This document shows positions 1-64,000 of a stretch of 64,000 bases of DNA, piece after piece. The position numbers were made by a program, and so were the translations under genes. The notes beneath the pieces were generated by a model, which did not search any database, had not been told where the DNA came from, and was given only the letters and a program-made list of their open reading frames with translations. The stretch lies in contig NZ_CP136920.1 of assembly GCF_033100135.1 (NCBI RefSeq), forward strand, positions 4,087,001-4,151,000. Direction: 5' to 3'. The stretch is from Rubellicoccus peritrichatus. Lineage in GTDB: Bacteria; Verrucomicrobiota; Verrucomicrobiia; Opitutales; Cerasicoccaceae. Within the stretch, counting starts at the first letter, position 1. The number at the start of each line of letters is the position of its first letter.

Positions 1-1368
1 GTTACCAAAGAGCACTGAGCCGTCGTCTTTTTGCATGGTAAAGTCGCGCTCTCTGGCATCTCGTGTACCAGCCCAAACTCGCACCCAGTCTACCTCGAGG
101 GCAGCACCATCTATGGCTGGGCTTATCTGATCATTCCCTGCCCAGCCTCCAATTTGCAAAGATAACAACATATAGGCGGCGATGTCTTTGACACGCGAAT
201 CTCGAAAAACTCCGGTGAGTATGCCATCAGTATAAAACTCAAGTAAGCCAGGTTCCCAATAGACTCCATAAGTGTGAAATTTAGAAGTATCATTAACCGA
301 CACGCCCCAACCTGTTTGTTTCACACTGTTACCATTGTTGTAACCCTCCCAATGCAAAGCGTGAGAAGCCCGCTGGCTCCCCCAGACACCGAGTGCTTCG
401 ACGATATCAATCTCCATGCCTCCGTTGGTCGTCATCGCCGTATTACCCCAAAAGTCACCAACATTGAGAACAGCTTCGCTACCATAGTTTTGATCAGCAC
501 GTCCCAAGTTGACATAACTGTCTTCAGTTGCCTCATAAGCAGTGCCGTTGATAATTAGTTGAGGGCGTAATGCTATACTTTCAGATTCACGGCTGTGAAA
601 AGCCACCGTAAATGTTGTCATCAGGGTATCCGCTAAGGCAAACGAAACGACTCCATCACCACCCGCTTCTGACTCGATATAATCAGTAACGTCGACTTCG
701 ATAGTATCGCCTAGTTGGCCCACGACACCGTGGAATTGATCCAGAAAAAGCGGGTCCCAGCTTGGCTGTGTATTCCATGTAACCGAAGTCTCACTCCAGC
801 TGTCATCAGCCATGCGAAACACCAAGACATTACGGACATCACCGGTACCGAGGGTCGCGGGGTCCAAGTTTGCAATGCTCAAGCGAAGAGTCGCGCTGTT
901 AATAGTGGCCAAGCTTTCGCTTGAAAGATCGAACTTCACAAAGCCGCGATTGTGCCTGAATGGGTTACCGTAATTCCCACGATCCGGCATCGTCCAGAAG
1001 GCTGGCCAGAGGCCACGGATAGATGGCCAGCGCATACGGGCCTCAAAATATCCGTAACGCTGTTTAAAGCGACGAAAGCTGGAGATTTCCCCTGTGCTGT
1101 ATGCATAGGCAACACTCGACCAAGTAGTTGCATCGGTCGATGCAGTAATACTAAGCACGCCATCGACCACACTGATGCGATCCGGATCAATTCCCCCCTG
1201 TCCATTGATACCACTCCAGTGACTTGCTAACTTCCATTTACTACCGTCCAGGCTTTCTCCCTCAAACTCATCTTCAAATGTCAGCAGCCAGTCACCCGGC
1301 GGCGGCGCTGCCATAATCGTGCTTGCAAGCAAACATAGGATTAAAGCTGTGTGGGTAATTTTTAACAT
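1..1368 (-). CDS. GH16-family secreted glycoside hydrolase with inserted CBM96/DNRLRE-like module (C-terminus beyond window)
   Basis: A minus-strand reading frame of 456 codons is open from ATG at 1368 to the window edge. Residues 1-21 form a signal peptide. Residues 25-130 match the first part of a GH16 beta-jelly-roll (YGYFEARMRWP, WPAFWTMPDRG). Residues 316-430 carry the second part, including the catalytic signature EIDIVE with nucleophile E319, D321 and acid/base E324, and the closing strand VDWVRVW. Between them, residues about 134-310 resemble a CBM96/DNRLRE carbohydrate-binding module (RGFVKFDLSS, SWSETSVTWNTQPSW). Its usual N-terminal strand (EDSYVNLGRADQNYG) lies at the end of the insert, as in a circular permutation. 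Substrate is unknown; a marine galactan or beta-glucan is plausible. It lies 55 bp downstream of the next GH16 gene, so the two are probably co-transcribed. Confidence 0.85.
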   Translation of the reverse strand, partial: MLKITHTALILCLLASTIMAAPPPGDWLLTFEDEFEGESLDGSKWKLASHWSGINGQGGIDPDRISVVDGVLSITASTDATTWSSVAYAYSTGEISSFRRFKQRYGYFEARMRWPSIRGLWPAFWTMPDRGNYGNPFRHNRGFVKFDLSSESLATINSATLRLSIANLDPATLGTGDVRNVLVFRMADDSWSETSVTWNTQPSWDPLFLDQFHGVVGQLGDTIEVDVTDYIESEAGGDGVVSFALADTLMTTFTVAFHSRESESIALRPQLIINGTAYEATEDSYVNLGRADQNYGSEAVLNVGDFWGNTAMTTNGGMEIDIVEALGVWGSQRASHALHWEGYNNGNSVKQTGWGVSVNDTSKFHTYGVYWEPGLLEFYTDGILTGVFRDSRVKDIAAYMLLSLQIGGWAGNDQISPAIDGAALEVDWVRVWAGTRDARERDFTMQKDDGSVLFGN

Positions 1369-1423
1369 CGCGTCGAGAATTCAAGCGTTAGGGTCAGCGC
1401 CAAGCGATTGTAGTGCACGTCTC

Positions 1424-2944
1424 TCATTCAGACATACTGAGGGTGACACGATCTGCCTGCTGCCATACGCGGATATAGTCGATGTCCCAGCTCGTGGGCA
1501 GTTGTTCCAAGGCAACCTCTTTAGTTGCCAGCTTTCCCATTGGCATAGTGACCAAAATATAACACGGCACATTCGCAATCGCATCACTGTGCCATTCTCC
1601 CTTTTTTATACCATCAATATACCAGACAAGACGATCAGGCTCCCAAAGCATTCCATAAGTGTGCCAACCGTCATTGGTCGGACCATGATAAACATACCTG
1701 TCCCCCCACTGCTTTTGAATGTGAGTTCCCGCCGGGCCACCCCAACGCGTTGAGATCCCTACCCTGCCCGCTCCCCACTCCGTTAAATGGTAAACTACAT
1801 CCATCTCCATGCCCTGTCCGTTAAAGTCATGCGAAGTACGCCTCTCGTGCATGTTTAGTCCACTCTCGGCACCTCGGTCGGGAATTAAACTCAAAGTCGG
1901 CCCAAGCCCTATAGCCGTAGGCATTTTGGCTCGTATTTCAAAATACCCATATTGTTGCTTCCACAGGTCGTAGCTTGAAAGCATACCTGCCGCCAAGTCC
2001 CTTTCGGGCAAAGTTGGATCGTCGTATTGATGGCCAGGGTTCTGTTCGACGATCAGGCTAACCTGTCCGTCAGCGACTACCACATTCTCGTCACGATAAC
2101 GCTGAGTCTCCTCTCGCGGAGGCCCAATCATGGCCAGTCGAGTCGACCACACTGAGTCATTCAAGGTATTCGTTTCAAAATCTTCATTCAAGGTTTGCAC
2201 CCAATCACCCTTAACCGGAGGTCGATCACCGAGCCAATCTTCTGGCTCAATAGACCGCTGGCGGTCCTCGGGCTCACTGAAGCGGCGGGACTGCTCCTCA
2301 CTTGCCACACCATAGGCACGTGGCTCACCCAACCTTATCGCGACCGCCTCCTTGGGGCTAATCAAAAAGAATTGATATGCGGTGATCCTGGATGCATCCA
2401 GTCGATAGGCTGGGCGGCCATTATTTTGGCCAAACACCGAGCGTATCTTAACCGTCTTGCCGGGCTCTAATAACCGGGTTTCTGTATTCCAAAAGTGTTC
2501 TGCCTCATCCCCTGGGTTGTCTACACGTAAGCCGCACCTGACAGGTTTTTTTTCGAGATTTGTCACCTCAAGCTCAATACCTCGGTAGGCTGACAAATCC
2601 CATCCTTGATCCGGGCAGGGAAAGCTTATTCTAGGGTAGCCGCCAGCCTCAAAAGAAACTAACAGAGTAGCATCACTTTCGCCTAATTTTACTTCTGCTC
2701 GGTAAGGCATGAGTCCTTGGCCTTGCCCCTCTGATATAGAAAGTAAGCTCAGGCCAGATTGCTCGGCATTGAGCTCGCTCTTAGAATCCAACAAAACCAC
2801 CAGCATAATAATAACGAGATGTAACACACGTTTTGCGGACGGGAGAAAAAAGGTATTTAATAATAACAAAGCAGCGTAATAATAGCAAAAATTACATAAG
2901 ATAACCAGTCGGTTGCAGATGGGAAGTGTGTCATTATCTGACAT
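1424..2944 (-). CDS. GH16-like secreted protein lacking the acid/base glutamate, with N-terminal carbohydrate-binding-like domain
   Basis: The product has 506 residues from ATG 2944. The N-terminus is hydrophobic, and a GTG at about residue 40 would give a more typical signal peptide (VLHLVIIMLVVLL), so the start is uncertain. Residues about 65-210 form a beta-rich domain like the N-terminal carbohydrate-binding domains of agarase-type enzymes. An acidic Pro-rich linker (215-245) follows. Residues 248-500 are a GH16 fold (QYGYFEIRAKMP, IPDRG, DYIRVWQ). The catalytic signature reads EMDVVY: E380 and D382 are kept, but the acid/base Glu is Tyr385 (TAC). The Trp usual in WPAFW is also lost (TLSLIPDRG). 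It may be a binding protein or an inactive paralogue of the neighbour. The catalytic inference is mine. Confidence 0.8.
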   Translation of the reverse strand: MSDNDTLPICNRLVILCNFCYYYAALLLLNTFFLPSAKRVLHLVIIMLVVLLDSKSELNAEQSGLSLLSISEGQGQGLMPYRAEVKLGESDATLLVSFEAGGYPRISFPCPDQGWDLSAYRGIELEVTNLEKKPVRCGLRVDNPGDEAEHFWNTETRLLEPGKTVKIRSVFGQNNGRPAYRLDASRITAYQFFLISPKEAVAIRLGEPRAYGVASEEQSRRFSEPEDRQRSIEPEDWLGDRPPVKGDWVQTLNEDFETNTLNDSVWSTRLAMIGPPREETQRYRDENVVVADGQVSLIVEQNPGHQYDDPTLPERDLAAGMLSSYDLWKQQYGYFEIRAKMPTAIGLGPTLSLIPDRGAESGLNMHERRTSHDFNGQGMEMDVVYHLTEWGAGRVGISTRWGGPAGTHIQKQWGDRYVYHGPTNDGWHTYGMLWEPDRLVWYIDGIKKGEWHSDAIANVPCYILVTMPMGKLATKEVALEQLPTSWDIDYIRVWQQADRVTLSMSE

Positions 2945-3084
2945 GCTAGTAATTATTTTCAGCTTGATTGGGTACCTGTGAATGAGTCCACTTGCAGTGA
3001 CGATATTTGACCTTTATAAAAGGACGGAAAAAACGAGAATATCATCCACATTCTTAGCGACAGCGAAGGGGTCGTAATCGATAA

Positions 3085-3816
3085 GACTTTTCGGCAAAGA
3101 ACCTGAACCACCATCTTGATGCCATTAGCAGCATGCTCAACTGGATGGTTCTGCAAGAGCGCATATTAGCAAATCCGCGGTCACATATTACCAAAATTGA
3201 GACGAAAGGTAAGCAACGCCATAAAAGACATGCCTACACTGATGAAGAATGGAGCCTGCTCCTGTTGGTCTCAGGAAAATGGCAAATCGTATATCTAACA
3301 GCCACCTATACTGGCCTAAGACAGATGAATTGGCACGGCTGGTGTGGAATGATCTGCATCTCGAAGGAGAACATTGCTATGTAGTTGTCCGCAATGCGAC
3401 AGCCAAGAATGCCAAAGAGTCCTATTTGCCGCTCCATCCTGAATCGGCTGAAGAACTCGGGTATTTGCGCCCTGCAAATGCACAAGTAGATAAAGTTGTT
3501 TTTAAGGACGGGATTTCGTGCACCAGGAGATTAAGCAAAGACCTCGAAATGGTTGACATTGAATATAAGGACGCCCTTGTCGGGTTATTGTCTTTCATGC
3601 TTTGCACTATGCTTCTTCCACGGCTTTAAGACTTGCTGGTGTAGGTCAGCGCTTGATTCAGGAACTAATGCGCGATAGTGATCTCAAACTCATGACAAAA
3701 GTTTATACCGATGCTTCACAACTAGCTCTTTGCAACACTATTGAATCGGTCCTCTGGCCGATTTTGAGTGATCAGGATAGCAAGAAAGATGACACACATA
3801 GACTCACAAAAATCTG
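3085..3816 (+). pseudogene. Decayed tyrosine recombinase (integrase) copy
   Basis: Fragments in different frames align with the better-preserved copy at 4141-5415. From 3097 the frame reads KNLNHHLDAISSMLNW and then KQRHKRHAYTDEE, matching KTLNDYLNAISALLNW and KQQKRRAFTDEE. Next come TATYTGLR (the first catalytic Arg block), a shifted stretch around 3330-3560 (YLPLHPESAEELGYL), and 3602-3816 with GQRLIQELMRDSDLKLMTKVYTDASQL, split here over several frames. At least two frameshifts are needed, and the N-terminal arm-binding and first core residues are missing. The HALRYTF box is no longer readable (LSFMLCTML). It is a dead relic, more eroded than its neighbour, which suggests an older insertion of a related element. 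Confidence 0.8.
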
Positions 3817-3934
3817 ACTCTTCGAGGCTGCTCAAATCACCAAATAATAGTTAATAATAATAACAATAAGATTCAAAAGTCGTTGATTTTGAGGCATTCG
3901 TCGCTGGTTTTTCGGAGCTTCCAGATTATATCAT

Positions 3935-3957
3935 TGGTCGGGGCAGATGGGTTCGAA
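3935..3957 (-). repeat. tRNA 3'-end fragment (tRNA-Pro-like T-loop to CCA)
   Basis: Read on the minus strand, these 23 bp run from a TTCGAAC T-loop through CCATC, an acceptor half TGCCCCG, discriminator A and CCA, as in tRNA-Pro genes. No 5' two-thirds of a tRNA is attached, and the sequence further upstream does not complete a T-stem. This is what an integrase that uses tRNA 3' ends leaves behind. The tRNA-Pro identity rests on the acceptor sequence alone. Confidence 0.5.
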
Positions 3958-4004
3958 CCCCGACCCGTCATACTGTGTCACGTGTTGTTGCGATCTGACG
4001 CAAA

Positions 4005-4029
4005 TACCCCACGGGGATTCGAACCCCGG
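4005..4029 (-). repeat. Second tRNA-like T-arm fragment
   Basis: On the minus strand a perfect five-pair T-stem (CGGGG, loop TTCGAAT, CCCCG) is followed by TGGGGTA, resembling the 3' acceptor half of a tRNA. There is no anticodon arm and no CCA. It lies 48 bp from the tRNA-Pro-like fragment. Interpretation as an attachment-site remnant is inference. Confidence 0.4.
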
Positions 4030-4140
4030 TGACACGTTCTGGCGCGCTCAGTCGCATGATTTTTTACTTTTCCAAGAAACTCAAGTGCACGAACTGGCAC
4101 GCTTGGTCGCTGCCTGACACACATAAAAATATTTTTCACT

Positions 4141-5415
4141 ATGATTTCTCACGTATATAAACGCAAACGCAAGAAAAACTGCAAGACAGTAGCAAGTCGT
4201 ACATATCGTGGTCGATATCGCTTAACTGGTGACTTCTTGATCGATGATGTTCCTCTTAACACACCGGATAAACAAGTTGCGGAACAAAAGCTTCGAGAGA
4301 TCATTAAGGAAAAGGAGCAAGAAAAAGCAGGTATTATAGCTCCTCGACTTCAACGTCAATCCGCTGATAAACATCTGGACTCTCATCTCACAGATTATCT
4401 AAACGATCTTACTATTCAAGGACGAAGTACAGTATACATCAAACAGATCGCTTCGCGAAACAGGCGTCTCTTCAACGAATGTGACTGGCGACAATTTAAG
4501 GACGTAACACCGGACAGTTTTATTTCCTCAGACCAGAGGGAGTTGGCTCCCAAGACACTGAACGACTATTTGAATGCAATTAGCGCATTACTCAATTGGT
4601 GCGTAAAAAGTGGGCGAGCTGCAAATAATTCTCTGCATGGCGTCGCCAAAGTCGAAACACGAGGTAAACAGCAGAAACGTAGAGCATTCACCGATGAGGA
4701 GTTAGCACGTTTGGTCGAATTTGCCCAAAGCGACGTTTGCTCTACCTAACGGCAGCGTATACTGGTCTTCGATTAAATGAACTTAAACAGTTCGTTGTCC
4801 TCGACCTTAATTTAGACACGGATAAGCCACATCTCAAAGCGAGGTCATCAACAACCAAAAACAAAAAGGATGCGATTGTTCCATTGCATCCTGAATTGGT
4901 TAAAGAACTGAACGAGCAAATTTCGCGTAAAGAGCCAGGAGAAAGTCTTTTTGGCATACGTGGCCACCCAGATGATACCTTTAATCGAGATCTCAAATGT
5001 GCTGGTATTGATAAGTTTGATGCTCTGGGTCCGAAAGGTGGATTTCCATGCCTTGCGGTACACCTTTGCGACAAGACTTGCTAGAAATGGTGTTTCTCAG
5101 AGATTAGCTCAAGAGCTCATGCGTCACAGTGATCTAAACCTGACAGCACGAATTTACACTGACGCATCACAACTACCCACATTCAGCACAATAGAGTCCC
5201 TACCCTTCGAAAATCAGAGCACCGGAACGTGGACACAAATAGGCACACAAAAACCAGACTTTTCAGGTCTTTCTCAGTCACAAACTGTCAAAATCAACTA
5301 CGGAAATAATAATTCAGAAACTATTGATAATAAGGTTGATAGTCTCAATTTGTCAGGTGCTGACACACACTGTCCAATGGTACCTGGGGAGGGACTCGAA
5401 CCCTCACACCGTTAA
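4141..5415 (+). pseudogene. Tyrosine recombinase (phage/island integrase), frameshifted
   Basis: Three overlapping frames together give a full integrase. 4141-4749 carries a basic arm-binding start (YKRKRKKNCK), a SAM-like core-binding domain and the motif TDEELARLVEFAQ. 4737-5084 carries LYLTAAYTGLRLNELK with the first catalytic Arg and the Lys-hairpin region. 4951-5415 carries FHALRYTFATRLARNG (His-x-x-Arg), LMRHSDLNLTARIYTDAS (His and nucleophile Tyr). Frameshifts fall near 4732 (a small deletion in the expected SGKRR region) and near 5035. All catalytic residues survive, so inactivation looks recent. The last codons run into the 3' end of tRNA-Leu, so this is the integrase-proximal att junction. 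Sequencing error at two sites is the alternative. Confidence 0.85.
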
Positions 5416-5461
5416 GTAGTGGTGTTTGAGACCACCGCGTCTACCATTCCGCCACCCAGGC
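5378..5461 (-). tRNA. tRNA-Leu (anticodon CAA)
   Basis: The minus strand folds as a class II tRNA of 84 nt including an encoded CCA. The acceptor GCCTGGG pairs with CCCAGGT (first pair G-U), the discriminator is A, and CCA ends at 5378. The anticodon stem GTGGT/ACCAC encloses the loop CTCAAAC, giving anticodon CAA for UUG. A long variable arm follows, then the T-arm GAGGG-TTCGAGT-CCCTC. Its 3' end overlaps the end of the recombinase frame, so the gene has served as an integration target while staying intact. Confidence 0.93.
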
Positions 5462-5589
5462 AAGCTAAGGAAAAAAGAAAGGTAAGAGAGATTAGCCATC
5501 GTGCAACACAAATAATTAGCAAAGGATGACTGCAGTTTTAACCATCAAATACCAGCCGACGACTTGGACATTTGAAAGATTCTATTGAT

Positions 5590-7335
5590 TCAGGCAACCG
5601 GTCGCCATGCAACAACCTCTGCACGTGGCGAACGAGAACCATTCCAGTAATTCCACATTAAACGTAGTGCCAAATCGATCGGTTGGTCCACAGGAGGTAA
5701 ATTTTCTGCAGAGTTCCAGCCAACGACAAAAATACGCTGTCCTCGCGCACCATGAATTTTAAAACGGCAATGGTTTTGGCCAAAGCAAGTAGGAGGCTCA
5801 GCCAGTTTGATCGAAGATAGTGCAAAAACGGGTGTTGGATTTTCCTGACCAAATGGATGTAGTAAATCAAGTTGACCAAGCAACTCATCTCCCACCTCAT
5901 TGCTCTCTATCCAAGCAGCAATGTCGATTTCAAGATCAGGAAAGCCACCATCCCCAACGTAACTTTCCACAGCTTCAGAGAATGCAGCACGAAAGCTCTC
6001 CAATTTTTCAACATCAAGACTGACGCCTACCGCCATAGAATGCCCACCCCATGAACCTAGAATTCGGTCACAATCCGTCAGAATTCTCTGTAAACATATA
6101 CCTGCTATGCTTCTGCCGGATCCTTTGGCTAAGGATCCTTCTGAACCAAGGACAATGGCTGGTCGGCGAAACTCCCTTGCCAGACGACCAGCAACGATAC
6201 CAACGACACCTGGATGCCATTCAGAGCCATACACGACAATGCCTGAGCTATCCGCAGAAAAGCCCTTTGCCTGTTCTAAAGCTTCCTGGAAAATTGCCCG
6301 CTCAATCCCCTGTCGCTCTCGGTTTGCAGCATCTAGCTCACGCGCAGCAAGAATACAGGAACCATAGTCATCACCCAAAAGCAACTCTACGGGCACAGCA
6401 GCATCAGCCATGCGACCGCTCGCGTTAATACGCGGGCCTATCCTGAAAGACACATCGGGTGTGGTTAAATCTTGATCAGGGGAGAGACCGGCAACATCAA
6501 GCAGCGCACGGATCCCAGGACGCGGTGTTTGTTGCAGCCGATGCAAGCCGAAACGCGTAAATATACGATTTTCACCAGTCAACGGAACAAGATCGGCGAT
6601 CGTACCGAGTGCAACCAAATCTAGATAATCCTTGAGCTTGAGTTCCAGAGCGGTCTCGTCTTCCTCATCGCGCAGGCGCTTGGTGAGTCCATGCACTACT
6701 TTGAACACAAGGCCAACGGTGCATAGATTTCGCCATGGCTCATCCTCACCGTCATTAACGTGTGGATTGACCAGAATACAATCACTGGGAATTGCATCTT
6801 TTGACTGATGATGATCAATAATGACAACATCAATACCTTTGGCGCGAAGCCCAGCCACTTCTTCCACAGAATTCGTTCCGCAATCTAAAGCAACCAAAAG
6901 CTCCGGCTCTTCATCGGCAATCAATCGTTCCAAGGCAGCAGCACTTAATCCATAGCCCTCTTCAAGCCGACGCGGAACCAAATATTTAGGAAAGACACCA
7001 AAAAGGCGAAGAATACTGACCAGCAATACGGTACTCGTTACACCATCGACATCATAGTCGCCTACGATGCCTATCCGCTCGCCGTCTCGCATCGCACGAA
7101 TGAGGCGATCAACTGCCTTATCAAGATTGGTAATACGAAAAGGATTATCCAGATGGGCTAATCGCGGATGGAGGAAACGATTTGCCGCCTCAACCTCAGT
7201 AACTCCTGCACGACACAGGAGTGATGCGACAACCGGACTCACATCCATGCCAGACACCAGCTGGTCAACAATACTCTGTTTTGGCGCGGAATACCGCCAA
7301 TGAATATTGGTTTTACCAGGCTTTTTGTCTGACAC
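5590..7335 (-). CDS. recJ: Single-stranded-DNA-specific exonuclease RecJ
   Basis: This is a 581-residue protein from GTG 7335, the usual length for RecJ. It degrades single-stranded DNA 5' to 3' in recombination and mismatch repair. The DHH phosphoesterase core shows DYDVDG (residues 93-98) and DHHQ (174-177), followed by the DHHA1 region with GSGRSI and the Trp-rich C-terminal OB-like part. It starts 12 bp after secDF and is probably the last gene of a yajC-secDF-recJ transcript. Product assignment is firm. Confidence 0.95.
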   Translation of the reverse strand: MSDKKPGKTNIHWRYSAPKQSIVDQLVSGMDVSPVVASLLCRAGVTEVEAANRFLHPRLAHLDNPFRITNLDKAVDRLIRAMRDGERIGIVGDYDVDGVTSTVLLVSILRLFGVFPKYLVPRRLEEGYGLSAAALERLIADEEPELLVALDCGTNSVEEVAGLRAKGIDVVIIDHHQSKDAIPSDCILVNPHVNDGEDEPWRNLCTVGLVFKVVHGLTKRLRDEEDETALELKLKDYLDLVALGTIADLVPLTGENRIFTRFGLHRLQQTPRPGIRALLDVAGLSPDQDLTTPDVSFRIGPRINASGRMADAAVPVELLLGDDYGSCILAARELDAANRERQGIERAIFQEALEQAKGFSADSSGIVVYGSEWHPGVVGIVAGRLAREFRRPAIVLGSEGSLAKGSGRSIAGICLQRILTDCDRILGSWGGHSMAVGVSLDVEKLESFRAAFSEAVESYVGDGGFPDLEIDIAAWIESNEVGDELLGQLDLLHPFGQENPTPVFALSSIKLAEPPTCFGQNHCRFKIHGARGQRIFVVGWNSAENLPPVDQPIDLALRLMWNYWNGSRSPRAEVVAWRPVA

Positions 7336-7347
7336 TTCGTCCTAGCC

Positions 7348-10002
7348 TTAGCTTTTGACTGGTTTACGAGCCTTCTGGCTGGTTGATTCCCATTCGTAGG
7401 TTGGACGCTTGGTTTCGCCTTCAGTAACACTCTTACGATTTCCTTTGTGCCAGGCATAAAAGACCGGGCTAGCAATAAAGATCGATGAGAATGTTCCAGT
7501 CAGAATACCGATGATAAAGATGAGTGCAAAATCGGTCACAATACCTTCACCAAAGACCCAAAGCGAAGTCGCCGCAACCAAGGTAGTCACACTGGTCAAC
7601 AAGGTTCGTGAAAGCGTGCGGTTAATCGCAAGATTCACGACGTCGAAGAGCTTCATCTCCGGGTTCAGCTCCAACTCTTCTCGAATACGGTCAAAGACAA
7701 CGATGGTATCATTGATCGAATAACCAAGAATCATAAGAATTGCGGCAACCATCGGAGCTGAAAACTGACCAGCACCTATTCCTAGAACTTGACCAAGGAT
7801 AACATAAATACCTATCGACATTAAAACGTCGTGCACGGTTGCAACAACTGCGCCAACACCATACCCAACTTCAAAGCGAATCGCGACATAAAGCAGAATG
7901 GCAATCAATGCAATGACCACAGATTTAAGAGCGTTCAGTTGAACGGCTTTACTGACCGAGGCTCCAATAATGCTGGTTTCAACAACCTTAAGTTCAGCAT
8001 CCGGAAATGCTGCCTTCATCACTTCGACAACTTGATCACTTCTATCCTTTTCCAAGTCCATTTGGATACTGAGGCGCTCTTTGTTATCCCCAATCAGTTT
8101 CTGAAATACTGGTTGGACTTCACCAAGGTCATTCTCATCAGCAACCTCAAGGATACGACTAATGCTAAGTTGATCTTTCGCATCCTGATTGAACTCCAGC
8201 TTTACCTCGGCTCCGCCCTTGAAGTCTTTTCCAAGAATAGATCCTGAGTGGGTCACAATTGCACCGATTCCAATCAGAACAATGATCCATGACGTCACAA
8301 ATGCAGGAACGCGGAATTTGAGAAATTGGATTTTCGTCGGTTTGAAAAGCGTGAAAGGCAGAAGTTTTTTCGCACCAATGCTAACGATGATTTCCAACAA
8401 GCAACGACTAATGATCAAGGCAGCGAATACCGATGATCCAATACCGATCGCAAGTGTAACACCAAAGCCCTTAACCGCTTCACGCCCAAATATGATGAGG
8501 ATCAACGCCGTGATCATGGTTGTCACGTTAGCATCAACGATAGTCGATAAGGCTTTTTCGTAACCTGACTGGAGTGCATTTCGCGCAGACTTACCTGTCC
8601 GGAGTTCCTCACGAATACGTTCGAAAATAAGGATGTTGGCATCGACTGCCATACCGATAGTCAAGACGAGGGCCGCAACCCCTGGCAGTGTCAGTGTGGC
8701 TCCCACACTGGCAAGAATACCAAGAACAATGAGAAGATTCAGAATAACTGACAGGACGGCTACGAGCCCGGCAAACACATAATAGATGAGCATGAACACA
8801 ATAACAGCGCTAGATCCCCAAATAGCAGCATTGATCGAAGCATCACGAGCGTCTTCAGCCAGGCTGGGACCAACCTCGTACATTTCGTCGAGAACCAGTT
8901 CATACTCCAACGGATTGTTTAGAACGTTAGAAAGTTCGACTGCTTCACGCTGAGAAAAATTACCAGTGATCTGTGCACTCCCATTCAGAATTGGCCCTTC
9001 ACTCAATCCAACTGCTGAGTAAAGTTTACCATCAAGAACGGAAGCGAGTAAGGCACGCACTCCATACTGTTGCAGCTGTTGATCCGAAGCATGCATCTCG
9101 CGGGTAATATCAGCAAAAACGTCACCGCCATCAGATGTCATATCAACAGAGATAGCCCACTGGCCTGTTGGCCCGAGTGTTGGAAAAGAACTATCAATGA
9201 TACTTCCTGTCGCTTCTGGAATCTTTTTAACAAAGTATCGGGTTTCTTCAATTTCACCTGTATCGCGATCTTCTTCTTCAAGGATCATGACCTCATAAGC
9301 AGCAACTGGGCTGTTAGGGTCCATTGGATTTACGCTGAGTGATTTTATATCGCCTGGACGATCTGTAGGGCCCGGACGCTGAAATGTATGTACCTTACGA
9401 AACTCCAAACGCGCCGGACGCTGGAAGTTTTTAATAATATCCGGATTGTCTTCTAAATTAATACCCGGGAGCTGAATTTCGATGCCATTGGGTGGGACAG
9501 GACGAATGATCGGCTCAGCAACGCCAAGACCATTGACACGCTCGCTCATGATATCGACTGCGTCCTCCAGACGGCTTTCCGCTTCGCCCGGGTTAGTTGC
9601 ATCTTCATTAATCCGAAAGGTGACAGCTACCCCACCCTGTAGGTCCAGACCTTTCTTCAGCTTGCCTTGTGACTCCTGAAGCAGGACATCCATGAGAATG
9701 TTATTCCGTTTCTGAAGATTTTTAACATCGATCAGATTGATGTCCTGGAAGTATGTCCCGTAGAGATCAATTTGCTCTTCCTGCGCAATGTCGCGAATTG
9801 CGATAAAGAGAGACGGCGCCTTCTTATCGGCAACCCGTTCACGGGCACGTTCTAAGAGTGCATTAAATTCGGAGACATTGGCTGTCGGACGCGTTTCGAT
9901 AAACTCCTCGAACGGTGTGTCTTGAACCGGAACGAGATTGAGGACCGCCCATGCAACAATACAGGCGGTAATTACTAATTTCCAAATGATAGAGCCTTTC
10001 AT
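7348..10002 (-). CDS. secDF: Fused protein-export membrane protein SecDF
   Basis: The protein has 884 residues from ATG 10002 and fuses SecD (about 1-580) to SecF (about 590-850). SecD and SecF use the proton gradient to help Sec-dependent secretion from the periplasmic side. The SecD half has the KGLDLQGGVAV entry motif, the large periplasmic P1 domain and six membrane spans (AALVLTIGMAVDANILIFER). The SecF half repeats this (KDFKGGAEVKL; MILGYSINDTIVVFDRIREE). Asp residues in both membrane motifs needed for proton flow are present. The tail after the last span is basic. It follows yajC by 73 bp, the normal partner order. Confidence 0.96.
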   Translation of the reverse strand: MKGSIIWKLVITACIVAWAVLNLVPVQDTPFEEFIETRPTANVSEFNALLERARERVADKKAPSLFIAIRDIAQEEQIDLYGTYFQDINLIDVKNLQKRNNILMDVLLQESQGKLKKGLDLQGGVAVTFRINEDATNPGEAESRLEDAVDIMSERVNGLGVAEPIIRPVPPNGIEIQLPGINLEDNPDIIKNFQRPARLEFRKVHTFQRPGPTDRPGDIKSLSVNPMDPNSPVAAYEVMILEEEDRDTGEIEETRYFVKKIPEATGSIIDSSFPTLGPTGQWAISVDMTSDGGDVFADITREMHASDQQLQQYGVRALLASVLDGKLYSAVGLSEGPILNGSAQITGNFSQREAVELSNVLNNPLEYELVLDEMYEVGPSLAEDARDASINAAIWGSSAVIVFMLIYYVFAGLVAVLSVILNLLIVLGILASVGATLTLPGVAALVLTIGMAVDANILIFERIREELRTGKSARNALQSGYEKALSTIVDANVTTMITALILIIFGREAVKGFGVTLAIGIGSSVFAALIISRCLLEIIVSIGAKKLLPFTLFKPTKIQFLKFRVPAFVTSWIIVLIGIGAIVTHSGSILGKDFKGGAEVKLEFNQDAKDQLSISRILEVADENDLGEVQPVFQKLIGDNKERLSIQMDLEKDRSDQVVEVMKAAFPDAELKVVETSIIGASVSKAVQLNALKSVVIALIAILLYVAIRFEVGYGVGAVVATVHDVLMSIGIYVILGQVLGIGAGQFSAPMVAAILMILGYSINDTIVVFDRIREELELNPEMKLFDVVNLAINRTLSRTLLTSVTTLVAATSLWVFGEGIVTDFALIFIIGILTGTFSSIFIASPVFYAWHKGNRKSVTEGETKRPTYEWESTSQKARKPVKS

Positions 10003-10075
10003 GGCGTATAATTCAAATATGGGTCAAAGGTGGGAAACAAAATGCAAGGATGACTAAATAGCTGACAAATTATTT

Positions 10076-10438
10076 CTATTTGTCTTTGGCAGCTTTTGAT
10101 GAATCTGAAGCATCCTCTTTGCGGATCACGGTTGCGACAGCGTTCTTAGCCAATTCAATTTTAGTATTTTCCGCGATTTTAAGGATAATCCGGTCGGATT
10201 TAACATTGATGACGCTGCCATAGATACCGCCACTCGTCACAACCGAGTCTCCGGATTTCAGAGCTTTAACGAGTGCATCATGCTCCTTTTGCTTCTTACG
10301 CTGCGGCGCAATAATAAGGAACCACATCCCGGCAAAGAGAAGAATGAGAACGATAAAGTTCATCCCCATACCTGGAGGTGCTCCCTCGGCCTGAGCAACC
10401 AGAGGAGAAATGCTGTTTATTAAATGGTTAAATGACAT
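10076..10438 (-). CDS. yajC: Preprotein translocase subunit YajC
   Basis: The product has 120 residues from ATG 10438 (a GTG lies one codon upstream). It is a small single-span inner-membrane partner of SecDF. A hydrophobic segment at about 24-44 (NFIVLILLFAGMWFLIIAPQ) is followed by the family signature RKKQKEHDALVKALKSGD and VVTSGGIYG. The basic, charged C-terminus is cytoplasmic. It is the promoter-proximal gene of the yajC-secDF-recJ group. Confidence 0.95.
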   Translation of the reverse strand: MSFNHLINSISPLVAQAEGAPPGMGMNFIVLILLFAGMWFLIIAPQRKKQKEHDALVKALKSGDSVVTSGGIYGSVINVKSDRIILKIAENTKIELAKNAVATVIRKEDASDSSKAAKDK

Positions 10439-10518
10439 CACGAAAATTCGGGAAAAACGGGCAACAAAACGAATCGAGCTCCAAAAAGCAAGGGCTTTCG
10501 CGCACTAGAATGCATAAC

Positions 10519-10542
10519 AAAAAACCGCCCTACTCGGGCGGC
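10519..10542 (-). terminator. Rho-independent terminator
   Basis: On the minus strand the six-pair stem CCGCCC/GGGCGG closes a five-base loop and is followed by six Ts. It lies 29 bp after the stop of the His-rich gene 10571-11752 and so ends the two-gene anchor-M operon, separating it from yajC. Confidence 0.85.
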
Positions 10543-10570
10543 TTGAAAGAAATCGTGTAAAGTAACTGGT

Positions 10571-11752
10571 CTATTCTGAGATTGGAAGCCAGGTTTGTGT
10601 GCTAGACGACCAATAAAAACTGCCTGCCCCCGGGACTTCTACGATGAAAATCCACTCATCGTTTCCGTAATGAAAATGCCATGGAGCAATATCCGGATTT
10701 GTATGGAGCCATTCCTTAAGCGCACCAGAAAAGACTGTCATATTATCACCACCTTCTCCTTCTGCATAGAACCAGCCCAGAAGCCCCGAAAACATCCATG
10801 GGAACTCGGATGTGTAAACCGACCCGAAACCGTCGGTAGTTGCCCAACCTCCTGAAAAATCATCAACCTCACGGAGAAAGCTTATTCCTTCGCCTACATG
10901 AAAAGTGATTTCAATCGCTTCACTTTCGATTGCTGAGCCATCTGCCACCAGGGTGCCGCCTGCCTCAAAAGTCAATTTGTAGATTCCGGGACTCCTAAAG
11001 GCCCAATACATGTGTTGATGGCTCTCGGCAGTCCCGAAGTAGATATTATCGTTGGAAGAATTATCTCCGTCAGTGAAAATCACATTTACTGCTCCGAAGC
11101 CATCAACAGTGTAAACGCTAAACCAACTTGTTTCATCCTCCCCCGATTCTGATACAGTCGCCAAATTGGATAAAGTAGACAACTCGAAGCCCCTCAACCT
11201 GACATAAACCTCATCTTTATCAAAAATGCCAGATTCGAATTCCATGGCGATGCCAGGAGCCGCCGGTCCAGCTGTCGGATCCTGAGGCAGGATGTAGAAA
11301 ACGGAACCCGCTTCGCCGAGGAAACTGAACTCACCTGAATCGGGTAGAACAAAGCGGCTGTCACCATCTGCGATGATGACTACATCGGCTGGTTCAAGAC
11401 CTTCTCCGTGCTCATGCTCTTCGCCTTCTTCATGATCATGCTCCTCACCTTCCTCGTGTTCCTCGTCCTCGTCATGCTCTTCGCCTTCGTCATGCTCTTC
11501 GCCTTCATCGTGTTCCTCATCTTCGTCTTCATGGCCATCTTCGTCTTCGTCGTGGCCATGCTCATCCTCGTGTTCGGCAAAGATGGCAAACTCTAGAGCA
11601 GACTCATCCGCATGATAAACAACGGCGATATCCAGTTCACCTTCATCAAGATAGATGCTCTCCTCATGTTCGTCTTCGGCTACTGCGACGGAGATGGCGA
11701 TTAAGGCTGACACTGAGCCAGCTAACAGTTGAGTATATTTCATTGGTTTCAT
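10571..11752 (-). CDS. Secreted choice-of-anchor-M-like protein with His/Asp/Glu-rich insert and Trp-rich C-terminus
   Basis: The product has 393 residues with signal peptide 1-25. Residues 37-60 and 120-286 resemble the choice-of-anchor-M domain (actinobacterial surface-anchored type: ELDIAVVYH, FLGEAGSVFYILPQ, HQHMYWAFRSPGIYKLTFEA). Between these, residues 60-118 are almost only Glu, Asp, His and Gly with about twelve His, a likely divalent-metal-binding loop. Residues 301-389 form an aromatic module (FPWMF, GWFY, EWLH, EWIF) shared with three other proteins here. It sits 33 bp downstream of a paralogue and opposite a ZnuD-like receptor, so a role in surface zinc capture is inferred. Binding has not been shown for this protein. 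Confidence 0.75.
   Translation of the reverse strand: MKPMKYTQLLAGSVSALIAISVAVAEDEHEESIYLDEGELDIAVVYHADESALEFAIFAEHEDEHGHDEDEDGHEDEDEEHDEGEEHDEGEEHDEDEEHEEGEEHDHEEGEEHEHGEGLEPADVVIIADGDSRFVLPDSGEFSFLGEAGSVFYILPQDPTAGPAAPGIAMEFESGIFDKDEVYVRLRGFELSTLSNLATVSESGEDETSWFSVYTVDGFGAVNVIFTDGDNSSNDNIYFGTAESHQHMYWAFRSPGIYKLTFEAGGTLVADGSAIESEAIEITFHVGEGISFLREVDDFSGGWATTDGFGSVYTSEFPWMFSGLLGWFYAEGEGGDNMTVFSGALKEWLHTNPDIAPWHFHYGNDEWIFIVEVPGAGSFYWSSSTQTWLPISE
11399..11575 (-). repeat. In-gene tandem repeat encoding His/Asp/Glu tract
   Basis: A degenerate 18-bp unit, of the form GAGCATGACGAAGGCGAA, repeats through this stretch and encodes EEHDEG-type hexapeptides. Some units are nearly identical in DNA, so copy number could change by slippage, altering the length of the acidic, His-bearing loop. 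Confidence 0.75.
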
Positions 11753-11785
11753 GTCTATTTAAGCGTTTTTAAATGGATTATCTTA

Positions 11786-12763
11786 CTAACTTTGCGGTGC
11801 AGTAAACCAGCCAGGCCCGTCTTGATAGAACCAGCGAAAATCGTCCTGAAAGAGTCCATATTCGATCCAGGCTTCACGAGAAAATGAATAAAGGGCCGGA
11901 TAAAGTTCACTGCTGACCCAAAGCCAGCCAATTTCTGAATCCCAAACAAATGCTGAGGTTTCATTAGCATTAGTGAAATACCACCACCCCTGGATCTCGT
12001 TATACACCCATGGATAAGCCCCTGCGACGAAAGAGCCGAACCATTCATTCCAGGTCCAAGTGTCATTGATGGCAAAACCGTCCAGTAATGAACTGGTCTC
12101 ACCAGTGACACGGAAGTAATAAGTGGCTGTCGCACTGGTGAAGCCACCACCAAACTCAGGTGTCAATTCACCAGATACTTCAAAGGTCACTGCGTAATCA
12201 CCGGGTTGAGAAAATGCCCAGTTATAATGAGAGTGGGCACCCGCCGGAATGTCATTCAATGCATCTTCTGGTCCGATTCCGTCACCTGTTGCATAATGAA
12301 CCAATGGAGGAAAGCCTGCCTGCCACATGGTCAGCGTTCCACCGGCATCCACGCCTGTTCCTGTGACTGACACGAGACGCATGTTGATGCGGCCCCGGTT
12401 GCTTAGGCCACCGGTAAAAATACCTCTTTCCAGCAATCGAGTGCCAATGCCCAGATATACCTGATCAGCACTAAATACTTCAGGAAAAACCCAAACCGGA
12501 TCCCCTTCATTCCCAATCAAATTCCATGGTTCTCCTGCCGGGATCACTTGTTTACCTGCATCACCAACTTCAAAGATGATAGAATCCGTCTCCGACCGCT
12601 CGTCCGTATCGAAGTTAAGCACATAGGCACGCCAGCCACCGCCATCCGTTTCGTAATTGATAGACAAGTCAAAGTGGCCAGTCGAATGAACTTCCTGCGC
12701 CGAAGCAGGCGACAGAAGAAGGATTCCCGGAACCAGAAAATTGAAATACCTGAAGATTTGCAT
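11786..12763 (-). CDS. Secreted choice-of-anchor-M-like protein with Trp-rich C-terminus
   Basis: The start at ATG 12763 gives a compact signal peptide (MQIFRYFNFLVPGILLL). ATG 12784 also exists but would leave almost no space for the divergent receptor promoter. The mature protein has one full anchor-M-like domain: TGHFDLSINYE, GDPVWVFPE, LGIGTRLLERGIF, then the hallmark AGAHSHYNWAFSQPGDYAVTF with a His pair. The last 86 residues carry the aromatic module (WFGSF, YPWVY, GWWYF, GWLWV, YPALY, AWIEY, WFY). It is the first gene of an operon with the His-rich paralogue and faces a TonB receptor across two inverted-repeat operators. Zinc-regulated surface capture is inferred from context and from anchor-M relatives in Actinobacteria. 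Confidence 0.8.
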   Translation of the reverse strand: MQIFRYFNFLVPGILLLSPASAQEVHSTGHFDLSINYETDGGGWRAYVLNFDTDERSETDSIIFEVGDAGKQVIPAGEPWNLIGNEGDPVWVFPEVFSADQVYLGIGTRLLERGIFTGGLSNRGRINMRLVSVTGTGVDAGGTLTMWQAGFPPLVHYATGDGIGPEDALNDIPAGAHSHYNWAFSQPGDYAVTFEVSGELTPEFGGGFTSATATYYFRVTGETSSLLDGFAINDTWTWNEWFGSFVAGAYPWVYNEIQGWWYFTNANETSAFVWDSEIGWLWVSSELYPALYSFSREAWIEYGLFQDDFRWFYQDGPGWFTAPQS

Positions 12764-12790
12764 TGGAAAAACCAAAAACGACATCAATAA

Positions 12791-12829
12791 TGCAAATTTT
12801 TTGCAATATGCAAATGCAAAAACTTTGCA
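12791..12829. promoter_or_regulatory. Two Fur/Zur-type inverted-repeat operators
   Basis: Two copies of TGCAAA-N3-TTTGCA lie at 12791-12805 and 12815-12829, 24 bp apart centre to centre, in the divergent gap between the anchor-M operon and the TonB receptor. Spacer bases differ (TTT, AAC), so this is a conserved motif and not a simple repeat. The shape fits a Fur-family dimer site, and a Fur/Zur-type gene lies at 15007. The second copy overlaps the preferred receptor start, so repression could also block initiation. The assignment to that regulator is inference. Confidence 0.65.
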
Positions 12830-14955
12830 CCAAAGATTTTTTCAGAAAAGCTCTGATAATCGCCTCCCTGTTCCCTACTTCGATACAGGCGCAGGTAGTC
12901 ATAAATGATGATAGTGAACTTCAGGAACTTGATGAAGTGGAGATGTTTATGATTCAACCAGCCGAGTTAGGGGATAAAATTGATATACCTCGTCATTTTT
13001 TAAGCGGAGCTGAACTCGAAAGAAAAGTTGAAGCCTCTCTTGGGGAGACCCTGGCTTGGGAACCTGGCGTTAGTAGCAGCTTTTATGGCCCGGCAGCCAG
13101 TCGCCCAATTATCCGCGGCCAAAGTGGTTATCGGGTCGGAATTTACGATGGCGGTGTTGGAACGGGAGATCTATCCAATGCCAGCCCGGATCATGCCGTC
13201 AGCATTGAGCCCATGTTCATTGAAGAAATTGAAGTCATCCGCGGGCCAGCGGCATTGCTCTATGGAAGTAATGCGATCGGAGGTGCCGTTGATGTCGTCA
13301 CCACACACATCCCCAAATCTTCAGCCATTAATCCTGTGTTGGGAGCCGCAGAAGTCAGATACGATACAGTCAATAAAGGTCGAACCGGCATTGTCGCTAC
13401 CACAGTTGGCGACAATGATTTCACAGTCCAGGCCAATGGACTCTGGCGAAAAACGAGTGATTACAAAATCCCTGGCAAGGCGCGGACAGATGATTATGAT
13501 TTTAATAACCGTACCCGGCTACCACCTGCTGTCCCACAACCAAGTCCGAATCCGGAAGGCAGCGTACCTAACACACAAAGTGAAACCCAGATGGGCTCGC
13601 TGGGCGCGTCGTGGTTCTGGGATCAAGGATGGGTTGGTAGCTCATTCACTGCTTTTAACACTGATTATGGCGTCCCAAGCGATGGTCATGCCCATGGCAA
13701 TCCCTTCGGAAATTCCAGCTTCGGCCCTGGTCCAAATGATTTTGTAACCATACAAATGAAACAGCGCAAAGGAGATTTAGAGGCAGAACTATGGCCTGAA
13801 TCTCCATGGCTGGAGGAGCTTTCTCTCCGCACAACCTACTCCGATCTAAAGCAGGATGAATTTGAAGGTGAGTTTTTGGGAAATCATTTCGACGCAGAAA
13901 CATTCGAAAGCCGAATCGAAGCAGTGATGCCTCAGATCGACGGGTGGAGTGCCGCCGCTGGATTGCAATTCAGTTACTTTGATCTCTTCAACCGCAATAT
14001 TAGTTACAACACAGGCAGGGCTGACGAAGACCGGCTTTCGACCCGTTCTATCGGTGGAGGTGTTTTCGCACTGACCGAATATGAGACCGGCCCCTGGCAA
14101 GTGGAGCTAGGGGCGAGAGGTGATTTCCAACACGCCGAGCGAAGCGACCTATCTAACGTTGAGCGTAATGATACCGCCTACTCTGTCAGTACGGGTGTTT
14201 CCTATCGCCTGACTGAGGCGGGCAAGGTCGGCTTGAATCTATCCTACCTTCAGCGTATTCCCACGGCCGACGAACTCTATGTCGAAGCACCTCACGGGGC
14301 AATTGGTATTTTCCAGATTCCGAATCCGAATCTTAACAATGAGGAATCATTCGGCCTTGATCTGTTTCTGGAAAAAGACCTTGGCATCTGGACATTCATC
14401 GCCACTGGGTTCTTTAGACATTTCGACAACTACATTTTTTTGGAAAACCAAGGATTCGAGGTCGATGGCTTGTCAGCTTATCGCTATGTCCAAAGACAAG
14501 CTAACTTCGTTGGTGCAGAACTTGAATCAGCTTGGCGACTTCTCGAAAGACAAAATCAACTTCTAACATTTACCGCATTATGGGATGTAGTTTATGGAAC
14601 GGATACAACGCGACACCAACCCCTGCCCCGCATTCCTCCGATGCGTCTGGGTGGTCGTTTCGATTACACTCTTGGCAATTGGGAATTAGGTATAGGATTA
14701 AGGCATGCCTTTGCCCAAAACCGCGTTCCGCAAGCCGTCTTTGGGACATTGGAGTATCAATCACCAACCGCATCCTACACTTTTCTCGATGCCAACATCG
14801 CCTATACCTTATCCATTGAAAAAGTGATCATGCGAATATTTATAAATGGGACCAATCTGACTAATGCCGAAGGCCGTAACGCCGCCTCTTTCCTTAAAGA
14901 TATTGCTCCTCTTCCCGGTCGTAATATCACAGTTGGTTTAAACGTAGAGTTTTAA
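12814..14955 (+). CDS. TonB-dependent outer-membrane receptor, ZnuD-like
   Basis: The protein has 713 residues from ATG 12814, chosen because it gives a clean signal peptide (KDFFRKALIIASLFP, cleavage after IQA). ATGs at 12808 and 12790 are in frame. A plug domain (about 45-160) holds RPIIRGQSGYRVGIYDGGV and EEIEVIRGPAALLYGSNAIGG. The remainder is a 22-strand-type barrel ending in NITVGLNVEF with terminal Phe. An extracellular segment YGVPSDGHAHGNPFG resembles the His-bearing YGLPGHSH loop of neisserial ZnuD. It is divergent from two anchor-M-like genes and 51 bp ahead of a Fur/Zur regulator. Uptake of zinc is the best reading; another metal is possible. Confidence 0.85.
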   Translation: MQKLCTKDFFRKALIIASLFPTSIQAQVVINDDSELQELDEVEMFMIQPAELGDKIDIPRHFLSGAELERKVEASLGETLAWEPGVSSSFYGPAASRPIIRGQSGYRVGIYDGGVGTGDLSNASPDHAVSIEPMFIEEIEVIRGPAALLYGSNAIGGAVDVVTTHIPKSSAINPVLGAAEVRYDTVNKGRTGIVATTVGDNDFTVQANGLWRKTSDYKIPGKARTDDYDFNNRTRLPPAVPQPSPNPEGSVPNTQSETQMGSLGASWFWDQGWVGSSFTAFNTDYGVPSDGHAHGNPFGNSSFGPGPNDFVTIQMKQRKGDLEAELWPESPWLEELSLRTTYSDLKQDEFEGEFLGNHFDAETFESRIEAVMPQIDGWSAAAGLQFSYFDLFNRNISYNTGRADEDRLSTRSIGGGVFALTEYETGPWQVELGARGDFQHAERSDLSNVERNDTAYSVSTGVSYRLTEAGKVGLNLSYLQRIPTADELYVEAPHGAIGIFQIPNPNLNNEESFGLDLFLEKDLGIWTFIATGFFRHFDNYIFLENQGFEVDGLSAYRYVQRQANFVGAELESAWRLLERQNQLLTFTALWDVVYGTDTTRHQPLPRIPPMRLGGRFDYTLGNWELGIGLRHAFAQNRVPQAVFGTLEYQSPTASYTFLDANIAYTLSIEKVIMRIFINGTNLTNAEGRNAASFLKDIAPLPGRNITVGLNVEF

Positions 14956-15006
14956 ATAGAACCTCAAACTTGACTCCTCTATCCCTTGCTAGTGATCTTA
15001 TAAGAG

Positions 15007-15444
15007 ATGATTTTAACTGACACAGATGATTTGATTAAGCGCTGCCGCGATGCAGGTATGCGCTCAACAAAATTATTACGTGCAGCATTGGAATTGCTTT
15101 CTCAAACCGATTCTCCAGTCAGTATTCAGCAGTGTACTGAGATGAGTGAAGAGCTCGGCGCCTGCGACCAGGTCACGATCTATCGACTCTTTGAGCGTTT
15201 GGAAAAAGTTGGTATCGCTCGACGGATTGGCCTTCATGAACGGGCGGCCCATTTCATTCTGACGGATAGCTTTCACCATCGACACTTTGTCTGCTGCACG
15301 AGCTGTGGCAGTGTCCGGGCTCTGACCGATCATTGCACGCTTGGGCACATGGAGGAACATATCGCTGAAGAGACTGGCTACCAAAAGCTCTACCATGAAC
15401 TGGTTTTTTACGGTGTCTGCCCCAAATGTTCTGACGCAGCTTAG
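15007..15444 (+). CDS. Fur-family transcriptional regulator, probably Zur-type
   Basis: The product has 145 residues with an N-terminal winged helix (VTIYRLFERLEKVGIARRI) and a C-terminal dimer/metal domain. HHRHFVC supplies regulatory-site His residues, and CTSCG with CPKC forms a Cys4 structural zinc site. It lies 51 bp after the ZnuD-like receptor and is likely co-transcribed with it, so it would respond to the metal that the receptor imports and bind the TGCAAA-N3-TTTGCA sites at 12791-12829. Zur rather than Fur is inferred from the neighbours, not from residues alone. Confidence 0.85.
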   Translation: MILTDTDDLIKRCRDAGMRSTKLLRAALELLSQTDSPVSIQQCTEMSEELGACDQVTIYRLFERLEKVGIARRIGLHERAAHFILTDSFHHRHFVCCTSCGSVRALTDHCTLGHMEEHIAEETGYQKLYHELVFYGVCPKCSDAA

Positions 15445-15474
15445 CCATGGTATTCTCGTGACGCCTTCTTTTGA

Positions 15475-15519
15475 CAGAATTAGGGTTACTACAAATCCTG
15501 ATCAAATCAGGTAATTCTG
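15475..15519 (+). other. Nested hairpin between regulator and speA
   Basis: CAGAATTA (15475-15482) pairs with TAATTCTG (15512-15519). Directly inside, CCTGAT-CAA-ATCAGG (15497-15511) forms a second hairpin. An A-run rather than a T-run follows on the plus strand. It may act as a weak 3' end for the receptor-regulator transcript or as a 5' leader element of speA. Confidence 0.4.
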
Positions 15520-15591
15520 CCAAAAAATCACTATCAAGAAGACTGAGGAAAGCATTGATTTTCCTGGTCTGACACTTCATTTTCCGCTGCC

Positions 15592-17544
15592 TTGGAAAAA
15601 GAAGCTAACAGTTGGGATGCAAAGCAAAGCGAGGACTATTACGGACTACGCCGATGGGGCGGTGGTCATTTCTCCGCTGATGAAAAAGGATTCGTATGCG
15701 CTCACCCAGCTGGTGATGGCCGAAGAATCCAGCTGATGGAAGTTATCGAAGAGGCAATGGAATCGGGTCTCAAACCACCCATGACCATTCGTATTCAAGA
15801 TCTACTTCGCCACCGTGTGGAACTCCTTGCCGGCGCCTTTGCCAATGCGATTGAAGGTGAAAAGTATGCTGGCCGTTACCGAGGTGTTTTTCCAATTAAA
15901 GTGAACCAGCTCCGTGAAGTCGTTGAAGAAATTCGTGATGCCGGAGAACCACTTGGTTTTGGACTGGAGGCCGGCAGCAAACCTGAACTCCTCATCGCCC
16001 TGGCACTTTCGGAGAAGGCTGGCTCACTTTTGATCTGCAACGGCTATAAGGACCCAGCCTATATCCGACTCGCTTTGTTAGGGACACAACTTGGGCGTGA
16101 AGTCATCCTAGTTGTTGAGCAACCCTCTGAAGCCGATGCGATTATCAAAGTCGCTCAGGAGATCGGTGTGACTCCAAAACTTGGTATTCGATTGAAACTC
16201 CACAGCAATGGCGAGGGTAAGTGGAAGAACAGCAGTGGCGACGATGCCAAGTTTGGACTCAGCATTAGTGAGGTCATGACTGTTCTGAAAAAACTGCAGA
16301 AAGCTCGTCTGTCCGATGCACTGAAATTGATTCATTTCCACATCGGATCTCAGGTAACCGATATTCTGGCCATCAAACGTGCTGTTGTTGAAGCAGCACG
16401 CTATTACTGCGAACTCAGAAAACTGGGGCATCCGATTCAGTATCTGGATGTCGGTGGCGGACTTGGAATTGACTACGACGGCAGTCGTTCCAATTTCGAA
16501 AGCTCAATGAACTACTCTTTGCCCGAGTATGCCCGGGATGTAGTCTTTAACATCAAGAAAGTCTGTGAACAGGCTGAAGTGCCGGAACCGGATATTCTTT
16601 CGGAAAGCGGACGAGCGCTCGTAGCGCCTCACTCTGTCCTGGTATTGGAAGTCGTGGATCGTATTGCAAAAGTCCCCGAAGGACCATTACCACGCAAAAC
16701 CAAGCGAACCAACCACGTGATCAAGGACTTGCTTTACACACTGGAGGAAAGCAAGAAACACAGTCAATTGGAGCGCTTTCACGACGCGCAGCAGAAACGA
16801 GCTGAGGCCGAATCGCTTTTTACTCACGGCTATCTCGATCTCAAAAACACGGCGATAGCGGAAGAACTTTATTGGCGCATTTGTGATGACATCCGTCAAA
16901 ACCTGAAGCGAGATGGTTACATACCGGAGGAATTGGAGGATCTCGATACACTATTAGCAGAGCAATATGTCTGTAATTTCTCAGTCTTCCAAAGCCTCCT
17001 TGATCATTGGGCCTTAGGGCAGCTTTTCCCAGTTGCCCCTCTGCACCGTCTACAGGAAGAACCAACCACTGAAGCGACTTTGGTCGATATTACCTGCGAT
17101 AGTGACGGCAAAATTGCAAAATTCACTGATTTGGAGGATGTTCGTCCTACCCTGCGACTTCATCCGGTCGAACCTGGCAAACCCTATTATCTGGGAGTCT
17201 TTCTAGTCGGAGCCTATCAGGATATCATGGGAGACTTGCACAACCTTTTTGGACGTGTGAATGAAGTGCACGTATTTCTCGAGGATGACGAAGAAAATGG
17301 ATTCTACATCGAAGAAACAATCGATGGCTTCAGCACCAATGAGATTCTCGACCTGATTCAATACAAGGAATCAGATCTGATGCGTCGGATGAAGACCCAG
17401 ATCGATACTGCAATTAAGAATGATACGGTCAAACCCCGTGAAGGTGTCCGCCTGCTCAATCTTTTCTCGGAACAGCTAAAAGCCAAAACCTACCTGGATA
17501 CAAGTTCTTCAAAAACGAGAACCCGCCGTAATAAGGCAAGATGA
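15592..17544 (+). CDS. speA: Biosynthetic arginine decarboxylase
   Basis: The protein has 650 residues. No ATG is available upstream of residue 49 (MEVIEE), so TTG 15592 is the likely start. SpeA converts arginine to agmatine, the first step of agmatine-route polyamine synthesis. It is a fold-III PLP enzyme: the GVFPIKVNQ block carries the PLP Lys. KFGLS, HFHIGSQ and DVGGGLGIDYDGS follow, then SESGRALVAPHS and a C-terminal helical region. Length and order match SpeA. It is transcribed toward a convergent small gene at 17554. Confidence 0.95.
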   Translation: MEKEANSWDAKQSEDYYGLRRWGGGHFSADEKGFVCAHPAGDGRRIQLMEVIEEAMESGLKPPMTIRIQDLLRHRVELLAGAFANAIEGEKYAGRYRGVFPIKVNQLREVVEEIRDAGEPLGFGLEAGSKPELLIALALSEKAGSLLICNGYKDPAYIRLALLGTQLGREVILVVEQPSEADAIIKVAQEIGVTPKLGIRLKLHSNGEGKWKNSSGDDAKFGLSISEVMTVLKKLQKARLSDALKLIHFHIGSQVTDILAIKRAVVEAARYYCELRKLGHPIQYLDVGGGLGIDYDGSRSNFESSMNYSLPEYARDVVFNIKKVCEQAEVPEPDILSESGRALVAPHSVLVLEVVDRIAKVPEGPLPRKTKRTNHVIKDLLYTLEESKKHSQLERFHDAQQKRAEAESLFTHGYLDLKNTAIAEELYWRICDDIRQNLKRDGYIPEELEDLDTLLAEQYVCNFSVFQSLLDHWALGQLFPVAPLHRLQEEPTTEATLVDITCDSDGKIAKFTDLEDVRPTLRLHPVEPGKPYYLGVFLVGAYQDIMGDLHNLFGRVNEVHVFLEDDEENGFYIEETIDGFSTNEILDLIQYKESDLMRRMKTQIDTAIKNDTVKPREGVRLLNLFSEQLKAKTYLDTSSSKTRTRRNKAR

Positions 17545-17553
17545 CGAGTCAAT

Positions 17554-17949
17554 TCAGGCACTGAGGTAATCACTGACCTTTGATTCAAAGGGCGTACTAT
17601 TCGACTTCTCAATATTTTCGGGGCGATGTTTGCAACTCAAGCAAACCCCCTCAACGGCATCACCAAAGATTTCAGTCCTCAAACGCTCAAATTCATGATC
17701 AATGAAGCGGGCAATGCTGAAATCCTCTTCTTCTAGATCGTGATGTTGAACATCATCAGGTGGTGTACTGCCAATGAGAACGTGGTATAAGTAGGTATTC
17801 CAAAGATGCTCAGGGGCGATCTCTTTAAACAATTGAACAAAATCTAAAACCTTCTTGTGGAAATGCACCTCTTCCCACTCGTACAAGAATTCGAGTTTCT
17901 CTCTATAGGTAGCCATGCGATCGGGTAGTTTTAAAGCCAGGCGCTTCAT
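17554..17949 (-). CDS. Conserved-looking hypothetical protein
   Basis: The product has 131 residues from ATG 17949 with no signal peptide or membrane span. It is rich in charged and aromatic residues (KLEFLYEWEEVHFHKKVLDFVQLFKEIAPEH, shown here only to the motif level) and has a CLSC pair near residue 102. It is mostly helical in appearance and cytoplasmic. I do not recognise a family. It stands alone, convergent with speA nine bases away and 119 bp downstream of menB on the same strand. Confidence 0.6.
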   Translation of the reverse strand: MKRLALKLPDRMATYREKLEFLYEWEEVHFHKKVLDFVQLFKEIAPEHLWNTYLYHVLIGSTPPDDVQHHDLEEEDFSIARFIDHEFERLRTEIFGDAVEGVCLSCKHRPENIEKSNSTPFESKVSDYLSA

Positions 17950-18067
17950 AGGGGGTATACTTGGTTTGATCGGTAATGTATCTAGTAGCTTAATGTGTTT
18001 TGTTCCATTTGCGTGAAAATTTCAAAAAATTCGTTTGGAATGCATTTCTGGTGAAGAATTTGATCGT

Positions 18068-18910
18068 TTACGGTAACCATGGGTATTGCTTGAAATCCGG
18101 AGGGCGTTTTTCATTCCAGGCGGCACGCCCTTCATCTCCCTGTTCTGTTAAATAATAAAGCAAAGTCGCATTGCCTGCCAGCTCCTGAAGCCCTTGCTGG
18201 CCATCTACATCAGCATTGAAGGCGCTTTTGAGACAGCGAATGGCCAGTGGGCTGTGTTGCATGATCTCCTTCCCCCACTGAATCCCTTCTGCTTCGAGCT
18301 GATCAAGTGGAACAGTTTTGTTAACCAGACCCATTTTTTCGGCCTCTTCCGCGTTATATTGACGGCAAAGATACCAAATCTCCCGTGCTTTCTTCTGACC
18401 GACAATGCGTGCCAGATAACTGCTACCGAAACCACCATCAAAACTGCCAACCTTCGGTCCTGTTTGGCCAAATACCGCATTGTCCGCTGCAATGGTCAAA
18501 TCACAGACGACATGCAGGACATGACCTCCACCAATTGCGTAACCGGCGACAAGAGCAATAACGACCTTGGGCATTGATCGGATGAGTTTTTGCAGGTCGA
18601 GCACATTGAGACGTGGTGTACCATCGCTCCCAACATAACCGCCTTCTTGCTCTCCTCTGATTTTCTGATCACCACCAGAGCAAAATGCATATTTACCGTC
18701 AGTCTGCGGATTAGTTCCACAGAGTAAAACGACTCCGATATTCGGATCCTCGCGCGCATCCGTGAATGCTGAGATCATTTCTGTAACCGTATCTGGCGTG
18801 AAGGCGTTACGACGGTGCGGTCTATTAATTGTTACTTTAGCGAGTCCATCATCGCTTTTGTGGTATAGAATCTCGGAGTAATCTCCTGCTGGTTTCCAGT
18901 ATTTATCCAT
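18068..18910 (-). CDS. menB: 1,4-dihydroxy-2-naphthoyl-CoA synthase
   Basis: The protein has 280 residues of the crotonase fold. MenB closes the ring of o-succinylbenzoyl-CoA in menaquinone synthesis. Diagnostic blocks are [24 protein letters not shown] (oxyanion and substrate loop, residues 76-86), [17 protein letters not shown] and [20 protein letters not shown], which is specific to MenB among crotonases. It follows menD by 89 bp and completes a menF-menD-menB order. Confidence 0.96.
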
Positions 18911-18999
18911 TATTGCTGTATCACGCTAACAAGCTGTTGTAAGATAGGCTTAAAATTTTGACTTAATCAGTTTTTTAAAACCCTCAATTTTTGTACCTA

Positions 19000-20700
19000 C
19001 TACTTTTTGAATAGTTTCTGGCGAAATGCCATGTCTTCCTTGCGGTTTGTCTTAAGTTCGATAATTCGAATACCAGACTCGGGCAAGGACTTGATTTCAG
19101 AAATAAATGCATCCCAATTCGTTGGAGCACTATGCCGCAAATTATGTGAAGCGGATATCTGAGCTAAATCCACGTTTTGCGGAGTAGCAAAATACTGCTC
19201 AAACGGAGGATCGAACTTCGAGATTTCCAATTTCTCAAAGATACCGCCACCATTGTTATTGATGACGATAACGGTTAGACTTCCCTCAAATTCTGGAGCC
19301 ATGAGTAAACCGTTCTGATCATGTAGAAAGGCCAAATCTCCCGTAAGCAGAACTCCAGGCTGCCCACAGCCTTCCACATATCCCATCGCAGAAGAGAGTG
19401 TCCCATCGATACCATTAGCTCCTCGATTAGCGGCGAAACGAAAGTGCTTATCATTTGCAGGCCAGAAAAACTCTACATCGCGAACCGGCATACTGCTCGC
19501 GACAAATACTGGTGTATTCTCTGGCAAATGCTTCTCCAGAAGCCAGGAGATTTTTCCCTCGAACAGTTCGTCACAAGCTCCAAAAGCACTCTCAAATCGC
19601 TCCGCTACTTTTCGATTTTCATTAAGCCAAATCTCGAGGAAATCACTGCGCTTCGGCTCAACTTCATGAGTGGCAAAATCATTTGGTGAGGCTTGGATGT
19701 AATTTGCCGGGCGATGAAGCGGGTCCAAATTGTCCAACGACAGCGAAATGATCGATGTTGGCACATTCAAGTCAGACAGCCATTTCCTCAGGACCTTGCA
19801 TGTTGGCAATGGCCCGATCTGGATTACTGCGCTTGGTTTGAGTGTATCAGACAGTTCCAAATCTCGCAGCACACAGTCATAGTGGGCAATAACCCACTCA
19901 TCCATCCTTCCATGATGACGCATTGGAGAAAGCGTATCGGCCAATATTGGCCAACCGAGAGCTTTCGCCAAATTCAAGACCCCTCGTGCGTATTTCTTAG
20001 GAGCTGTTGAAATGTCAGGACCTGCAATTACCAAACCACGAGAGACAGACGACTGATCTGCAAGGATGGAATCCAGATCGACATTTCTTTTGCTAAATGT
20101 CTCTTTGTGGACTGCGCGAATAGCATCATCAGAAAGCTCCCAGGTTTCCCCATCGACGACAGGCGCAAGTGGATCGCGAAAAGGAATATTCAAATGAACC
20201 GGTCCACCGCATCCCAGACTCTTCCGCCAGGCCTGCTGCAGGGATTTCTGCATGTAAGGCAACAACGCCCTATTCGGCAGAGCAAGCTCATGATACCAAT
20301 GGATGTAATCGCCAAAAAGCTTTTGCTGATCAATCGCCTGCCCAGCTGCACAGTCACGAAGCTCAGGAGGCCGATCAGCCGTCAGAATGATCAAAGGCAC
20401 TCTCGCATAGCGCGCTTCGATAACTGCTGGCAGATAGTTTGCAGCCGCAGTGCCGGATGTGCAAATCAAGGCAACTGGCAGTCCGCTCGCCTTGGCCAAA
20501 CCCAATGCATAAAATGCAGCTGAACGCTCATCTAGAACGGGCGTTGTTTTGATTTTCTCATTCAGGGCAAAACCGGTCGTTAATGGAGCTGAACGGGAGC
20601 CGGGAGAGATGATAACATGCTTAATACCACATTGACTCAAGGTTTCGGCAATAACGCCACCCCAGAAAAAGTTCAAATTGCTCCGTAATAACTCGTGCAT
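19000..20700 (-). CDS. menD: 2-succinyl-5-enolpyruvyl-6-hydroxy-3-cyclohexene-1-carboxylate synthase
   Basis: The protein has 566 residues and is thiamine-diphosphate dependent. It joins 2-oxoglutarate to isochorismate. The N-terminal half carries HVIISPGSRSAPLT and DERSAAFYALGLAKASG with the cofactor-activating Glu region. The C-terminal half carries RGANGIDGTLSSAMG and GDLAFLHDQNGLL plus VINNNGGGIFE, the ThDP-binding motif. It starts 9 bp after menF and is clearly in one operon with it. Confidence 0.96.
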   Translation of the reverse strand: MHELLRSNLNFFWGGVIAETLSQCGIKHVIISPGSRSAPLTTGFALNEKIKTTPVLDERSAAFYALGLAKASGLPVALICTSGTAAANYLPAVIEARYARVPLIILTADRPPELRDCAAGQAIDQQKLFGDYIHWYHELALPNRALLPYMQKSLQQAWRKSLGCGGPVHLNIPFRDPLAPVVDGETWELSDDAIRAVHKETFSKRNVDLDSILADQSSVSRGLVIAGPDISTAPKKYARGVLNLAKALGWPILADTLSPMRHHGRMDEWVIAHYDCVLRDLELSDTLKPSAVIQIGPLPTCKVLRKWLSDLNVPTSIISLSLDNLDPLHRPANYIQASPNDFATHEVEPKRSDFLEIWLNENRKVAERFESAFGACDELFEGKISWLLEKHLPENTPVFVASSMPVRDVEFFWPANDKHFRFAANRGANGIDGTLSSAMGYVEGCGQPGVLLTGDLAFLHDQNGLLMAPEFEGSLTVIVINNNGGGIFEKLEISKFDPPFEQYFATPQNVDLAQISASHNLRHSAPTNWDAFISEIKSLPESGIRIIELKTNRKEDMAFRQKLFKK

Positions 20701-20709
20701 TCAAATAAA

Positions 20710-22125
20710 CTACTGAATCGCTTCCTCAAGCGCACGCAACTTCATATCTGTTTCCGCACGTTCGCGGTCCGGATCGCTTCCGCGAACAATTCCTGCACCC
20801 GCATAAAGGCGGGCCACATTTCCTGAAAAAAGACCACTTCGGATTCCAACAGCCAGATCGCCCTGACCAGCCATATCAAACCAGCCAACGAGTCCTGCGA
20901 AAAGACCTCGGGAAAATCCTTCTAAAGACGCAATTTGCGGCACCGCTTTTGCTCTAGGCCGTCCACCGACAGCAGGCGTCGGATGCAATGCCTTAGCAAC
21001 ATCTAGCAAATGCAGACCTTCTGGAATCCTGGCCTGAATTGGAGTTCGCAGGTGTTGCACGTTGGCCAGTTTCAAAATCTGTGGAAAATCTGCAATATCC
21101 GGTTCAATACCAAGATCACTCAATCTTTGGCGAATCGACTCGATCACCATTCGATGTTCCCGCAAGTCCTTGTCACTGGAGAGCAGTTCAGCGGCTCTTT
21201 GAGCATCCTCTCGAGCATTAGATCCACGTTTCGCTGATCCTGCCAATGCCTCAGTTTCAAGGATTTCATCTCGACATCCCACCAAGCGCTCAGGCGTTGC
21301 GCCAATAAAGCTCTGCCCTTCCCCATTGTTTATTGAGAAGCAAAAGCAACTGGGAAAGCGCTCGCGAAGCCGGTTAACAGTCTCCAGGGGTATGAAAGAT
21401 TTATCCGCAGTCGCATCAATCGCTCTCGAAAGGACGATTTTCTCGTAATCCTCACCAGCAATACTCTCCAAAGCTTCAACTACAGACGCTTCAAATGGCT
21501 TGGAACGAACCTCAGTTGTTTTCATCACTTTAGGTGGCTCTCCCGTATTGACTGACGAATAGCTAAAGCCAGAAAACTTCCCATGCGCTCCGAGTATTCG
21601 CGCAGCCAGCGCATTTAAATCCGAGTCAGCTGCGATTAGTGTGTTGGCAACTGCATAAAAGGCACCGCCACGCCGCTCGACCTGCCACCGGGGCACAAAA
21701 ACAGTCGCCGGATGAAAGCCAGCTTCCTCTGAAGATACATCCTCTTCAAATGTGAATGCACAAAAGAATTTCGGCCCAGTGGATGACGCACCCAAATCAC
21801 CAACTGCAATCGTGTTTTCAGAGATATCAGCGGCAAATTCGCGAACCTCAGTGAAACGATTCTGGCCACTAAAGCGTCCTTCCACCACAGCCTCCGCACC
21901 AGCCAGCGCTTCTTCGTCCTGTGGCCGCTCAAGATAGAAATGAAGTTGCTGCTCTTCGTAAATCGACTCCAGAACAGCGAGCGGATCGATGTGTTTTACT
22001 CGCAAACATACACTGGCAAGCTGTGGACGCTTCTTTTTGCGGGCTACCTCCTGGCAATATGTCAAAAAATCAACAAAGGCACGGGCATTACGTTCGGGAA
22101 AACGTTCTGGTGGTATGACTTCCAT
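20710..22125 (-). CDS. menF: Isochorismate synthase
   Basis: The protein has 471 residues of the chorismate-binding family. MenF isomerises chorismate to isochorismate, the entry to menaquinone. Typical blocks in the C-terminal half are EKIVLSRAID, FIGATPERLVGCR, ETEALAGSAKRG, EHRMVIESIRQRL, LHPTPAVGGRPR and the end YAGAGIVRGSDPDRE. The position in front of menD supports MenF rather than the siderophore paralogue EntC. The N-terminal third is variable, as expected. Confidence 0.94.
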   Translation of the reverse strand: MEVIPPERFPERNARAFVDFLTYCQEVARKKKRPQLASVCLRVKHIDPLAVLESIYEEQQLHFYLERPQDEEALAGAEAVVEGRFSGQNRFTEVREFAADISENTIAVGDLGASSTGPKFFCAFTFEEDVSSEEAGFHPATVFVPRWQVERRGGAFYAVANTLIAADSDLNALAARILGAHGKFSGFSYSSVNTGEPPKVMKTTEVRSKPFEASVVEALESIAGEDYEKIVLSRAIDATADKSFIPLETVNRLRERFPSCFCFSINNGEGQSFIGATPERLVGCRDEILETEALAGSAKRGSNAREDAQRAAELLSSDKDLREHRMVIESIRQRLSDLGIEPDIADFPQILKLANVQHLRTPIQARIPEGLHLLDVAKALHPTPAVGGRPRAKAVPQIASLEGFSRGLFAGLVGWFDMAGQGDLAVGIRSGLFSGNVARLYAGAGIVRGSDPDRERAETDMKLRALEEAIQ

Positions 22126-22138
22126 TATAGTATGCAGC

Positions 22139-22223
22139 GAGAAGACAGAAGTGAGAAGACAGAAGTCCTCAACTTACCGCATGAACAGATCAAAAACTTA
22201 TCTCTTCTCACTTCTGCCTTCTC
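22139..22223. repeat. Intergenic imperfect inverted repeat (GAGAAG family)
   Basis: The left arm at 22139-22165 is built from GAGAAGACAGAAGT units. The right arm at 22204-22223 is the reverse complement of 22139-22158 at 19 of 20 positions. It lies between the metG stop (9 bp away) and the menF start (13 bp away). It could fold in the metG-menF transcript. I see no transposase, so it looks like a small dispersed palindrome. Confidence 0.7.
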
Positions 22224-22231
22224 AATCAACT

Positions 22232-23758
22232 CTACTGCGGACGCGGAAAGAGTATTGTTTTTTCGCCAAGCTTATTTCCAACCAGTCGATCACACCAATC
22301 CAGATTGCTCTCAAATAACTCAACTTCTTTCTCACCAAGAAGCGTTAATATTTTTTCCGAAATACTAGGTGTGACGGGAGTTAGCAGAACTGCCGCAAGA
22401 CGTAGTCCTTCGGCCATTGTGGCGAGACTGGTTTCGAGACGGGCCTTGTCAGCAGGATCTTCTGACTTGGCCAGCTTCCAAGGAGCGCGAAGTTCAGCAT
22501 AACGATTAATCCCTCGAATGAAGGCAAAAGTCTCGTCCAGATAACGGTGGAAGGCAAAGTCCTCGCAGTGCTCAAGCGCTTTGTCCCGGCTCTCTGACCA
22601 CTTCTTCTGCAGCTCCTGTTCTGGTTCGTCATTAACCGTTGCAACTGGCACTTTCTGATCGGTGTAACGCCCACCCATGTTAAGCAAACGGCTAACCAGG
22701 TTCCCAAGATCATTGCCAAGGTCATCGGTGTAGCGGGTCAGGAACTGATCCGGCGAAAAGTCACTGTCTTGCCCAACTGTCATTTCACGGGCGAAAAAGT
22801 AACGCAAGGGATCAGGCCCAAAACGCTCTACCAGCTCCAATGGATTCACAATATTGCCGAGACTCTTGGACATTTTCTCACCAGAGATATTCCACCAGCC
22901 ATGAACGAGGAGGCTCTTTGGAAGAGGAATCCCGGCCGCATGTAGCATAATCGGCCAATAGACCGCATGAGGCGGCACGAGGATATCCTTGCCAATCACA
23001 TGAAAATCAGCAGGCCAATTCTCTTCAAACTGATCGGTTCCATATCCTGGAGCCGTGATATAGTTGGTCAACGCATCAAACCAGACATAAGTCACGAAAT
23101 CCTGATCAAATGGCAAAGGAATCCCCCAGGACAAGCGCTCTTTAGGGCGTGAGATGCATAGATCATTCAAAGGCTCTTTCAGAAACTCGAGCACCTGCTT
23201 TTGACGGAAACGTGGAAAGATGAAGTCCGGATTTGTCTTTAAAAAATCAATCAACCAATCCTGGTAAGCACTCAGCTTGAAAAAATAATTTGGCTCGGTG
23301 ATTTCTATGACTTCGCCAAAAATTTCAGGCCACTTGCCGTCGACTTTATCCTTCTCCTGCAGGAACTGCTCCTGTCGTGTGCTGTAGAATCCATGATAAT
23401 CATTCCGATAGATCTCGCCTTTGTCATAGATCGATTGGAGTAATCCACCAACAACCTCCTTGTGACGCGGCTCGGTTGTGCGGATAAAGTCATCGTTTGA
23501 AATCTCCAGTTCTTTGCATAGACGCTGGAATTCGACTGCTACCTGATCACAAAACGCTTGAGGTTCAATACCCTGTTTCTCGGCCGTTTGCTGAACCTTC
23601 TGTCCATGCTCGTCCAAACCAGTCAGAAAAAAGACCCGATCTCCTTTCAGTCGGCGAAATCGCGCAATAATGTCAGTCAGCACCTTTTCATAGGCATGGC
23701 CAAGATGCGGCGAACCGTTCGCATAATCGATTGCGGTTGTTATGTAGAAATTCTTCAT
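22232..23758 (-). CDS. metG: Methionyl-tRNA synthetase
   Basis: The start at ATG 23758 gives MKNFYITTAIDY. The enzyme charges tRNA-Met. The HIGH-type motif is PHLGH (18-21), and ISGEKMSKSLGN supplies KMSKS. The connective-peptide region reads YHGFYSTRQEQFLQEKD with no four-Cys zinc knuckle, the zinc-free type. At 508 residues it ends after the anticodon-binding helices and lacks the C-terminal EMAP-like tRNA-binding domain, so it is the short form. It is upstream of menF on the same strand, separated by the inverted repeat. Confidence 0.95.
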   Translation of the reverse strand: MKNFYITTAIDYANGSPHLGHAYEKVLTDIIARFRRLKGDRVFFLTGLDEHGQKVQQTAEKQGIEPQAFCDQVAVEFQRLCKELEISNDDFIRTTEPRHKEVVGGLLQSIYDKGEIYRNDYHGFYSTRQEQFLQEKDKVDGKWPEIFGEVIEITEPNYFFKLSAYQDWLIDFLKTNPDFIFPRFRQKQVLEFLKEPLNDLCISRPKERLSWGIPLPFDQDFVTYVWFDALTNYITAPGYGTDQFEENWPADFHVIGKDILVPPHAVYWPIMLHAAGIPLPKSLLVHGWWNISGEKMSKSLGNIVNPLELVERFGPDPLRYFFAREMTVGQDSDFSPDQFLTRYTDDLGNDLGNLVSRLLNMGGRYTDQKVPVATVNDEPEQELQKKWSESRDKALEHCEDFAFHRYLDETFAFIRGINRYAELRAPWKLAKSEDPADKARLETSLATMAEGLRLAAVLLTPVTPSISEKILTLLGEKEVELFESNLDWCDRLVGNKLGEKTILFPRPQ

Positions 23759-23808
23759 TGGCAAAAAAGTGAATGTCGTTGGTAAAGCGTTGTTTAGGTT
23801 ACGGAATC

Positions 23809-23906
23809 AAACAGAAAGTGCGTAAAGGACGGGAAGGAAAAAGAAAATATCCGTTTAGGCAATCTTTACCGGAAGATCCTTTCCGTTCTTCCCGATCTTT
23901 CTGTTC
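23809..23906. repeat. Intergenic inverted repeat (AACAGAAAG family, copy 1)
   Basis: The left arm (about 23809-23843) begins AACAGAAAG and runs into GGACGGGAAGG. The right arm (about 23874-23906) reads back as AACAGAAAG then ATCGGGAAG and AACGGAAAGG. The arms are imperfect but clearly related. The same design recurs at 58862-58960, so this is a dispersed family and not a one-off hairpin. It lies between metG and the phosphorylase terminator. Confidence 0.6.
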
Positions 23907-23925
23907 AATATGTGCTTCTCAATAC

Positions 23926-23956
23926 AAAAAAACACCCGAGGCAAAGGCCCCGGGTG
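23926..23956 (-). terminator. Rho-independent terminator of the nucleoside phosphorylase gene
   Basis: On the minus strand a ten-position stem, with nine pairs and one mismatch, closes a four-base loop (CACCCG-A-GGC against GCC-C-CGGGTG) and is followed by seven Ts. It starts 26 bp after the stop codon at 23982. Confidence 0.88.
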
Positions 23957-23981
23957 CGAAAATGAAAAGAAGTCCTGAAAG

Positions 23982-25319
23982 TTACGCCACGCGCTCAACA
24001 ACGAGCTCTGGCGGATTTGGACGTTTCGGTGCGAGGCGATAAGCGGTGCGGAGGTAATCCAGTGAGCTCTCGAGCTTAGACTCATCATTATAATGAATCA
24101 TCATCAAAGGCTCACCCTGCTTGACCTGCGTACCGACCTTCTTGATTTCAGAAACACCAACCGCTGGGTCGAGTTTGCCATTCTTGCTTGTAGCCAGCAT
24201 GTGAACACCGCGAGCAATCATACCGGCGTTAATGGTGTGGACATAGCCGCGCTTCGGTGCAGGAAGCTTACGAATGTGCTTTGCCTTGGGGAATTTCTCA
24301 GGATCATCGATCACAGAAGTATCACCGCCTTGAGCTGAAATCATGTCCTTAAGCTTTTCAAGCGCAGTGCCATCCTTGAGGTGACGCTGAACCGTCTGCT
24401 TTGCCGACAAAGTCGATCCGGCAACACCAGCCAGACGAACAATTTCCATGCCGAGCTTCAAAACAAGCTCCTGTAAATCTTCCGGACCTTCACCCTTGAG
24501 CAGCTGGATTGCTTCCTGCAATTCAAGTGCTGTGCCAACGGTATCACCGAGTGGCTGGTTCATGTCGGTCACCAGAGCCACACAACGGCGCTTCATGCTG
24601 CGACCAACACGCGTGATGCTGCGAGCCAGTTGCTTGGCCTGCTCAACATCGCGGATATATGAACCGTTACCCCACTTGACGTCGATAACGAGCCCTTCAG
24701 CTCCCTCTGAAAGTTTTTTGGCCAAGACACTGCCGGTGATAAGTGGCAGACTTGGAATTGTCGCAGTATTCTGGCGGAGTTCATATAGAATGCCATCAAC
24801 TGGAGCGATCTCAGGATGTTGCTGGATGATCGCGCAACCAACACCGGTCAGCTGCTCGACAAACTGCTTCAGCCCCATATCCATCTTCATCTTAGGAACC
24901 GCTGAAAGCTTATCCAGAGTGCTAATGACAAAGTTTTCGTCGATGCCGTTCATGCATGGCATAACAACGCCAGCTGCCGCTGCCAAAGGCGCGAGCACCA
25001 ATGTGGTTTTGTCTCCAACCCCTCCCGTTGAATATTTGGCGATCTTCGGTTTGGTGATCTTCGATAGATCGATGACCTCTCCCGAAAGCATCATCTCCTC
25101 CGCGAAAATAGCGGTCTCCTGAGCCGACATTCCTTGGAAATAGATGGACATTGCCAATGCAGCCATCTGGAATTCAGGCATTTCCTTATCCAGAATAGAA
25201 TCGACGATATAGCGAATTTCGTCCTCGGTGAATTCGCCCCCCTCGCGCTTCTTCTCAATCAGATAAGAGAAAGACGGCTTGATGAACTTACGTGATGCAA
25301 GTAATGATTTTTGTGCCAT
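23982..25319 (-). CDS. Thymidine / pyrimidine-nucleoside phosphorylase
   Basis: The protein has 445 residues. It cleaves pyrimidine (deoxy)nucleosides with phosphate in the salvage pathway. Family blocks are EIRYIVDSILDKEMPEFQMAA, the phosphate loop KYSTGGVGDKTTL, a substrate Arg/Ser/Lys region (ELRQNTATIPSLPLITGSVLAKK) and VDVKWGNGSY, plus a C-terminal alpha/beta domain (GVHMLATSKNGKLDPAVG). I cannot separate the DeoA from the Pdp subfamily by eye, so no symbol is given. It is monocistronic, with its own terminator. Confidence 0.92.
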   Translation of the reverse strand: MAQKSLLASRKFIKPSFSYLIEKKREGGEFTEDEIRYIVDSILDKEMPEFQMAALAMSIYFQGMSAQETAIFAEEMMLSGEVIDLSKITKPKIAKYSTGGVGDKTTLVLAPLAAAAGVVMPCMNGIDENFVISTLDKLSAVPKMKMDMGLKQFVEQLTGVGCAIIQQHPEIAPVDGILYELRQNTATIPSLPLITGSVLAKKLSEGAEGLVIDVKWGNGSYIRDVEQAKQLARSITRVGRSMKRRCVALVTDMNQPLGDTVGTALELQEAIQLLKGEGPEDLQELVLKLGMEIVRLAGVAGSTLSAKQTVQRHLKDGTALEKLKDMISAQGGDTSVIDDPEKFPKAKHIRKLPAPKRGYVHTINAGMIARGVHMLATSKNGKLDPAVGVSEIKKVGTQVKQGEPLMMIHYNDESKLESSLDYLRTAYRLAPKRPNPPELVVERVA

Positions 25320-25557
25320 AGTCAGATTTAAGTCTTTGGCCAGTAGGCCGATAAGAAGACGTTAAACTGGTGAACAGTAGAGTATTCTATCTCTTTTGTC
25401 GAGCCTCTTTTTTAGGAGGGCATGATTGATTATGTCCGAATCGGTGTAGTTTTCTGACATTTGTGAGTAAAAACTAATTCAATAATCCAGGCACCAGCTA
25501 TGGATTTAAAAGCATTGGCCTTGACTGTAAGCGACTGATCTATTGACCCATTACGGG

Positions 25558-27330
25558 ATGACAGTCCCTTTCGACTTTTCCCAATTGATTGATCAATCCC
25601 TTCGACAGGCTGCGAGCCAGACTGAGGGCTTCGATGATACGTTCGATCCCGGTATCCGGCCGGCCGAACCTCGATTTGGTGATTTTCAAGCCAATGGCGT
25701 CCTGCCTTTTGCCAAGCAAAAGAAGACCAATCCGCGCCAGTTGGCCACGGCTTTGGTCGAATCTCTGGCTTCTGTCGAAAGCTTTCCCTCGGATGCCATT
25801 TCCGTAGAAATCGCTGGCCCTGGATTTCTCAATTTCCGCCTGTCCCCCGCTCTGCTTCTCGAATGGCTCAAGCATTTTTCGACCGAGAGTGACCTTCAGG
25901 CAGGCGCAGGAGATCTGCTCAAAGGCAAAAACGCCATCGTCGACTACCCAAGCCCCAATACAGCCAAGCAGATGCATATCGGGCATTTACGCCCAATGGT
26001 CATCGGAGAAGCAATCAAGCGGATGCTTAAGTTTGCCGGGGCTAACGTCATTCAGGACGACCATCTTGGAGACTGGGGAACGAATTTCGGCACGCTCATC
26101 ATGGCGATCAAGCGTGAAGGGTACGACCTCGACGCGACTGCCGACAATGCCCTCGCCGAAATCGAGCGCCTTTACAAGTCCGGGACTGCTCTGGAGAAAG
26201 AGGCCCCATCTATCCGTGATCAATCCAGAGCTGAACTGGTCAAGCTCCAGCAAGGTGACGCGGAAAACACGGAGATCTGGAACAAAATCGTCGCCATCAG
26301 CAATAACGAGTTTTCCAGGATCTACAAAATCCTGGATGTCAAACCTGACATCACCTTGGGAGAGAGCTTTTATCGCGACAAGGTTGATCGCATCTACGCC
26401 GAACTGCAGGAATGCGAGTTAGCCGAAGAAAGCGACGGAGCGTTGGTTGTTTTTCATCCTGATCATCCCCGATTTGCCAAACAGCCTTTCATCATTCGCA
26501 AAAGCGATGGAGCCAGCAATTATGCCTCAACCGATCTGGCCACGATGATTCATCGTGTTGAGGAAAATACTGCTGACATGATTGCGTATTTCACCGATGG
26601 ACGTCAGCAGGATCACTTTCAGCAGCTTTTTCTGACCGCAGAGAAGTGGTTCAGCCGCAAAGGATATCCATTACCCAAGCTGGAGCACGTCTGGTGGGGA
26701 ACCATTCTGGGGGAAGATGGTAAGGCCATCAAAACCAAGAGCGGTGCGCCGATCTACCTCCGGGCGCTCCTAGATGAAGCCCAGGAACGCGCCTATGCTA
26801 TCGTGAATGAAAAGAATCCTGAGCTGGCAGAAGACGAAAAACGTTCCATCGCCAGCGCCGTCGGCATTGGAGCAGTGCGTTATGCTGATCTTTCCCAAAA
26901 TCGCACACAGGATTACACTTTCTCCTGGGATAAGCTCCTCGCTTTCGAAGGCAACAGTGCGCCTTACCTGCTTTATGCGGCCGCTAGAATCTATTCCATT
27001 CTGGCAAAAGGCGGAGTGAGCAAGACTGATCTGACCGAGGTCACAAAACTCGCCAGTTCACTCGAAACAGATGCTGAATTGGGATTGGCACGCAAACTTG
27101 CCCTCTTCCCGATGGCGCTGGAGCAAGCGCTAGCTGACTTACGTCCACACTTCATTTGCACCTATTTGTATGAGCTCACCGGCACATACAGCACCTTTAA
27201 TAATGCAGATAAAGTTCTGGTCGACGATCCAGAAGTCAAAGCCCGCCGCCTGCTCCTCTGCGCCAGAACACTGCTTGTCTTAGAAACCGGGCTCCATATG
27301 CTCGGCCTCGAAACAGTCGAGCGGATGTAG
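25558..27330 (+). CDS. argS: Arginyl-tRNA synthetase
   Basis: The start at ATG 25558 gives 590 residues; a TTG five codons upstream is less likely. The N-terminal Add1 domain (about 1-110) recognises the tRNA D-loop. The catalytic domain has AKQMHIGHLRP (HIGH at 140-143) and HLGDWGTNFG. The class KMSK equivalent reads GKAIKTKSG, common in ArgS. The DALR anticodon-binding end contains YLYELTGTYSTFNN and finishes LGLETVERM. It is transcribed alone, convergent with the AraC-type gene. Confidence 0.96.
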   Translation: MTVPFDFSQLIDQSLRQAASQTEGFDDTFDPGIRPAEPRFGDFQANGVLPFAKQKKTNPRQLATALVESLASVESFPSDAISVEIAGPGFLNFRLSPALLLEWLKHFSTESDLQAGAGDLLKGKNAIVDYPSPNTAKQMHIGHLRPMVIGEAIKRMLKFAGANVIQDDHLGDWGTNFGTLIMAIKREGYDLDATADNALAEIERLYKSGTALEKEAPSIRDQSRAELVKLQQGDAENTEIWNKIVAISNNEFSRIYKILDVKPDITLGESFYRDKVDRIYAELQECELAEESDGALVVFHPDHPRFAKQPFIIRKSDGASNYASTDLATMIHRVEENTADMIAYFTDGRQQDHFQQLFLTAEKWFSRKGYPLPKLEHVWWGTILGEDGKAIKTKSGAPIYLRALLDEAQERAYAIVNEKNPELAEDEKRSIASAVGIGAVRYADLSQNRTQDYTFSWDKLLAFEGNSAPYLLYAAARIYSILAKGGVSKTDLTEVTKLASSLETDAELGLARKLALFPMALEQALADLRPHFICTYLYELTGTYSTFNNADKVLVDDPEVKARRLLLCARTLLVLETGLHMLGLETVERM

Positions 27331-27426
27331 AAATTGTCTGGAAATCAACAGGCAAAATTCTTTTCAGAGTGCGCCAATTTTGTTCCATCGAGCGCGCATG
27401 ATGGAGCATATTATACCCCAAAGCCC

Positions 27427-28227
27427 CTACGGCAGCTTCATGGAATGGCGTTGGCGGAATTTCAAGGGACTCAAGCCCGTATGTTTCTTAAAGACTCGTG
27501 AGAAATAGAAGGCATCCGAATAACCGACATGTTCCGCGATGAAAGAAACAGACTCATTCGTATTCAACAGATAATCCTGTGCATCACGAATTCTTAAACG
27601 TGCCATGTATTCGTGAGATGTAATATGGAAGTGCTTACTGAACTGCTGATGAAAATAGACTGGACTGAGAAAGGCAGACTCCGCAACGGTCGCCAGGCTT
27701 GGATTCTCGAGGTAATGATTGTCCATAAAATCAATGGCAGGCTCCAGACGAGAAATCAAAGGATCATATGGTAATTTCGATTCCGGCAGCAAGTCGCCCA
27801 GTAACCAGTAGATCAGTGACTGAACCTGCAAAACTTCTGCCAGCGACATCGAATCCCTGGGCTGCCGTAATGCTGGCCAGACTGAATTGAAGGCTGAAAG
27901 CTCTTTATGAGCCCATCGATGGATCTTAGTCACCTGAGTCAGCTGAGAATCCAACATGAGTGAATTAGCCCGGAAGTGTATCCAGTATGTAGTAAAAGCC
28001 TCATCACACCCAAAGGCCTGCTGAGGATGAGCAGGTATCAAATAACAAAATCCCGGCTCCAGCCATACAGTTTCCTTTCCAAGGCTATAATAGGCACTTC
28101 CCTCCATAAACCAATAAATACGATAACTCAAACTGGGCATCGGCCTGCTCATCCATGATTCCGGAAGATATGTCCCGAAGTGTGTATGCTCCAGCTGGAT
28201 GCTATAGTTTGGAGAGCAGGCAAACAT
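27427..28227 (-). CDS. AraC-family transcriptional regulator
   Basis: The product has 266 residues. Residues 10-130 form a cupin-like sensing domain (SYRIYWFMEGSAYYSLGKETVWLEPG in part, then YLIPAHPQQAF). Residues 165-262 hold two helix-turn-helix motifs (PSLATVAESAFLSPVYFHQQF and SVSFIAEHVGYSDAFYFSRVF) ending in GLSPLKFRQRH. It is divergent from the phytanoyl-CoA dioxygenase-like gene, 81 bp away, and probably controls it. In this group such pairs often respond to sugars or osmolytes; the ligand is not known. Confidence 0.9.
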   Translation of the reverse strand: MFACSPNYSIQLEHTHFGTYLPESWMSRPMPSLSYRIYWFMEGSAYYSLGKETVWLEPGFCYLIPAHPQQAFGCDEAFTTYWIHFRANSLMLDSQLTQVTKIHRWAHKELSAFNSVWPALRQPRDSMSLAEVLQVQSLIYWLLGDLLPESKLPYDPLISRLEPAIDFMDNHYLENPSLATVAESAFLSPVYFHQQFSKHFHITSHEYMARLRIRDAQDYLLNTNESVSFIAEHVGYSDAFYFSRVFKKHTGLSPLKFRQRHSMKLP

Positions 28228-28308
28228 CAGAATTTAATAATAAGATAGTTCATATTTTAACTAAGATCATTCATGGTATAAATCCAAAATTGCGACTATA
28301 ATAATAAA

Positions 28309-29154
28309 ATGAGTAATACTTTTTTCGATCAACTCGATCTCTCCTTTAAACCCTCAACCACTTCAACCCCGAAAGAGCTTAGTCAAAGCCAGATAAGCCA
28401 TTATAATCAGCAAGGTTACATCAGCCCATTAGACATCTACTCTCCTCAAGAAGCAGACAGAAACCGTAAGTATTTCGATTTCCTGATGGAGGAACTCAAA
28501 CGCGTATCGCCCGATGCAGATTCCTATGCCATCAACGGCTATCACACTTGCTGTCAGGGGCTTTGGGACATTGTAAACCATCCTCTGATTTTAGATTACG
28601 TAGAAGATTTGATTGGCCCGAATGTAATCTGCTGGGGAACCCATTTCTTCTGCAAGGTACCCCACGACCCCAAAAGCGTCCCATGGCATCAGGATGCATC
28701 TTACTGGCCGTTGACTCCCTCTCGAACCACAACAGTCTGGTTGGCCATCGACGACGCCGACGAGGAAAACTCGGCCATGCAGTTCATTCCAGGAACCCAC
28801 CGCAAAGGTCATCTAAAGTGGAAGGACAGCAAGACTCCAAGTGTTTTAAATCAGGAAATCACAAATATCGACACGTATGGAACGCCTGTTACAAACACAC
28901 TGAAAGCAGGACAAATGTCACTTCATGCTGATATGCTGGCACATGGCTCAACTCCGAATCACTCGGACCGACGACGCTGCGGCTTAACCATCCGCTATTG
29001 CCCTCCGGAAGTCACGCCTTTGAAAAAGAATTGGGCTGAGCAAGGCATCCTTTGCCGGGGCAGAGACATCACTGGAAACTGGGCACATAATGGCCGCCCT
29101 GAAAGCGATGATGTTTCTGCGAAAGTCAAAAGAGCAGCTATCGGAGCGAACTAA
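28309..29154 (+). CDS. Phytanoyl-CoA dioxygenase (PhyH)-family protein
   Basis: The protein has 281 residues, with the length and fold pattern of Fe(II)/2-oxoglutarate-dependent PhyH oxygenases. The iron facial triad appears as WHQDASYW (His-x-Asp) and a distal His in AHGSTPNHS. The 2-oxoglutarate Arg is in the following SDRRRCGLTIRY. NSAMQFIPGTHRKGHL is a family hallmark. There is no signal peptide, so it is cytoplasmic. Substrate is unknown; PhyH proteins next to AraC regulators hydroxylate diverse small molecules. Regulation by the divergent AraC protein is likely. Confidence 0.88.
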   Translation: MSNTFFDQLDLSFKPSTTSTPKELSQSQISHYNQQGYISPLDIYSPQEADRNRKYFDFLMEELKRVSPDADSYAINGYHTCCQGLWDIVNHPLILDYVEDLIGPNVICWGTHFFCKVPHDPKSVPWHQDASYWPLTPSRTTTVWLAIDDADEENSAMQFIPGTHRKGHLKWKDSKTPSVLNQEITNIDTYGTPVTNTLKAGQMSLHADMLAHGSTPNHSDRRRCGLTIRYCPPEVTPLKKNWAEQGILCRGRDITGNWAHNGRPESDDVSAKVKRAAIGAN

Positions 29155-29174
29155 TCCCGATAATTTTCAGGTGA

Positions 29175-29248
29175 GGCGTAGTCTCCAGACAAGCCACAAC
29201 CGTGACGTAAAACTTTGCGCAACGCTCGGCTTGCCTGGAGACTGCGCC
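29175..29248. repeat. Intergenic inverted repeat (GTCTCCAGGCAAGCC family)
   Basis: Two 21-bp arms, 29175-29195 and 29228-29248, are reverse complements at 19 of 21 positions. They are separated by 32 bp and lie between convergent genes. Both arms share the core GTCTCCAG[A/G]CAAGCC. Pieces of the same core appear at 45173-45183 and 45353-45366. It could serve as a bidirectional transcript end, though no long T-run follows either arm. Confidence 0.7.
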
Positions 29249-29272
29249 CTAGCTAAAAACTAAAAAGCCCCC

Positions 29273-30172
29273 TTACTTTTGCAGCTTTCTCCCCTCTTCA
29301 ATCGTCGCTAAAAGCTTTTCAAAGTTACGAAGTGCACTGTGTGGGAAAGCTTTTTCAGTGATGAGATGCTCCAATTCCTCAATGTTATTATTGAGTAGCG
29401 TTTCCAGATAAACCTGATCCGCTTCGTTACGATCAAATAGCGGATTGGGCACCTTTTGGCTTAGATCCTTCAAAATTTCGAGTGGATGGTTCACCGTATC
29501 GCGATAATTATGGATATACACCATCGCTTCCTTGCGCGACTTATTGTTCTTGTCGGCAAAAAATGCCACCAGATCTGTTGAAGTAATCTTCACGCTGCTC
29601 CTATTTGGTGTGGCTGAAAAAACATTTTGCGAATAACTACTTTGGGATACGTCCAATTGAATATCTTTCCCACGGAAGAAACTCTGCAGGAATTCCCGAT
29701 AGTTCTCATAGATCTTTCGCCGATCCTTGGCGTGGTCATAATAATCCCTGACACCACCATAATTATAGTACAATCGATTGTACGCTTCGACATACTCCTG
29801 ATAGTCAGGCACTCGAACGCTGTAAGGCCTGTCAAAATCCTTGGCTAATTTCACCAGAGCCTGCTTATAGCTCAAATACTCCTTGTAAATGCCAAGCTGG
29901 AGAGGAACAGTCTTACCGTAAGAGGTAGCATTGGTGTAAGCATTGTAGATTTTAGGATGATTCTCTTCCAATTCGATCAGATCCAATCGATCCCATGATA
30001 ATGTCATACTCTGCTGGCCCTCGGCCTGCAAGACAACCAAGCCCTGCGGAGTAGCCTCCATGACACCAATAAAGTCTGCTGACCTCCCATTGGAACCAGT
30101 CAAGGTGATCGCCCGGGCAAAACCGGACAACAAAAGGAAGATTAATACAAAACTAGAATAGGCCTTAAACAC
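29273..30172 (-). CDS. Hypothetical exported protein
   Basis: The product has 299 residues from GTG 30172, with signal peptide 1-21 (FVLIFLLLSGFARA). A short beta-rich start (ITLTGSNGRSADFIGVMEATPQGLVV) recalls SHD1-type repeats common in planctomycete and verrucomicrobial secreted proteins. The rest is helical and Tyr-rich (EAYNRLYYNYGGVRDYYDHAKD). There is no recognised catalytic motif. It is convergent with the PhyH gene and divergent from the HTTM gene. Function unknown. Confidence 0.7.
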   Translation of the reverse strand: MFKAYSSFVLIFLLLSGFARAITLTGSNGRSADFIGVMEATPQGLVVLQAEGQQSMTLSWDRLDLIELEENHPKIYNAYTNATSYGKTVPLQLGIYKEYLSYKQALVKLAKDFDRPYSVRVPDYQEYVEAYNRLYYNYGGVRDYYDHAKDRRKIYENYREFLQSFFRGKDIQLDVSQSSYSQNVFSATPNRSSVKITSTDLVAFFADKNNKSRKEAMVYIHNYRDTVNHPLEILKDLSQKVPNPLFDRNEADQVYLETLLNNNIEELEHLITEKAFPHSALRNFEKLLATIEEGRKLQK

Positions 30173-30269
30173 AAGTTATGTAGTCATACTCCAGACAATA
30201 AAGAAAAAGCAAGCCCAGGCCACATCTTGAGTTGAATCTGATTCCAAGGGCTTACACCCTTGCCCTGTA

Positions 30270-31745
30270 ATGGATTCAAAGATAAGCGGAGGCACCATAA
30301 GCAAAATTGCGGCGATTTTTGCTTTTGATCTGCGTTCTTTGGCTGCTTTCCGAATCGGATTGGGTGTTTTAATCCTATGGGATCTTGTTGATCGGCTACC
30401 TGATCTAAAAGCGCATTACACTGACGCTGGTTTGTTCCCTCGATCTTTGCTGGATGATGCATTTTGGAATTTCGGTTGGCACTGGAGTCTCCACAGCCTT
30501 AGCGGAGAGCTCTGGTTGCAAATAGTACTCTTTTGCCTGGCTGGGCTGACTGGGCTTGCCCTTCTATGTGGCTGGAAAACTCGATGGGCGACTCTGGTCT
30601 CATGGATTTTGCTTTGCTCACTGCATGCGCGCAACCCGGCAGTATTGCACGGAGGTGATGCCCTACTCCGCCAACTTCTTTTCTTCTCCATCTTCCTGCC
30701 ACTGGGAACGAAATGGTCATTTGATTCAAAATCCAACAATAAGCAGAGCTCAAACCAACTCGTTTTCAATCTCGCGAGCATGGCTCTGGTCTTACAGGTT
30801 TCATCCGTATACTGGTTCTCTCTCTATTTTAAATCTGATCCTATGTGGACGGATACATTTGAGGCAATTTGGTATACCCTGAATTACGAGTTCATAGCCA
30901 AACCCCTCGGAGTCTGGTTAACGCAATTCCCAGAAGCCCTGCGAATGCTAACCATTGGCACTCTCGCTCTGGAAGCAGTTGGCCCACTGGTCGTAATGCT
31001 GAGTTGGCGCAAGCCCTGGCTTCGCTTTGCGGCAATCTGTCTTTTCTGGGTGTTTCATCTTGGTATCTGGAGCACTGTAGCTATTGGCAGCTTTTCTGCA
31101 GTTTGCATTATTGCCTGGCTACCTCTTATCCCAGGAAGCATCTGGGAATACTTAGGCAAAAACCAAGCCACTGACCGGAAGCCAACAACACCAGTCCTAT
31201 CAGGAGGCATTCCCAGCCAGCTTATTCCTGGGATTGCGATCCTACTCATCCTCTCTTGGAATGCTTCACTGGCAGATAAAGGTGGTGATTCCGAAATACT
31301 GCCAAATTGGTTTAAAACGGTCGTGAGAACCCCGATGCTAAACCAACGCTGGATGGCATTCTCCAATGAAAAGGGAATTCGATGGTCTGGATGGATGGTG
31401 ATCGAGGGAACTGATACCAGCGGAAGGCACTGGGACCTCATCGATGGACGGGAACTGTCAGATCGCGAAAAGCCAGAATCACTCTATAATCGCTTTCCCA
31501 GTGAACGCTGGCGAAAGGGAGTGAGGCACTATCTTTCTCCCAAAGTGTCAGACGAAGACAAAAGGCTTTTTTCCCGCTTCTTCAGAAACATCTTGGAGAA
31601 TGAAGCAATAAAGAACAATCCCATCTCCAAGGTGCGTGTTCTCTATTATGTTCGTTGGATTGAACCCCACGATCAAGAGGCAAGCGAAACCTATCATGAG
31701 TATGAGTTTTTTGCTCATAGTTTTGAGCCGCAGGATTCCGTCTGA
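30270..31745 (+). CDS. HTTM-domain membrane protein (vitamin K-dependent gamma-carboxylase-like)
   Basis: The protein has 491 residues. Residues about 15-300 carry at least six membrane segments and the HTTM pattern: SLAAFRIGLGVLILWDLVDR, HARNPAVLHGGDALLRQLLF, YWFSLYFKSDPMWTDTFEAI and LEAVGPLVVMLSWRK. The domain is shared with gamma-glutamyl carboxylase. The C-terminal 190 residues, beyond two further spans, are soluble and extracytoplasmic (FKTVVRTPMLNQRWMAFSN), as in bacterial HTTM proteins. Enzymatic activity in bacteria is not established. The divergent neighbour is a secreted hypothetical protein. Confidence 0.85.
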   Translation: MDSKISGGTISKIAAIFAFDLRSLAAFRIGLGVLILWDLVDRLPDLKAHYTDAGLFPRSLLDDAFWNFGWHWSLHSLSGELWLQIVLFCLAGLTGLALLCGWKTRWATLVSWILLCSLHARNPAVLHGGDALLRQLLFFSIFLPLGTKWSFDSKSNNKQSSNQLVFNLASMALVLQVSSVYWFSLYFKSDPMWTDTFEAIWYTLNYEFIAKPLGVWLTQFPEALRMLTIGTLALEAVGPLVVMLSWRKPWLRFAAICLFWVFHLGIWSTVAIGSFSAVCIIAWLPLIPGSIWEYLGKNQATDRKPTTPVLSGGIPSQLIPGIAILLILSWNASLADKGGDSEILPNWFKTVVRTPMLNQRWMAFSNEKGIRWSGWMVIEGTDTSGRHWDLIDGRELSDREKPESLYNRFPSERWRKGVRHYLSPKVSDEDKRLFSRFFRNILENEAIKNNPISKVRVLYYVRWIEPHDQEASETYHEYEFFAHSFEPQDSV

Positions 31746-31977
31746 GAAGATTAAAATTCCACATATTGCTCAATTCAGTTGAGTGAAATAGGAATCACAA
31801 CGTTTAGAACTATCTACATCGATTTCAAAGGACGAATTGCATGGTAAATACTTCCGTAAATCATTCGTAAATCGAACGACAGAGGCCAATATACTGGTGT
31901 ATTTTCCTTAGTAATGGACTAATAACTTACTCTAAACTGTTTGCTATCAAGCCACAGTAGTCATTTAGAATACGAGT

Positions 31978-32958
31978 ATGCTACGCATTATTATCTACGA
32001 TAAACTGGACAAGGAAGGTCGGGCGATTCAAGGCGAACGGCGGGCTTATGCTGCGTTCTCAGATGAAGCAGCCCAACAGCAGTTCATTGCAGATGCGAAT
32101 TTGGATGAAGAACGGATCAAATTCGATTATTTTGATGCGCCAACACGAGGATTGCCCGAGAGTGCACAGCCAAGGGATATCTGCTACGCCCTCTATAAAA
32201 AATGGGCCATGAATGGGCCGTTTGAACTGTCAGGCTATTCCTATACCAAAAGCTTTCATGATCAAGCGGTGGGTTATGACAATTTTGTCATGCCGGTGCT
32301 GATCAATAAAAACTACGAAGAAGCCGAGGCATGGAAAGATGCGGCAATCAAGGCACGACTCGGAACAGGTAAAGCCTACCGTGAGGCCAAGCGTGCTCTG
32401 GAGAAGTTGCCACAGCAGGAAAGAGAGAAGAAAGAGGCAGAATTCCTCGTCGATTTTGCGCAAAACACCTACAGCGCCATCAAGCCAAAGACCCGGCGCG
32501 AAGTCCACGCAGTTCAAATTTGCTTTGCCATCGCAGTTATCTGGATTGCCATGATGCTTTTCTTCATACCAGAGGACCCGGAATCAGGGGAAAATGTGGA
32601 TTCAGTGCCATGGCTCCCTAAGGCCAGTAATGTTTCATTTTTTAGAGCACCTGAGTTCGCTGTCTTTGAGGCTAATGTCCCCTGGTCGGAGGCTCAGAAA
32701 ATTGTCCCTGCATCTTTTCAACCAATTCAAAACGGAGAGATTGTCCGCTATAATATCTATTTACCAAATGCGGATACTTCAAAAGCTGAAACGCTTGAGA
32801 TGAGTCCGGCTGAGTTTGAAAAGTGGCAGAACAGCCGTAAAGCAACCGTAGTCGAAGGCTTCAAAGCCGAAGCCCAGGATGGCTCCATCTTCCTCTACGA
32901 TTCAAAAGCCGAACGCCTGTATGCGGATGTTAAAAGTGATTCCAGAAGTAATTTCTAA
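31978..32958 (+). CDS. Hypothetical single-span membrane protein
   Basis: The product has 326 residues. Residues 1-180 are charged and helical with no signal peptide (KAYREAKRALEKLPQQEREK). One membrane span lies at about 181-197 (IAVIWIAMMLFFIP). Residues 200-326 are a small outer domain (FFRAPEFAVFEANVPWSEAQ). I recognise no family. The 232-bp region upstream contains no gene and is AT-rich, so it probably carries the promoter. Confidence 0.65.
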   Translation: MLRIIIYDKLDKEGRAIQGERRAYAAFSDEAAQQQFIADANLDEERIKFDYFDAPTRGLPESAQPRDICYALYKKWAMNGPFELSGYSYTKSFHDQAVGYDNFVMPVLINKNYEEAEAWKDAAIKARLGTGKAYREAKRALEKLPQQEREKKEAEFLVDFAQNTYSAIKPKTRREVHAVQICFAIAVIWIAMMLFFIPEDPESGENVDSVPWLPKASNVSFFRAPEFAVFEANVPWSEAQKIVPASFQPIQNGEIVRYNIYLPNADTSKAETLEMSPAEFEKWQNSRKATVVEGFKAEAQDGSIFLYDSKAERLYADVKSDSRSNF

Positions 32959-33056
32959 TCGAGAAAAACTGTGCGTTTTTACACTTCATTAACATATTAT
33001 AAAACAATAAATAGGTTGCCTTCCTTATCTAAATGAGCTAATCTCTCCCATAGACT

Positions 33057-33581
33057 ATGAAGGATTTCACCACTACCAAACTTACTTCTGGTTTCTCACT
33101 TTTGGAAATCATGGTCACAGTTGCAATCATTGGCATGCTCGCGACCTTGGCCGTTCCCGCGATTCGCGAGGCCACTCAAAATGCGCAGGTCATGCGTACC
33201 GTTTCCGATATGCGCCAATATAGTTCTGCCATATCGACATACAATTTAGCGAATGGAGAATACCCGGAAGACAAGACACCCGGGGAAATGCCTGAAGGCA
33301 TGGAAGAGATCATGCCACCACAATGGCTGGCAGCTGCGCCGGTTGGAGGTTCATGGGACTGGGACTACGAACAGTTTGGGACCAAAGCTGCCGTATCCAT
33401 CTACGCAGATAACGCACTCACTCCTAAAACTATCTACTCCTGGTACCGCATTGATAAGACTTTGGATGACGGATTCCTTGGCGCCGGTCTTGTTCGCATC
33501 AGACCTGGCGGGCTCATGTTTGTCATTGATGAGGGATCTGGCGGTGGCAGTATCTTTGGTTCCAATGGCACTGGCGGCTAA
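33057..33581 (+). CDS. Type II secretion / type IV pilin-like protein
   Basis: The product has 174 residues. The N-terminus GFSLLEIMVTVAIIGMLATL is the prepilin peptidase signature (cleavage after Gly12, Glu5 of the mature chain present) followed by the hydrophobic spine. The globular part contains paired motifs of the GspG-like fold (MRQYSSAISTYNLANGEYPED) and ends Gly/Ser-rich. It is alone, without other secretion genes nearby, as is common in Verrucomicrobiota, which carry many orphan pseudopilins. Export or assembly by a system encoded elsewhere is inferred. Confidence 0.88.
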   Translation: MKDFTTTKLTSGFSLLEIMVTVAIIGMLATLAVPAIREATQNAQVMRTVSDMRQYSSAISTYNLANGEYPEDKTPGEMPEGMEEIMPPQWLAAAPVGGSWDWDYEQFGTKAAVSIYADNALTPKTIYSWYRIDKTLDDGFLGAGLVRIRPGGLMFVIDEGSGGGSIFGSNGTGG

Positions 33582-33604
33582 AGTAGCAATTCAGCAGCCT
33601 TCGC

Positions 33605-34204
33605 TTATTGCATACTCTTGAGCCAGAACGTAAGTGATTTAAGACTTTCGCCCTCTTCTCCAATTTCCTGCCAAGGCAAAAATGCCTTGAGCTCAGGATG
33701 TTTTACATATCCACGTTTGCCCCAAAAAATGTCATGTGGGTGATACTGGCTTGGTCGCAATGGATGGTCGTAGGGCCGGTCAACAGCACAAAATGTTATC
33801 CATTTGAAAGACCTTAGAGAGTTGGCAAATTTTTCACGCTCATCAAAAAAGCGATGTCCCAAACCACGTCCGCGATATTCGGGTAGCAAGACTGATTCGG
33901 CCAAGTAGAAGACTTCATCCAAATGGTATCCCTGATCGATAAATGGCTTTTTGAACTCATCAATTTCATGGATCATCGGTTGAGCGGTTGAGGCACCGAC
34001 GACTTTGTTCTGATCCAGGACTAAAACGAAAGCGCACTCAGGTGAATCAATATAGCGTTGAATGTATCCTCGCTCATATTCAATAGAACCGTCGTACAGA
34101 TACGGAAATTCACGAAAGACCGAGATTCTCAAACGAGCAAGGTCATCTGCAAATTGCCCTATTTCCGGCCCAAATGCTACTTTAACTTCCAATCCTGAAC
34201 TCAT
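33605..34204 (-). CDS. GNAT-family N-acetyltransferase
   Basis: The start at ATG 34204 gives 199 residues; a TTG at 34225 would make it abut the surE stop. The acetyl-CoA pyrophosphate loop is LLPEYRGRGLGHRF, and the preceding strand is VFYLAESVL. The C-terminal part WITFCAVDRPYDHPLRPSQY is distinctive, with a bulky insert typical of an uncharacterised GNAT subgroup. It follows surE directly and is probably co-transcribed. Substrate unknown. Confidence 0.85.
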   Translation of the reverse strand: MSSGLEVKVAFGPEIGQFADDLARLRISVFREFPYLYDGSIEYERGYIQRYIDSPECAFVLVLDQNKVVGASTAQPMIHEIDEFKKPFIDQGYHLDEVFYLAESVLLPEYRGRGLGHRFFDEREKFANSLRSFKWITFCAVDRPYDHPLRPSQYHPHDIFWGKRGYVKHPELKAFLPWQEIGEEGESLKSLTFWLKSMQ

Positions 34205-34221
34205 GACCACTGATCCCTTAA

Positions 34222-35004
34222 TCAAGAAATTTCACCAATACGATTCAAGTCCAGGATGGAATAGCTGATATTTCCACGTAAAAGACAGGGCATGTCGTAA
34301 TTTCCTTCTCGCGGTAATTCAACTCCATCCGGATAACGGAATCGAAAAGTCGCCGCCGTATCACGCTCAAATAATTTCATCAGGGAAATGGGCAATGGTT
34401 CGGTACGTTCAACCATGGTATCGGATTTCGTTCCCATGGGAAAGTTGTAGTTATGAACGATAGGTCGCGGAACTGGCTGACCTAGCAATTCGCCAGCGAA
34501 TGCGACTGCATGCGCGGATGATGCACGAAGAGATTCCTCCAATGTCCCACTAGCCTTGCCGTGATTTTTGCGCAAAAAGTCATAATCCTCCTCGGCCACA
34601 TGATGTGAAAAAGCCAATGATGGGATTCCCCACCCGGCACCCTCGATTGCTCCGGCAATGGTTCCAGAGCTCAATACAATTGGAGTACAAGCATTGAATC
34701 CGATATTAATCCCACTGCAGACCAAATCGACCGGCTGCTCACTAACTAGATGTCCAAGCGCGATGTTAATGCAATCACTCGGTGTTCCATCCAACGCATA
34801 AGCTCGGCAGGGAAAATCTTCATACTCAGCCATATGAACATCCTTATTGCGGCTCATAGCTCGACCAATCCAACTCTGTTCTCCCATTGGTGCAGCAACG
34901 GTGACTTGAAAGCGCTCAGCCAGCGCCTCCACCAGAACACGCAAAAAAAACGAGTCAATCCCGTCATCATTCGTTACCAAAGCATGTGGTCTATTATCTG
35001 CCAT
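34222..35004 (-). CDS. surE: 5'/3'-nucleotidase SurE
   Basis: The product has 260 residues. SurE is a metal-dependent nucleoside-monophosphate phosphatase linked to stationary-phase survival. The metal site begins ALVTNDDGID (Asp-Asp pair at 13-14). The further blocks CSGINIGFNACTPIVLSSGTIAGAIEG and YALDGTPSDCINIAL are diagnostic. Length is normal. It is first of a two-gene unit with the GNAT. Confidence 0.94.
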   Translation of the reverse strand: MADNRPHALVTNDDGIDSFFLRVLVEALAERFQVTVAAPMGEQSWIGRAMSRNKDVHMAEYEDFPCRAYALDGTPSDCINIALGHLVSEQPVDLVCSGINIGFNACTPIVLSSGTIAGAIEGAGWGIPSLAFSHHVAEEDYDFLRKNHGKASGTLEESLRASSAHAVAFAGELLGQPVPRPIVHNYNFPMGTKSDTMVERTEPLPISLMKLFERDTAATFRFRYPDGVELPREGNYDMPCLLRGNISYSILDLNRIGEIS

Positions 35005-35112
35005 GAATGTGAGCAGAATGATGAAGCCACATCAGCGCAAGCGACTAATCGGACAATTCTTCAAGTAATCGAGTAGACAACTGCGCAGTTAATCAACGAT
35101 ACTACAAACTGG

Positions 35113-35775
35113 CTATTCTCGAATACGACCGTGTTTGACAAAAGAAACCGCGGCTTCTGTCCGAGTTGTGAGATTCAGTTTACTTAATACATTGCTAAGA
35201 TAATTCTTAACTGTCTTTTCGGTTAAACACAACCGCTCGGCAATATCCTTGTTGGCACTCCCCTTACTGACTTCGACCAGGACACGATATTCCTGATTGG
35301 AAAGAGAATCAATTTTAGCAGTTTGACTTCCATATTCCGTCTCCCCGCGAACAAGACTTGCCATTGCTGCGGAAACATCGTTGGAGTAGACAGCTTTCCC
35401 AGCACATACACTTCGAATAGAATCCAGCAATTCCTCACCTTCCACATTCTTAAGTATGTAGCCATTTACGTTGGCTGACATTGCATCCAGGATGAGCGGT
35501 TCTTCAACATAAGAAGTTAAAATCAAGGACTTAGGAGGTGATTCCATTGAGCTCATGCCCCTGACAACATCAGTTCCCATACCATCCGATAATCTAAGGT
35601 CGATAAGTGCAACGTCGGGTTGTTGTTTTCTAATCTGGTCTATAGCGCTCTCTACTGTGCTCGCAGTCCCAACAATATTAATGTCATGGCATTCTTCAAG
35701 TAATTGACTAAGGCCACGCAGCACCAGCTCATGATCTTCCACAAGAAAAACAGTTATTGTATCAATATCTTTCAT
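35113..35775 (-). CDS. NarL/FixJ-type response regulator
   Basis: The product has 220 residues. The receiver domain (9-125) has the acidic pair VEDHE, phospho-acceptor Asp in VALIDLRLSDG, conserved Thr/Ser in LILTSYVEE and Lys in YILKNVEGEE. A LuxR-type helix-turn-helix (150-215) reads LSNQEYRVLVEVSKGSANKD and VKNYLSNVLSKLNL. It lies 8 bp after its histidine kinase and is its cognate output. Target genes are unknown. Confidence 0.95.
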   Translation of the reverse strand: MKDIDTITVFLVEDHELVLRGLSQLLEECHDINIVGTASTVESAIDQIRKQQPDVALIDLRLSDGMGTDVVRGMSSMESPPKSLILTSYVEEPLILDAMSANVNGYILKNVEGEELLDSIRSVCAGKAVYSNDVSAAMASLVRGETEYGSQTAKIDSLSNQEYRVLVEVSKGSANKDIAERLCLTEKTVKNYLSNVLSKLNLTTRTEAAVSFVKHGRIRE

Positions 35776-35783
35776 ATCTAAAT

Positions 35784-37007
35784 TCAGCCAGGCTGAGGCA
35801 TCCTAAATAAAGCTCTTGTCCAACCCGGCTCATCAAGTTCAATGGAAAAAGTTGCAGCAATACTATCGGCTCTTTTCCTTACATTCTTAAGCCCATTCCC
35901 TTCTCCCAAAGCTGGAGCCTTATCACTCCAATCACCATCATCATCAACGATCAGCTCAATTGTATCGCCATTTCGGATGAGATATACTTTAACATACTTG
36001 GCTCCCGAGTGACGAACTACATTGCTCAACAATTCCTGAAAAACAAAAAAGAAATTCAAGCGTTGCTCATCACTTAATGAATGCAGTGCATCTTCATTAA
36101 TCTGAAGCTCGACTTGAATACCGGAAGCACGTAAAGGATTAAGCATTCTCTCTACACTTCCCTGGAATCCAGTCTCAACAAGATCCCGTGGTGCCAAGCC
36201 CATAATAAAACCTCGAATATCTTCGATAACTAAATTTAATGATTTCCTAGCATTATTCAGCATTGGTGCCACTTTTCCCGGGTCCTGCTTCAAATCAATC
36301 CTTGCCGCTTCCAACTGCAAGCCTGTGGCGTATACCGATTGAATAACACCATCATGCAAGTCGCGTGCAATTCGCTCCCGTTCAGCAATTGAAGCTCGAA
36401 GTTTCATCTCACTTTCAACTAATGCATCTTCAACTTCACGGCGTTGATCGATCTCATTAACAAGCTCTTTTCTTTGGCGAATTGACTGCGCAACAAGCTT
36501 GGCCAGGTTGTCCCACTCGTGACCCGGAAATTTCACCGCTTTCAACTCATCATCATTACCGCTATCAAGTGCGCGACTTAACCGTTTTAACGGAACAATC
36601 ATGATGAATAAAACAATAGCGATAAACAGGACACAAAACAGAAGGAGCCCGGCAAAAAGACCTGACGAATGCCAAGTCACAATCGATCTTGCCTCATCTA
36701 TGGCAGGTATCGGATGAATCCCCCTGAAAGTGATAGCTGGTTGCCCCTGCAAACCTTGGCCTGTTCGGTATTGGATAGCGTTGCTATATTCAGGTACTAA
36801 GCCCATCAACTCCTCTTCAGTTAAGTCAATGATACTATCAATCTGATGACCGTAGCTATCGACATAAGTCGATACGATCCTATCCAAACACTGTTGGTGC
36901 TCAATAAATTGATACCAGGAAAGTAAAACAAGAATCAACAGGCCGATCGATAAAGCCACAAGCAGGCCAACAACCTTAGATAATTTAAACGAATATTTCC
37001 CCAGCAC
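35784..37007 (-). CDS. NarL-type sensor histidine kinase (HisKA_3)
   Basis: The protein has 407 residues from GTG 37007. Two membrane spans (about 11-31 and 115-140) bracket an extracytoplasmic sensor of about 85 residues. A HAMP-like linker and coiled coil (160-210) precede the phospho-acceptor block RERIARDLHDGVIQSVYATG with the His. The ATPase domain has NVVRHSGAKYVKV, DDGDW and GNGLKNVRKRA. Operon with the downstream response regulator is clear. The signal is unknown. Confidence 0.93.
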   Translation of the reverse strand: MLGKYSFKLSKVVGLLVALSIGLLILVLLSWYQFIEHQQCLDRIVSTYVDSYGHQIDSIIDLTEEELMGLVPEYSNAIQYRTGQGLQGQPAITFRGIHPIPAIDEARSIVTWHSSGLFAGLLLFCVLFIAIVLFIMIVPLKRLSRALDSGNDDELKAVKFPGHEWDNLAKLVAQSIRQRKELVNEIDQRREVEDALVESEMKLRASIAERERIARDLHDGVIQSVYATGLQLEAARIDLKQDPGKVAPMLNNARKSLNLVIEDIRGFIMGLAPRDLVETGFQGSVERMLNPLRASGIQVELQINEDALHSLSDEQRLNFFFVFQELLSNVVRHSGAKYVKVYLIRNGDTIELIVDDDGDWSDKAPALGEGNGLKNVRKRADSIAATFSIELDEPGWTRALFRMPQPG

Positions 37008-37098
37008 AAAAGCAACTTAGCATTCTTTTTCACGAATAGTCAACCTCTCCAATGAAATAGAATACTACCATAGCAATTGATAAGGAAAATCTGTCTTC

Positions 37099-38085
37099 TC
37101 ATTCCTGAGCGGCCTGAACCGCAGTAACGACAGCATCGTGAATTGGTCCATTCGTTGCAATGACACCGCGATTATCTTTCAAAGTTCGCCCAATTGAGAA
37201 ATCCAGAGCTGCGCCAGTGATGTCCGTCACATTGCCACCAGCTTCAGTCACACACAACACACCTGCCGCATGGTCCCAGATTTTCTCTTCATAGCCTGGT
37301 CGAGTCGGTAAACGAAGATAAATAGAAGCATCGCCACGAGCGATTGCGGTGTATTTGCACTGACTGTCCATGCGGACCGATTCAGTCGTAATCCCAAGCT
37401 TCTCTGCCACAGCTGCAGCCCAGCCATGCTTGGTGTGACCACTTTCCACTGATTCACAAAAAGACGCTTTGGTGGGATCAGTTACTTGATCAACCTGTAC
37501 TTTCCCGAGGCTCTTTCCCTCTGAGTCAAGCTGCTTACAACCCTTACCTTTTTCAGCAACCATAAAACAGCCGCGACCAGCATCAGGGTTCTTCCAGTCA
37601 ATTGGGAGATGTGGACATCCCAGAACGCCAAAGGTGACTTCGCCATCCTCTATCAAAGCAAGGGCAACAGCATATTGATCGTTACGCAAAAAGCCTTTGG
37701 TGCCATCGATCGGATCCAACGTCCAAAAGCGACCAGACGCTCCTCCTGAATGATTGCCACGATCAATGGCCTCAAGAACCGTACTTTCAGTCAATTCAGG
37801 GACCAGAGCTTGAACCTCACTGACAACCCGCTCACGAAGTGCAGCGTTCGCATCACCACGCAAATCTGATGCGTCTTCTTCGCCCACAGCCGGAACATCA
37901 GGAGAGACTTTTGCCAGCGCATTCAAAACAACAGCCTGCGCACCGAAGTCAGCAATCGTGACGGGCGAGCGATCTTCTTTTTCCTTAGAGGCCCCCTGAT
38001 CGAGTTTCGACCTCACGTTTTGGCAGAGTTTTGAAGCAAGAATGACTGCGTCAATTGCAGCCTGACGTTCTGAATCCGTTAGCAT
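37099..38085 (-). CDS. 3'(2'),5'-bisphosphate nucleotidase (inositol monophosphatase superfamily)
   Basis: The start at ATG 38085 gives 328 residues; a TTG two codons upstream is unlikely. Metal-binding motifs of the superfamily are present: VTIADFGAQ, GEED at about 90, WTLDPIDGTKGF and KIWDHAAGVLCVTEAGG. The GTKGFLRNDQYAVALALIEDG block matches HAL2/SAL1-like PAP phosphatases rather than CysQ, so removal of 3'-phosphoadenosine-5'-phosphate from sulfate metabolism is the probable job. It is monocistronic, with two palindromes just upstream. Confidence 0.87.
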   Translation of the reverse strand: MLTDSERQAAIDAVILASKLCQNVRSKLDQGASKEKEDRSPVTIADFGAQAVVLNALAKVSPDVPAVGEEDASDLRGDANAALRERVVSEVQALVPELTESTVLEAIDRGNHSGGASGRFWTLDPIDGTKGFLRNDQYAVALALIEDGEVTFGVLGCPHLPIDWKNPDAGRGCFMVAEKGKGCKQLDSEGKSLGKVQVDQVTDPTKASFCESVESGHTKHGWAAAVAEKLGITTESVRMDSQCKYTAIARGDASIYLRLPTRPGYEEKIWDHAAGVLCVTEAGGNVTDITGAALDFSIGRTLKDNRGVIATNGPIHDAVVTAVQAAQE

Positions 38086-38090
38086 GGGCA

Positions 38091-38128
38091 AAGTCTTTGT
38101 GCAAAAAGACTTATCGTTGGCAACGATA
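38091..38128 (-). promoter_or_regulatory. Two adjacent palindromes upstream of the bisphosphate nucleotidase
   Basis: AAGTCTTT-N6-AAAGACTT (38091-38112) ends six bases from the ATG, and TATCGTT-GGC-AACGATA (38112-38128) abuts it, sharing one base. The first would fold over the ribosome-binding region on the minus-strand transcript; the second looks like a dimeric repressor site. Function is inferred from symmetry only. Confidence 0.45.
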
Positions 38129-38312
38129 TAAGCTGGATGAACAAATCGCCAACCAGGAGCAGTTAAATATGATTCAAGAATCGGAAGTGCTCCTTTGAGA
38201 AGATTTTCTACAGCGGGCCATTCGTAATTCTATTAATTGCTGCATCGACAAAAGTAGTATTATCTTCACATTTTAGGAATTTCAGTTATTAACACATGAG
38301 AATATAACGGTA

Positions 38313-39152
38313 ATGAAGTTATCCAGAGAGAATGTCCAACCCCTACACGGAAGCTCCTTTGCCTGCCTTGATTTCGACTTGCCTGAATTTGACCATGATC
38401 ACCACTACCATCCTGAAGTCGAGCTAACGTGGATCGTTGAGAGCGAAGGAGAACGCCAGGTCGGAGACTCGATCGAAGCCTTTCAAGAAGGTGATATCGT
38501 CCTGATCGGGGAAAACTTGCCGCACAGATATAGAAACTGGAAAAGCGGACGCGCCCGCTCAAAAGTAATCCAATTCAAACCAGACCTTTTCGGTGCAGAC
38601 TTTTTCAAGCTCAGTGAATTGGCACAAATCGCCCACTTGTTAAATGAGGCCAATCGTGGGCTGACTTTTTCCGACACAACAAACGCAAGCGTTCGGCGTC
38701 AGATCAATAAGATTTTCAATACGGCACCAGGCCCAATTCAAATCACCCGCTTAATCGAATTGCTTCACACACTAAGCGAAGACAACGAACGAACACAGCT
38801 TGCCAGCATCATTTACGCAGAGCCCACCAAACTGAAAAAAATCGATCGCCTGCAGCGAGTCCTGAACTATCTCGAAGCCCATTGGCAGGATCCGGTTACA
38901 CTTAATGAAGCAGCTCAGATTGCTGCCTTACACCCTCAGTCTATGAGTCGTTTTTTTCAACAACACCTTGGGATGACTTTTCAGGAGTATCTGGTCCAAC
39001 TTCGTCTGGGGCGTGCTGCTAAATTACTTCTGGAAACAAACCGAACTATCGCAGATATCGCCTTTGACTCGGGATTCAACAACCTCGCCAACTTCAACAG
39101 ACACTTTCAAAAGTTTTATAATCAGACGCCAAGCGTATATCGAAATCGATAG
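38313..39152 (+). CDS. AraC-family transcriptional regulator with cupin sensor
   Basis: The product has 279 residues. Residues 18-100 are a cupin (FDHDHHYHPEVELTWIVESE, IVLIGENLPHRYRNW). Residues 185-275 are the AraC DNA-binding domain (VTLNEAAQIAALHPQSMSRFF, RTIADIAFDSGFNNLANFNRHF, TPSVYRNR). The His-rich cupin suggests a bound metal or sugar. No divergent partner gene is close; the upstream neighbour, the bisphosphate nucleotidase, is 227 bp away and divergent. Confidence 0.9.
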   Translation: MKLSRENVQPLHGSSFACLDFDLPEFDHDHHYHPEVELTWIVESEGERQVGDSIEAFQEGDIVLIGENLPHRYRNWKSGRARSKVIQFKPDLFGADFFKLSELAQIAHLLNEANRGLTFSDTTNASVRRQINKIFNTAPGPIQITRLIELLHTLSEDNERTQLASIIYAEPTKLKKIDRLQRVLNYLEAHWQDPVTLNEAAQIAALHPQSMSRFFQQHLGMTFQEYLVQLRLGRAAKLLLETNRTIADIAFDSGFNNLANFNRHFQKFYNQTPSVYRNR

Positions 39153-39197
39153 CAGAAGTAATAAAGACTGTGCCATTAAGTGGTGAAAATAATCACG

Positions 39198-39260
39198 CCC
39201 GCTTCGCTCAAGGCCCAAAGACGCCAAGTAAACCAAATGAACAGCGGTATTTGCGCCTTT
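39198..39260. repeat. Degenerate inverted repeat of the AAGACGCCAAG type
   Basis: The left part (AAGGCCCAAAGACGCCAAG) and right part (TTGCGCCTTTGCG) are loosely complementary, resembling worn copies of the A/G-C-rich palindromes seen between genes elsewhere in the window. It lies between the convergent AraC and Fur genes. Evidence is weak. Confidence 0.35.
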
Positions 39261-39293
39261 GCGTTAGAATTATGCCAGTTAGCTGGAACTCAG

Positions 39294-39680
39294 TTACTTC
39301 TTGCACGCAGGACATCTGCCGAAGAACACAACATCCTCACCGTCAATTTCGAATTCAGGTGGCGCTTTGTAACGCGACATGACCTCTGGTGTTTCGCCGG
39401 GGAGCTGGAAAACCTGATCGCAATTTCGACAGATGAAATGAGGGCGATGCTCTCCTGTGGGCAACTCGTAAAGCGTGGGCTTCCCTGGTAGAAATACTCT
39501 GACAAGTAAATATTCATCCATCATTTCCTTCAGGTTGCGGAAGATCGTGCGCTCACCGATGCCCGGACAACGTTCACGGGCTCCCACTTGTATTTCATCC
39601 AAGCTCAACGGTCGATTCATCGCCTCAAGCGTATCGAGAATCGCAGCACGCTGCTTTGTATGTCTTACTCTGTGAGTCAT
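39294..39680 (-). CDS. Fur-family transcriptional regulator
   Basis: The product has 128 residues, short for the family. The winged helix has TKQRAAILDTLEAMNRPLS and ERTIFRNLKEMMDEYLL. The metal domain has HRPHFICRNCDQ and CPACKK, the Cys4 structural zinc. It is divergent from a DUF4465-like gene and a TonB receptor, 145 bp away, and probably represses them. The metal sensed is not evident. A perfect GTAA-TGC-TTAC palindrome lies 12 bp upstream of its start (39693-39703). Confidence 0.88.
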   Translation of the reverse strand: MTHRVRHTKQRAAILDTLEAMNRPLSLDEIQVGARERCPGIGERTIFRNLKEMMDEYLLVRVFLPGKPTLYELPTGEHRPHFICRNCDQVFQLPGETPEVMSRYKAPPEFEIDGEDVVFFGRCPACKK

Positions 39681-39825
39681 GAACTTCCATTAGTAATGCT
39701 TACAGGCCCATTTGGCGCAAGTGCTAGTTTACGTCTCTGCGATCTTATTGACATGAAACTGCCATTAAAGTCTTGCTTTCTTACTCCGTGGTCCAAAGGT
39801 CGAATCGATAATCCAACGAACAACA

Positions 39826-40935
39826 ATGTATAAAACCATCCAAACAACTCTGGCGGCACTGACCATGTGCAGCCTTGCGAACGCATTTGTCATCGATTTT
39901 GAGAGCGCCGACCTTCCGGCGGATTCTTTCGACACGGGTCCAATCGCCACCGGCGAAACCACTGAGACAGAGAATCCCTTCGGCTCAGACGGACTGCTCA
40001 TCACAACAACTGGCACTTTCGACTTCCTCGGGGGCGTAAGCTTCAGTAACGTTTTTAACCTTTACGAAAATCCTCCGGGAACCGAGTCAACCACTTACTG
40101 GAATGGTTTTGCGCTTTCCAATGTTGTAGACACGACAACTCCAGGCATTCCAAATCAATATGCTGTGATTACCGGAGGAGGTTTCGAACGCGGAAGTGGT
40201 GTCGTGGAAGGCAGCAACTATGGTGTCGTATATAATCCAAGCCAAGGCAGTGCCGTTATAGAAATCCCAGAAGAGCTGGGTGGTCTGCAAGGGATCATGA
40301 TAACAAATACGACTTATGCCTATTTATCCATGGCTAATGGTGATAGCTTCGCGAAGCAGTTTGAACAAGGAGACTGGTTTCAGTTGAACATCATAGCCTT
40401 GGACGACGAAGATAATGTAGCGGGAAGCACTAACATTTTTCTGGCGGATTTTCGCTCCAGCAATCCCGATGACCACTACATCCTGGATGAGTGGAACTAC
40501 GTGAGACTTGATCAATTTGGTGATGCAACAACCAAACTCCAATTCCAACTTTACTCATCAGATACGGGTCAGTTTGGCATGAACACACCAGCCTACTTCG
40601 CCGTAGATGACTTGCTTCTCACCGCGACAGCCTTCGCAGGAGCCGATCCGCTAACCGAAAACTGGAATGCTTCTGGCTGGTTTGGCCAATATTACGATGC
40701 TGAGCTCCCATGGGTTTACCATGAAACTCTCGAATGGATTTACCTGGACCCTACAAGCATCCCGAGTGATGTAGAATTCTGGACTGAGCTCTGGGGTTGG
40801 GTATCTACCAGCGCTGAAGCTTATCCTTGGGTGTATCAATTCGACACAGGCGAATGGCTTTACTATTTTGAAGGTAGTTCAGAGCCATGGGTATACTACG
40901 ACTCAGGCACCAACGAGGTTGTCGAAGTTGATTAG
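39826..40935 (+). CDS. Secreted DUF4465-like protein with Trp-rich C-terminus
   Basis: The product has 369 residues with signal peptide 1-20. Residues 23-268 match the DUF4465 pattern: WNGFALSNVVDTTTPGIPNQY, ITGGG, TNTTYAYLSMANGDSFAKQF, GDWFQLNI, LADFRS and FGMNTPAYFAVDDL. DUF4465 proteins are found at the surface beside TonB receptors in Bacteroidota. I recall that some of that group bind cobalamin, but I cannot verify it here. Residues 280-363 are the aromatic module shared with three other proteins (WFGQY, LPWVY, EWIYL, WGWVS, YPWVY, EWLYY, PWVYY). It lies 17 bp ahead of the TonB receptor, so joint function in ligand capture is likely. Confidence 0.82.
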   Translation: MYKTIQTTLAALTMCSLANAFVIDFESADLPADSFDTGPIATGETTETENPFGSDGLLITTTGTFDFLGGVSFSNVFNLYENPPGTESTTYWNGFALSNVVDTTTPGIPNQYAVITGGGFERGSGVVEGSNYGVVYNPSQGSAVIEIPEELGGLQGIMITNTTYAYLSMANGDSFAKQFEQGDWFQLNIIALDDEDNVAGSTNIFLADFRSSNPDDHYILDEWNYVRLDQFGDATTKLQFQLYSSDTGQFGMNTPAYFAVDDLLLTATAFAGADPLTENWNASGWFGQYYDAELPWVYHETLEWIYLDPTSIPSDVEFWTELWGWVSTSAEAYPWVYQFDTGEWLYYFEGSSEPWVYYDSGTNEVVEVD

Positions 40936-40952
40936 TTTGAGGCACATCATCA

Positions 40953-42920
40953 TTGTATAGAAATTTCCGTCTCAACGTCATCGTGGCGACACTCCTCGGG
41001 GTGTCGCCACTTTGCGCACAAAAGATCGACGATATCGTCGAACTTGAACCTTTTGTTGTCACTGCCAGTCGTTTCGATGAGCTAGCTGAGAACATTCCAG
41101 TCAACCTCGATCTAATCACTGCCGAGACAATCGAGAAATCCGGTGCGACTGACCTCGTCGAAGTTCTTGAAAAAGAAGCCGGAGTCTTCTTCCGTTCCAC
41201 TTCTGGAAATGCTTCCGATGCGGAAATCGACCTGCGCGGTTTCGGAGAAAACAGCGGTGTAAGAACGCTCGTCCTCGTCGATGGTGTCAAACTGAATCGC
41301 CCCGACATCGGTGCACTCAACTGGCTGCAGATTCCGCTTTCAGAGATCGAGTCCGTCGAAGTCCTGCGCGGTACCCAAACAGCACTCTACGGCAATAATG
41401 CCACTGGCGGCGTAGTGAAAATCACAACGAAACGCGGGCTGAAGAATCCAGGAGGCACTCTAACCGGAATCGTCGGCAATTACGGACTCGCTAACATCCG
41501 AGGTGGCTATTCCGGAAATAATGGAGCCTTTACCGCCTCAGTCAACGCAGAGTATAATCAACTCAACGGCTACCGGGACAACTCACGCTATGTTGCTAAA
41601 TCAGGCAGCATGAATCTGGGATACAACATCAGCGAGAAGCTTTCGATTAGAGGCTCATTTGCCTACATCGATACTGCTAGTCTGCTTCCAGGTGGACTCA
41701 CTCTGGCTCAAGCCCAGAACACCCCACGACAGTCCTTTGCCTCACCGGAAACCTCGTTTTCCAATGAACAAATCTGGCGACTCGATGGCGTGATCGACTA
41801 CGCTCTGGACGATCAAGATCGCCTTGAACTCACCGCAGGCTACAATCGACGCGACCTTTCCTGGAACCTTGAAGGCCCCGGAGCCGACAACCTGATTCAA
41901 ACGGTAACCGTATCACCGAAACAAATTATCGAACGTAACCAATGGAAACTCGTCTACGGTCTTGATTACATTCATGACAGTCTCGACTTTGACATTTTCC
42001 AAAACAATCGGACGATCAACTCAGGCAACGGCAGCCTGACAAGAGATTCCATCGGCGGCTACGGACAGGTCCAATATGAAATCGATAAACAATGGATCGC
42101 CTCGGCTGGCCTGCGGCTTGAGGGAACTTTTCTCAATGGGCAAAACACGGACCTTCAACCACCGATTGATAACTTCGATGCGAACAAGAATGACTTTGGG
42201 ACAGCGTTCGATCTAGGTCTGGTCTATAAAGTCTCGGATGAGCTTCGCATTTGGAGTCGCTTCGATCGGCTGTACCGCTACCCTGCTACAGATGAGATCG
42301 CTGCCTACCAGGGCTTTCCACTAAGCCAGCCCTTCAACTTCGATCTCGATCCGGAGACGGGTTACAACGTTGAAGTCGGTCTCGACTGGGAGCGAAGTGG
42401 TTTCTTTGGATCGGCCAATCTCTTTGCCATGTGGCTCGATGGTGAGATCGGTTTTGATTTTGTACAAAACCTTAACCTCAATATCGGCGATACGCGCCGA
42501 CTTGGCGTCGATCTCTCATTTGGTTACCGCAGCCAACTCTGGAGCCTGCGAGCGGATTACTCCTTTATCGATGCAAACTACACAGGGGGCTTTTTAAGTG
42601 GCCAGCCCATATGGCTCGTGCCCCGGCAGCGTTTTTCTCTCCGCGGAGAAATCAATCCAACAAAAGAACTCTCCTTTGTAGCCCGATACAGTTATACCGC
42701 CGAACAGCTTCAGGGTAATGACATCACCAATACTCTGCCCCGTATTCCCTCATTCCAACTGGTCGACCTGCTGGCGCGCTATGAGATACGCGACTGGCTG
42801 GACGTTTTTGTCGGTGTCGATAATGTCTTCGATGAGAATTACTTCTCAGTCGCCTTCGTAGGGACCTATTACCCCGCCAGTGGACGCACTTACAAGGGTG
42901 GGCTTACAGCGCGATTTTAA
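40953..42920 (+). CDS. TonB-dependent outer-membrane receptor, BtuB-like
   Basis: The protein has 655 residues from TTG 40953, which yields a signal peptide (LNVIVATLLGVSPLCA). A TonB-box-like stretch (VELEPFVVTASR) starts the plug, which contains EIDLRGFGENSGVRTLVLVDG and ESVEVLRGTQTALYGNNATGG. The barrel ends GGLTARF with terminal Phe. Size and plug style resemble vitamin or metal-complex receptors of the BtuB type. It is in an operon with the DUF4465-like protein and probably controlled by the divergent Fur regulator. No cobalamin riboswitch was found upstream. Confidence 0.88.
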   Translation: MYRNFRLNVIVATLLGVSPLCAQKIDDIVELEPFVVTASRFDELAENIPVNLDLITAETIEKSGATDLVEVLEKEAGVFFRSTSGNASDAEIDLRGFGENSGVRTLVLVDGVKLNRPDIGALNWLQIPLSEIESVEVLRGTQTALYGNNATGGVVKITTKRGLKNPGGTLTGIVGNYGLANIRGGYSGNNGAFTASVNAEYNQLNGYRDNSRYVAKSGSMNLGYNISEKLSIRGSFAYIDTASLLPGGLTLAQAQNTPRQSFASPETSFSNEQIWRLDGVIDYALDDQDRLELTAGYNRRDLSWNLEGPGADNLIQTVTVSPKQIIERNQWKLVYGLDYIHDSLDFDIFQNNRTINSGNGSLTRDSIGGYGQVQYEIDKQWIASAGLRLEGTFLNGQNTDLQPPIDNFDANKNDFGTAFDLGLVYKVSDELRIWSRFDRLYRYPATDEIAAYQGFPLSQPFNFDLDPETGYNVEVGLDWERSGFFGSANLFAMWLDGEIGFDFVQNLNLNIGDTRRLGVDLSFGYRSQLWSLRADYSFIDANYTGGFLSGQPIWLVPRQRFSLRGEINPTKELSFVARYSYTAEQLQGNDITNTLPRIPSFQLVDLLARYEIRDWLDVFVGVDNVFDENYFSVAFVGTYYPASGRTYKGGLTARF

Positions 42921-43021
42921 GTATAGCAGTTGTATATAATAAGAATCACAAAGATTAGAATATATACGAAAAATAGTTGTTGATTGGAACAACCATATAG
43001 CTTTCTTAAGCAATCTGCTCC

Positions 43022-44131
43022 ATGATGAAGGCTAGAACATTTATTTGGCTACTTGTAAGACCATTCTATAGGTTATCAAAGAAAGCGCGCAGGATTCCAG
43101 GAATACTAGTCTGGCAGCTATATGACAGAAGAAGGTGCTTAAAATTAGATCGCCTTAAAGAGAACTTAAAAAGCAACAATACATTATCATATTACAACGA
43201 CTTAGACCAAAAGCTTCATAAGAACGAATCTTCCTCTTTTATTGGGATTATTAAGGATGTTAAGCTATACGGCCCGTATAGACTTGCCATAACTTCTAGT
43301 AATAAGGTCATTGCGGATAACTCAGTACCCATCGATTCATCAGTATACAAAGCCGTCGCTTATTCATTACCTTCGAGGCTTCCAAACATGTCTGACGTCG
43401 AATCAAATGACTCAGTGCTTAATTTGGTGAACCCATTAAGCTGCTGGTATTACCATTGGATGCTTGAATGCCTGACACGCCTTTGCCCTTACGATAGAGC
43501 ATGCCGTTCCTTTTCGATTCAGTTCTCAATACTCATCCCCAATGACGCACCTTCTTTCATCCCAGAATCCTTAAAAATTCTAGGTTATGAGGATCGAATT
43601 GTTACCTCTGACAAACCTGTTGTATTAGCAAAAAATTTTCTAGTTTCATCTTACAGGCGAATCAATGGTCGCCTGCCCAAATCAGCATGCCAATGGCTCA
43701 GAAATGTTTTTTTCAGAGCTTTGGATATCACTTCTTCAGATACGACAAAGCCCAGAGACATATACATTAGCCGAAAGCACGCACAAAAGCGACGTGTCGT
43801 TAATGAAGAGGAGCTGACTGAAAACTTAGAAAGTCGAGGCTTTGAAATACATGAACTAGAGAATCTACCACTTGCTGATCAGATTAAACTTTTTGCAAAT
43901 GCAAGAACCGTAATCGCACCTCATGGCGGTGGTCTAACGAATATAATTTTTTCTTCACGGAAGGATTTTCATGTAATTGAACTTAATCGAGCTAATGAAC
44001 CTAATGGCTGCTATCGTAACTTGGCGTCAGACAATGGTTTGAAATTCTCTCAGATAGCATGTGAAGAAGATGACCTGGACTATATTGTAGACCTGAATCA
44101 TGTGAACTACACCCTCGATTCTAAAAGGTAA
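43022..44131 (+). CDS. Glycosyltransferase family 61-like protein
   Basis: The product has 369 residues. Residues 120-350 match the GT61 (DUF563) pattern: NPLSCWYYHWMLECLTRL, DIYISRKHAQKRRVVNEEEL, GFEIHELENLPLADQIKLFA and VIAPHGGGLTNIIF. A hydrophobic N-terminus (FIWLLVRPFY) may attach it to the membrane. It probably adds a sugar to a surface glycan. Base use is more AT-rich than in neighbours (many AAT, ATA, TTA codons), hinting at acquisition by transfer. It stands alone between a TonB receptor and PEP-CTERM genes. Confidence 0.85.
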   Translation: MMKARTFIWLLVRPFYRLSKKARRIPGILVWQLYDRRRCLKLDRLKENLKSNNTLSYYNDLDQKLHKNESSSFIGIIKDVKLYGPYRLAITSSNKVIADNSVPIDSSVYKAVAYSLPSRLPNMSDVESNDSVLNLVNPLSCWYYHWMLECLTRLCPYDRACRSFSIQFSILIPNDAPSFIPESLKILGYEDRIVTSDKPVVLAKNFLVSSYRRINGRLPKSACQWLRNVFFRALDITSSDTTKPRDIYISRKHAQKRRVVNEEELTENLESRGFEIHELENLPLADQIKLFANARTVIAPHGGGLTNIIFSSRKDFHVIELNRANEPNGCYRNLASDNGLKFSQIACEEDDLDYIVDLNHVNYTLDSKR

Positions 44132-44317
44132 TCCCGTGACATATCCCACTATTCTCAATACCTCCAGACTCATCGAGAAGATTAATAACCCACTTTGCGG
44201 ACCAGGTATTCTGTAAAAAACTTGTCACAGAAAAAGTCTTGCCATGGGGCATATACTTCAGCTCCAATCTTAATTGGGTTTTGTATTATAAACACACTAA
44301 TCACCTTACACTACTAC

Positions 44318-44998
44318 ATGAAAAAAAACACCACGACCTCCAAACTGCCATATTCACGTACAGGACTCACCGCGCTGCTTGGTCTAGGTGCCGCTACGAG
44401 TGCCAATGCCGCCGTCGTAATGTCTACGACCGTAGGCTCAGGCCTTCGTCCGCCTGCCACCTCGGGCTCAATTGGCTGGGACATCGATAATGACGGAGCA
44501 AATGATTTTAGCCTGAGCAATTCCGCAACCAGCGCAGCCTTTTGGAACGATTACGACGGGCGTATCTTAGGCAAGACAACGGATCTAAATAGCCCCTTCT
44601 TAAAGCTGAGCACCAGCCAGGCTATCAGCAGTGGCGTACCCGGCTATGGTTTTGCCGCGGCGCCGCAAGGGGTCGCAGTGATGTACATAACTACTATCGG
44701 TGCCAATGCTTCTCAAGGCGGCTGGGCGATTAACGATACCGGCTTCATTGGGTTTAAGTTCGAGATCAGTGGAAACACGCATTTCGGCTGGGCTGAGGTT
44801 ACCATAGATGCACTCAACCCGGGTCAGGGTTTTATCATTAACGAAGCTTGGTATAATACTACTGCCGATCAGGGCCTACTCGCCGGCACACAGACTGTCG
44901 TTCCCGAACCGTCAACCTACGCAGTTGGCCTCGCCGGACTGGCCCTCGGCGCAGCCGGGCTCCGTCGCTGGCGGAAAGCTAAACAAGCTTCTGCCTAA
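44318..44998 (+). CDS. PEP-CTERM-sorted exported protein
   Basis: The start at ATG 44318 gives a signal peptide (TGLTALLGLGAATSANA); a longer in-frame extension to 44195 is unlikely. The mature protein resembles secreted beta-rich proteins (GSIGWDIDNDGANDFSLS, FIGFKFEISGNTHFGWAEV). The C-terminus has VVPEPSTYAVGLAGLALGAAG then RRWRKAK, which is the PEP-CTERM signal: motif, membrane span, basic tail. Such proteins are processed by exosortase (encoded elsewhere) and often coupled to exopolysaccharide export. Function of the body is unknown. Confidence 0.9.
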   Translation: MKKNTTTSKLPYSRTGLTALLGLGAATSANAAVVMSTTVGSGLRPPATSGSIGWDIDNDGANDFSLSNSATSAAFWNDYDGRILGKTTDLNSPFLKLSTSQAISSGVPGYGFAAAPQGVAVMYITTIGANASQGGWAINDTGFIGFKFEISGNTHFGWAEVTIDALNPGQGFIINEAWYNTTADQGLLAGTQTVVPEPSTYAVGLAGLALGAAGLRRWRKAKQASA

Positions 44999-45036
44999 AC
45001 AACAGGAACGAAAAGGCTTTGTCTTTGAGACACAGA

Positions 45037-45066
45037 AGCGTCACGTATTTGCGTGGCGCTTTTTTG
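45037..45066 (+). terminator. Rho-independent terminator
   Basis: AGCGTCACG pairs with CGTGGCGCT (one G-T pair) around a six-base loop and is followed by six Ts. It ends the PEP-CTERM gene 44318-44998. Confidence 0.8.
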
Positions 45067-45081
45067 TGACGTATGCTTTGG

Positions 45082-45300
45082 CCACAAAGCAGGTGCCAAG
45101 GGTGCAAAGCTGGTGTGACGCATTTCTTTCTCACAGAGAGCACGGAGACACAGAGGTTTTTTAAAAAAGGTGGGGCGCAGTCTTTAAAAACATTGATTGC
45201 ATATATTAGAAAACTCCATGTTTTCTGCGCTCTCCGTGAGATAAAACCGCGTCACGCTTCGTGCGTACTTTGTGTGCTTTGTGACCAAAACCACGTCACA
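45082..45300. repeat. Nested imperfect inverted repeat
   Basis: Outer arms near 45082-45121 and 45264-45300 are related by inversion (CCACAAAGCA...GTGTGACG against its complement CGTCACGC...CTTTGTGACC). Inner arms near 45130-45150 (CACAGAGAGCACGGAG) and 45222-45241 (CTGCGCTCTCCGTGAG) are also inverted. The words CACAAAG and CACGAAGC link it to the palindrome at 47975-48065. No coding capacity is evident. Confidence 0.6.
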
Positions 45301-45374
45301 CCATCACGCTCTACACAACTGCCCCAACCCCACGAAAAAGGTAAGACGCCGTATCCAGGCAAGCCGAACTTAAT

Positions 45375-46001
45375 CTACTTCCGGCGGCAACGCAGTATCA
45401 CGATACCCAGCGCGGCGAGGCCTGCCAGGATGGCGTAATTACGGGGCTCGGGTACGACAGCGGCAACGGTACCGCCGTCAAAGCTGAAATCGCTTCCGTC
45501 AATTTCAAAGTCAGTGTCGGTGACAGACGCGCCCTGCCAGTCGCTCAGTTCAATGGGGTCGGTCGCGCCAGGGTTGCTCAGGGGGAGGCCTGCAAGGCCA
45601 AAAGAGGAGACAGTAGCCGCGGGCCCAAAGTCGAAAGATGAAATCGCTAAATTTGCGTTGCCGCCGATAAGCATAAAGCCGCCGAATGGATTCGGGTAGC
45701 TCCCAAAATTAGTGGTGGTGCTCTCCGTGATGGCAAAGGTGCCGTTGTAGTCAGGATCAGTTGCACCGGAGACGGTCAGCGAAGCACTATCAGTAATGAC
45801 GGAGGCCCGACCAAAGGTAGCGATATAATTTGTCTGACTGGAGTTGAACTGAAAGGTCCAGGTGGAACCGTCAAAACCATAGGTGTCGGTGCCGCTGTTG
45901 AAAGTCACCGTCGAGCTGATGGTCAGCTGGAGGGCAGCCTGGGTTGACGGCGATAGTAAAGCAGCGACGCAAACCGCTAGCAGAGCAGTTTTGATTTTCA
46001 T
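45375..46001 (-). CDS. PEP-CTERM-sorted exported protein
   Basis: The start at ATG 46001 gives 208 residues with a signal peptide (TALLAVCVAALLSPSTQA). The body is Ser/Thr/Asn-rich beta structure (FNSGTDTYGFDGSTWTFQF). The C-terminus VVPEPRNYAILAGLAALGIVILRCRRK is the PEP-CTERM signal, split here into motif VPEP, span AILAGLAALGIVIL and basic end RCRRK. Function unknown. It is followed downstream on the same strand by repeats and has the next PEP-CTERM gene 80 bp upstream. Confidence 0.88.
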   Translation of the reverse strand: MKIKTALLAVCVAALLSPSTQAALQLTISSTVTFNSGTDTYGFDGSTWTFQFNSSQTNYIATFGRASVITDSASLTVSGATDPDYNGTFAITESTTTNFGSYPNPFGGFMLIGGNANLAISSFDFGPAATVSSFGLAGLPLSNPGATDPIELSDWQGASVTDTDFEIDGSDFSFDGGTVAAVVPEPRNYAILAGLAALGIVILRCRRK

Positions 46002-46081
46002 CAACGTAACGTTAACAGTGATAAGTAAATATTAGTAATAAGGTGAAAGTAGTGTCTTGTCTGCAGACTGCGCACCCACCT

Positions 46082-46606
46082 TTACTTGCGACGACGCAAG
46101 GTAACAAAGCTCATCACGGCCAAGCCAAACAGAGCTGCATAAGTCCCAGGTTCCGGGATTGGATTGATATCCTCTGTGGTTGAACCAGTAAAAGGAGTTC
46201 CTGTGTAATTAAAATCTCCTAATGATGCTAATCCTGGCGCAATTGTCCCGTTGGCTGTATTTAGAATCAGCTCACCAGGAGTCATTGGGTCTAAAAATGC
46301 CAAGGTAAGGTCACCACCAAATAAAAGAGGTGTTTGAACAGATACGATTGGGTTGCCATCAATTGTCCCGGTAAGACCACCATCCGCGATAATTTCAGTC
46401 ATAATAGTGCGTGCATCACTACCAATACTATTATTAGCAAATAACCAAACGAAGAGTAAGGTAGAATTAGGTAATCCTGGCCCTGGATCTGAACCCGAGA
46501 GTGAGTAATCACCCGTGGTGTTATTGTAGGTGAAACTGATAGCTGCGTGGGATTGATAGCCAAACAAGGCTAAACACAGAATGAGCAGCGTTTTGTAGTA
46601 GTTCAT
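46082..46606 (-). CDS. PEP-CTERM-sorted exported protein
   Basis: The start at ATG 46606 gives 174 residues with a signal peptide (TLLILCLALFGYQSHA). The body contains a short beta-rich region (ISFTYNNTTGDYSLSGSDPG). The C-terminus has IPEPGTYAALFGLAVMSFV and RRRK. It is unlike its neighbours in sequence outside the sorting signal, so the three genes share a secretion route rather than a fold. Function unknown. Confidence 0.86.
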   Translation of the reverse strand: MNYYKTLLILCLALFGYQSHAAISFTYNNTTGDYSLSGSDPGPGLPNSTLLFVWLFANNSIGSDARTIMTEIIADGGLTGTIDGNPIVSVQTPLLFGGDLTLAFLDPMTPGELILNTANGTIAPGLASLGDFNYTGTPFTGSTTEDINPIPEPGTYAALFGLAVMSFVTLRRRK

Positions 46607-46704
46607 CAAAATAGTGAGTAATGAGACACATCGTCAAGTAAAGCATAAACCTCATTTTCTGTGTAAAAAAGCACGTAGTAGTTTGTTTTCACGTATAAGA
46701 CTAA

Positions 46705-47874
<1,170 letters not shown>

Positions 47875-47898
47875 TTAAGAGCTGAAAACATTTTCCAA

Positions 47899-47932
47899 AG
47901 CCGTCGGGTCAATCATCCGGCGGCTTTTTTTT
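47899..47932 (+). terminator. Rho-independent terminator of gap
   Basis: An eleven-pair stem (AGCCGTCGGGT against ATCCGGCGGCT, with two G-T pairs) closes a five-base loop and is followed by eight Ts, 24 bp after the gap stop. Confidence 0.92.
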
Positions 47933-47974
47933 GTCCGATTAATATTAAACCAAAGTTAAGAATTGAATTTAGGC

Positions 47975-48065
47975 CACAAAGGACACGAAGCACGCACAAA
48001 GATCACTAAGATTTTCAGCAGATTAGCTACTTTGTGTTCTTTGTGCGTGCTTCGTGTCCTTTGTG
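47975..48065. repeat. 28-bp perfect inverted repeat (CACAAAGGACACGAAGC family)
   Basis: Arms 47975-48002 and 48038-48065 are perfect reverse complements over 28 bp, separated by 35 bp. The arm starts CACAAAGGACACGAAGC. It sits between the gap terminator and lpxA. Words of the same kind occur in the 45082-45300 element, so I regard it as a member of a dispersed palindrome family. It could form a strong cruciform or RNA hairpin in the lpxA leader. Confidence 0.88.
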
Positions 48066-48130
48066 ATCCTTAAAAAGTTTTTTAAGCTTTCAGCGCTCCG
48101 CATTCAGTATTTAGCTCTCTCCTTTCCAAT

Positions 48131-48907
48131 ATGGCAAAGATTCATCCCACCGCAATTATTGAAGATGGAGCACAGATCGCTGATAATGTCACGATCGGAG
48201 CCTACGCCTATATTGGCGCTGAAGTGTCCATTGGTGCAGGCACGATGGTTGAGCACCACGCGACAGTGGATGGTTTCACTGAAATGGGTGATGACAACCA
48301 GGTTTTTCCCTATGCCTTCATCGGAGGAAAAACACACGATTTGAAATACACCGGAGGAAAACCGGGCCTGAAAATTGGAAGTCGAAATGTTTTCCGTGAA
48401 TACTCGACTGTCCATCTGGCAACAAATGATGCCGAGTTTACTATTCTGGGAGATGACAATGTCATCCTTGCCTACTCCCATGTCGCTCACGATTGCATTA
48501 TTGGTAATCACCTGGTCATGAGCAGCCATGCGGCACTCGGTGGGCATGTATTGGTTGGCAACCACTGCAATATCGGTTGGGGAGTCGGACTTCATCAGTT
48601 TTGCCGAATTGGTGATCATGCCATGGCCGGCGCCTGCTCCAAGGTAGTCCAGGATGTCCCACCTTACATGATTGCAGATGGTAATCCAGCTGAAGTTCGA
48701 ACCATCAATAAAGTCGGCCTGGAGCGCAATGGATTCTCCAGCGAAGACATCGAGCTAGTCCGCAGCATTTACAAAACCCTTTACCGCGAAGGCCTCAATC
48801 GCACTCAAGCCCGGGAAAAACTGAGTGAAAATCCCAAAGCAACTGACCCAACCCTAAAACGCGTAATCGACTTTCTGGAGCAAGGCGGTAAGCGCGGAAT
48901 CACTTAA
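48131..48907 (+). CDS. lpxA: Acyl-[ACP]--UDP-N-acetylglucosamine O-acyltransferase
   Basis: The product has 258 residues. LpxA performs the first step of lipid A synthesis. Left-handed beta-helix hexapeptides are frequent ([19 protein letters not shown]). The catalytic His lies in [32 protein letters not shown] and [11 protein letters not shown] are family blocks, and the helical C-terminus begins [10 protein letters not shown]. Its presence shows an LPS-bearing outer membrane. It is not beside lpxD or fabZ here. Confidence 0.96.
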
Positions 48908-48924
48908 GGTTTCATGCAGGTCGA

Positions 48925-49314
48925 TCAAATCGGTTGATCATGCTGCGCGAGAATCGTCTTCAAACGTACGGCTATTTGCAGAGCAATCTGAACAAGCTCG
49001 CTCGCCTCGGGTTCATCAAGCTGGTTGATGCAATTACGCTGCCAAAGTCCGAGCCATGCTTCAAAGTGCTCCGGGCCAATGCCTAGCGACATATGCTTCC
49101 AGGGCATACCACCGGAATAGTTACGCGGACCACCGGTAAGCCCGGACCAAAAATCTGCAATTTTCTCAATATGTGGAGGCCAGTTATCGACCTTAGACTC
49201 AAATATCGGACCAATAACCTTATGTTGCCTCACATCGGCATAGAAATGATTCAGTAGTTTTATCAGGCCCGAGCGCTGACCGATTCGGTCGTATAATGAA
49301 GTCACTTTTTCCAT
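48925..49314 (-). CDS. Truncated haemoglobin, group III-like
   Basis: The product has 129 residues, a 2-on-2 globin. LLNHFYADVRQHKVIGPIF covers the B/E-helix area. WPPHIEKIADFWSGLTGG and MPWKHMSLGIGPEHFEAWL carry the proximal-side motif with the haem His in KHMSLGIG-EHF. The FW-S-L and P-HM pattern fits group III more than I or II. Possible roles are oxygen or NO handling. It is convergent with lpxA and downstream of a two-component pair on the same strand. Confidence 0.88.
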   Translation of the reverse strand: MEKVTSLYDRIGQRSGLIKLLNHFYADVRQHKVIGPIFESKVDNWPPHIEKIADFWSGLTGGPRNYSGGMPWKHMSLGIGPEHFEAWLGLWQRNCINQLDEPEASELVQIALQIAVRLKTILAQHDQPI

Positions 49315-49371
49315 GGGAATATCTCTAATCTATAAGACTACTGAGATTTTAAAAGTCACTTTATCCATTTT

Positions 49372-50871
49372 CTATACAGGCAAAGTAAGCGTAAACACAC
49401 TCCCCTTACCTGCTTTGCTTTCGACTTTCAGGTCGCCATTGTGGGCATTGGCAATCGCCTTGCTCACGGCCAGGCCAAGTCCAGTACCTCCCGTATTGTA
49501 GGAGCGAGCTTTATCGCTGCGATAGAAACGATCAAAGATATGCGGGATGTCGTTCTCCTGAATCCCTGCGCCCTGATCCTCGACTTCGATCGTGACATGA
49601 TCGGAGCCATTATGCAGACGAACCCAGATATTGGACTTCTCAGGACTGTGCTGGACAGCGTTACTGACCAGATTGATCAACACCTGGCGGATCTTTGTCG
49701 CATCAATCGCTGCATGCGCCGGCCCTGTTTTCAGGTGCAATTTAATTTGTTTTTGCAAGGCAATTGGCTGGAGCAGCTGCATCGTTTCCTCGCAAAGACT
49801 GGGCAGCTCGGTGTCTTCCTTGATCAACTTGCTTTCTCCCGAGTCAATTCGAGCCAGTTCCAGCAAACTCTCAATCAGCCCCTTCATGTGTCGCGCCGCA
49901 ATCTGACAAGTTTCAAAACTCTCTTTGTATGTCTCCGTCTCACGCTCCTTTTCAAGAGCCCAATAGACTTCATTCATAATGATGGTTAGCGGTGTGCGGA
50001 GTTCATGCGAGGCATCAGCAGTAAACTGTATCTGTTGATCCAAAGCGGTTTCCAATTGCTCTGAGGCTTTTCTCAAATCACCAGTACGTTCTATGACAGC
50101 ATCTTCCAGTGAATCAAACGCAGCTCTAACCGCACGAGCATGCTCACGTAGATAAACATATGCAAAAATTGGAATAGCAGTCAGATAAAGCGCATGACGT
50201 ATTGCAGTAAAATAGGGCTCATAGACTTCATTCAAAGCCATATCAGGCAACTTCAGAAAGTCGTCCAGAAAGATAAAAAAGAGTGCCACACAGATCCAGT
50301 TACGAGCCCAGCCCTTACCGTTTATGGAAAGGTAAATGACAGCAAAGCCTGTCCACATTGAAACATTGCTGCGAAAAACCCAGTCACACCAGGTTTGCCC
50401 AAACTTTGATTCAGGGTTCGCCGTAATGTGCACACCCCACCACCAGAAAGTTGCCAGATAAACCAAGACAACTGATGACAATCCGAGGACTAAATAGCGT
50501 ATAACGATTCTTCGCTTGTCGGTCAGGAAAAGTAGATAGGCAGCCGCCAGCAGAATCTCGGAAACGTCAGACAGTGCATGCTCAAATGGTGGAAAAAAAA
50601 CATGAAGCTGGTCCATCGATAGAACCGAGTACGCTTCGAGCAATTTGACCGTGAGCATGAAAAACTCACGCGCAAACGCCGCAGCAAAGCCCCAAATCAA
50701 GAGCGACTCATGAGGGTCTTCTTCCGATTTGTACTTAAACTGCGAGACAATGAACAAACCCAGCCAGGCAACGCCAGCAATTCCATATGGAACAATCCCC
50801 GGTCGGTGACCACCGCCATCGCCTGTGAACTGAATCAACAGGTCAAAGAAGATATTAACATTTTCATGCAT
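49372..50871 (-). CDS. Membrane sensor histidine kinase
   Basis: The protein has 499 residues. The first 235 residues hold about seven membrane segments, an integral membrane sensor of unrecognised type (IVPYGIAGVAWLGLFIVSQF, FAREFFMLTVKLLEAYS). A coiled coil (240-275) leads into HisKA with FTADASHELRTPLTIIMNEV and the phospho-His. The ATPase domain has NLVSNAVQHSPEKS, VEDQGAGI, IFDRFYRSD and GGTGLGLAVSKA. It follows its response regulator by 55 bp. The signal is not known. Confidence 0.93.
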   Translation of the reverse strand: MHENVNIFFDLLIQFTGDGGGHRPGIVPYGIAGVAWLGLFIVSQFKYKSEEDPHESLLIWGFAAAFAREFFMLTVKLLEAYSVLSMDQLHVFFPPFEHALSDVSEILLAAAYLLFLTDKRRIVIRYLVLGLSSVVLVYLATFWWWGVHITANPESKFGQTWCDWVFRSNVSMWTGFAVIYLSINGKGWARNWICVALFFIFLDDFLKLPDMALNEVYEPYFTAIRHALYLTAIPIFAYVYLREHARAVRAAFDSLEDAVIERTGDLRKASEQLETALDQQIQFTADASHELRTPLTIIMNEVYWALEKERETETYKESFETCQIAARHMKGLIESLLELARIDSGESKLIKEDTELPSLCEETMQLLQPIALQKQIKLHLKTGPAHAAIDATKIRQVLINLVSNAVQHSPEKSNIWVRLHNGSDHVTIEVEDQGAGIQENDIPHIFDRFYRSDKARSYNTGGTGLGLAVSKAIANAHNGDLKVESKAGKGSVFTLTLPV

Positions 50872-50926
50872 AGAGAGCGAACAACCTAAAAGTGTATTAT
50901 TCCTCTCACGATTTCGTCCAGCCCGA

Positions 50927-51577
50927 TCATTCCATCATGTATCCACGTCCGCGAATGGTTCGAATCGAATCTTTGCCCAACTTCTTTCTAATGTTGAACA
51001 AGTGCACATTGAGGACATTCGAAAAGGCATCGTTGTTTTCGTCTAGAATAGTATCCAACAACTCGCTCGTGCTAACGATGCTACCATGCTCCTTGGCAAG
51101 CTTATGAACGATGGCATACTCTGACCAGGTCATGGGAACGGTTTCTTCGCCTCGATAGACCTTGCCGCTATTCGTATCCACAACCAACTCTCCCACTTTG
51201 ATTGTTGGATCCGTCGAGTTTTTTGAGCGTCTTAATAAAGAGCGCACTCGAGCCAGCAATTCATCCATATGAAATGGCTTGGTCAAATAGTCATCCGCCC
51301 CACAATCCAGACCATTAACCCGGTCATCCAAAGTATCCCTTGCAGTCAACAAAAGCACAGGAGTCTTTATGTTTTCACGCATTTGGCGCAGAACTTCCAG
51401 GCCATTCAGCTCGGGCAACATGATATCGAGAATGACTAAATCAAAGGGCCAATTCCTGATTTTGTACAAAGCCTCCGTTCCATTACCAGATGCATCCACA
51501 GCATAGGATTGTTCACGTAATGAACGTACGAGCTGCTTTTGCAAAATGGAATCGTCTTCAACAACCAGAATCTTCAT
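50927..51577 (-). CDS. OmpR/PhoB-type response regulator
   Basis: The product has 216 residues. The receiver has VVEDD, phospho-Asp in LVILDIMLPELNG, Thr in LLLTARD and Lys in YLTKPFHMDELLARV. The winged helix has MTWSEYAIVHKLAKEHGSIVS and NVLNVHLFNIRKKLG with RTIRGRGYMME. It precedes the sensor kinase in the same transcript. Targets unknown. Confidence 0.96.
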   Translation of the reverse strand: MKILVVEDDSILQKQLVRSLREQSYAVDASGNGTEALYKIRNWPFDLVILDIMLPELNGLEVLRQMRENIKTPVLLLTARDTLDDRVNGLDCGADDYLTKPFHMDELLARVRSLLRRSKNSTDPTIKVGELVVDTNSGKVYRGEETVPMTWSEYAIVHKLAKEHGSIVSTSELLDTILDENNDAFSNVLNVHLFNIRKKLGKDSIRTIRGRGYMME

Positions 51578-51657
51578 TCAATGTATATTACATGAATATA
51601 GATTAAGCCATCATTAAGATGATAAGCTAAAACCATTAAATGCAAAAAAATTGCAAT

Positions 51658-52437
51658 TTAACGTCCCAATGGCATCAGGCGAGAGGCAGCAGGATTGAGC
51701 AACGAGTTGTGTTGCGTGGTCTTTGGGTCGTAAAATGCAAGCAGAGCCCAAAAATCCTTGGAGTGATTCATCTCGGTCAAGTGAGCTAACTCGTGATAGA
51801 TGATGTGATCCTGTAAATCTGGCCTCAAAAGGACGAGGCGCCAGTTGAGTGAAATTGTTTTGTTTGATGAACAGGAACCCCAACGGCTGGATTGGTCGCG
51901 CGTTGTGACTCGCGCGACTTCAAGGCCGTGCTTCTCGGCCAACTCCATTGTTCGTTTCTCAATGACCTCTGCGGCAAATGAGCGGATAAGGGATTTGATT
52001 TCCACATCGGAATCTTCATCTGCCCGAATTCGCATTTCTATCTCACCACTATCGGTTGAATAAACAAAGAATGGGCGAACCGTGGTGAAGCTCATACTCA
52101 GGCGAAAAGACTTCCCCAGCCCAAAAAGTCGCGGATGCTTCTCAAGATAGGCAAAAAGCGAAGAACGCGTGGGATTCTGCTTCAGATTCTTCTCAATCCA
52201 GTCGCCTTGAGTCCGCAGGAACTTCATCGCCTCAGGCAGTGGGCAACGCCATGGCACTGACAGCAAAGCGTGGTTATTCTGTCCGATCGTCAGCCGGATA
52301 TAGCGAGAACGCTTCGAACGCCGTACCTCATAAGGCACTAAAATGGCTCCACCCGAGGTTTCAACCTCGGCAAGCTTCAGACTGTTGTCTTTCTTCTTCG
52401 ACACGTGTGGTAACCGATTCTCTGACCTGCAACGCAT
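51658..52437 (-). CDS. YgjP-like metallopeptidase domain protein (DUF45)
   Basis: The product has 259 residues from ATG 52437; GTG 52404 (giving SKKKDNSLKL) is an alternative, and either overlaps the mazG 3' end. The zinc motif is HELAHLTEMNHSKDFW (HExxH plus a downstream His), with the upstream family block RDQSSRWGSCSSNKTISLNWRL in part. The N-terminus YEVRRSKRSRYIRLTI is typical for YgjP. Cytoplasmic. The overlap suggests translational coupling with mazG. Confidence 0.88.
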   Translation of the reverse strand: MRCRSENRLPHVSKKKDNSLKLAEVETSGGAILVPYEVRRSKRSRYIRLTIGQNNHALLSVPWRCPLPEAMKFLRTQGDWIEKNLKQNPTRSSLFAYLEKHPRLFGLGKSFRLSMSFTTVRPFFVYSTDSGEIEMRIRADEDSDVEIKSLIRSFAAEVIEKRTMELAEKHGLEVARVTTRDQSSRWGSCSSNKTISLNWRLVLLRPDLQDHIIYHELAHLTEMNHSKDFWALLAFYDPKTTQHNSLLNPAASRLMPLGR

Positions 52438-53053
52438 GCCTGCGGAGAGCCGACTCGGGATCGATGCCCGCAGAGCGACACGCTGCTGTTAAGGCAAACA
52501 ACCTAGCGCCTGCGGTCGCTTCGGTCAAGCCGTTGCTGAGTGAAGATATTGCGTCACGATCCAGAATACCCTCTGCAGGCAGGGACTTTTTCTCGATTTG
52601 CTTAAAAATCTCACGGGCGTAAAGCAAGGCAGGCAATTGAGGAGGCAGATGCTTGAAAGGGCTTTTATCCTCTTCCGGTCCGTTTTTCTTTTCGGCTGCC
52701 TTGATTTCCTCCCATTTGAGCAGGACGGCATCACTATCCTCAAGTGACAGATCACCAAAGACATGTGGATGCCGACGAATGAGCTTTTCGTTGATCTCAC
52801 GCGCTGCATCGTCGAAATTGAAACGCCCCTCCTCTTCTGCCATTTGTGCATGCATCACGACCTGTAAAAGTAAGTCGCCCAGCTCTTCACGCATGTGTTC
52901 AAAATCCTCGCGATCAATGGTATCCAGCAACTCACCACACTCCTCAATAAGGCAATCGCAGAGACTTTTGTGCGTTTGCTCAATGTCCCACGGGCAACCA
53001 TCCGGTGCACGCAGGCGGGCTACTGTCTCGCGGAGATCATCTATTGCACTCAT
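52361..53053 (-). CDS. mazG: Nucleoside triphosphate pyrophosphohydrolase MazG
   Basis: The product has 230 residues, shorter than the two-domain E. coli MazG. The first half holds one complete MazG helix set: LRAPDGCPWDIEQTHKSL, EECGELLDTIDREDFEHMREELGDLLLQVVMHA (metal-binding EExxE and ExxD pattern) and RRHPHVFGD. The second repeat (LPALLYAREIFKQIEKK onward) is eroded. It hydrolyses non-canonical NTPs. It is co-transcribed with and overlaps the YgjP-like gene. Confidence 0.92.
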   Translation of the reverse strand: MSAIDDLRETVARLRAPDGCPWDIEQTHKSLCDCLIEECGELLDTIDREDFEHMREELGDLLLQVVMHAQMAEEEGRFNFDDAAREINEKLIRRHPHVFGDLSLEDSDAVLLKWEEIKAAEKKNGPEEDKSPFKHLPPQLPALLYAREIFKQIEKKSLPAEGILDRDAISSLSNGLTEATAGARLFALTAACRSAGIDPESALRRHALQVRESVTTRVEEERQQSEACRG

Positions 53054-53247
53054 CGGTCGCCAGCGTCGCCATGAGGTCCTTAAACGTCAATTCGTTTCGT
53101 CAGATAGTCCAGTTCGGTGTGCAATTTGAATCCAAATAATGCCACTGTTACCGATTCGTAACAAATTGATCATTGAACCTCCATCTTTTGTGAATCACGT
53201 TGCCTGCATAAATTTAGTGGATAACGAATAATTTTACAGCAACGAGC

Positions 53248-54366
53248 ATGTCGGTGAGTGATATATTCATGGTACTTGGCTTCGCCTTGGCGGCGTATTC
53301 CATTGTAGCCAATGACTCCATCCAGACGCTGGGGACCTTCCTCAGCTCCAATGCCAAGCGTCCCTGGTGGATACTGTGGATTTGGATTTCGGGGATCATG
53401 ATCGTAACGGTATCCTGGGGCTGGATCGCCAATGGAGGTGATCCTGCTTTTGGACGTCTGGCAGCCAAAGCAATTGCCTTTCCCACTGATTACGGCGGCA
53501 CTTTCACCTGGGTATTCATTTTGCCACCACTCGCTCTTGTCATCCTCACCCGCTTTGGCATTCCAGTCAGTACCTCGTTATTGATCCTGACGGCATTCAA
53601 AGGTTTGGTTGCGGTGCAACAGGGCAACAGCTCAGGCGAAGCCATTTCACTTTTTGCCAACATGATGGAGAAGTCCTTCGTTGGCTACCTCATTGCCTTT
53701 GTTCTTGGGTTAATCATCTTCTGGCTGGTAACTGGAAACCTGGAGAAGCGTTTCAAAGAGACAGCCAACGACGGCGTGCGACATCCGGCATGGACGGTTT
53801 TTCAGTGGCTATCAACCGGCTTCCTCTGGTCAATGTGGCTCATCCAGGACCTGGCAAACGTCTTCGTTTATCTGCCACGTGAACTGCACGTGACCGGATT
53901 GATATTATCTCTTGGCGGTATGACTATCCTTCAGGGGATTCTTATTCGCGGCAGAGGCGGCAAGATCCAGAAAATCGTTACCAGCAAGACCAACACACTG
54001 GATGTACGCTCAGCCACCTTCATCGACCTGCTTTACGGTTTGGTTCTGCTCTTCTTCAAAGTGGACTACATTCCAAAGTTATTTGCCGCGATGGGGCTTG
54101 AGGTTCCCTGGCCAGCTAAAATGCCGATGAGCACCACATGGGTCTTTCTCGGATTACTGGCAGGACGTGAAATCGGTCTTACTCTAAAGATGCATATCAA
54201 CAACAAGAAGACGGTGGCCAAACTCGTCTTATCGGATGCAGGTAAAGCCTTTCTCGGTTCCATGGTGGCCATTGCCCTGGCCATGATCCTGCCATTCCTC
54301 ATAACACCGGTTGAGAAGGCAGACGAAGACGCCCCTGCTCAGGCCATAGAAACGGTCACCGAGTAA
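53248..54366 (+). CDS. PiT-like multi-span membrane protein
   Basis: The product has 372 residues with about nine membrane segments. The start ALAAYSIVANDSIQTLGTFLSSN (shown to the motif level VANDSIQTLGTF) resembles the GxNDxANxxGT signature of inorganic phosphate transporters. The C-terminal SDAGKAFLGSMVAIALAM may be the paired repeat. The middle part (GFLWSMWLIQDLANVFVYLP) is unlike standard PiT. It may be a distant PiT relative or a separate ion permease. No regulator or accessory PhoU-like gene is next to it. Confidence 0.65.
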   Translation: MSVSDIFMVLGFALAAYSIVANDSIQTLGTFLSSNAKRPWWILWIWISGIMIVTVSWGWIANGGDPAFGRLAAKAIAFPTDYGGTFTWVFILPPLALVILTRFGIPVSTSLLILTAFKGLVAVQQGNSSGEAISLFANMMEKSFVGYLIAFVLGLIIFWLVTGNLEKRFKETANDGVRHPAWTVFQWLSTGFLWSMWLIQDLANVFVYLPRELHVTGLILSLGGMTILQGILIRGRGGKIQKIVTSKTNTLDVRSATFIDLLYGLVLLFFKVDYIPKLFAAMGLEVPWPAKMPMSTTWVFLGLLAGREIGLTLKMHINNKKTVAKLVLSDAGKAFLGSMVAIALAMILPFLITPVEKADEDAPAQAIETVTE

Positions 54367-54479
54367 GGTTCAGTCAAAGTGCTTGCTCCAGTTATGGTGC
54401 AAAGTGCGGTAACGAACAGTGTGCTTTGACATTGCGGCCCAATCAATTACCGGCCAACGTTCCTGATTTGAATGCTATA

Positions 54480-55283
54480 ATGGATAAACTTGAGGAAATC
54501 ATGGCCCACAAGCGGGAGGAAATCTCGAATCGGATGCGTCCGGTTCGCGAATCCGAGCTGGAACGTCTGGGCCGGCTTGCCGACCAACGACCTGCCTTTG
54601 CCAAGTCACTCAAAAGGGATGGCGGTCTGGCCGTTATTGCAGAGATAAAACGCAAATCACCGTCGGCTGGAGAGATCAAGATCTTACCCGAGGCAGCCGA
54701 ACAGGCCCGCCTTTATTACAATGCCGGGGCCGATGCCATGTCCATCCTTACCGATGAAAAGTTTTTTGGCGGCACACTTCGCGACCTTTGGGAAGTAACC
54801 GACTTTATCTCTGATGCAAAACGCGATATTCCCTGCTTGCGGAAAGACTTCATGGTCCACCCTTTGCAGGTTGTTGAAGCAGCCGAAGCTGGGGCCAGCT
54901 GTATTTTGATCATCGTCCGGGCACTGACGGATGATGAGATTCGCCCCATCCATGAAGCAGCACAAATCGCTGGTCTCGACGCTCTCTTTGAAGTTCATAA
55001 TGAAAAGGAAGTCGAACGCACCCTCACTCATGACCCAAAGATTATTGGTGTGAACAATCGTGATCTGGCTCGTTTCAAAACAGACCTCGAATTTTCCGAA
55101 CGCCTGATCCCGATGATCCCGAAAGACATCATACGCATCAGCGAAAGTGGCATCTTTGAACCGGAGGACGCCCACAGAGCCCGAGCCTGCGGCGCGGATG
55201 CTGTTCTGGTCGGCGAAGCCCTAATGCGGGCTGAAAATCCTGAAGAGCTGATCTCCGTCTTTCACGATATTGATTCAGTCTGA
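54480..55283 (+). CDS. trpC: Indole-3-glycerol phosphate synthase
   Basis: The start at ATG 54480 gives MDKLEEIMAHKREEI, the normal family start; TTG 54426 would add 18 residues. The protein has 267 residues, a TIM barrel that closes the indole ring in tryptophan synthesis. Blocks are VIAEIKRKSPSAGEI, ADAMSILTDEKFFGG, CLRKDFMVHPLQV, IGVNNRDLARFKTDL and SESGIFEPEDAHRA. No other trp gene is adjacent. It is followed by rsmA with a 19-bp gap. Confidence 0.95.
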   Translation: MDKLEEIMAHKREEISNRMRPVRESELERLGRLADQRPAFAKSLKRDGGLAVIAEIKRKSPSAGEIKILPEAAEQARLYYNAGADAMSILTDEKFFGGTLRDLWEVTDFISDAKRDIPCLRKDFMVHPLQVVEAAEAGASCILIIVRALTDDEIRPIHEAAQIAGLDALFEVHNEKEVERTLTHDPKIIGVNNRDLARFKTDLEFSERLIPMIPKDIIRISESGIFEPEDAHRARACGADAVLVGEALMRAENPEELISVFHDIDSV

Positions 55284-55302
55284 ATCCATTAGCCTCAAAG
55301 CG

Positions 55303-56136
55303 ATGCTAACCCTAAGCCAGACGCGCAAAATCCTGGCCAAACTTGGCCACGAGCCACGAAAGGCTTTGGGGCAGAACTATCTGGTTGATGCCAATATCGT
55401 TCGAAAATCGCTTGAGTTGGCTGAAGTAAAAGCAGGCGATGTCATTGTCGAGGTTGGGCCGGGCCTGGGTACTTTGACTCAATCACTGCTGGAAGCTGGA
55501 GCAAAGGTGTTTGCGATCGAAGCAGACAAAACGATGTTCGCTTACCAGACGGAAAACCTGCTCAAAACTTACCTTGACGATCTGAATATCACTCTTGGAG
55601 ATGCAGTGGACAAACCACGGGCTGGGCTTCCTGATGAGATTGCCAGCCGGGGAGACTTCAAAATCGTCGCCAACCTACCCTACGCCATTTCGACACCATG
55701 GCTGGAAACCTTGATTGCTGGTCCGCTGCCCAAATCAATCACCGTCATGGTTCAAAAAGAGGCAGGCGATCGTTTTATGGCTGAATCAGGAACCAAGCAG
55801 TTTGGTGCCGTCTCGATATTTCTGCAATCGGCCTATCGCCGGGCCAAAGCACATTCTGTTTCAAGCAGCTGCTTTCACCCTGCCCCCAAAGTTGACTCCA
55901 TGATCGTTCACCTGGAGCGGCTGAATAATCCATTTTGCTTCACGCCGGTTTCGAGAAAAGTCATCCGCCGTATTTTCACCCAGCGACGCAAGCAAATCGG
56001 AGGCATTGTGAGACGACTGGATGAGCGTGAGCAGTTGGAATCATGGCTGGAGGAAATAGCCAGTCTTGGAATCAGCCCACAAAGTCGTCCGGAACAAGTG
56101 CCGCTTGAAGCCTGGCAAAAACTGACGCTGGAATGA
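55303..56136 (+). CDS. rsmA: 16S rRNA (adenine-1518/1519-N6)-dimethyltransferase
   Basis: The start at ATG 55303 follows trpC by 19 bp; the TTG at 55270 would overlap it. The protein has 277 residues and dimethylates two adenosines near the 3' end of 16S rRNA. Motifs are ALGQNYLVDANIV, the SAM site VEVGPGLGTLTQSLLEAG, and the catalytic IVANLPYAISTPWL (NLPY). The C-terminal helical domain is FTQRRKQIGGIVRRL. Probably co-transcribed with trpC. Confidence 0.95.
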   Translation: MLTLSQTRKILAKLGHEPRKALGQNYLVDANIVRKSLELAEVKAGDVIVEVGPGLGTLTQSLLEAGAKVFAIEADKTMFAYQTENLLKTYLDDLNITLGDAVDKPRAGLPDEIASRGDFKIVANLPYAISTPWLETLIAGPLPKSITVMVQKEAGDRFMAESGTKQFGAVSIFLQSAYRRAKAHSVSSSCFHPAPKVDSMIVHLERLNNPFCFTPVSRKVIRRIFTQRRKQIGGIVRRLDEREQLESWLEEIASLGISPQSRPEQVPLEAWQKLTLE

Positions 56137-56183
56137 TTGTCAGTCCGCGTTGACATACCACCCCGATTAACAATTATAGTGGC

Positions 56184-56954
56184 ATGGAAAACCAAGCTGA
56201 CGTTACTGAATCGAACACCAATCTACCACGCCGCAAGTTTGTTGGCGCGGGAACCGCCGCCCTGGCCGGGCTCGGTTTATCAAGTTTGTCGGCCAATGCC
56301 GCACCATCATCTTCCGTAAGCTCATTGTTTGAAGTCCCGATGAATAGCAAGGGCGAGTATGAGCTGCCTCCACTTAAGTACGCCTATGATGCACTCGAGC
56401 CACATATCGATAAAGAGACAATGCACTTGCATCATGACATTCACTTCAACGGCTACAAGAAAGGGCTCAATGCAGCTCTGGCCAAACTGAAAGAATTCCG
56501 GGCCAAAGGTGATTACCCACAGATTGCATACTGGGAAAACTCTTTAGCCTTCAATGGCGCGGGTTACAACCTGCATGTTGTTTTCTTTGACGGTATGGCT
56601 CCGGCCGGAACGACCAAACCCAGCAAAGCTTTCACCAAGGAAATCAGTGATGCCTTTGGCAGCATGGATGGCTTCAAGGGACAAATGACCAATGCTTCAA
56701 AAACCGTCCAAGGCAGTGGCTGGGGAATCCTTGGCTGGCAACCGATGGGCGGTAAACTGATTGTTCTTCAGGCTGAAAAGCATCAGAACCTGAGCCAATG
56801 GAATGTCATCCCAATCCTCGCCCTCGACGTCTGGGAACATGCTTACTACTTGAAGTATCAAAACAAACGTGGCGACTACATCAGCAACTGGTGGGAAGTC
56901 GTCAATTGGGACTACGCAGAGAAGCGCCTGGCAGCAGCAAAAAACCTGGTGTAA
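56184..56954 (+). CDS. Tat-exported Fe/Mn superoxide dismutase
   Basis: The product has 256 residues. It begins with a twin-arginine signal (LPRRKFVGAG then AALAGLGLSSLSANA), unusual because most FeMn-SODs are cytoplasmic. The SOD N-domain has LPPLKYAYDALEPHID, with metal ligand His in MHLHHDIHFNGY. The second ligand is at NLHVVFF, and the last two are in LDVWEHAYYLKYQNKRGDY. It disproportionates superoxide, here in the periplasm. Fe or Mn preference cannot be told by eye. It follows rsmA by 47 bp. Confidence 0.9.
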   Translation: MENQADVTESNTNLPRRKFVGAGTAALAGLGLSSLSANAAPSSSVSSLFEVPMNSKGEYELPPLKYAYDALEPHIDKETMHLHHDIHFNGYKKGLNAALAKLKEFRAKGDYPQIAYWENSLAFNGAGYNLHVVFFDGMAPAGTTKPSKAFTKEISDAFGSMDGFKGQMTNASKTVQGSGWGILGWQPMGGKLIVLQAEKHQNLSQWNVIPILALDVWEHAYYLKYQNKRGDYISNWWEVVNWDYAEKRLAAAKNLV

Positions 56955-57030
56955 TTACCAGGCATCAATACATCAAGACGTGCCTCCTTATCATCTGAGG
57001 CAAAAAAATGTCAGTTGCTTCAATGACGAG

Positions 57031-57441
57031 TTACGACTCGTCCTGCAAACGCTTTGCCATTTGCAGGTTAAACCTTCCAGCAAAGTATAGTCCTTTTTTC
57101 CGTAATTGTGCGGCCTCTAACTCGATCATGATATTGTCAGTAAGGTCCAGGCGCTCTCGATTTGGATATTCTATTAATACTGATTCATTGATTTTGCTTC
57201 TTTCAGCAATTTTCCATTCAACGGGAAGTAAACGACCTTCTTTGTCTTTTTTCGGAAGCATTGCTATTTCATAGAAAAAAAATTCGCCTGCAGCAAATGC
57301 GTCATTCGCACTTTCAATAGGATCCATCTCAACTAGATTTGCCTCATACTCACGGTGTTTCTCGCTCGATAGAACGAAGGCAAGCAAAATAAAGAAAGCG
57401 ACCAGGCCTGCCAATCCTTTCCCAACTGACTCAACTACCAT
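57031..57441 (-). CDS. Hypothetical membrane-anchored protein
   Basis: The product has 136 residues. One N-terminal hydrophobic span at 8-25 (LAGLVAFFILLAFVLSS) is followed by a charged periplasmic domain (EFFFYEIAMLPKKDKEGRLLP, ERLDLTDNIMIELEAAQL). No family is recognised. It lies 24 bp downstream of the lptB gene on the same strand and may belong to the same transcript. Confidence 0.6.
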   Translation of the reverse strand: MVVESVGKGLAGLVAFFILLAFVLSSEKHREYEANLVEMDPIESANDAFAAGEFFFYEIAMLPKKDKEGRLLPVEWKIAERSKINESVLIEYPNRERLDLTDNIMIELEAAQLRKKGLYFAGRFNLQMAKRLQDES

Positions 57442-57465
57442 GCAGTCATTTCTCCCAATGCTACG

Positions 57466-58224
57466 CTACATATTAAAGTTCTTACCCAAATAGAACTCGC
57501 GGCTTTTCTCATCATTGACGAGGAAGTCGCTTGAGCCTTCGGCCAGAACCTTGCCTTCGTGAATCAGGTAAGCGCGGTCTACAATGCTGAGTGTTTCCCG
57601 AACGTTGTGATCGGTGATCAGGACGCCGATGTTTTTGCTTTTCAGACCGCGGATAATGTCCTGCACCTCGGCAACGCTGATTGGGTCAACGCCGCTGAAA
57701 GGCTCGTCAAGGAGCATGAAACGCGGACGTGAAACCATGGCCCGTGTGATCTCCAAACGACGACGCTCCCCGCCACTCAGTGTGTAGGCTTTCTGTTTGC
57801 ACAGCTTATCTAGGCCAAGTTCTTCGAGGTGTGCCATAACATAGTCGTGACGTTCGTTCCGGGGAATCGGCAGAGTTTCGACAATCGCGAGCACGTTTTG
57901 ATAAACACTCAGCTTGCGAAAGATACTGGCTTCCTGGGGAAGATAACCAATCCCCATACGGGCCCGCTTATACATTGGTATCTTTGTGATTTTATGCTCA
58001 TCGAGATTCACCGTCCCCCGTGTGGCCGGGACCAGACCAACGATCATGTAGAAAGTCGTTGTTTTCCCGGCTCCATTCGGTCCGAGCAGGCCAACAATCT
58101 CCCCGGCATCCACATGCAGATCAACTCCGCGAACGACCTCGCGCTTGCCATATACCTTGACCAGTCCATTGGTCCGGATCGAGGACACCTCAGTTGCAGT
58201 CTCTTGTTCGGCTACAGCGCTCAT
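57466..58224 (-). CDS. lptB: LPS export ABC transporter ATP-binding protein
   Basis: The product has 252 residues. LptB powers lipopolysaccharide transport to the outer membrane with LptF/G. Walker A is GLLGPNGAGKTT, the Q-loop follows at GYLPQEASIFRKLSV, the signature is LSGGERRRLEI, and Walker B is FMLLDEPFSGVDP. The sequence YLPQEASIFRKL is typical for LptB. Its start overlaps the lptA-like stop by 4 bp (ATGA), so translation is coupled. Confidence 0.95.
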   Translation of the reverse strand: MSAVAEQETATEVSSIRTNGLVKVYGKREVVRGVDLHVDAGEIVGLLGPNGAGKTTTFYMIVGLVPATRGTVNLDEHKITKIPMYKRARMGIGYLPQEASIFRKLSVYQNVLAIVETLPIPRNERHDYVMAHLEELGLDKLCKQKAYTLSGGERRRLEITRAMVSRPRFMLLDEPFSGVDPISVAEVQDIIRGLKSKNIGVLITDHNVRETLSIVDRAYLIHEGKVLAEGSSDFLVNDEKSREFYLGKNFNM

Positions 58225-58835
58225 TGGGTTCCTCCGTTGGAAGTATCAATCGGTGTGGTGGTTGGGCCGGAGTCTTCATAACCAAGGTCCTGAAAACCAG
58301 GCAGTCGAATCGTGGGCCGACCACCAGAGGCACCGGATGGATCTCCCTCGACCGTGACCTTTTTCTCGCCCTTCAGAAGCGTCATCCGATAGCCGGTAAC
58401 CGTGCCTTCGCTATCCGTCACCTTAGGATCTTCACTTAAAACAACCTTTCCCTCTCTGGGGAAAATATCCGCCCTGCCCGATTCCGCAACACGTCCCGAT
58501 TGCTTCAGAACGACATTTTTCTTCATCACAATGGATTTGATACCGCCAACATCACCGACTGCCTCGCCTGACTTGGCCTGACGATTGGCCACGACTTCCA
58601 TTTCCTCACAAGTCGCGTCCAGATTGGTGCCCGTGACCTTCACATTGCCGTAAAAATAGAAATAATTCTCGGTTTCGCCCCCAACCATCTCAAATTGATC
58701 GCTCGTAATGACGGTTTCCTCTTGAGGCGCATCTCCAACCGTCGTTGTGACCTCGCCAAAGGCCATCGACCCAACCATAAAGGCCAGGACCAGAATGCCA
58801 TGTTTGCTTAAATTATTAAAAAGAGTCTGACACAT
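58221..58835 (-). CDS. lptA: LptA/OstA-like LPS transport protein
   Basis: The product has 204 residues with an N-terminal signal (HGILVLAFMVGSMAFG). The body is the OstA-type beta-jelly-roll (ENYFYFYGNVKVTGTNLDATCEEMEVVAN, cited here for its motif GNVKVTGTNLDATCEEMEV), which bridges LPS across the periplasm. The C-terminal 35 residues are Gly/Pro/Thr-rich. Direct coupling to lptB supports the role. It is separated from the lptC-like gene upstream by 164 bp carrying a dispersed repeat. Confidence 0.85.
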   Translation of the reverse strand: MCQTLFNNLSKHGILVLAFMVGSMAFGEVTTTVGDAPQEETVITSDQFEMVGGETENYFYFYGNVKVTGTNLDATCEEMEVVANRQAKSGEAVGDVGGIKSIVMKKNVVLKQSGRVAESGRADIFPREGKVVLSEDPKVTDSEGTVTGYRMTLLKGEKKVTVEGDPSGASGGRPTIRLPGFQDLGYEDSGPTTTPIDTSNGGTQ

Positions 58836-58861
58836 ATTTATTCAAAAAAACTGTATGGTTT

Positions 58862-58960
58862 AACAGAAAGCCCGGAAAGAGCGGAAAAAGAAATGATGGA
58901 ACATTAAATTGAAAAAGAGAGGCCAGGCATGAACTTTCCGCTCTTCTCGATCTTCCTGTT
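58862..58960. repeat. Intergenic inverted repeat (AACAGAAAG family, copy 2)
   Basis: The left arm (about 58862-58890) starts AACAGAAAG and contains GAGCGGAAA. The right arm (about 58933-58960) reads back as AACAGGAAG, ATCGAGAAG, AGCGGAAAGT. The design and several words match the 23809-23906 element. It splits the lptC-like and lptA genes, so any lpt transcript must read through it. Confidence 0.6.
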
Positions 58961-58999
58961 GATTCATTGTTGTTAGTTTCAGGCTGCTTGAATCTCTTC

Positions 59000-59452
59000 T
59001 CATTCAATAATGCTTCCCAGGGATTCACGGAAAGTGACTCGTGCATCCTGCTCGATGGTTATGGTGTTTTTGCGACCATTCCAGCGCCAATCCCGGCCAA
59101 AAATAGAATAAGCACCACCGCGCTCAGTGATGTAAATTGCCTCCTTGCCGGTCGCCTCACTCAATTTTGGAAAGATAGTGGCTGACGGGCTTTGAATGAC
59201 GGTCTGCGGCTCAATCGGGTCTCCAGTTGCAAACAGTCTCAAGGTCATCGCAACAACATCCAGTTGCTCAGCGCTGATGTATTTGCCTTCTTTGCCTTGA
59301 ATATCCCACTTCTTGTAACCGTCCTCACCGAACATCGGCAGCTTGAAGTTCTTTACCGGAGCATCGGGCACCATTTTCTGGGCAAAGCCGCTGCCCGCAG
59401 ACAAAACAAGCAGGATCAAACCACAGATTATGGGATTTCGAAAAAACGTCAT
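59000..59452 (-). CDS. LptC-like periplasmic protein
   Basis: The start at ATG 59452 gives MTFFRNPIICGLILLVLSAG, a good signal peptide or anchor; the open frame back to 59665 has none. The product has 150 residues. The body (GYKKWDIQGKEGKYISAEQLDV, motif WDIQGKEGKYI, then MTLRLFATGD and ITIEQDARVTF) matches the OstA/LptC beta-fold. The position upstream of lptA and lptB supports LptC, but sequence similarity by eye is modest. It is divergent from the DUF983 gene. Confidence 0.75.
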   Translation of the reverse strand: MTFFRNPIICGLILLVLSAGSGFAQKMVPDAPVKNFKLPMFGEDGYKKWDIQGKEGKYISAEQLDVVAMTLRLFATGDPIEPQTVIQSPSATIFPKLSEATGKEAIYITERGGAYSIFGRDWRWNGRKNTITIEQDARVTFRESLGSIIE

Positions 59453-59546
59453 CTTTAAGCAATTAGGTATTCTCGGGAAAAAGATACGGTGCAAGGCCAA
59501 AACCTTTGACCTTTGATCCTGCCTAACGTTCCGTTTCGCCTTGAAC

Positions 59547-59966
59547 ATGCCTTCAAACGACTCAGCAGATGTGTCCCGCGAGGAAATCATTGCCCGCAGC
59601 CTGACCGGACGGTGCCCAAACTGCGGATGCTTTGGCCTGTTTAAGAGCTGGTTCAAGCTCAACAAAACCTGTCGCGACTGCGGAATGAGCCTTGAGAAGG
59701 AGGAATCCGGCTTTTACTTTGGGACAACCTCCATCGGTTACGTCGTATCGATCATCGTTGTGCTGATTCCCATCTGCCTTTTGGTCGTCAACAAGGCCCT
59801 CTCTGTCTGGACCGGTGTTGCCCTGGCAATCCTCGGGTCGGTCCTGCTGACGATGTTGATTTACCCGCTGATGCTCAGTTGGATCATCATGAGCTACTAT
59901 GTGCTTTTTCCCAATCAATTGCCCAGGAATGGATCGACCAAACCGAACGATGCCCAATCAGAGTAA
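59547..59966 (+). CDS. DUF983-family membrane protein
   Basis: The start at ATG 59547 gives 139 residues. Two Cys pairs (GRCPNCGCFG and CRDCGMSL) form a probable zinc ribbon, followed by EEESGFYFGTTSIGYVV-type entry (seen as EKEESGFYFGTTSIGYV) and two membrane spans. This matches DUF983. Function is unknown; DUF983 genes are sometimes near cytochrome oxidase genes, but not here. It lies 4 bp before the GH5-like gene. Confidence 0.85.
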   Translation: MPSNDSADVSREEIIARSLTGRCPNCGCFGLFKSWFKLNKTCRDCGMSLEKEESGFYFGTTSIGYVVSIIVVLIPICLLVVNKALSVWTGVALAILGSVLLTMLIYPLMLSWIIMSYYVLFPNQLPRNGSTKPNDAQSE

Positions 59967-59970
59967 TCCG

Positions 59971-61038
59971 ATGCAAAAAGCGTTGGTTGCCCTAACGCTC
60001 ATCACCTGCCTTTTTCTTGGAGCTGGCCTCGATGCCCAGCCATGGACTCAGGAAAAGGCCAACGCCTGGCTTGCGGAACAACCCTGGATCGCCGGGTTCA
60101 ATTACGTTCCCAGCTACGCAGTCAATTCACTCGAGCAATGGCAGGAGGAAAGCTTCGATCTCGAAGTCATCGAGCGCGAGCTCACCTGGGGAGCTGAGAT
60201 TGGGTATCGCGGCGTTAGGGTTTTCCTGCCTTATACCGTCTGGAAAGCCGACCGGGATGGCCTCTTTAAGCGCTTTGATCAATTTGCCGGCATTTGCGAC
60301 AAATTGGAGCTCAAGATCGTTCCTGTGATACTCGATGATTGTGCTTTTGGAGAACCTGCAGTCCTCGAGTCCAAAGTAGGGCCTCAACGTGAACCAATCC
60401 CTGGGATGATTCTGTCCAGCTGGGTTCCTTCTCCCGGAAACAACGTTCCCCTGAACCCGGAAGGTGTGAAAGAGATTCAACGTTATCTGGAGGACTGGCT
60501 GAATCGATACGCGGATTCAAAATCCATTCTTTTCTGGGATCTATTCAATGAACCGCTGCACTCAGCAAAAGTAGGAAGCCCGGAAATGCTTCAGGCCATT
60601 TTCTGGAAGGCCTGGCAGTCACGTCCCAGTCAACCGCTTACGGTTGGTGTCTGGAGCGACAATGTTAAGCTCAATTCCATCATCTATACCCACTCCGATA
60701 TCCTTTCCTTCCATACCTATGGCGATACTTCGCAAATCAAACGCATGATCGAGCTGATGCAGGCTCAAAATCGCCCAGTTGTCTGCTCTGAGTGGATGGC
60801 CCGCCCCCTTAAAAGTGACTTCGAAAAGGACTTACCTCTGTTTAAGGTAAAAAAGGTGATGTGTTTCCAGTGGGGTCTGGTTAATGGCCGGACGCAAGCG
60901 CAATTTCCCTGGTGGAATAAGCCTGGCCAGAAAGAAGGAATCGATAAAGCAGGATGGTTCCATGACGTGCTTCATACCGATGGGACCGCTTACCGCGAGT
61001 CGGAAATCACCTTCCTGAAGGCTTTTCTGGCAAAATAA
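59971..61038 (+). CDS. GH5-like secreted glycoside hydrolase
   Basis: The start at ATG 59971 gives 355 residues with signal peptide (ALVALTLITCLFLGAGLDA); ATG 59950 would overlap the DUF983 stop. A TIM-barrel hydrolase of clan GH-A type: GYRGVRVFLPYTVW, acid/base Glu in FWDLFNEPLH, nucleophile candidate Glu in VVCSEWMAR, and CFQWGLVNG. The family may be GH5 or a nearby group; substrate unknown. It is apparently co-transcribed with the DUF983 gene. Confidence 0.82.
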   Translation: MQKALVALTLITCLFLGAGLDAQPWTQEKANAWLAEQPWIAGFNYVPSYAVNSLEQWQEESFDLEVIERELTWGAEIGYRGVRVFLPYTVWKADRDGLFKRFDQFAGICDKLELKIVPVILDDCAFGEPAVLESKVGPQREPIPGMILSSWVPSPGNNVPLNPEGVKEIQRYLEDWLNRYADSKSILFWDLFNEPLHSAKVGSPEMLQAIFWKAWQSRPSQPLTVGVWSDNVKLNSIIYTHSDILSFHTYGDTSQIKRMIELMQAQNRPVVCSEWMARPLKSDFEKDLPLFKVKKVMCFQWGLVNGRTQAQFPWWNKPGQKEGIDKAGWFHDVLHTDGTAYRESEITFLKAFLAK

Positions 61039-61112
61039 AAGCCCCGGACAAAACTGAGGAGATTAGTCTCAATGATGCCCGGGACTTGATTATTCTCTGT
61101 TGAATAAAAATT

Positions 61113-61568
61113 CTAAATGCGTTCCTCTTCGATGTCATAGACATCAAACCAGTAATAGACGGTTTTACCCTTAGGAGCAATAAATTCGTCAATGTAGCCT
61201 TCAAGGAACTCTTGGAGCTCTATCGGCATCTCATTGATTCGCTTAAACCTTAAATCGTTATTCCACTGAATTATTTCTCTTTTTTCTGTCTGCTTGGAAT
61301 TTTGCTCGATCCATGCAGCCACTTCAGCGTCGTCAGCTCCTGTTGCTACGAACTCCTGGAACTTGACCGAGTCAATTCCAGTAAAGTCAAAGAAAAGCCT
61401 GTCTAACGGGCAGTCATAATGATACTCACCCAGCGTACCGGCAATTGCTGCACGGCATTTGTCCAGTGTGCGCCCGGCAACTACGTAGCCAGCAACTTTT
61501 TCACGCGGACTGCGTGGAAACTTCTTCGATAAGTCTTTTGCATCAATTTTTTCTGCTATCGTACTCAT
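61113..61568 (-). CDS. DUF5069-domain protein
   Basis: The product has 151 residues with no signal peptide. PRSPREKVAGYVVAGRTLDKCRAAIAGTLGEYHYDCPLD, cited here by its parts RSPREKVAGYV, DKCRA and GEYHYDCPLD, is the family signature, followed by FFDFTGID and an acidic C-terminus. DUF5069 proteins occur mainly in Verrucomicrobiota and Planctomycetota and have no assigned role. It is convergent with the GH5-like gene. Confidence 0.8.
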   Translation of the reverse strand: MSTIAEKIDAKDLSKKFPRSPREKVAGYVVAGRTLDKCRAAIAGTLGEYHYDCPLDRLFFDFTGIDSVKFQEFVATGADDAEVAAWIEQNSKQTEKREIIQWNNDLRFKRINEMPIELQEFLEGYIDEFIAPKGKTVYYWFDVYDIEEERI

Positions 61569-61829
61569 GGTTTCTATTGTTTGGTATTAAATGGTAGAAA
61601 ATCTGTCGAGACAATCAAGGCAACCTTACACAGACACGATGATTTTTTTTGTCTGTCATCTATGATTTGTTCCATACATGTCTCATAGAGACAAAGTTGC
61701 AATGGCTCATAAAAAAAACGACCCATTGCCCAGACCCTTGAAGAGATTATCATATTGACCCACACAAAACACAACATATAATACAAAATTATAAATATGA
61801 ATATAACATGAATCAATTCTGAATAGAAC

Positions 61830-63851
61830 ATGAACAAGTTAATCCTCAAAGCAAAAAAATTCAGTTTAATCCCCATCCTACTCGTTCACGCATTCGTATA
61901 TTGTATAACAATCCAAACACTTCAGGCTGACGATTCGATAACGGTATTTATTGATTCTTTTGAAGATTTAGAGCAGCCGGTAGAATTTCGCTCAGCAAAC
62001 GGTCTACTTGAAGTTACTCATATTTTAGAAGAAGCTAGTAATTTCCTGGGAGACGGAACTTCCGATGATGAGAGCGAATATATGTTTATTTTCGGACCGA
62101 CCTATAATGGCTCTATCCCTGGCCCAACCCTACGAGTGAAACCGGGAGATAACCTTGTCGTTCATACGGTTAACAATCTCCCACCCAATGATGATAACTT
62201 TCTTGAGCTACTTGGTATCGATTTAGAATTCTGTACCCCTTTGGAGTTACAGAAAATTGCAGATGGAGACATTGCCACCCTCGCAGCCAAAACCACAACA
62301 GACTTTGACTTCAACTTTCCCCACGAACTTAACAGCTACAATTTACACACACATGGCCTGCATGTTTCTCCCGCCCATAAAGCAGATGAAATTCTTAGGA
62401 TCATCAAACCAGGAAGCACTTATACCAACATTATCAGTATTCCGGAAGATCATGTGCCCGGAGTATTCTTCTATCATCCTCACAACCATGGCTCAATCTG
62501 GGCTCAGTATCGCAGCGGAATGGCTGGCACAATTATTGTTGAAGGAGATATAGATGAAGTCCCTGAAATCGCTGCTGCCAAAGATATTGTCCTGGTCCTC
62601 CAGCAATTAGAAACGGACAGTGACTTTGGAACTGGCGAACCAGATAGCGAAACCTCTGATTTTACGGAAGTTTTCGAGACCGTAAAGGTTGCAAAAACAG
62701 TGAATGGTCAATTGAATCCAACTATTAGGATTCAACCAGGTGAAGTCCAGCGATGGCGAATAATTCATGCAGGACGTGATGATAATTTTCCATTTGAATG
62801 TGATGGTGTCGATTTCTACGTCATAGGCTATGACGGTATTCCAATCGAAGAACCAGTCCTGATGGAAAAGATATTTCTTGCCCCTGGAAACAGGGTCGAA
62901 GTCCTGGCCAAAGGCAAAGATGCAGGCACCTATTCATTAACCAAGGTAGCTGATGGCAATGTGGATGAACTAACCATCGCAACAGTCGTCGTCGAAGGCG
63001 CAACAATAGATATGGGTATCCCGGAAACACTGCCATATCAATATGATTTATTAGCACCGATTGCTGCCGAGGAAGTCACCGGGACCCGCTCGTTAGAATA
63101 CGAAATCGTTCTACAACCAGATGCACTTGATGATCATGTAATCAACGGCAATAAGTTTGATCCAACCCGAGTAGACCAAACGATCTATTTGGACGATGTT
63201 GACGAATGGACAATCACGGGTGATGGCCATCCGCACCATATTCATTCGAACGACTTCTATGTTGTAGAACTTGAAGGAACCTACTTGTCAGATAGTAACG
63301 GAGAAAACGGTATTGATGCGACAGAACTCTACCCCACTATGCCACTCTGGATGGATACCATTATGGTGCCAAGTGATGGAAAAGTCGTGCTTCGTTCAAG
63401 ATACGAACGCTATACTGGAGCATTGGTTCTACACTGTCACATTATTCATCACGAGGAACTAGGCATGATGCAGCTCGTTGAAATTCTGCCGCCAATGGGT
63501 GAATACTACCTGGGTGTTGAACGAGCAGACACAAGTGATGACGATTATATATCCCAATGGCTGGGAGCATTCAATGTCAGCGATCTTCCATGGCTATGGC
63601 ATTACCAATTCGGCTGGCTCTATCCAGCAGGTACCGGAGCCGTGGATGACGACTTCTGGCTGTATGCTGAATCCTTGGATTTAGCCTGGCTATGGACAAA
63701 TTCACTCTCATTCCCAGCACTCTGGAGCAATGACAGATCCAGCTGGCTATTCTACCTAGATGGAGATGGCACCAATTTCTTTTACGACCTAAGTCAGAAT
63801 GAATGGTTCGAAGCGTCTGTCAGCAACTCGAATGCTGTAGCGTCACTTTAG
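61830..63851 (+). CDS. Secreted multicopper oxidase with Trp-rich C-terminus
   Basis: The product has 673 residues with a signal peptide (about 1-33). Three cupredoxin domains are present. The trinuclear and type-1 copper ligands appear in order: NLHTHGLHVS (HTHG 173-176), FFYHPHNHGSIWAQ (HPHNH 216-220), GHPHHIHSNDF (467-472) and LHCHIIHHEELGM (535-546, with the axial Met). It probably oxidises phenols or metal ions with oxygen in the periplasm or at the surface. Residues 573-662 are the aromatic module shared with three other proteins (WLGAF, LPWLW, GWLYP, AWLWT, FPALW, SWLFY, FFYD). The 261-bp AT-rich upstream region probably carries the promoter. It has no partner gene within the window. 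Confidence 0.93.
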   Translation: MNKLILKAKKFSLIPILLVHAFVYCITIQTLQADDSITVFIDSFEDLEQPVEFRSANGLLEVTHILEEASNFLGDGTSDDESEYMFIFGPTYNGSIPGPTLRVKPGDNLVVHTVNNLPPNDDNFLELLGIDLEFCTPLELQKIADGDIATLAAKTTTDFDFNFPHELNSYNLHTHGLHVSPAHKADEILRIIKPGSTYTNIISIPEDHVPGVFFYHPHNHGSIWAQYRSGMAGTIIVEGDIDEVPEIAAAKDIVLVLQQLETDSDFGTGEPDSETSDFTEVFETVKVAKTVNGQLNPTIRIQPGEVQRWRIIHAGRDDNFPFECDGVDFYVIGYDGIPIEEPVLMEKIFLAPGNRVEVLAKGKDAGTYSLTKVADGNVDELTIATVVVEGATIDMGIPETLPYQYDLLAPIAAEEVTGTRSLEYEIVLQPDALDDHVINGNKFDPTRVDQTIYLDDVDEWTITGDGHPHHIHSNDFYVVELEGTYLSDSNGENGIDATELYPTMPLWMDTIMVPSDGKVVLRSRYERYTGALVLHCHIIHHEELGMMQLVEILPPMGEYYLGVERADTSDDDYISQWLGAFNVSDLPWLWHYQFGWLYPAGTGAVDDDFWLYAESLDLAWLWTNSLSFPALWSNDRSSWLFYLDGDGTNFFYDLSQNEWFEASVSNSNAVASL

Positions 63852-64000
63852 AGATTAGCAATTACCAGACATCGGCTGTGACGTTGCCCACAATGAGCTA
63901 TTTATCGGCGGTGACTCTGTATACTAACACACAGCACTTATGGCAGCGTAAATACCGAAAAGAAGGAATACGGGAATACAAGAAACACCGCATGTCGCGT

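Follow-up and report, generated by a model that had tools for sequence, protein, structure and literature searches.

An aromatic-rich domain shared by unlike exported proteins of Rubellicoccus peritrichatus is a candidate module for retention at the cell surface

Four exported proteins encoded in the window, the 64,000-nucleotide stretch of the Rubellicoccus peritrichatus genome analysed here, end in one homologous domain of ~90 residues, which we call the W domain and which occurs in about 60 copies in the genome. We favour, with moderate confidence, the reading that the W domain is a non-covalent retention module, which keeps its cargo at the cell surface or in the matrix, acts from either end of the chain and can replace the PEP-CTERM sorting tag. 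As a means of holding exported proteins at these sites it is probably new in kind; no published description of it was found in the open-licence literature.

The W domain in the window and in the genome

A profile built from the four tails matched exactly four places in the window, the tails themselves (positions are contig coordinates minus 4087000). Two lie on the minus strand, at the C-termini of choice_anch_M proteins: 10577–10864 (E 6.4e-39) in a protein rich in His, Asp and Glu (ORF 10571–11752; NF038134, E 7.7e-18), and 11795–12076 (E 8.5e-36) in a second protein of this kind (ORF 11786–12763; NF038134, E 6.3e-23). The plus strand carries the other two, at 40642–40932 (E 2.3e-39), ending a DUF4465 protein predicted to bind B12 (ORF 39826–40935; PF14717, E 2.2e-51), and at 63525–63818 (E 3.9e-33), ending a multicopper oxidase (ORF 61830–63851; PF07731/PF07732/PF00394). 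All four reading frames lie where the original prediction had placed them, and eight columns of the MAFFT alignment of their tails are invariant. Profiles made from three tails recovered the omitted one at 38.7–57.5 bits (E 4.4e-9 to 4.6e-15, computed for 60,000 sequences). Against the tail profile, no reversed tail exceeded 4.9 bits and 1000 shuffles of each tail gave no score above 12.9 bits, which rules out chance or aromatic composition alone as the cause of the similarity. The bodies in front of the tails are unrelated in kind, as predicted, but of three kinds rather than four (choice_anch_M twice, DUF4465 and multicopper oxidase), since both minus-strand ORFs match NF038134. The signal peptides expected on all four proteins are visible by eye, while a strict script accepts three and misses the DUF4465 protein.

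Searching the whole genome, a single 5.8 Mb contig that contains the window, returned 61 places at E ≤ 10, of which two contain in-frame stops. When the profile was iterated on the 61 proteins, 60 matched at E < 1e-3 (within that small set) and L060 at E 0.07. The strict signal-peptide pattern is enriched among these W proteins, being found in 43 of the 61 versus 14 of 50 ORFs taken without overlap from the window (the 14 themselves include three W proteins), and by eye most of those failing it also start export-like. We adopted this pattern because a looser test, passed by 56/61 W proteins and also by 28/49 window ORFs, was too permissive. None of the 61 C-terminal ends shows the PEP motif, helix and basic cluster of a PEP-CTERM-like tail; 60 have no clear C-terminal transmembrane segment, and the remaining one has a borderline hydrophobic stretch. 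The W domain is, as had been proposed, a separate module on unlike exported proteins, with neither membrane span nor basic tail. A pattern search at the chosen starts found a lipobox cysteine at the signal-peptide cleavage site in 0/61, which sets W proteins apart from lipoproteins.

A Pfam scan covering 44 of the 61 W proteins found no family in 19 of them. The recognised bodies include DUF4465, multicopper oxidase, two beta-lactamase-family proteins, a metallophosphoesterase with Calx-beta, a PQQ-type propeller, cyclophilin, a subtilase with Ig domains, nucleoside hydrolase, MauG peroxidase, two trypsins, DUF4331, DUF1800, DM13, histidine phosphatase, CAP and leucine-rich repeats. No catalytic family of glycoside hydrolases, lyases or sulfatases appeared among these 44 bodies; one propeller body also matches PF25292, a model named for a carrageenase propeller.

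Among the 59 copies above 20 bits, 43 are C-terminal (within 15 residues of the model end), 14 are N-terminal behind a signal peptide (starting at most 75 residues from the frame start) and two are internal. The 57 terminal copies compare with 9.2 expected under uniform placement (at a somewhat different cut), so that a random scatter of internal copies, which would have spoken against a sorting or anchoring unit, is not what the genome contains. The expectation that the domain is always C-terminal did not survive, given the 14 N-terminal copies and at least five Verrucomicrobiota copies that are truly internal, with 129–309 residues following the W domain. In 44 named Verrucomicrobiota copies, many of them in frames cut at the 5′ end, 32 are C-terminal, seven lie 21–72 residues further in, five are internal and none is N-terminal; the N-terminal class is found almost only in the R. 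peritrichatus genome. Copies from deltaproteobacterial metagenome-assembled genomes (MAGs) read exactly C-terminal in 21 of 21 cases. The main exception to terminal placement is formed by L112, L117, L128 and L137 from Opitutia and Verrucomicrobiota MAGs, proteins of ~490–520 residues in which a conserved N-terminal stretch of ~100 residues precedes an internal W domain (L117 is truncated where its stretch ends).

Two further arrangements were seen. Locus L071 (1579–6433) holds three tandem genes for proteins of ~530 residues in which the signal peptide leads straight into the W domain and a CxxCH motif lies near the C-terminus; the one scanned had no Pfam match. Locus L061 (1233–16220) is a frame of ~5000 codons with a signal-peptide-like start, of which the last ~90 residues are the W domain.

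A TonB-dependent receptor adjoins two of the three W sites in the window; both receptors are context and lie outside the W module. Directly downstream of the W-tailed DUF4465 gene is a receptor of the B12/siderophore type (40953–42920, plus strand; TIGR01783, E 6.9e-45, and TIGR01779 TonB-B12, E 8.4e-44, neither reaching its curated cut-off). PMC13398666 describes DUF4465 proteins as B12 binders that are often associated with TonB systems. The two genes (39826–42920) are probably a cobamide uptake pair. No cobalamin riboswitch was found beside the DUF4465 gene at the gathering threshold. The DUF4465 protein carries an NTPAYF loop motif, and its closest solved relative is 9HMU, Coraliomargarita akajimensis D5EK51. 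Divergent from the two W-tailed choice_anch_M genes is a ZnuD-like TonB-dependent receptor (12763–14955, plus strand; NF038289, E 6.2e-84, 282.9 bits where the cut-off is 950). The His/Asp/Glu-rich part of the first choice_anch_M protein is a run of ~60 residues, which suggests metal (zinc) binding at the surface. Attachment fits this context, since the cell surface is where a binder passing nutrients to an outer-membrane receptor would serve best.

Predicted fold and hairpin units

AlphaFold modelled the tail of the DUF4465 protein alone with a pLDDT of 92.5 and a pTM of 0.80 (all-beta, 10 strands) and a deltaproteobacterial copy with 95.0 and 0.82 (all-beta, 10–11 strands over two models). 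The W domain is thus predicted to be a self-standing all-beta unit, with five hairpins by sequence order. The possibility that the tail belongs to the upstream domain, named at the outset as a refuter, is ruled out by the confident model of the tail alone together with the end of the solved DUF4465 chain, as PDB 9HMU aligns to residues 21–262 of the DUF4465 protein, ahead of the tail. Each hairpin follows the unit W-[ILV]-[YF]-turn-[GE]-W-[ILV]-[YF]. Comparison of unit profiles gave 96% for U2-U4, 95% for U2-U3, 86% for U4-U5, 62% for U3-U4 and ~68% for both U1-U3 and U1-U2, with the remaining four pairs below 11%; judged from these sequences, the domain looks like a short repeat of hairpin units that are related in part. 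Over the 55 domains scoring above 40 bits, aromatic residues make up 26.7% of the W domain versus 10.1% of the bodies. The mean net charge of the domain is about −8. Half-size versions with one or two PW-[VI]-[YW] hairpins directly behind the signal peptide occur in L053, L057 and L059, the last on a beta-lactamase-family protein.

Family searches used set A2, in which 31 of the 54 domains that score above 45 bits in the R. peritrichatus genome were kept (divergent, truncated, insert-bearing and near-duplicate copies were left out), and set A3, with 16 of the 21 deltaproteobacterial domains and 16 from the R. peritrichatus genome. For 31 rows, no Pfam model scored above its cut-off (best E 0.012, OCRE, two rows, below its cut-off) and neither did any NCBIfam family; at E ≤ 1, there was no match to the choline-binding family in Pfam, to Por_Secre_tail and similar type IX C-terminal domain (CTD) models in Pfam or NCBIfam (0/31), or to GlyGly-CTERM or LPXTG models in NCBIfam. 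PHROGs gave no family for 32 rows. The best PDB sequence match to the W domain had E 0.41, Foldseek with the two models found nothing in the PDB at E ≤ 0.001, its top hits having E 1.2 and 1.4, and a viral structure library gave E 0.39 at best. The best VIA matches were apolipoprotein M (Z 2.7, rmsd 3.0, 69 aligned) and LptDE (Z 3.9, rmsd 3.3, 77 aligned). These match lists show neither a new nor a known fold. A phage or plasmid module was considered and rejected, tblastn with one domain each having found no match in phage or plasmid records; one exact pattern did not find the W domain in viral contigs either.

Exchange with PEP-CTERM and distribution

The 54 genomes of the order yielded 12 DUF4465 proteins, each of which was read to its end: ten have PEP-CTERM-like tails and two, from R. 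peritrichatus and from genome G002 of the same family, have the W domain. The W-tailed pair forms one clade (support 0.986) nested among the PEP-CTERM members, showing that in this family the W domain replaces PEP-CTERM in the same position, and bearing out the likeness to sorting modules that had been suggested. In the choice_anch_M family, 37 places were found and 30 had loci that were read, giving 29 proteins (two places lie in one protein), of which 14 end in PEP-CTERM, three in the W domain (two in R. peritrichatus, one in G029) and 12 otherwise; G001b and G008b, labelled W in the tree set, failed the reading of tails and count as other, and G004b, labelled other, ends in VPEPQ and counts as PEP-CTERM. 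The choice_anch_M tree gives no clear support for an exchange of tails: P0002 groups with the W protein of G029 and with other-tailed proteins (supports 0.18–0.66), and P0001, on a long branch, has a support of 0.21 for its placement. No DUF4465 or choice_anch_M protein that was read bears both the W domain and PEP-CTERM. Longer choice_anch_M paralogues among the relatives (L219, L222, L224, L227, L228 and L229) share another recurrent C-terminal stretch, neither PEP-CTERM nor W domain, which has a W ahead of a pattern such as R-F-x-R-V.

The W domain is an addition to the PEP-CTERM system, not its replacement genome-wide, since the same genome retains exosortase (five matches) and PEP-CTERM matches (116 at E ≤ 10, a lax threshold at which 12 of 14 control genomes also match, two of them above the cut-off). 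The swapping of tails on homologous cargo is the behaviour of sorting tags, and PMC3237569 gives a precedent in one family whose members bear GlyGly-CTERM, LPXTG or PEP-CTERM.

The W domain was found in 19 of 54 relatives, the R. peritrichatus genome included, with 1 to 62 matches each; 6 of 9 relatives in the same family have none at E ≤ 0.001. In an evenly drawn sample of the phylum, 9 of 387 genomes contain it at E ≤ 1e-6 (best 13 candidates per genome scored). A degenerate DNA pattern run over named genomes found 62 stretches, 43 with verrucomicrobial labels (Opitutales, Opitutae, Opitutia, Puniceicoccales, Verrucomicrobia and similar) and 19 from six MAGs named Deltaproteobacteria or Syntrophobacteraceae, with 3–16 matches each. 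In the phylum sample of one such MAG, only that MAG itself was positive (1/297, best 17 candidates per genome). Misbinning of the six appears unlikely from the sequences, because the MAGs bear different names and their copies resemble each other (47–67% identical to those of the first MAG) more than the R. peritrichatus copies (22–41%). A family was found in five of ten deltaproteobacterial carrier proteins: phosphoesterase, papain-type protease, pro-kumamolisin, NHL repeats and DUF3466.

Exosortase (PF09721) is present in all 27 W-bearing genomes tested, 19 relatives and eight further ones. Among the relatives it occurs in 19/19 carriers versus 20/35 non-carriers (p 4e-4), and in genomes of at least 2.4 Mb in 19/19 versus 15/18 (p 0.105), both uncorrected for kinship, so that the association is weak once genome size is considered. 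Deltaproteobacterial carriers have it in 6/6 cases versus 116/296 others of the phylum sample (p 0.004, kinship likewise uncorrected).

Readings of the W domain and their consequences

The system that the W domain most resembles in its use is PEP-CTERM/exosortase (TIGR02595, PF09721): both have many copies per genome on unlike exported proteins, a sporadic distribution, the same position in DUF4465 homologues and a place among the tails of choice_anch_M proteins, and exosortase accompanies the W domain in every carrier genome tested. Unlike PEP-CTERM, the W domain has no PEP motif, membrane helix or basic tail, is folded over ~90 residues and also occurs near the N-terminus. It shares with GlyGly-CTERM/rhombosortase the occurrence of homologous proteins with different functional tails, but it lacks the transmembrane stretch of that short C-terminal processing signal, which PMC3237569 describes. 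The analogy to processed C-terminal signals, PEP-CTERM and type IX alike, is weak because of the N-terminal and internal copies, and a binding module is the better fit, in keeping with the class of role first proposed, a surface-attachment or possibly glycan-binding unit. Choline-binding repeats, GW modules and S-layer homology domains are aromatic or repeat modules that attach proteins to surfaces non-covalently from either chain end. The W domain would be their work-alike, and differs from them in having no Pfam match at E ≤ 0.01 (31 rows), in its five-hairpin layout and in its carriers, which by phylum we take to be outer-membrane bacteria.

The retention reading has to be weighed against three others. 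The W domain may instead be a secretion signal for a dedicated outer-membrane export machine, in which case its role would be exit and not retention. The model here is the type IX CTD (Por_Secre_tail), a folded beta domain that is comparable in size and C-terminal on exported proteins of many kinds, and the many-to-one pattern on unlike exported proteins agrees with it, as do the uniformly C-terminal deltaproteobacterial copies and the 32 of 44 named Verrucomicrobiota copies. The W domain, however, matches no type IX CTD model in Pfam or NCBIfam, and 14 of 59 genome copies sit N-terminally behind the signal peptide and some are internal, and we regard an export signal as unlikely. A search for SprA_N matched 0/54 genomes, the controls also being without a match.

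It is less probable still that the W domain is a lectin or carbohydrate-binding module aiming enzymes at external polysaccharide rather than at the surface of the producer. Many sugar-binding surfaces are aromatic-rich and negatively charged, as the W domain is, but none of the 44 bodies scanned belongs to a catalytic family of glycoside hydrolases, lyases or sulfatases, and in DUF4465 proteins the domain alternates with a sorting tag. That same substitution for PEP-CTERM counts against a folding, oligomerisation or protease-protection cap with no common location, which its compact predicted form and its usual place at chain ends would otherwise suit; moreover, a solved DUF4465 chain of 250 residues lacks the tail, and PMC13398666 reports that the family binds B12 as expressed. 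A cap is the least probable of the three, and we give it little credence.

In the preferred reading, retention at the surface or in the matrix, cargo carrying the W domain would be exported by Sec and then pass outside, where the folded domain would bind one component, the same for all cargo, of the outer surface or the extracellular matrix. The bound domain would keep at the cell nutrient binders beside TonB receptors, redox enzymes and proteases, doing the job of PEP-CTERM without a membrane span. We infer both the surface location and the binding of a matrix component from the pattern of cargo, placement and exchange. Exosortase is tied to exopolysaccharide genes in PMC1569441, which makes a matrix polymer a reasonable candidate ligand, and our guess is an exopolysaccharide linked to exosortase systems. 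Searches for single families found no receptor or partner gene for the W domain. Our confidence is slightly lowered by the choice_anch_M tree, with its lack of a clear exchange, and by the near-limitation of the N-terminal class to the R. peritrichatus genome. The fullest version of the proposal, which we hold only tentatively, is a hitherto undescribed localisation system of outer-membrane bacteria, built on a folded, aromatic domain of five hairpins. Taking the place of PEP-CTERM on the same cargo, the domain would work from either chain end, free of helix and processing, would bind a dedicated surface polymer and would have spread between Verrucomicrobiota and deltaproteobacterial lineages alongside exosortase-type matrix systems.

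The W domain, which has no entry in the Pfam and NCBIfam versions searched, marks ~60 proteins of one genome, many of them without a known family, as sharing one destination, and the destination of exported proteins in Opitutales thereby becomes directly testable. Its exchange with PEP-CTERM on the same cargo family is a natural control for the function of exosortase tags, and the domain itself would supply a small folded tag without a membrane segment.
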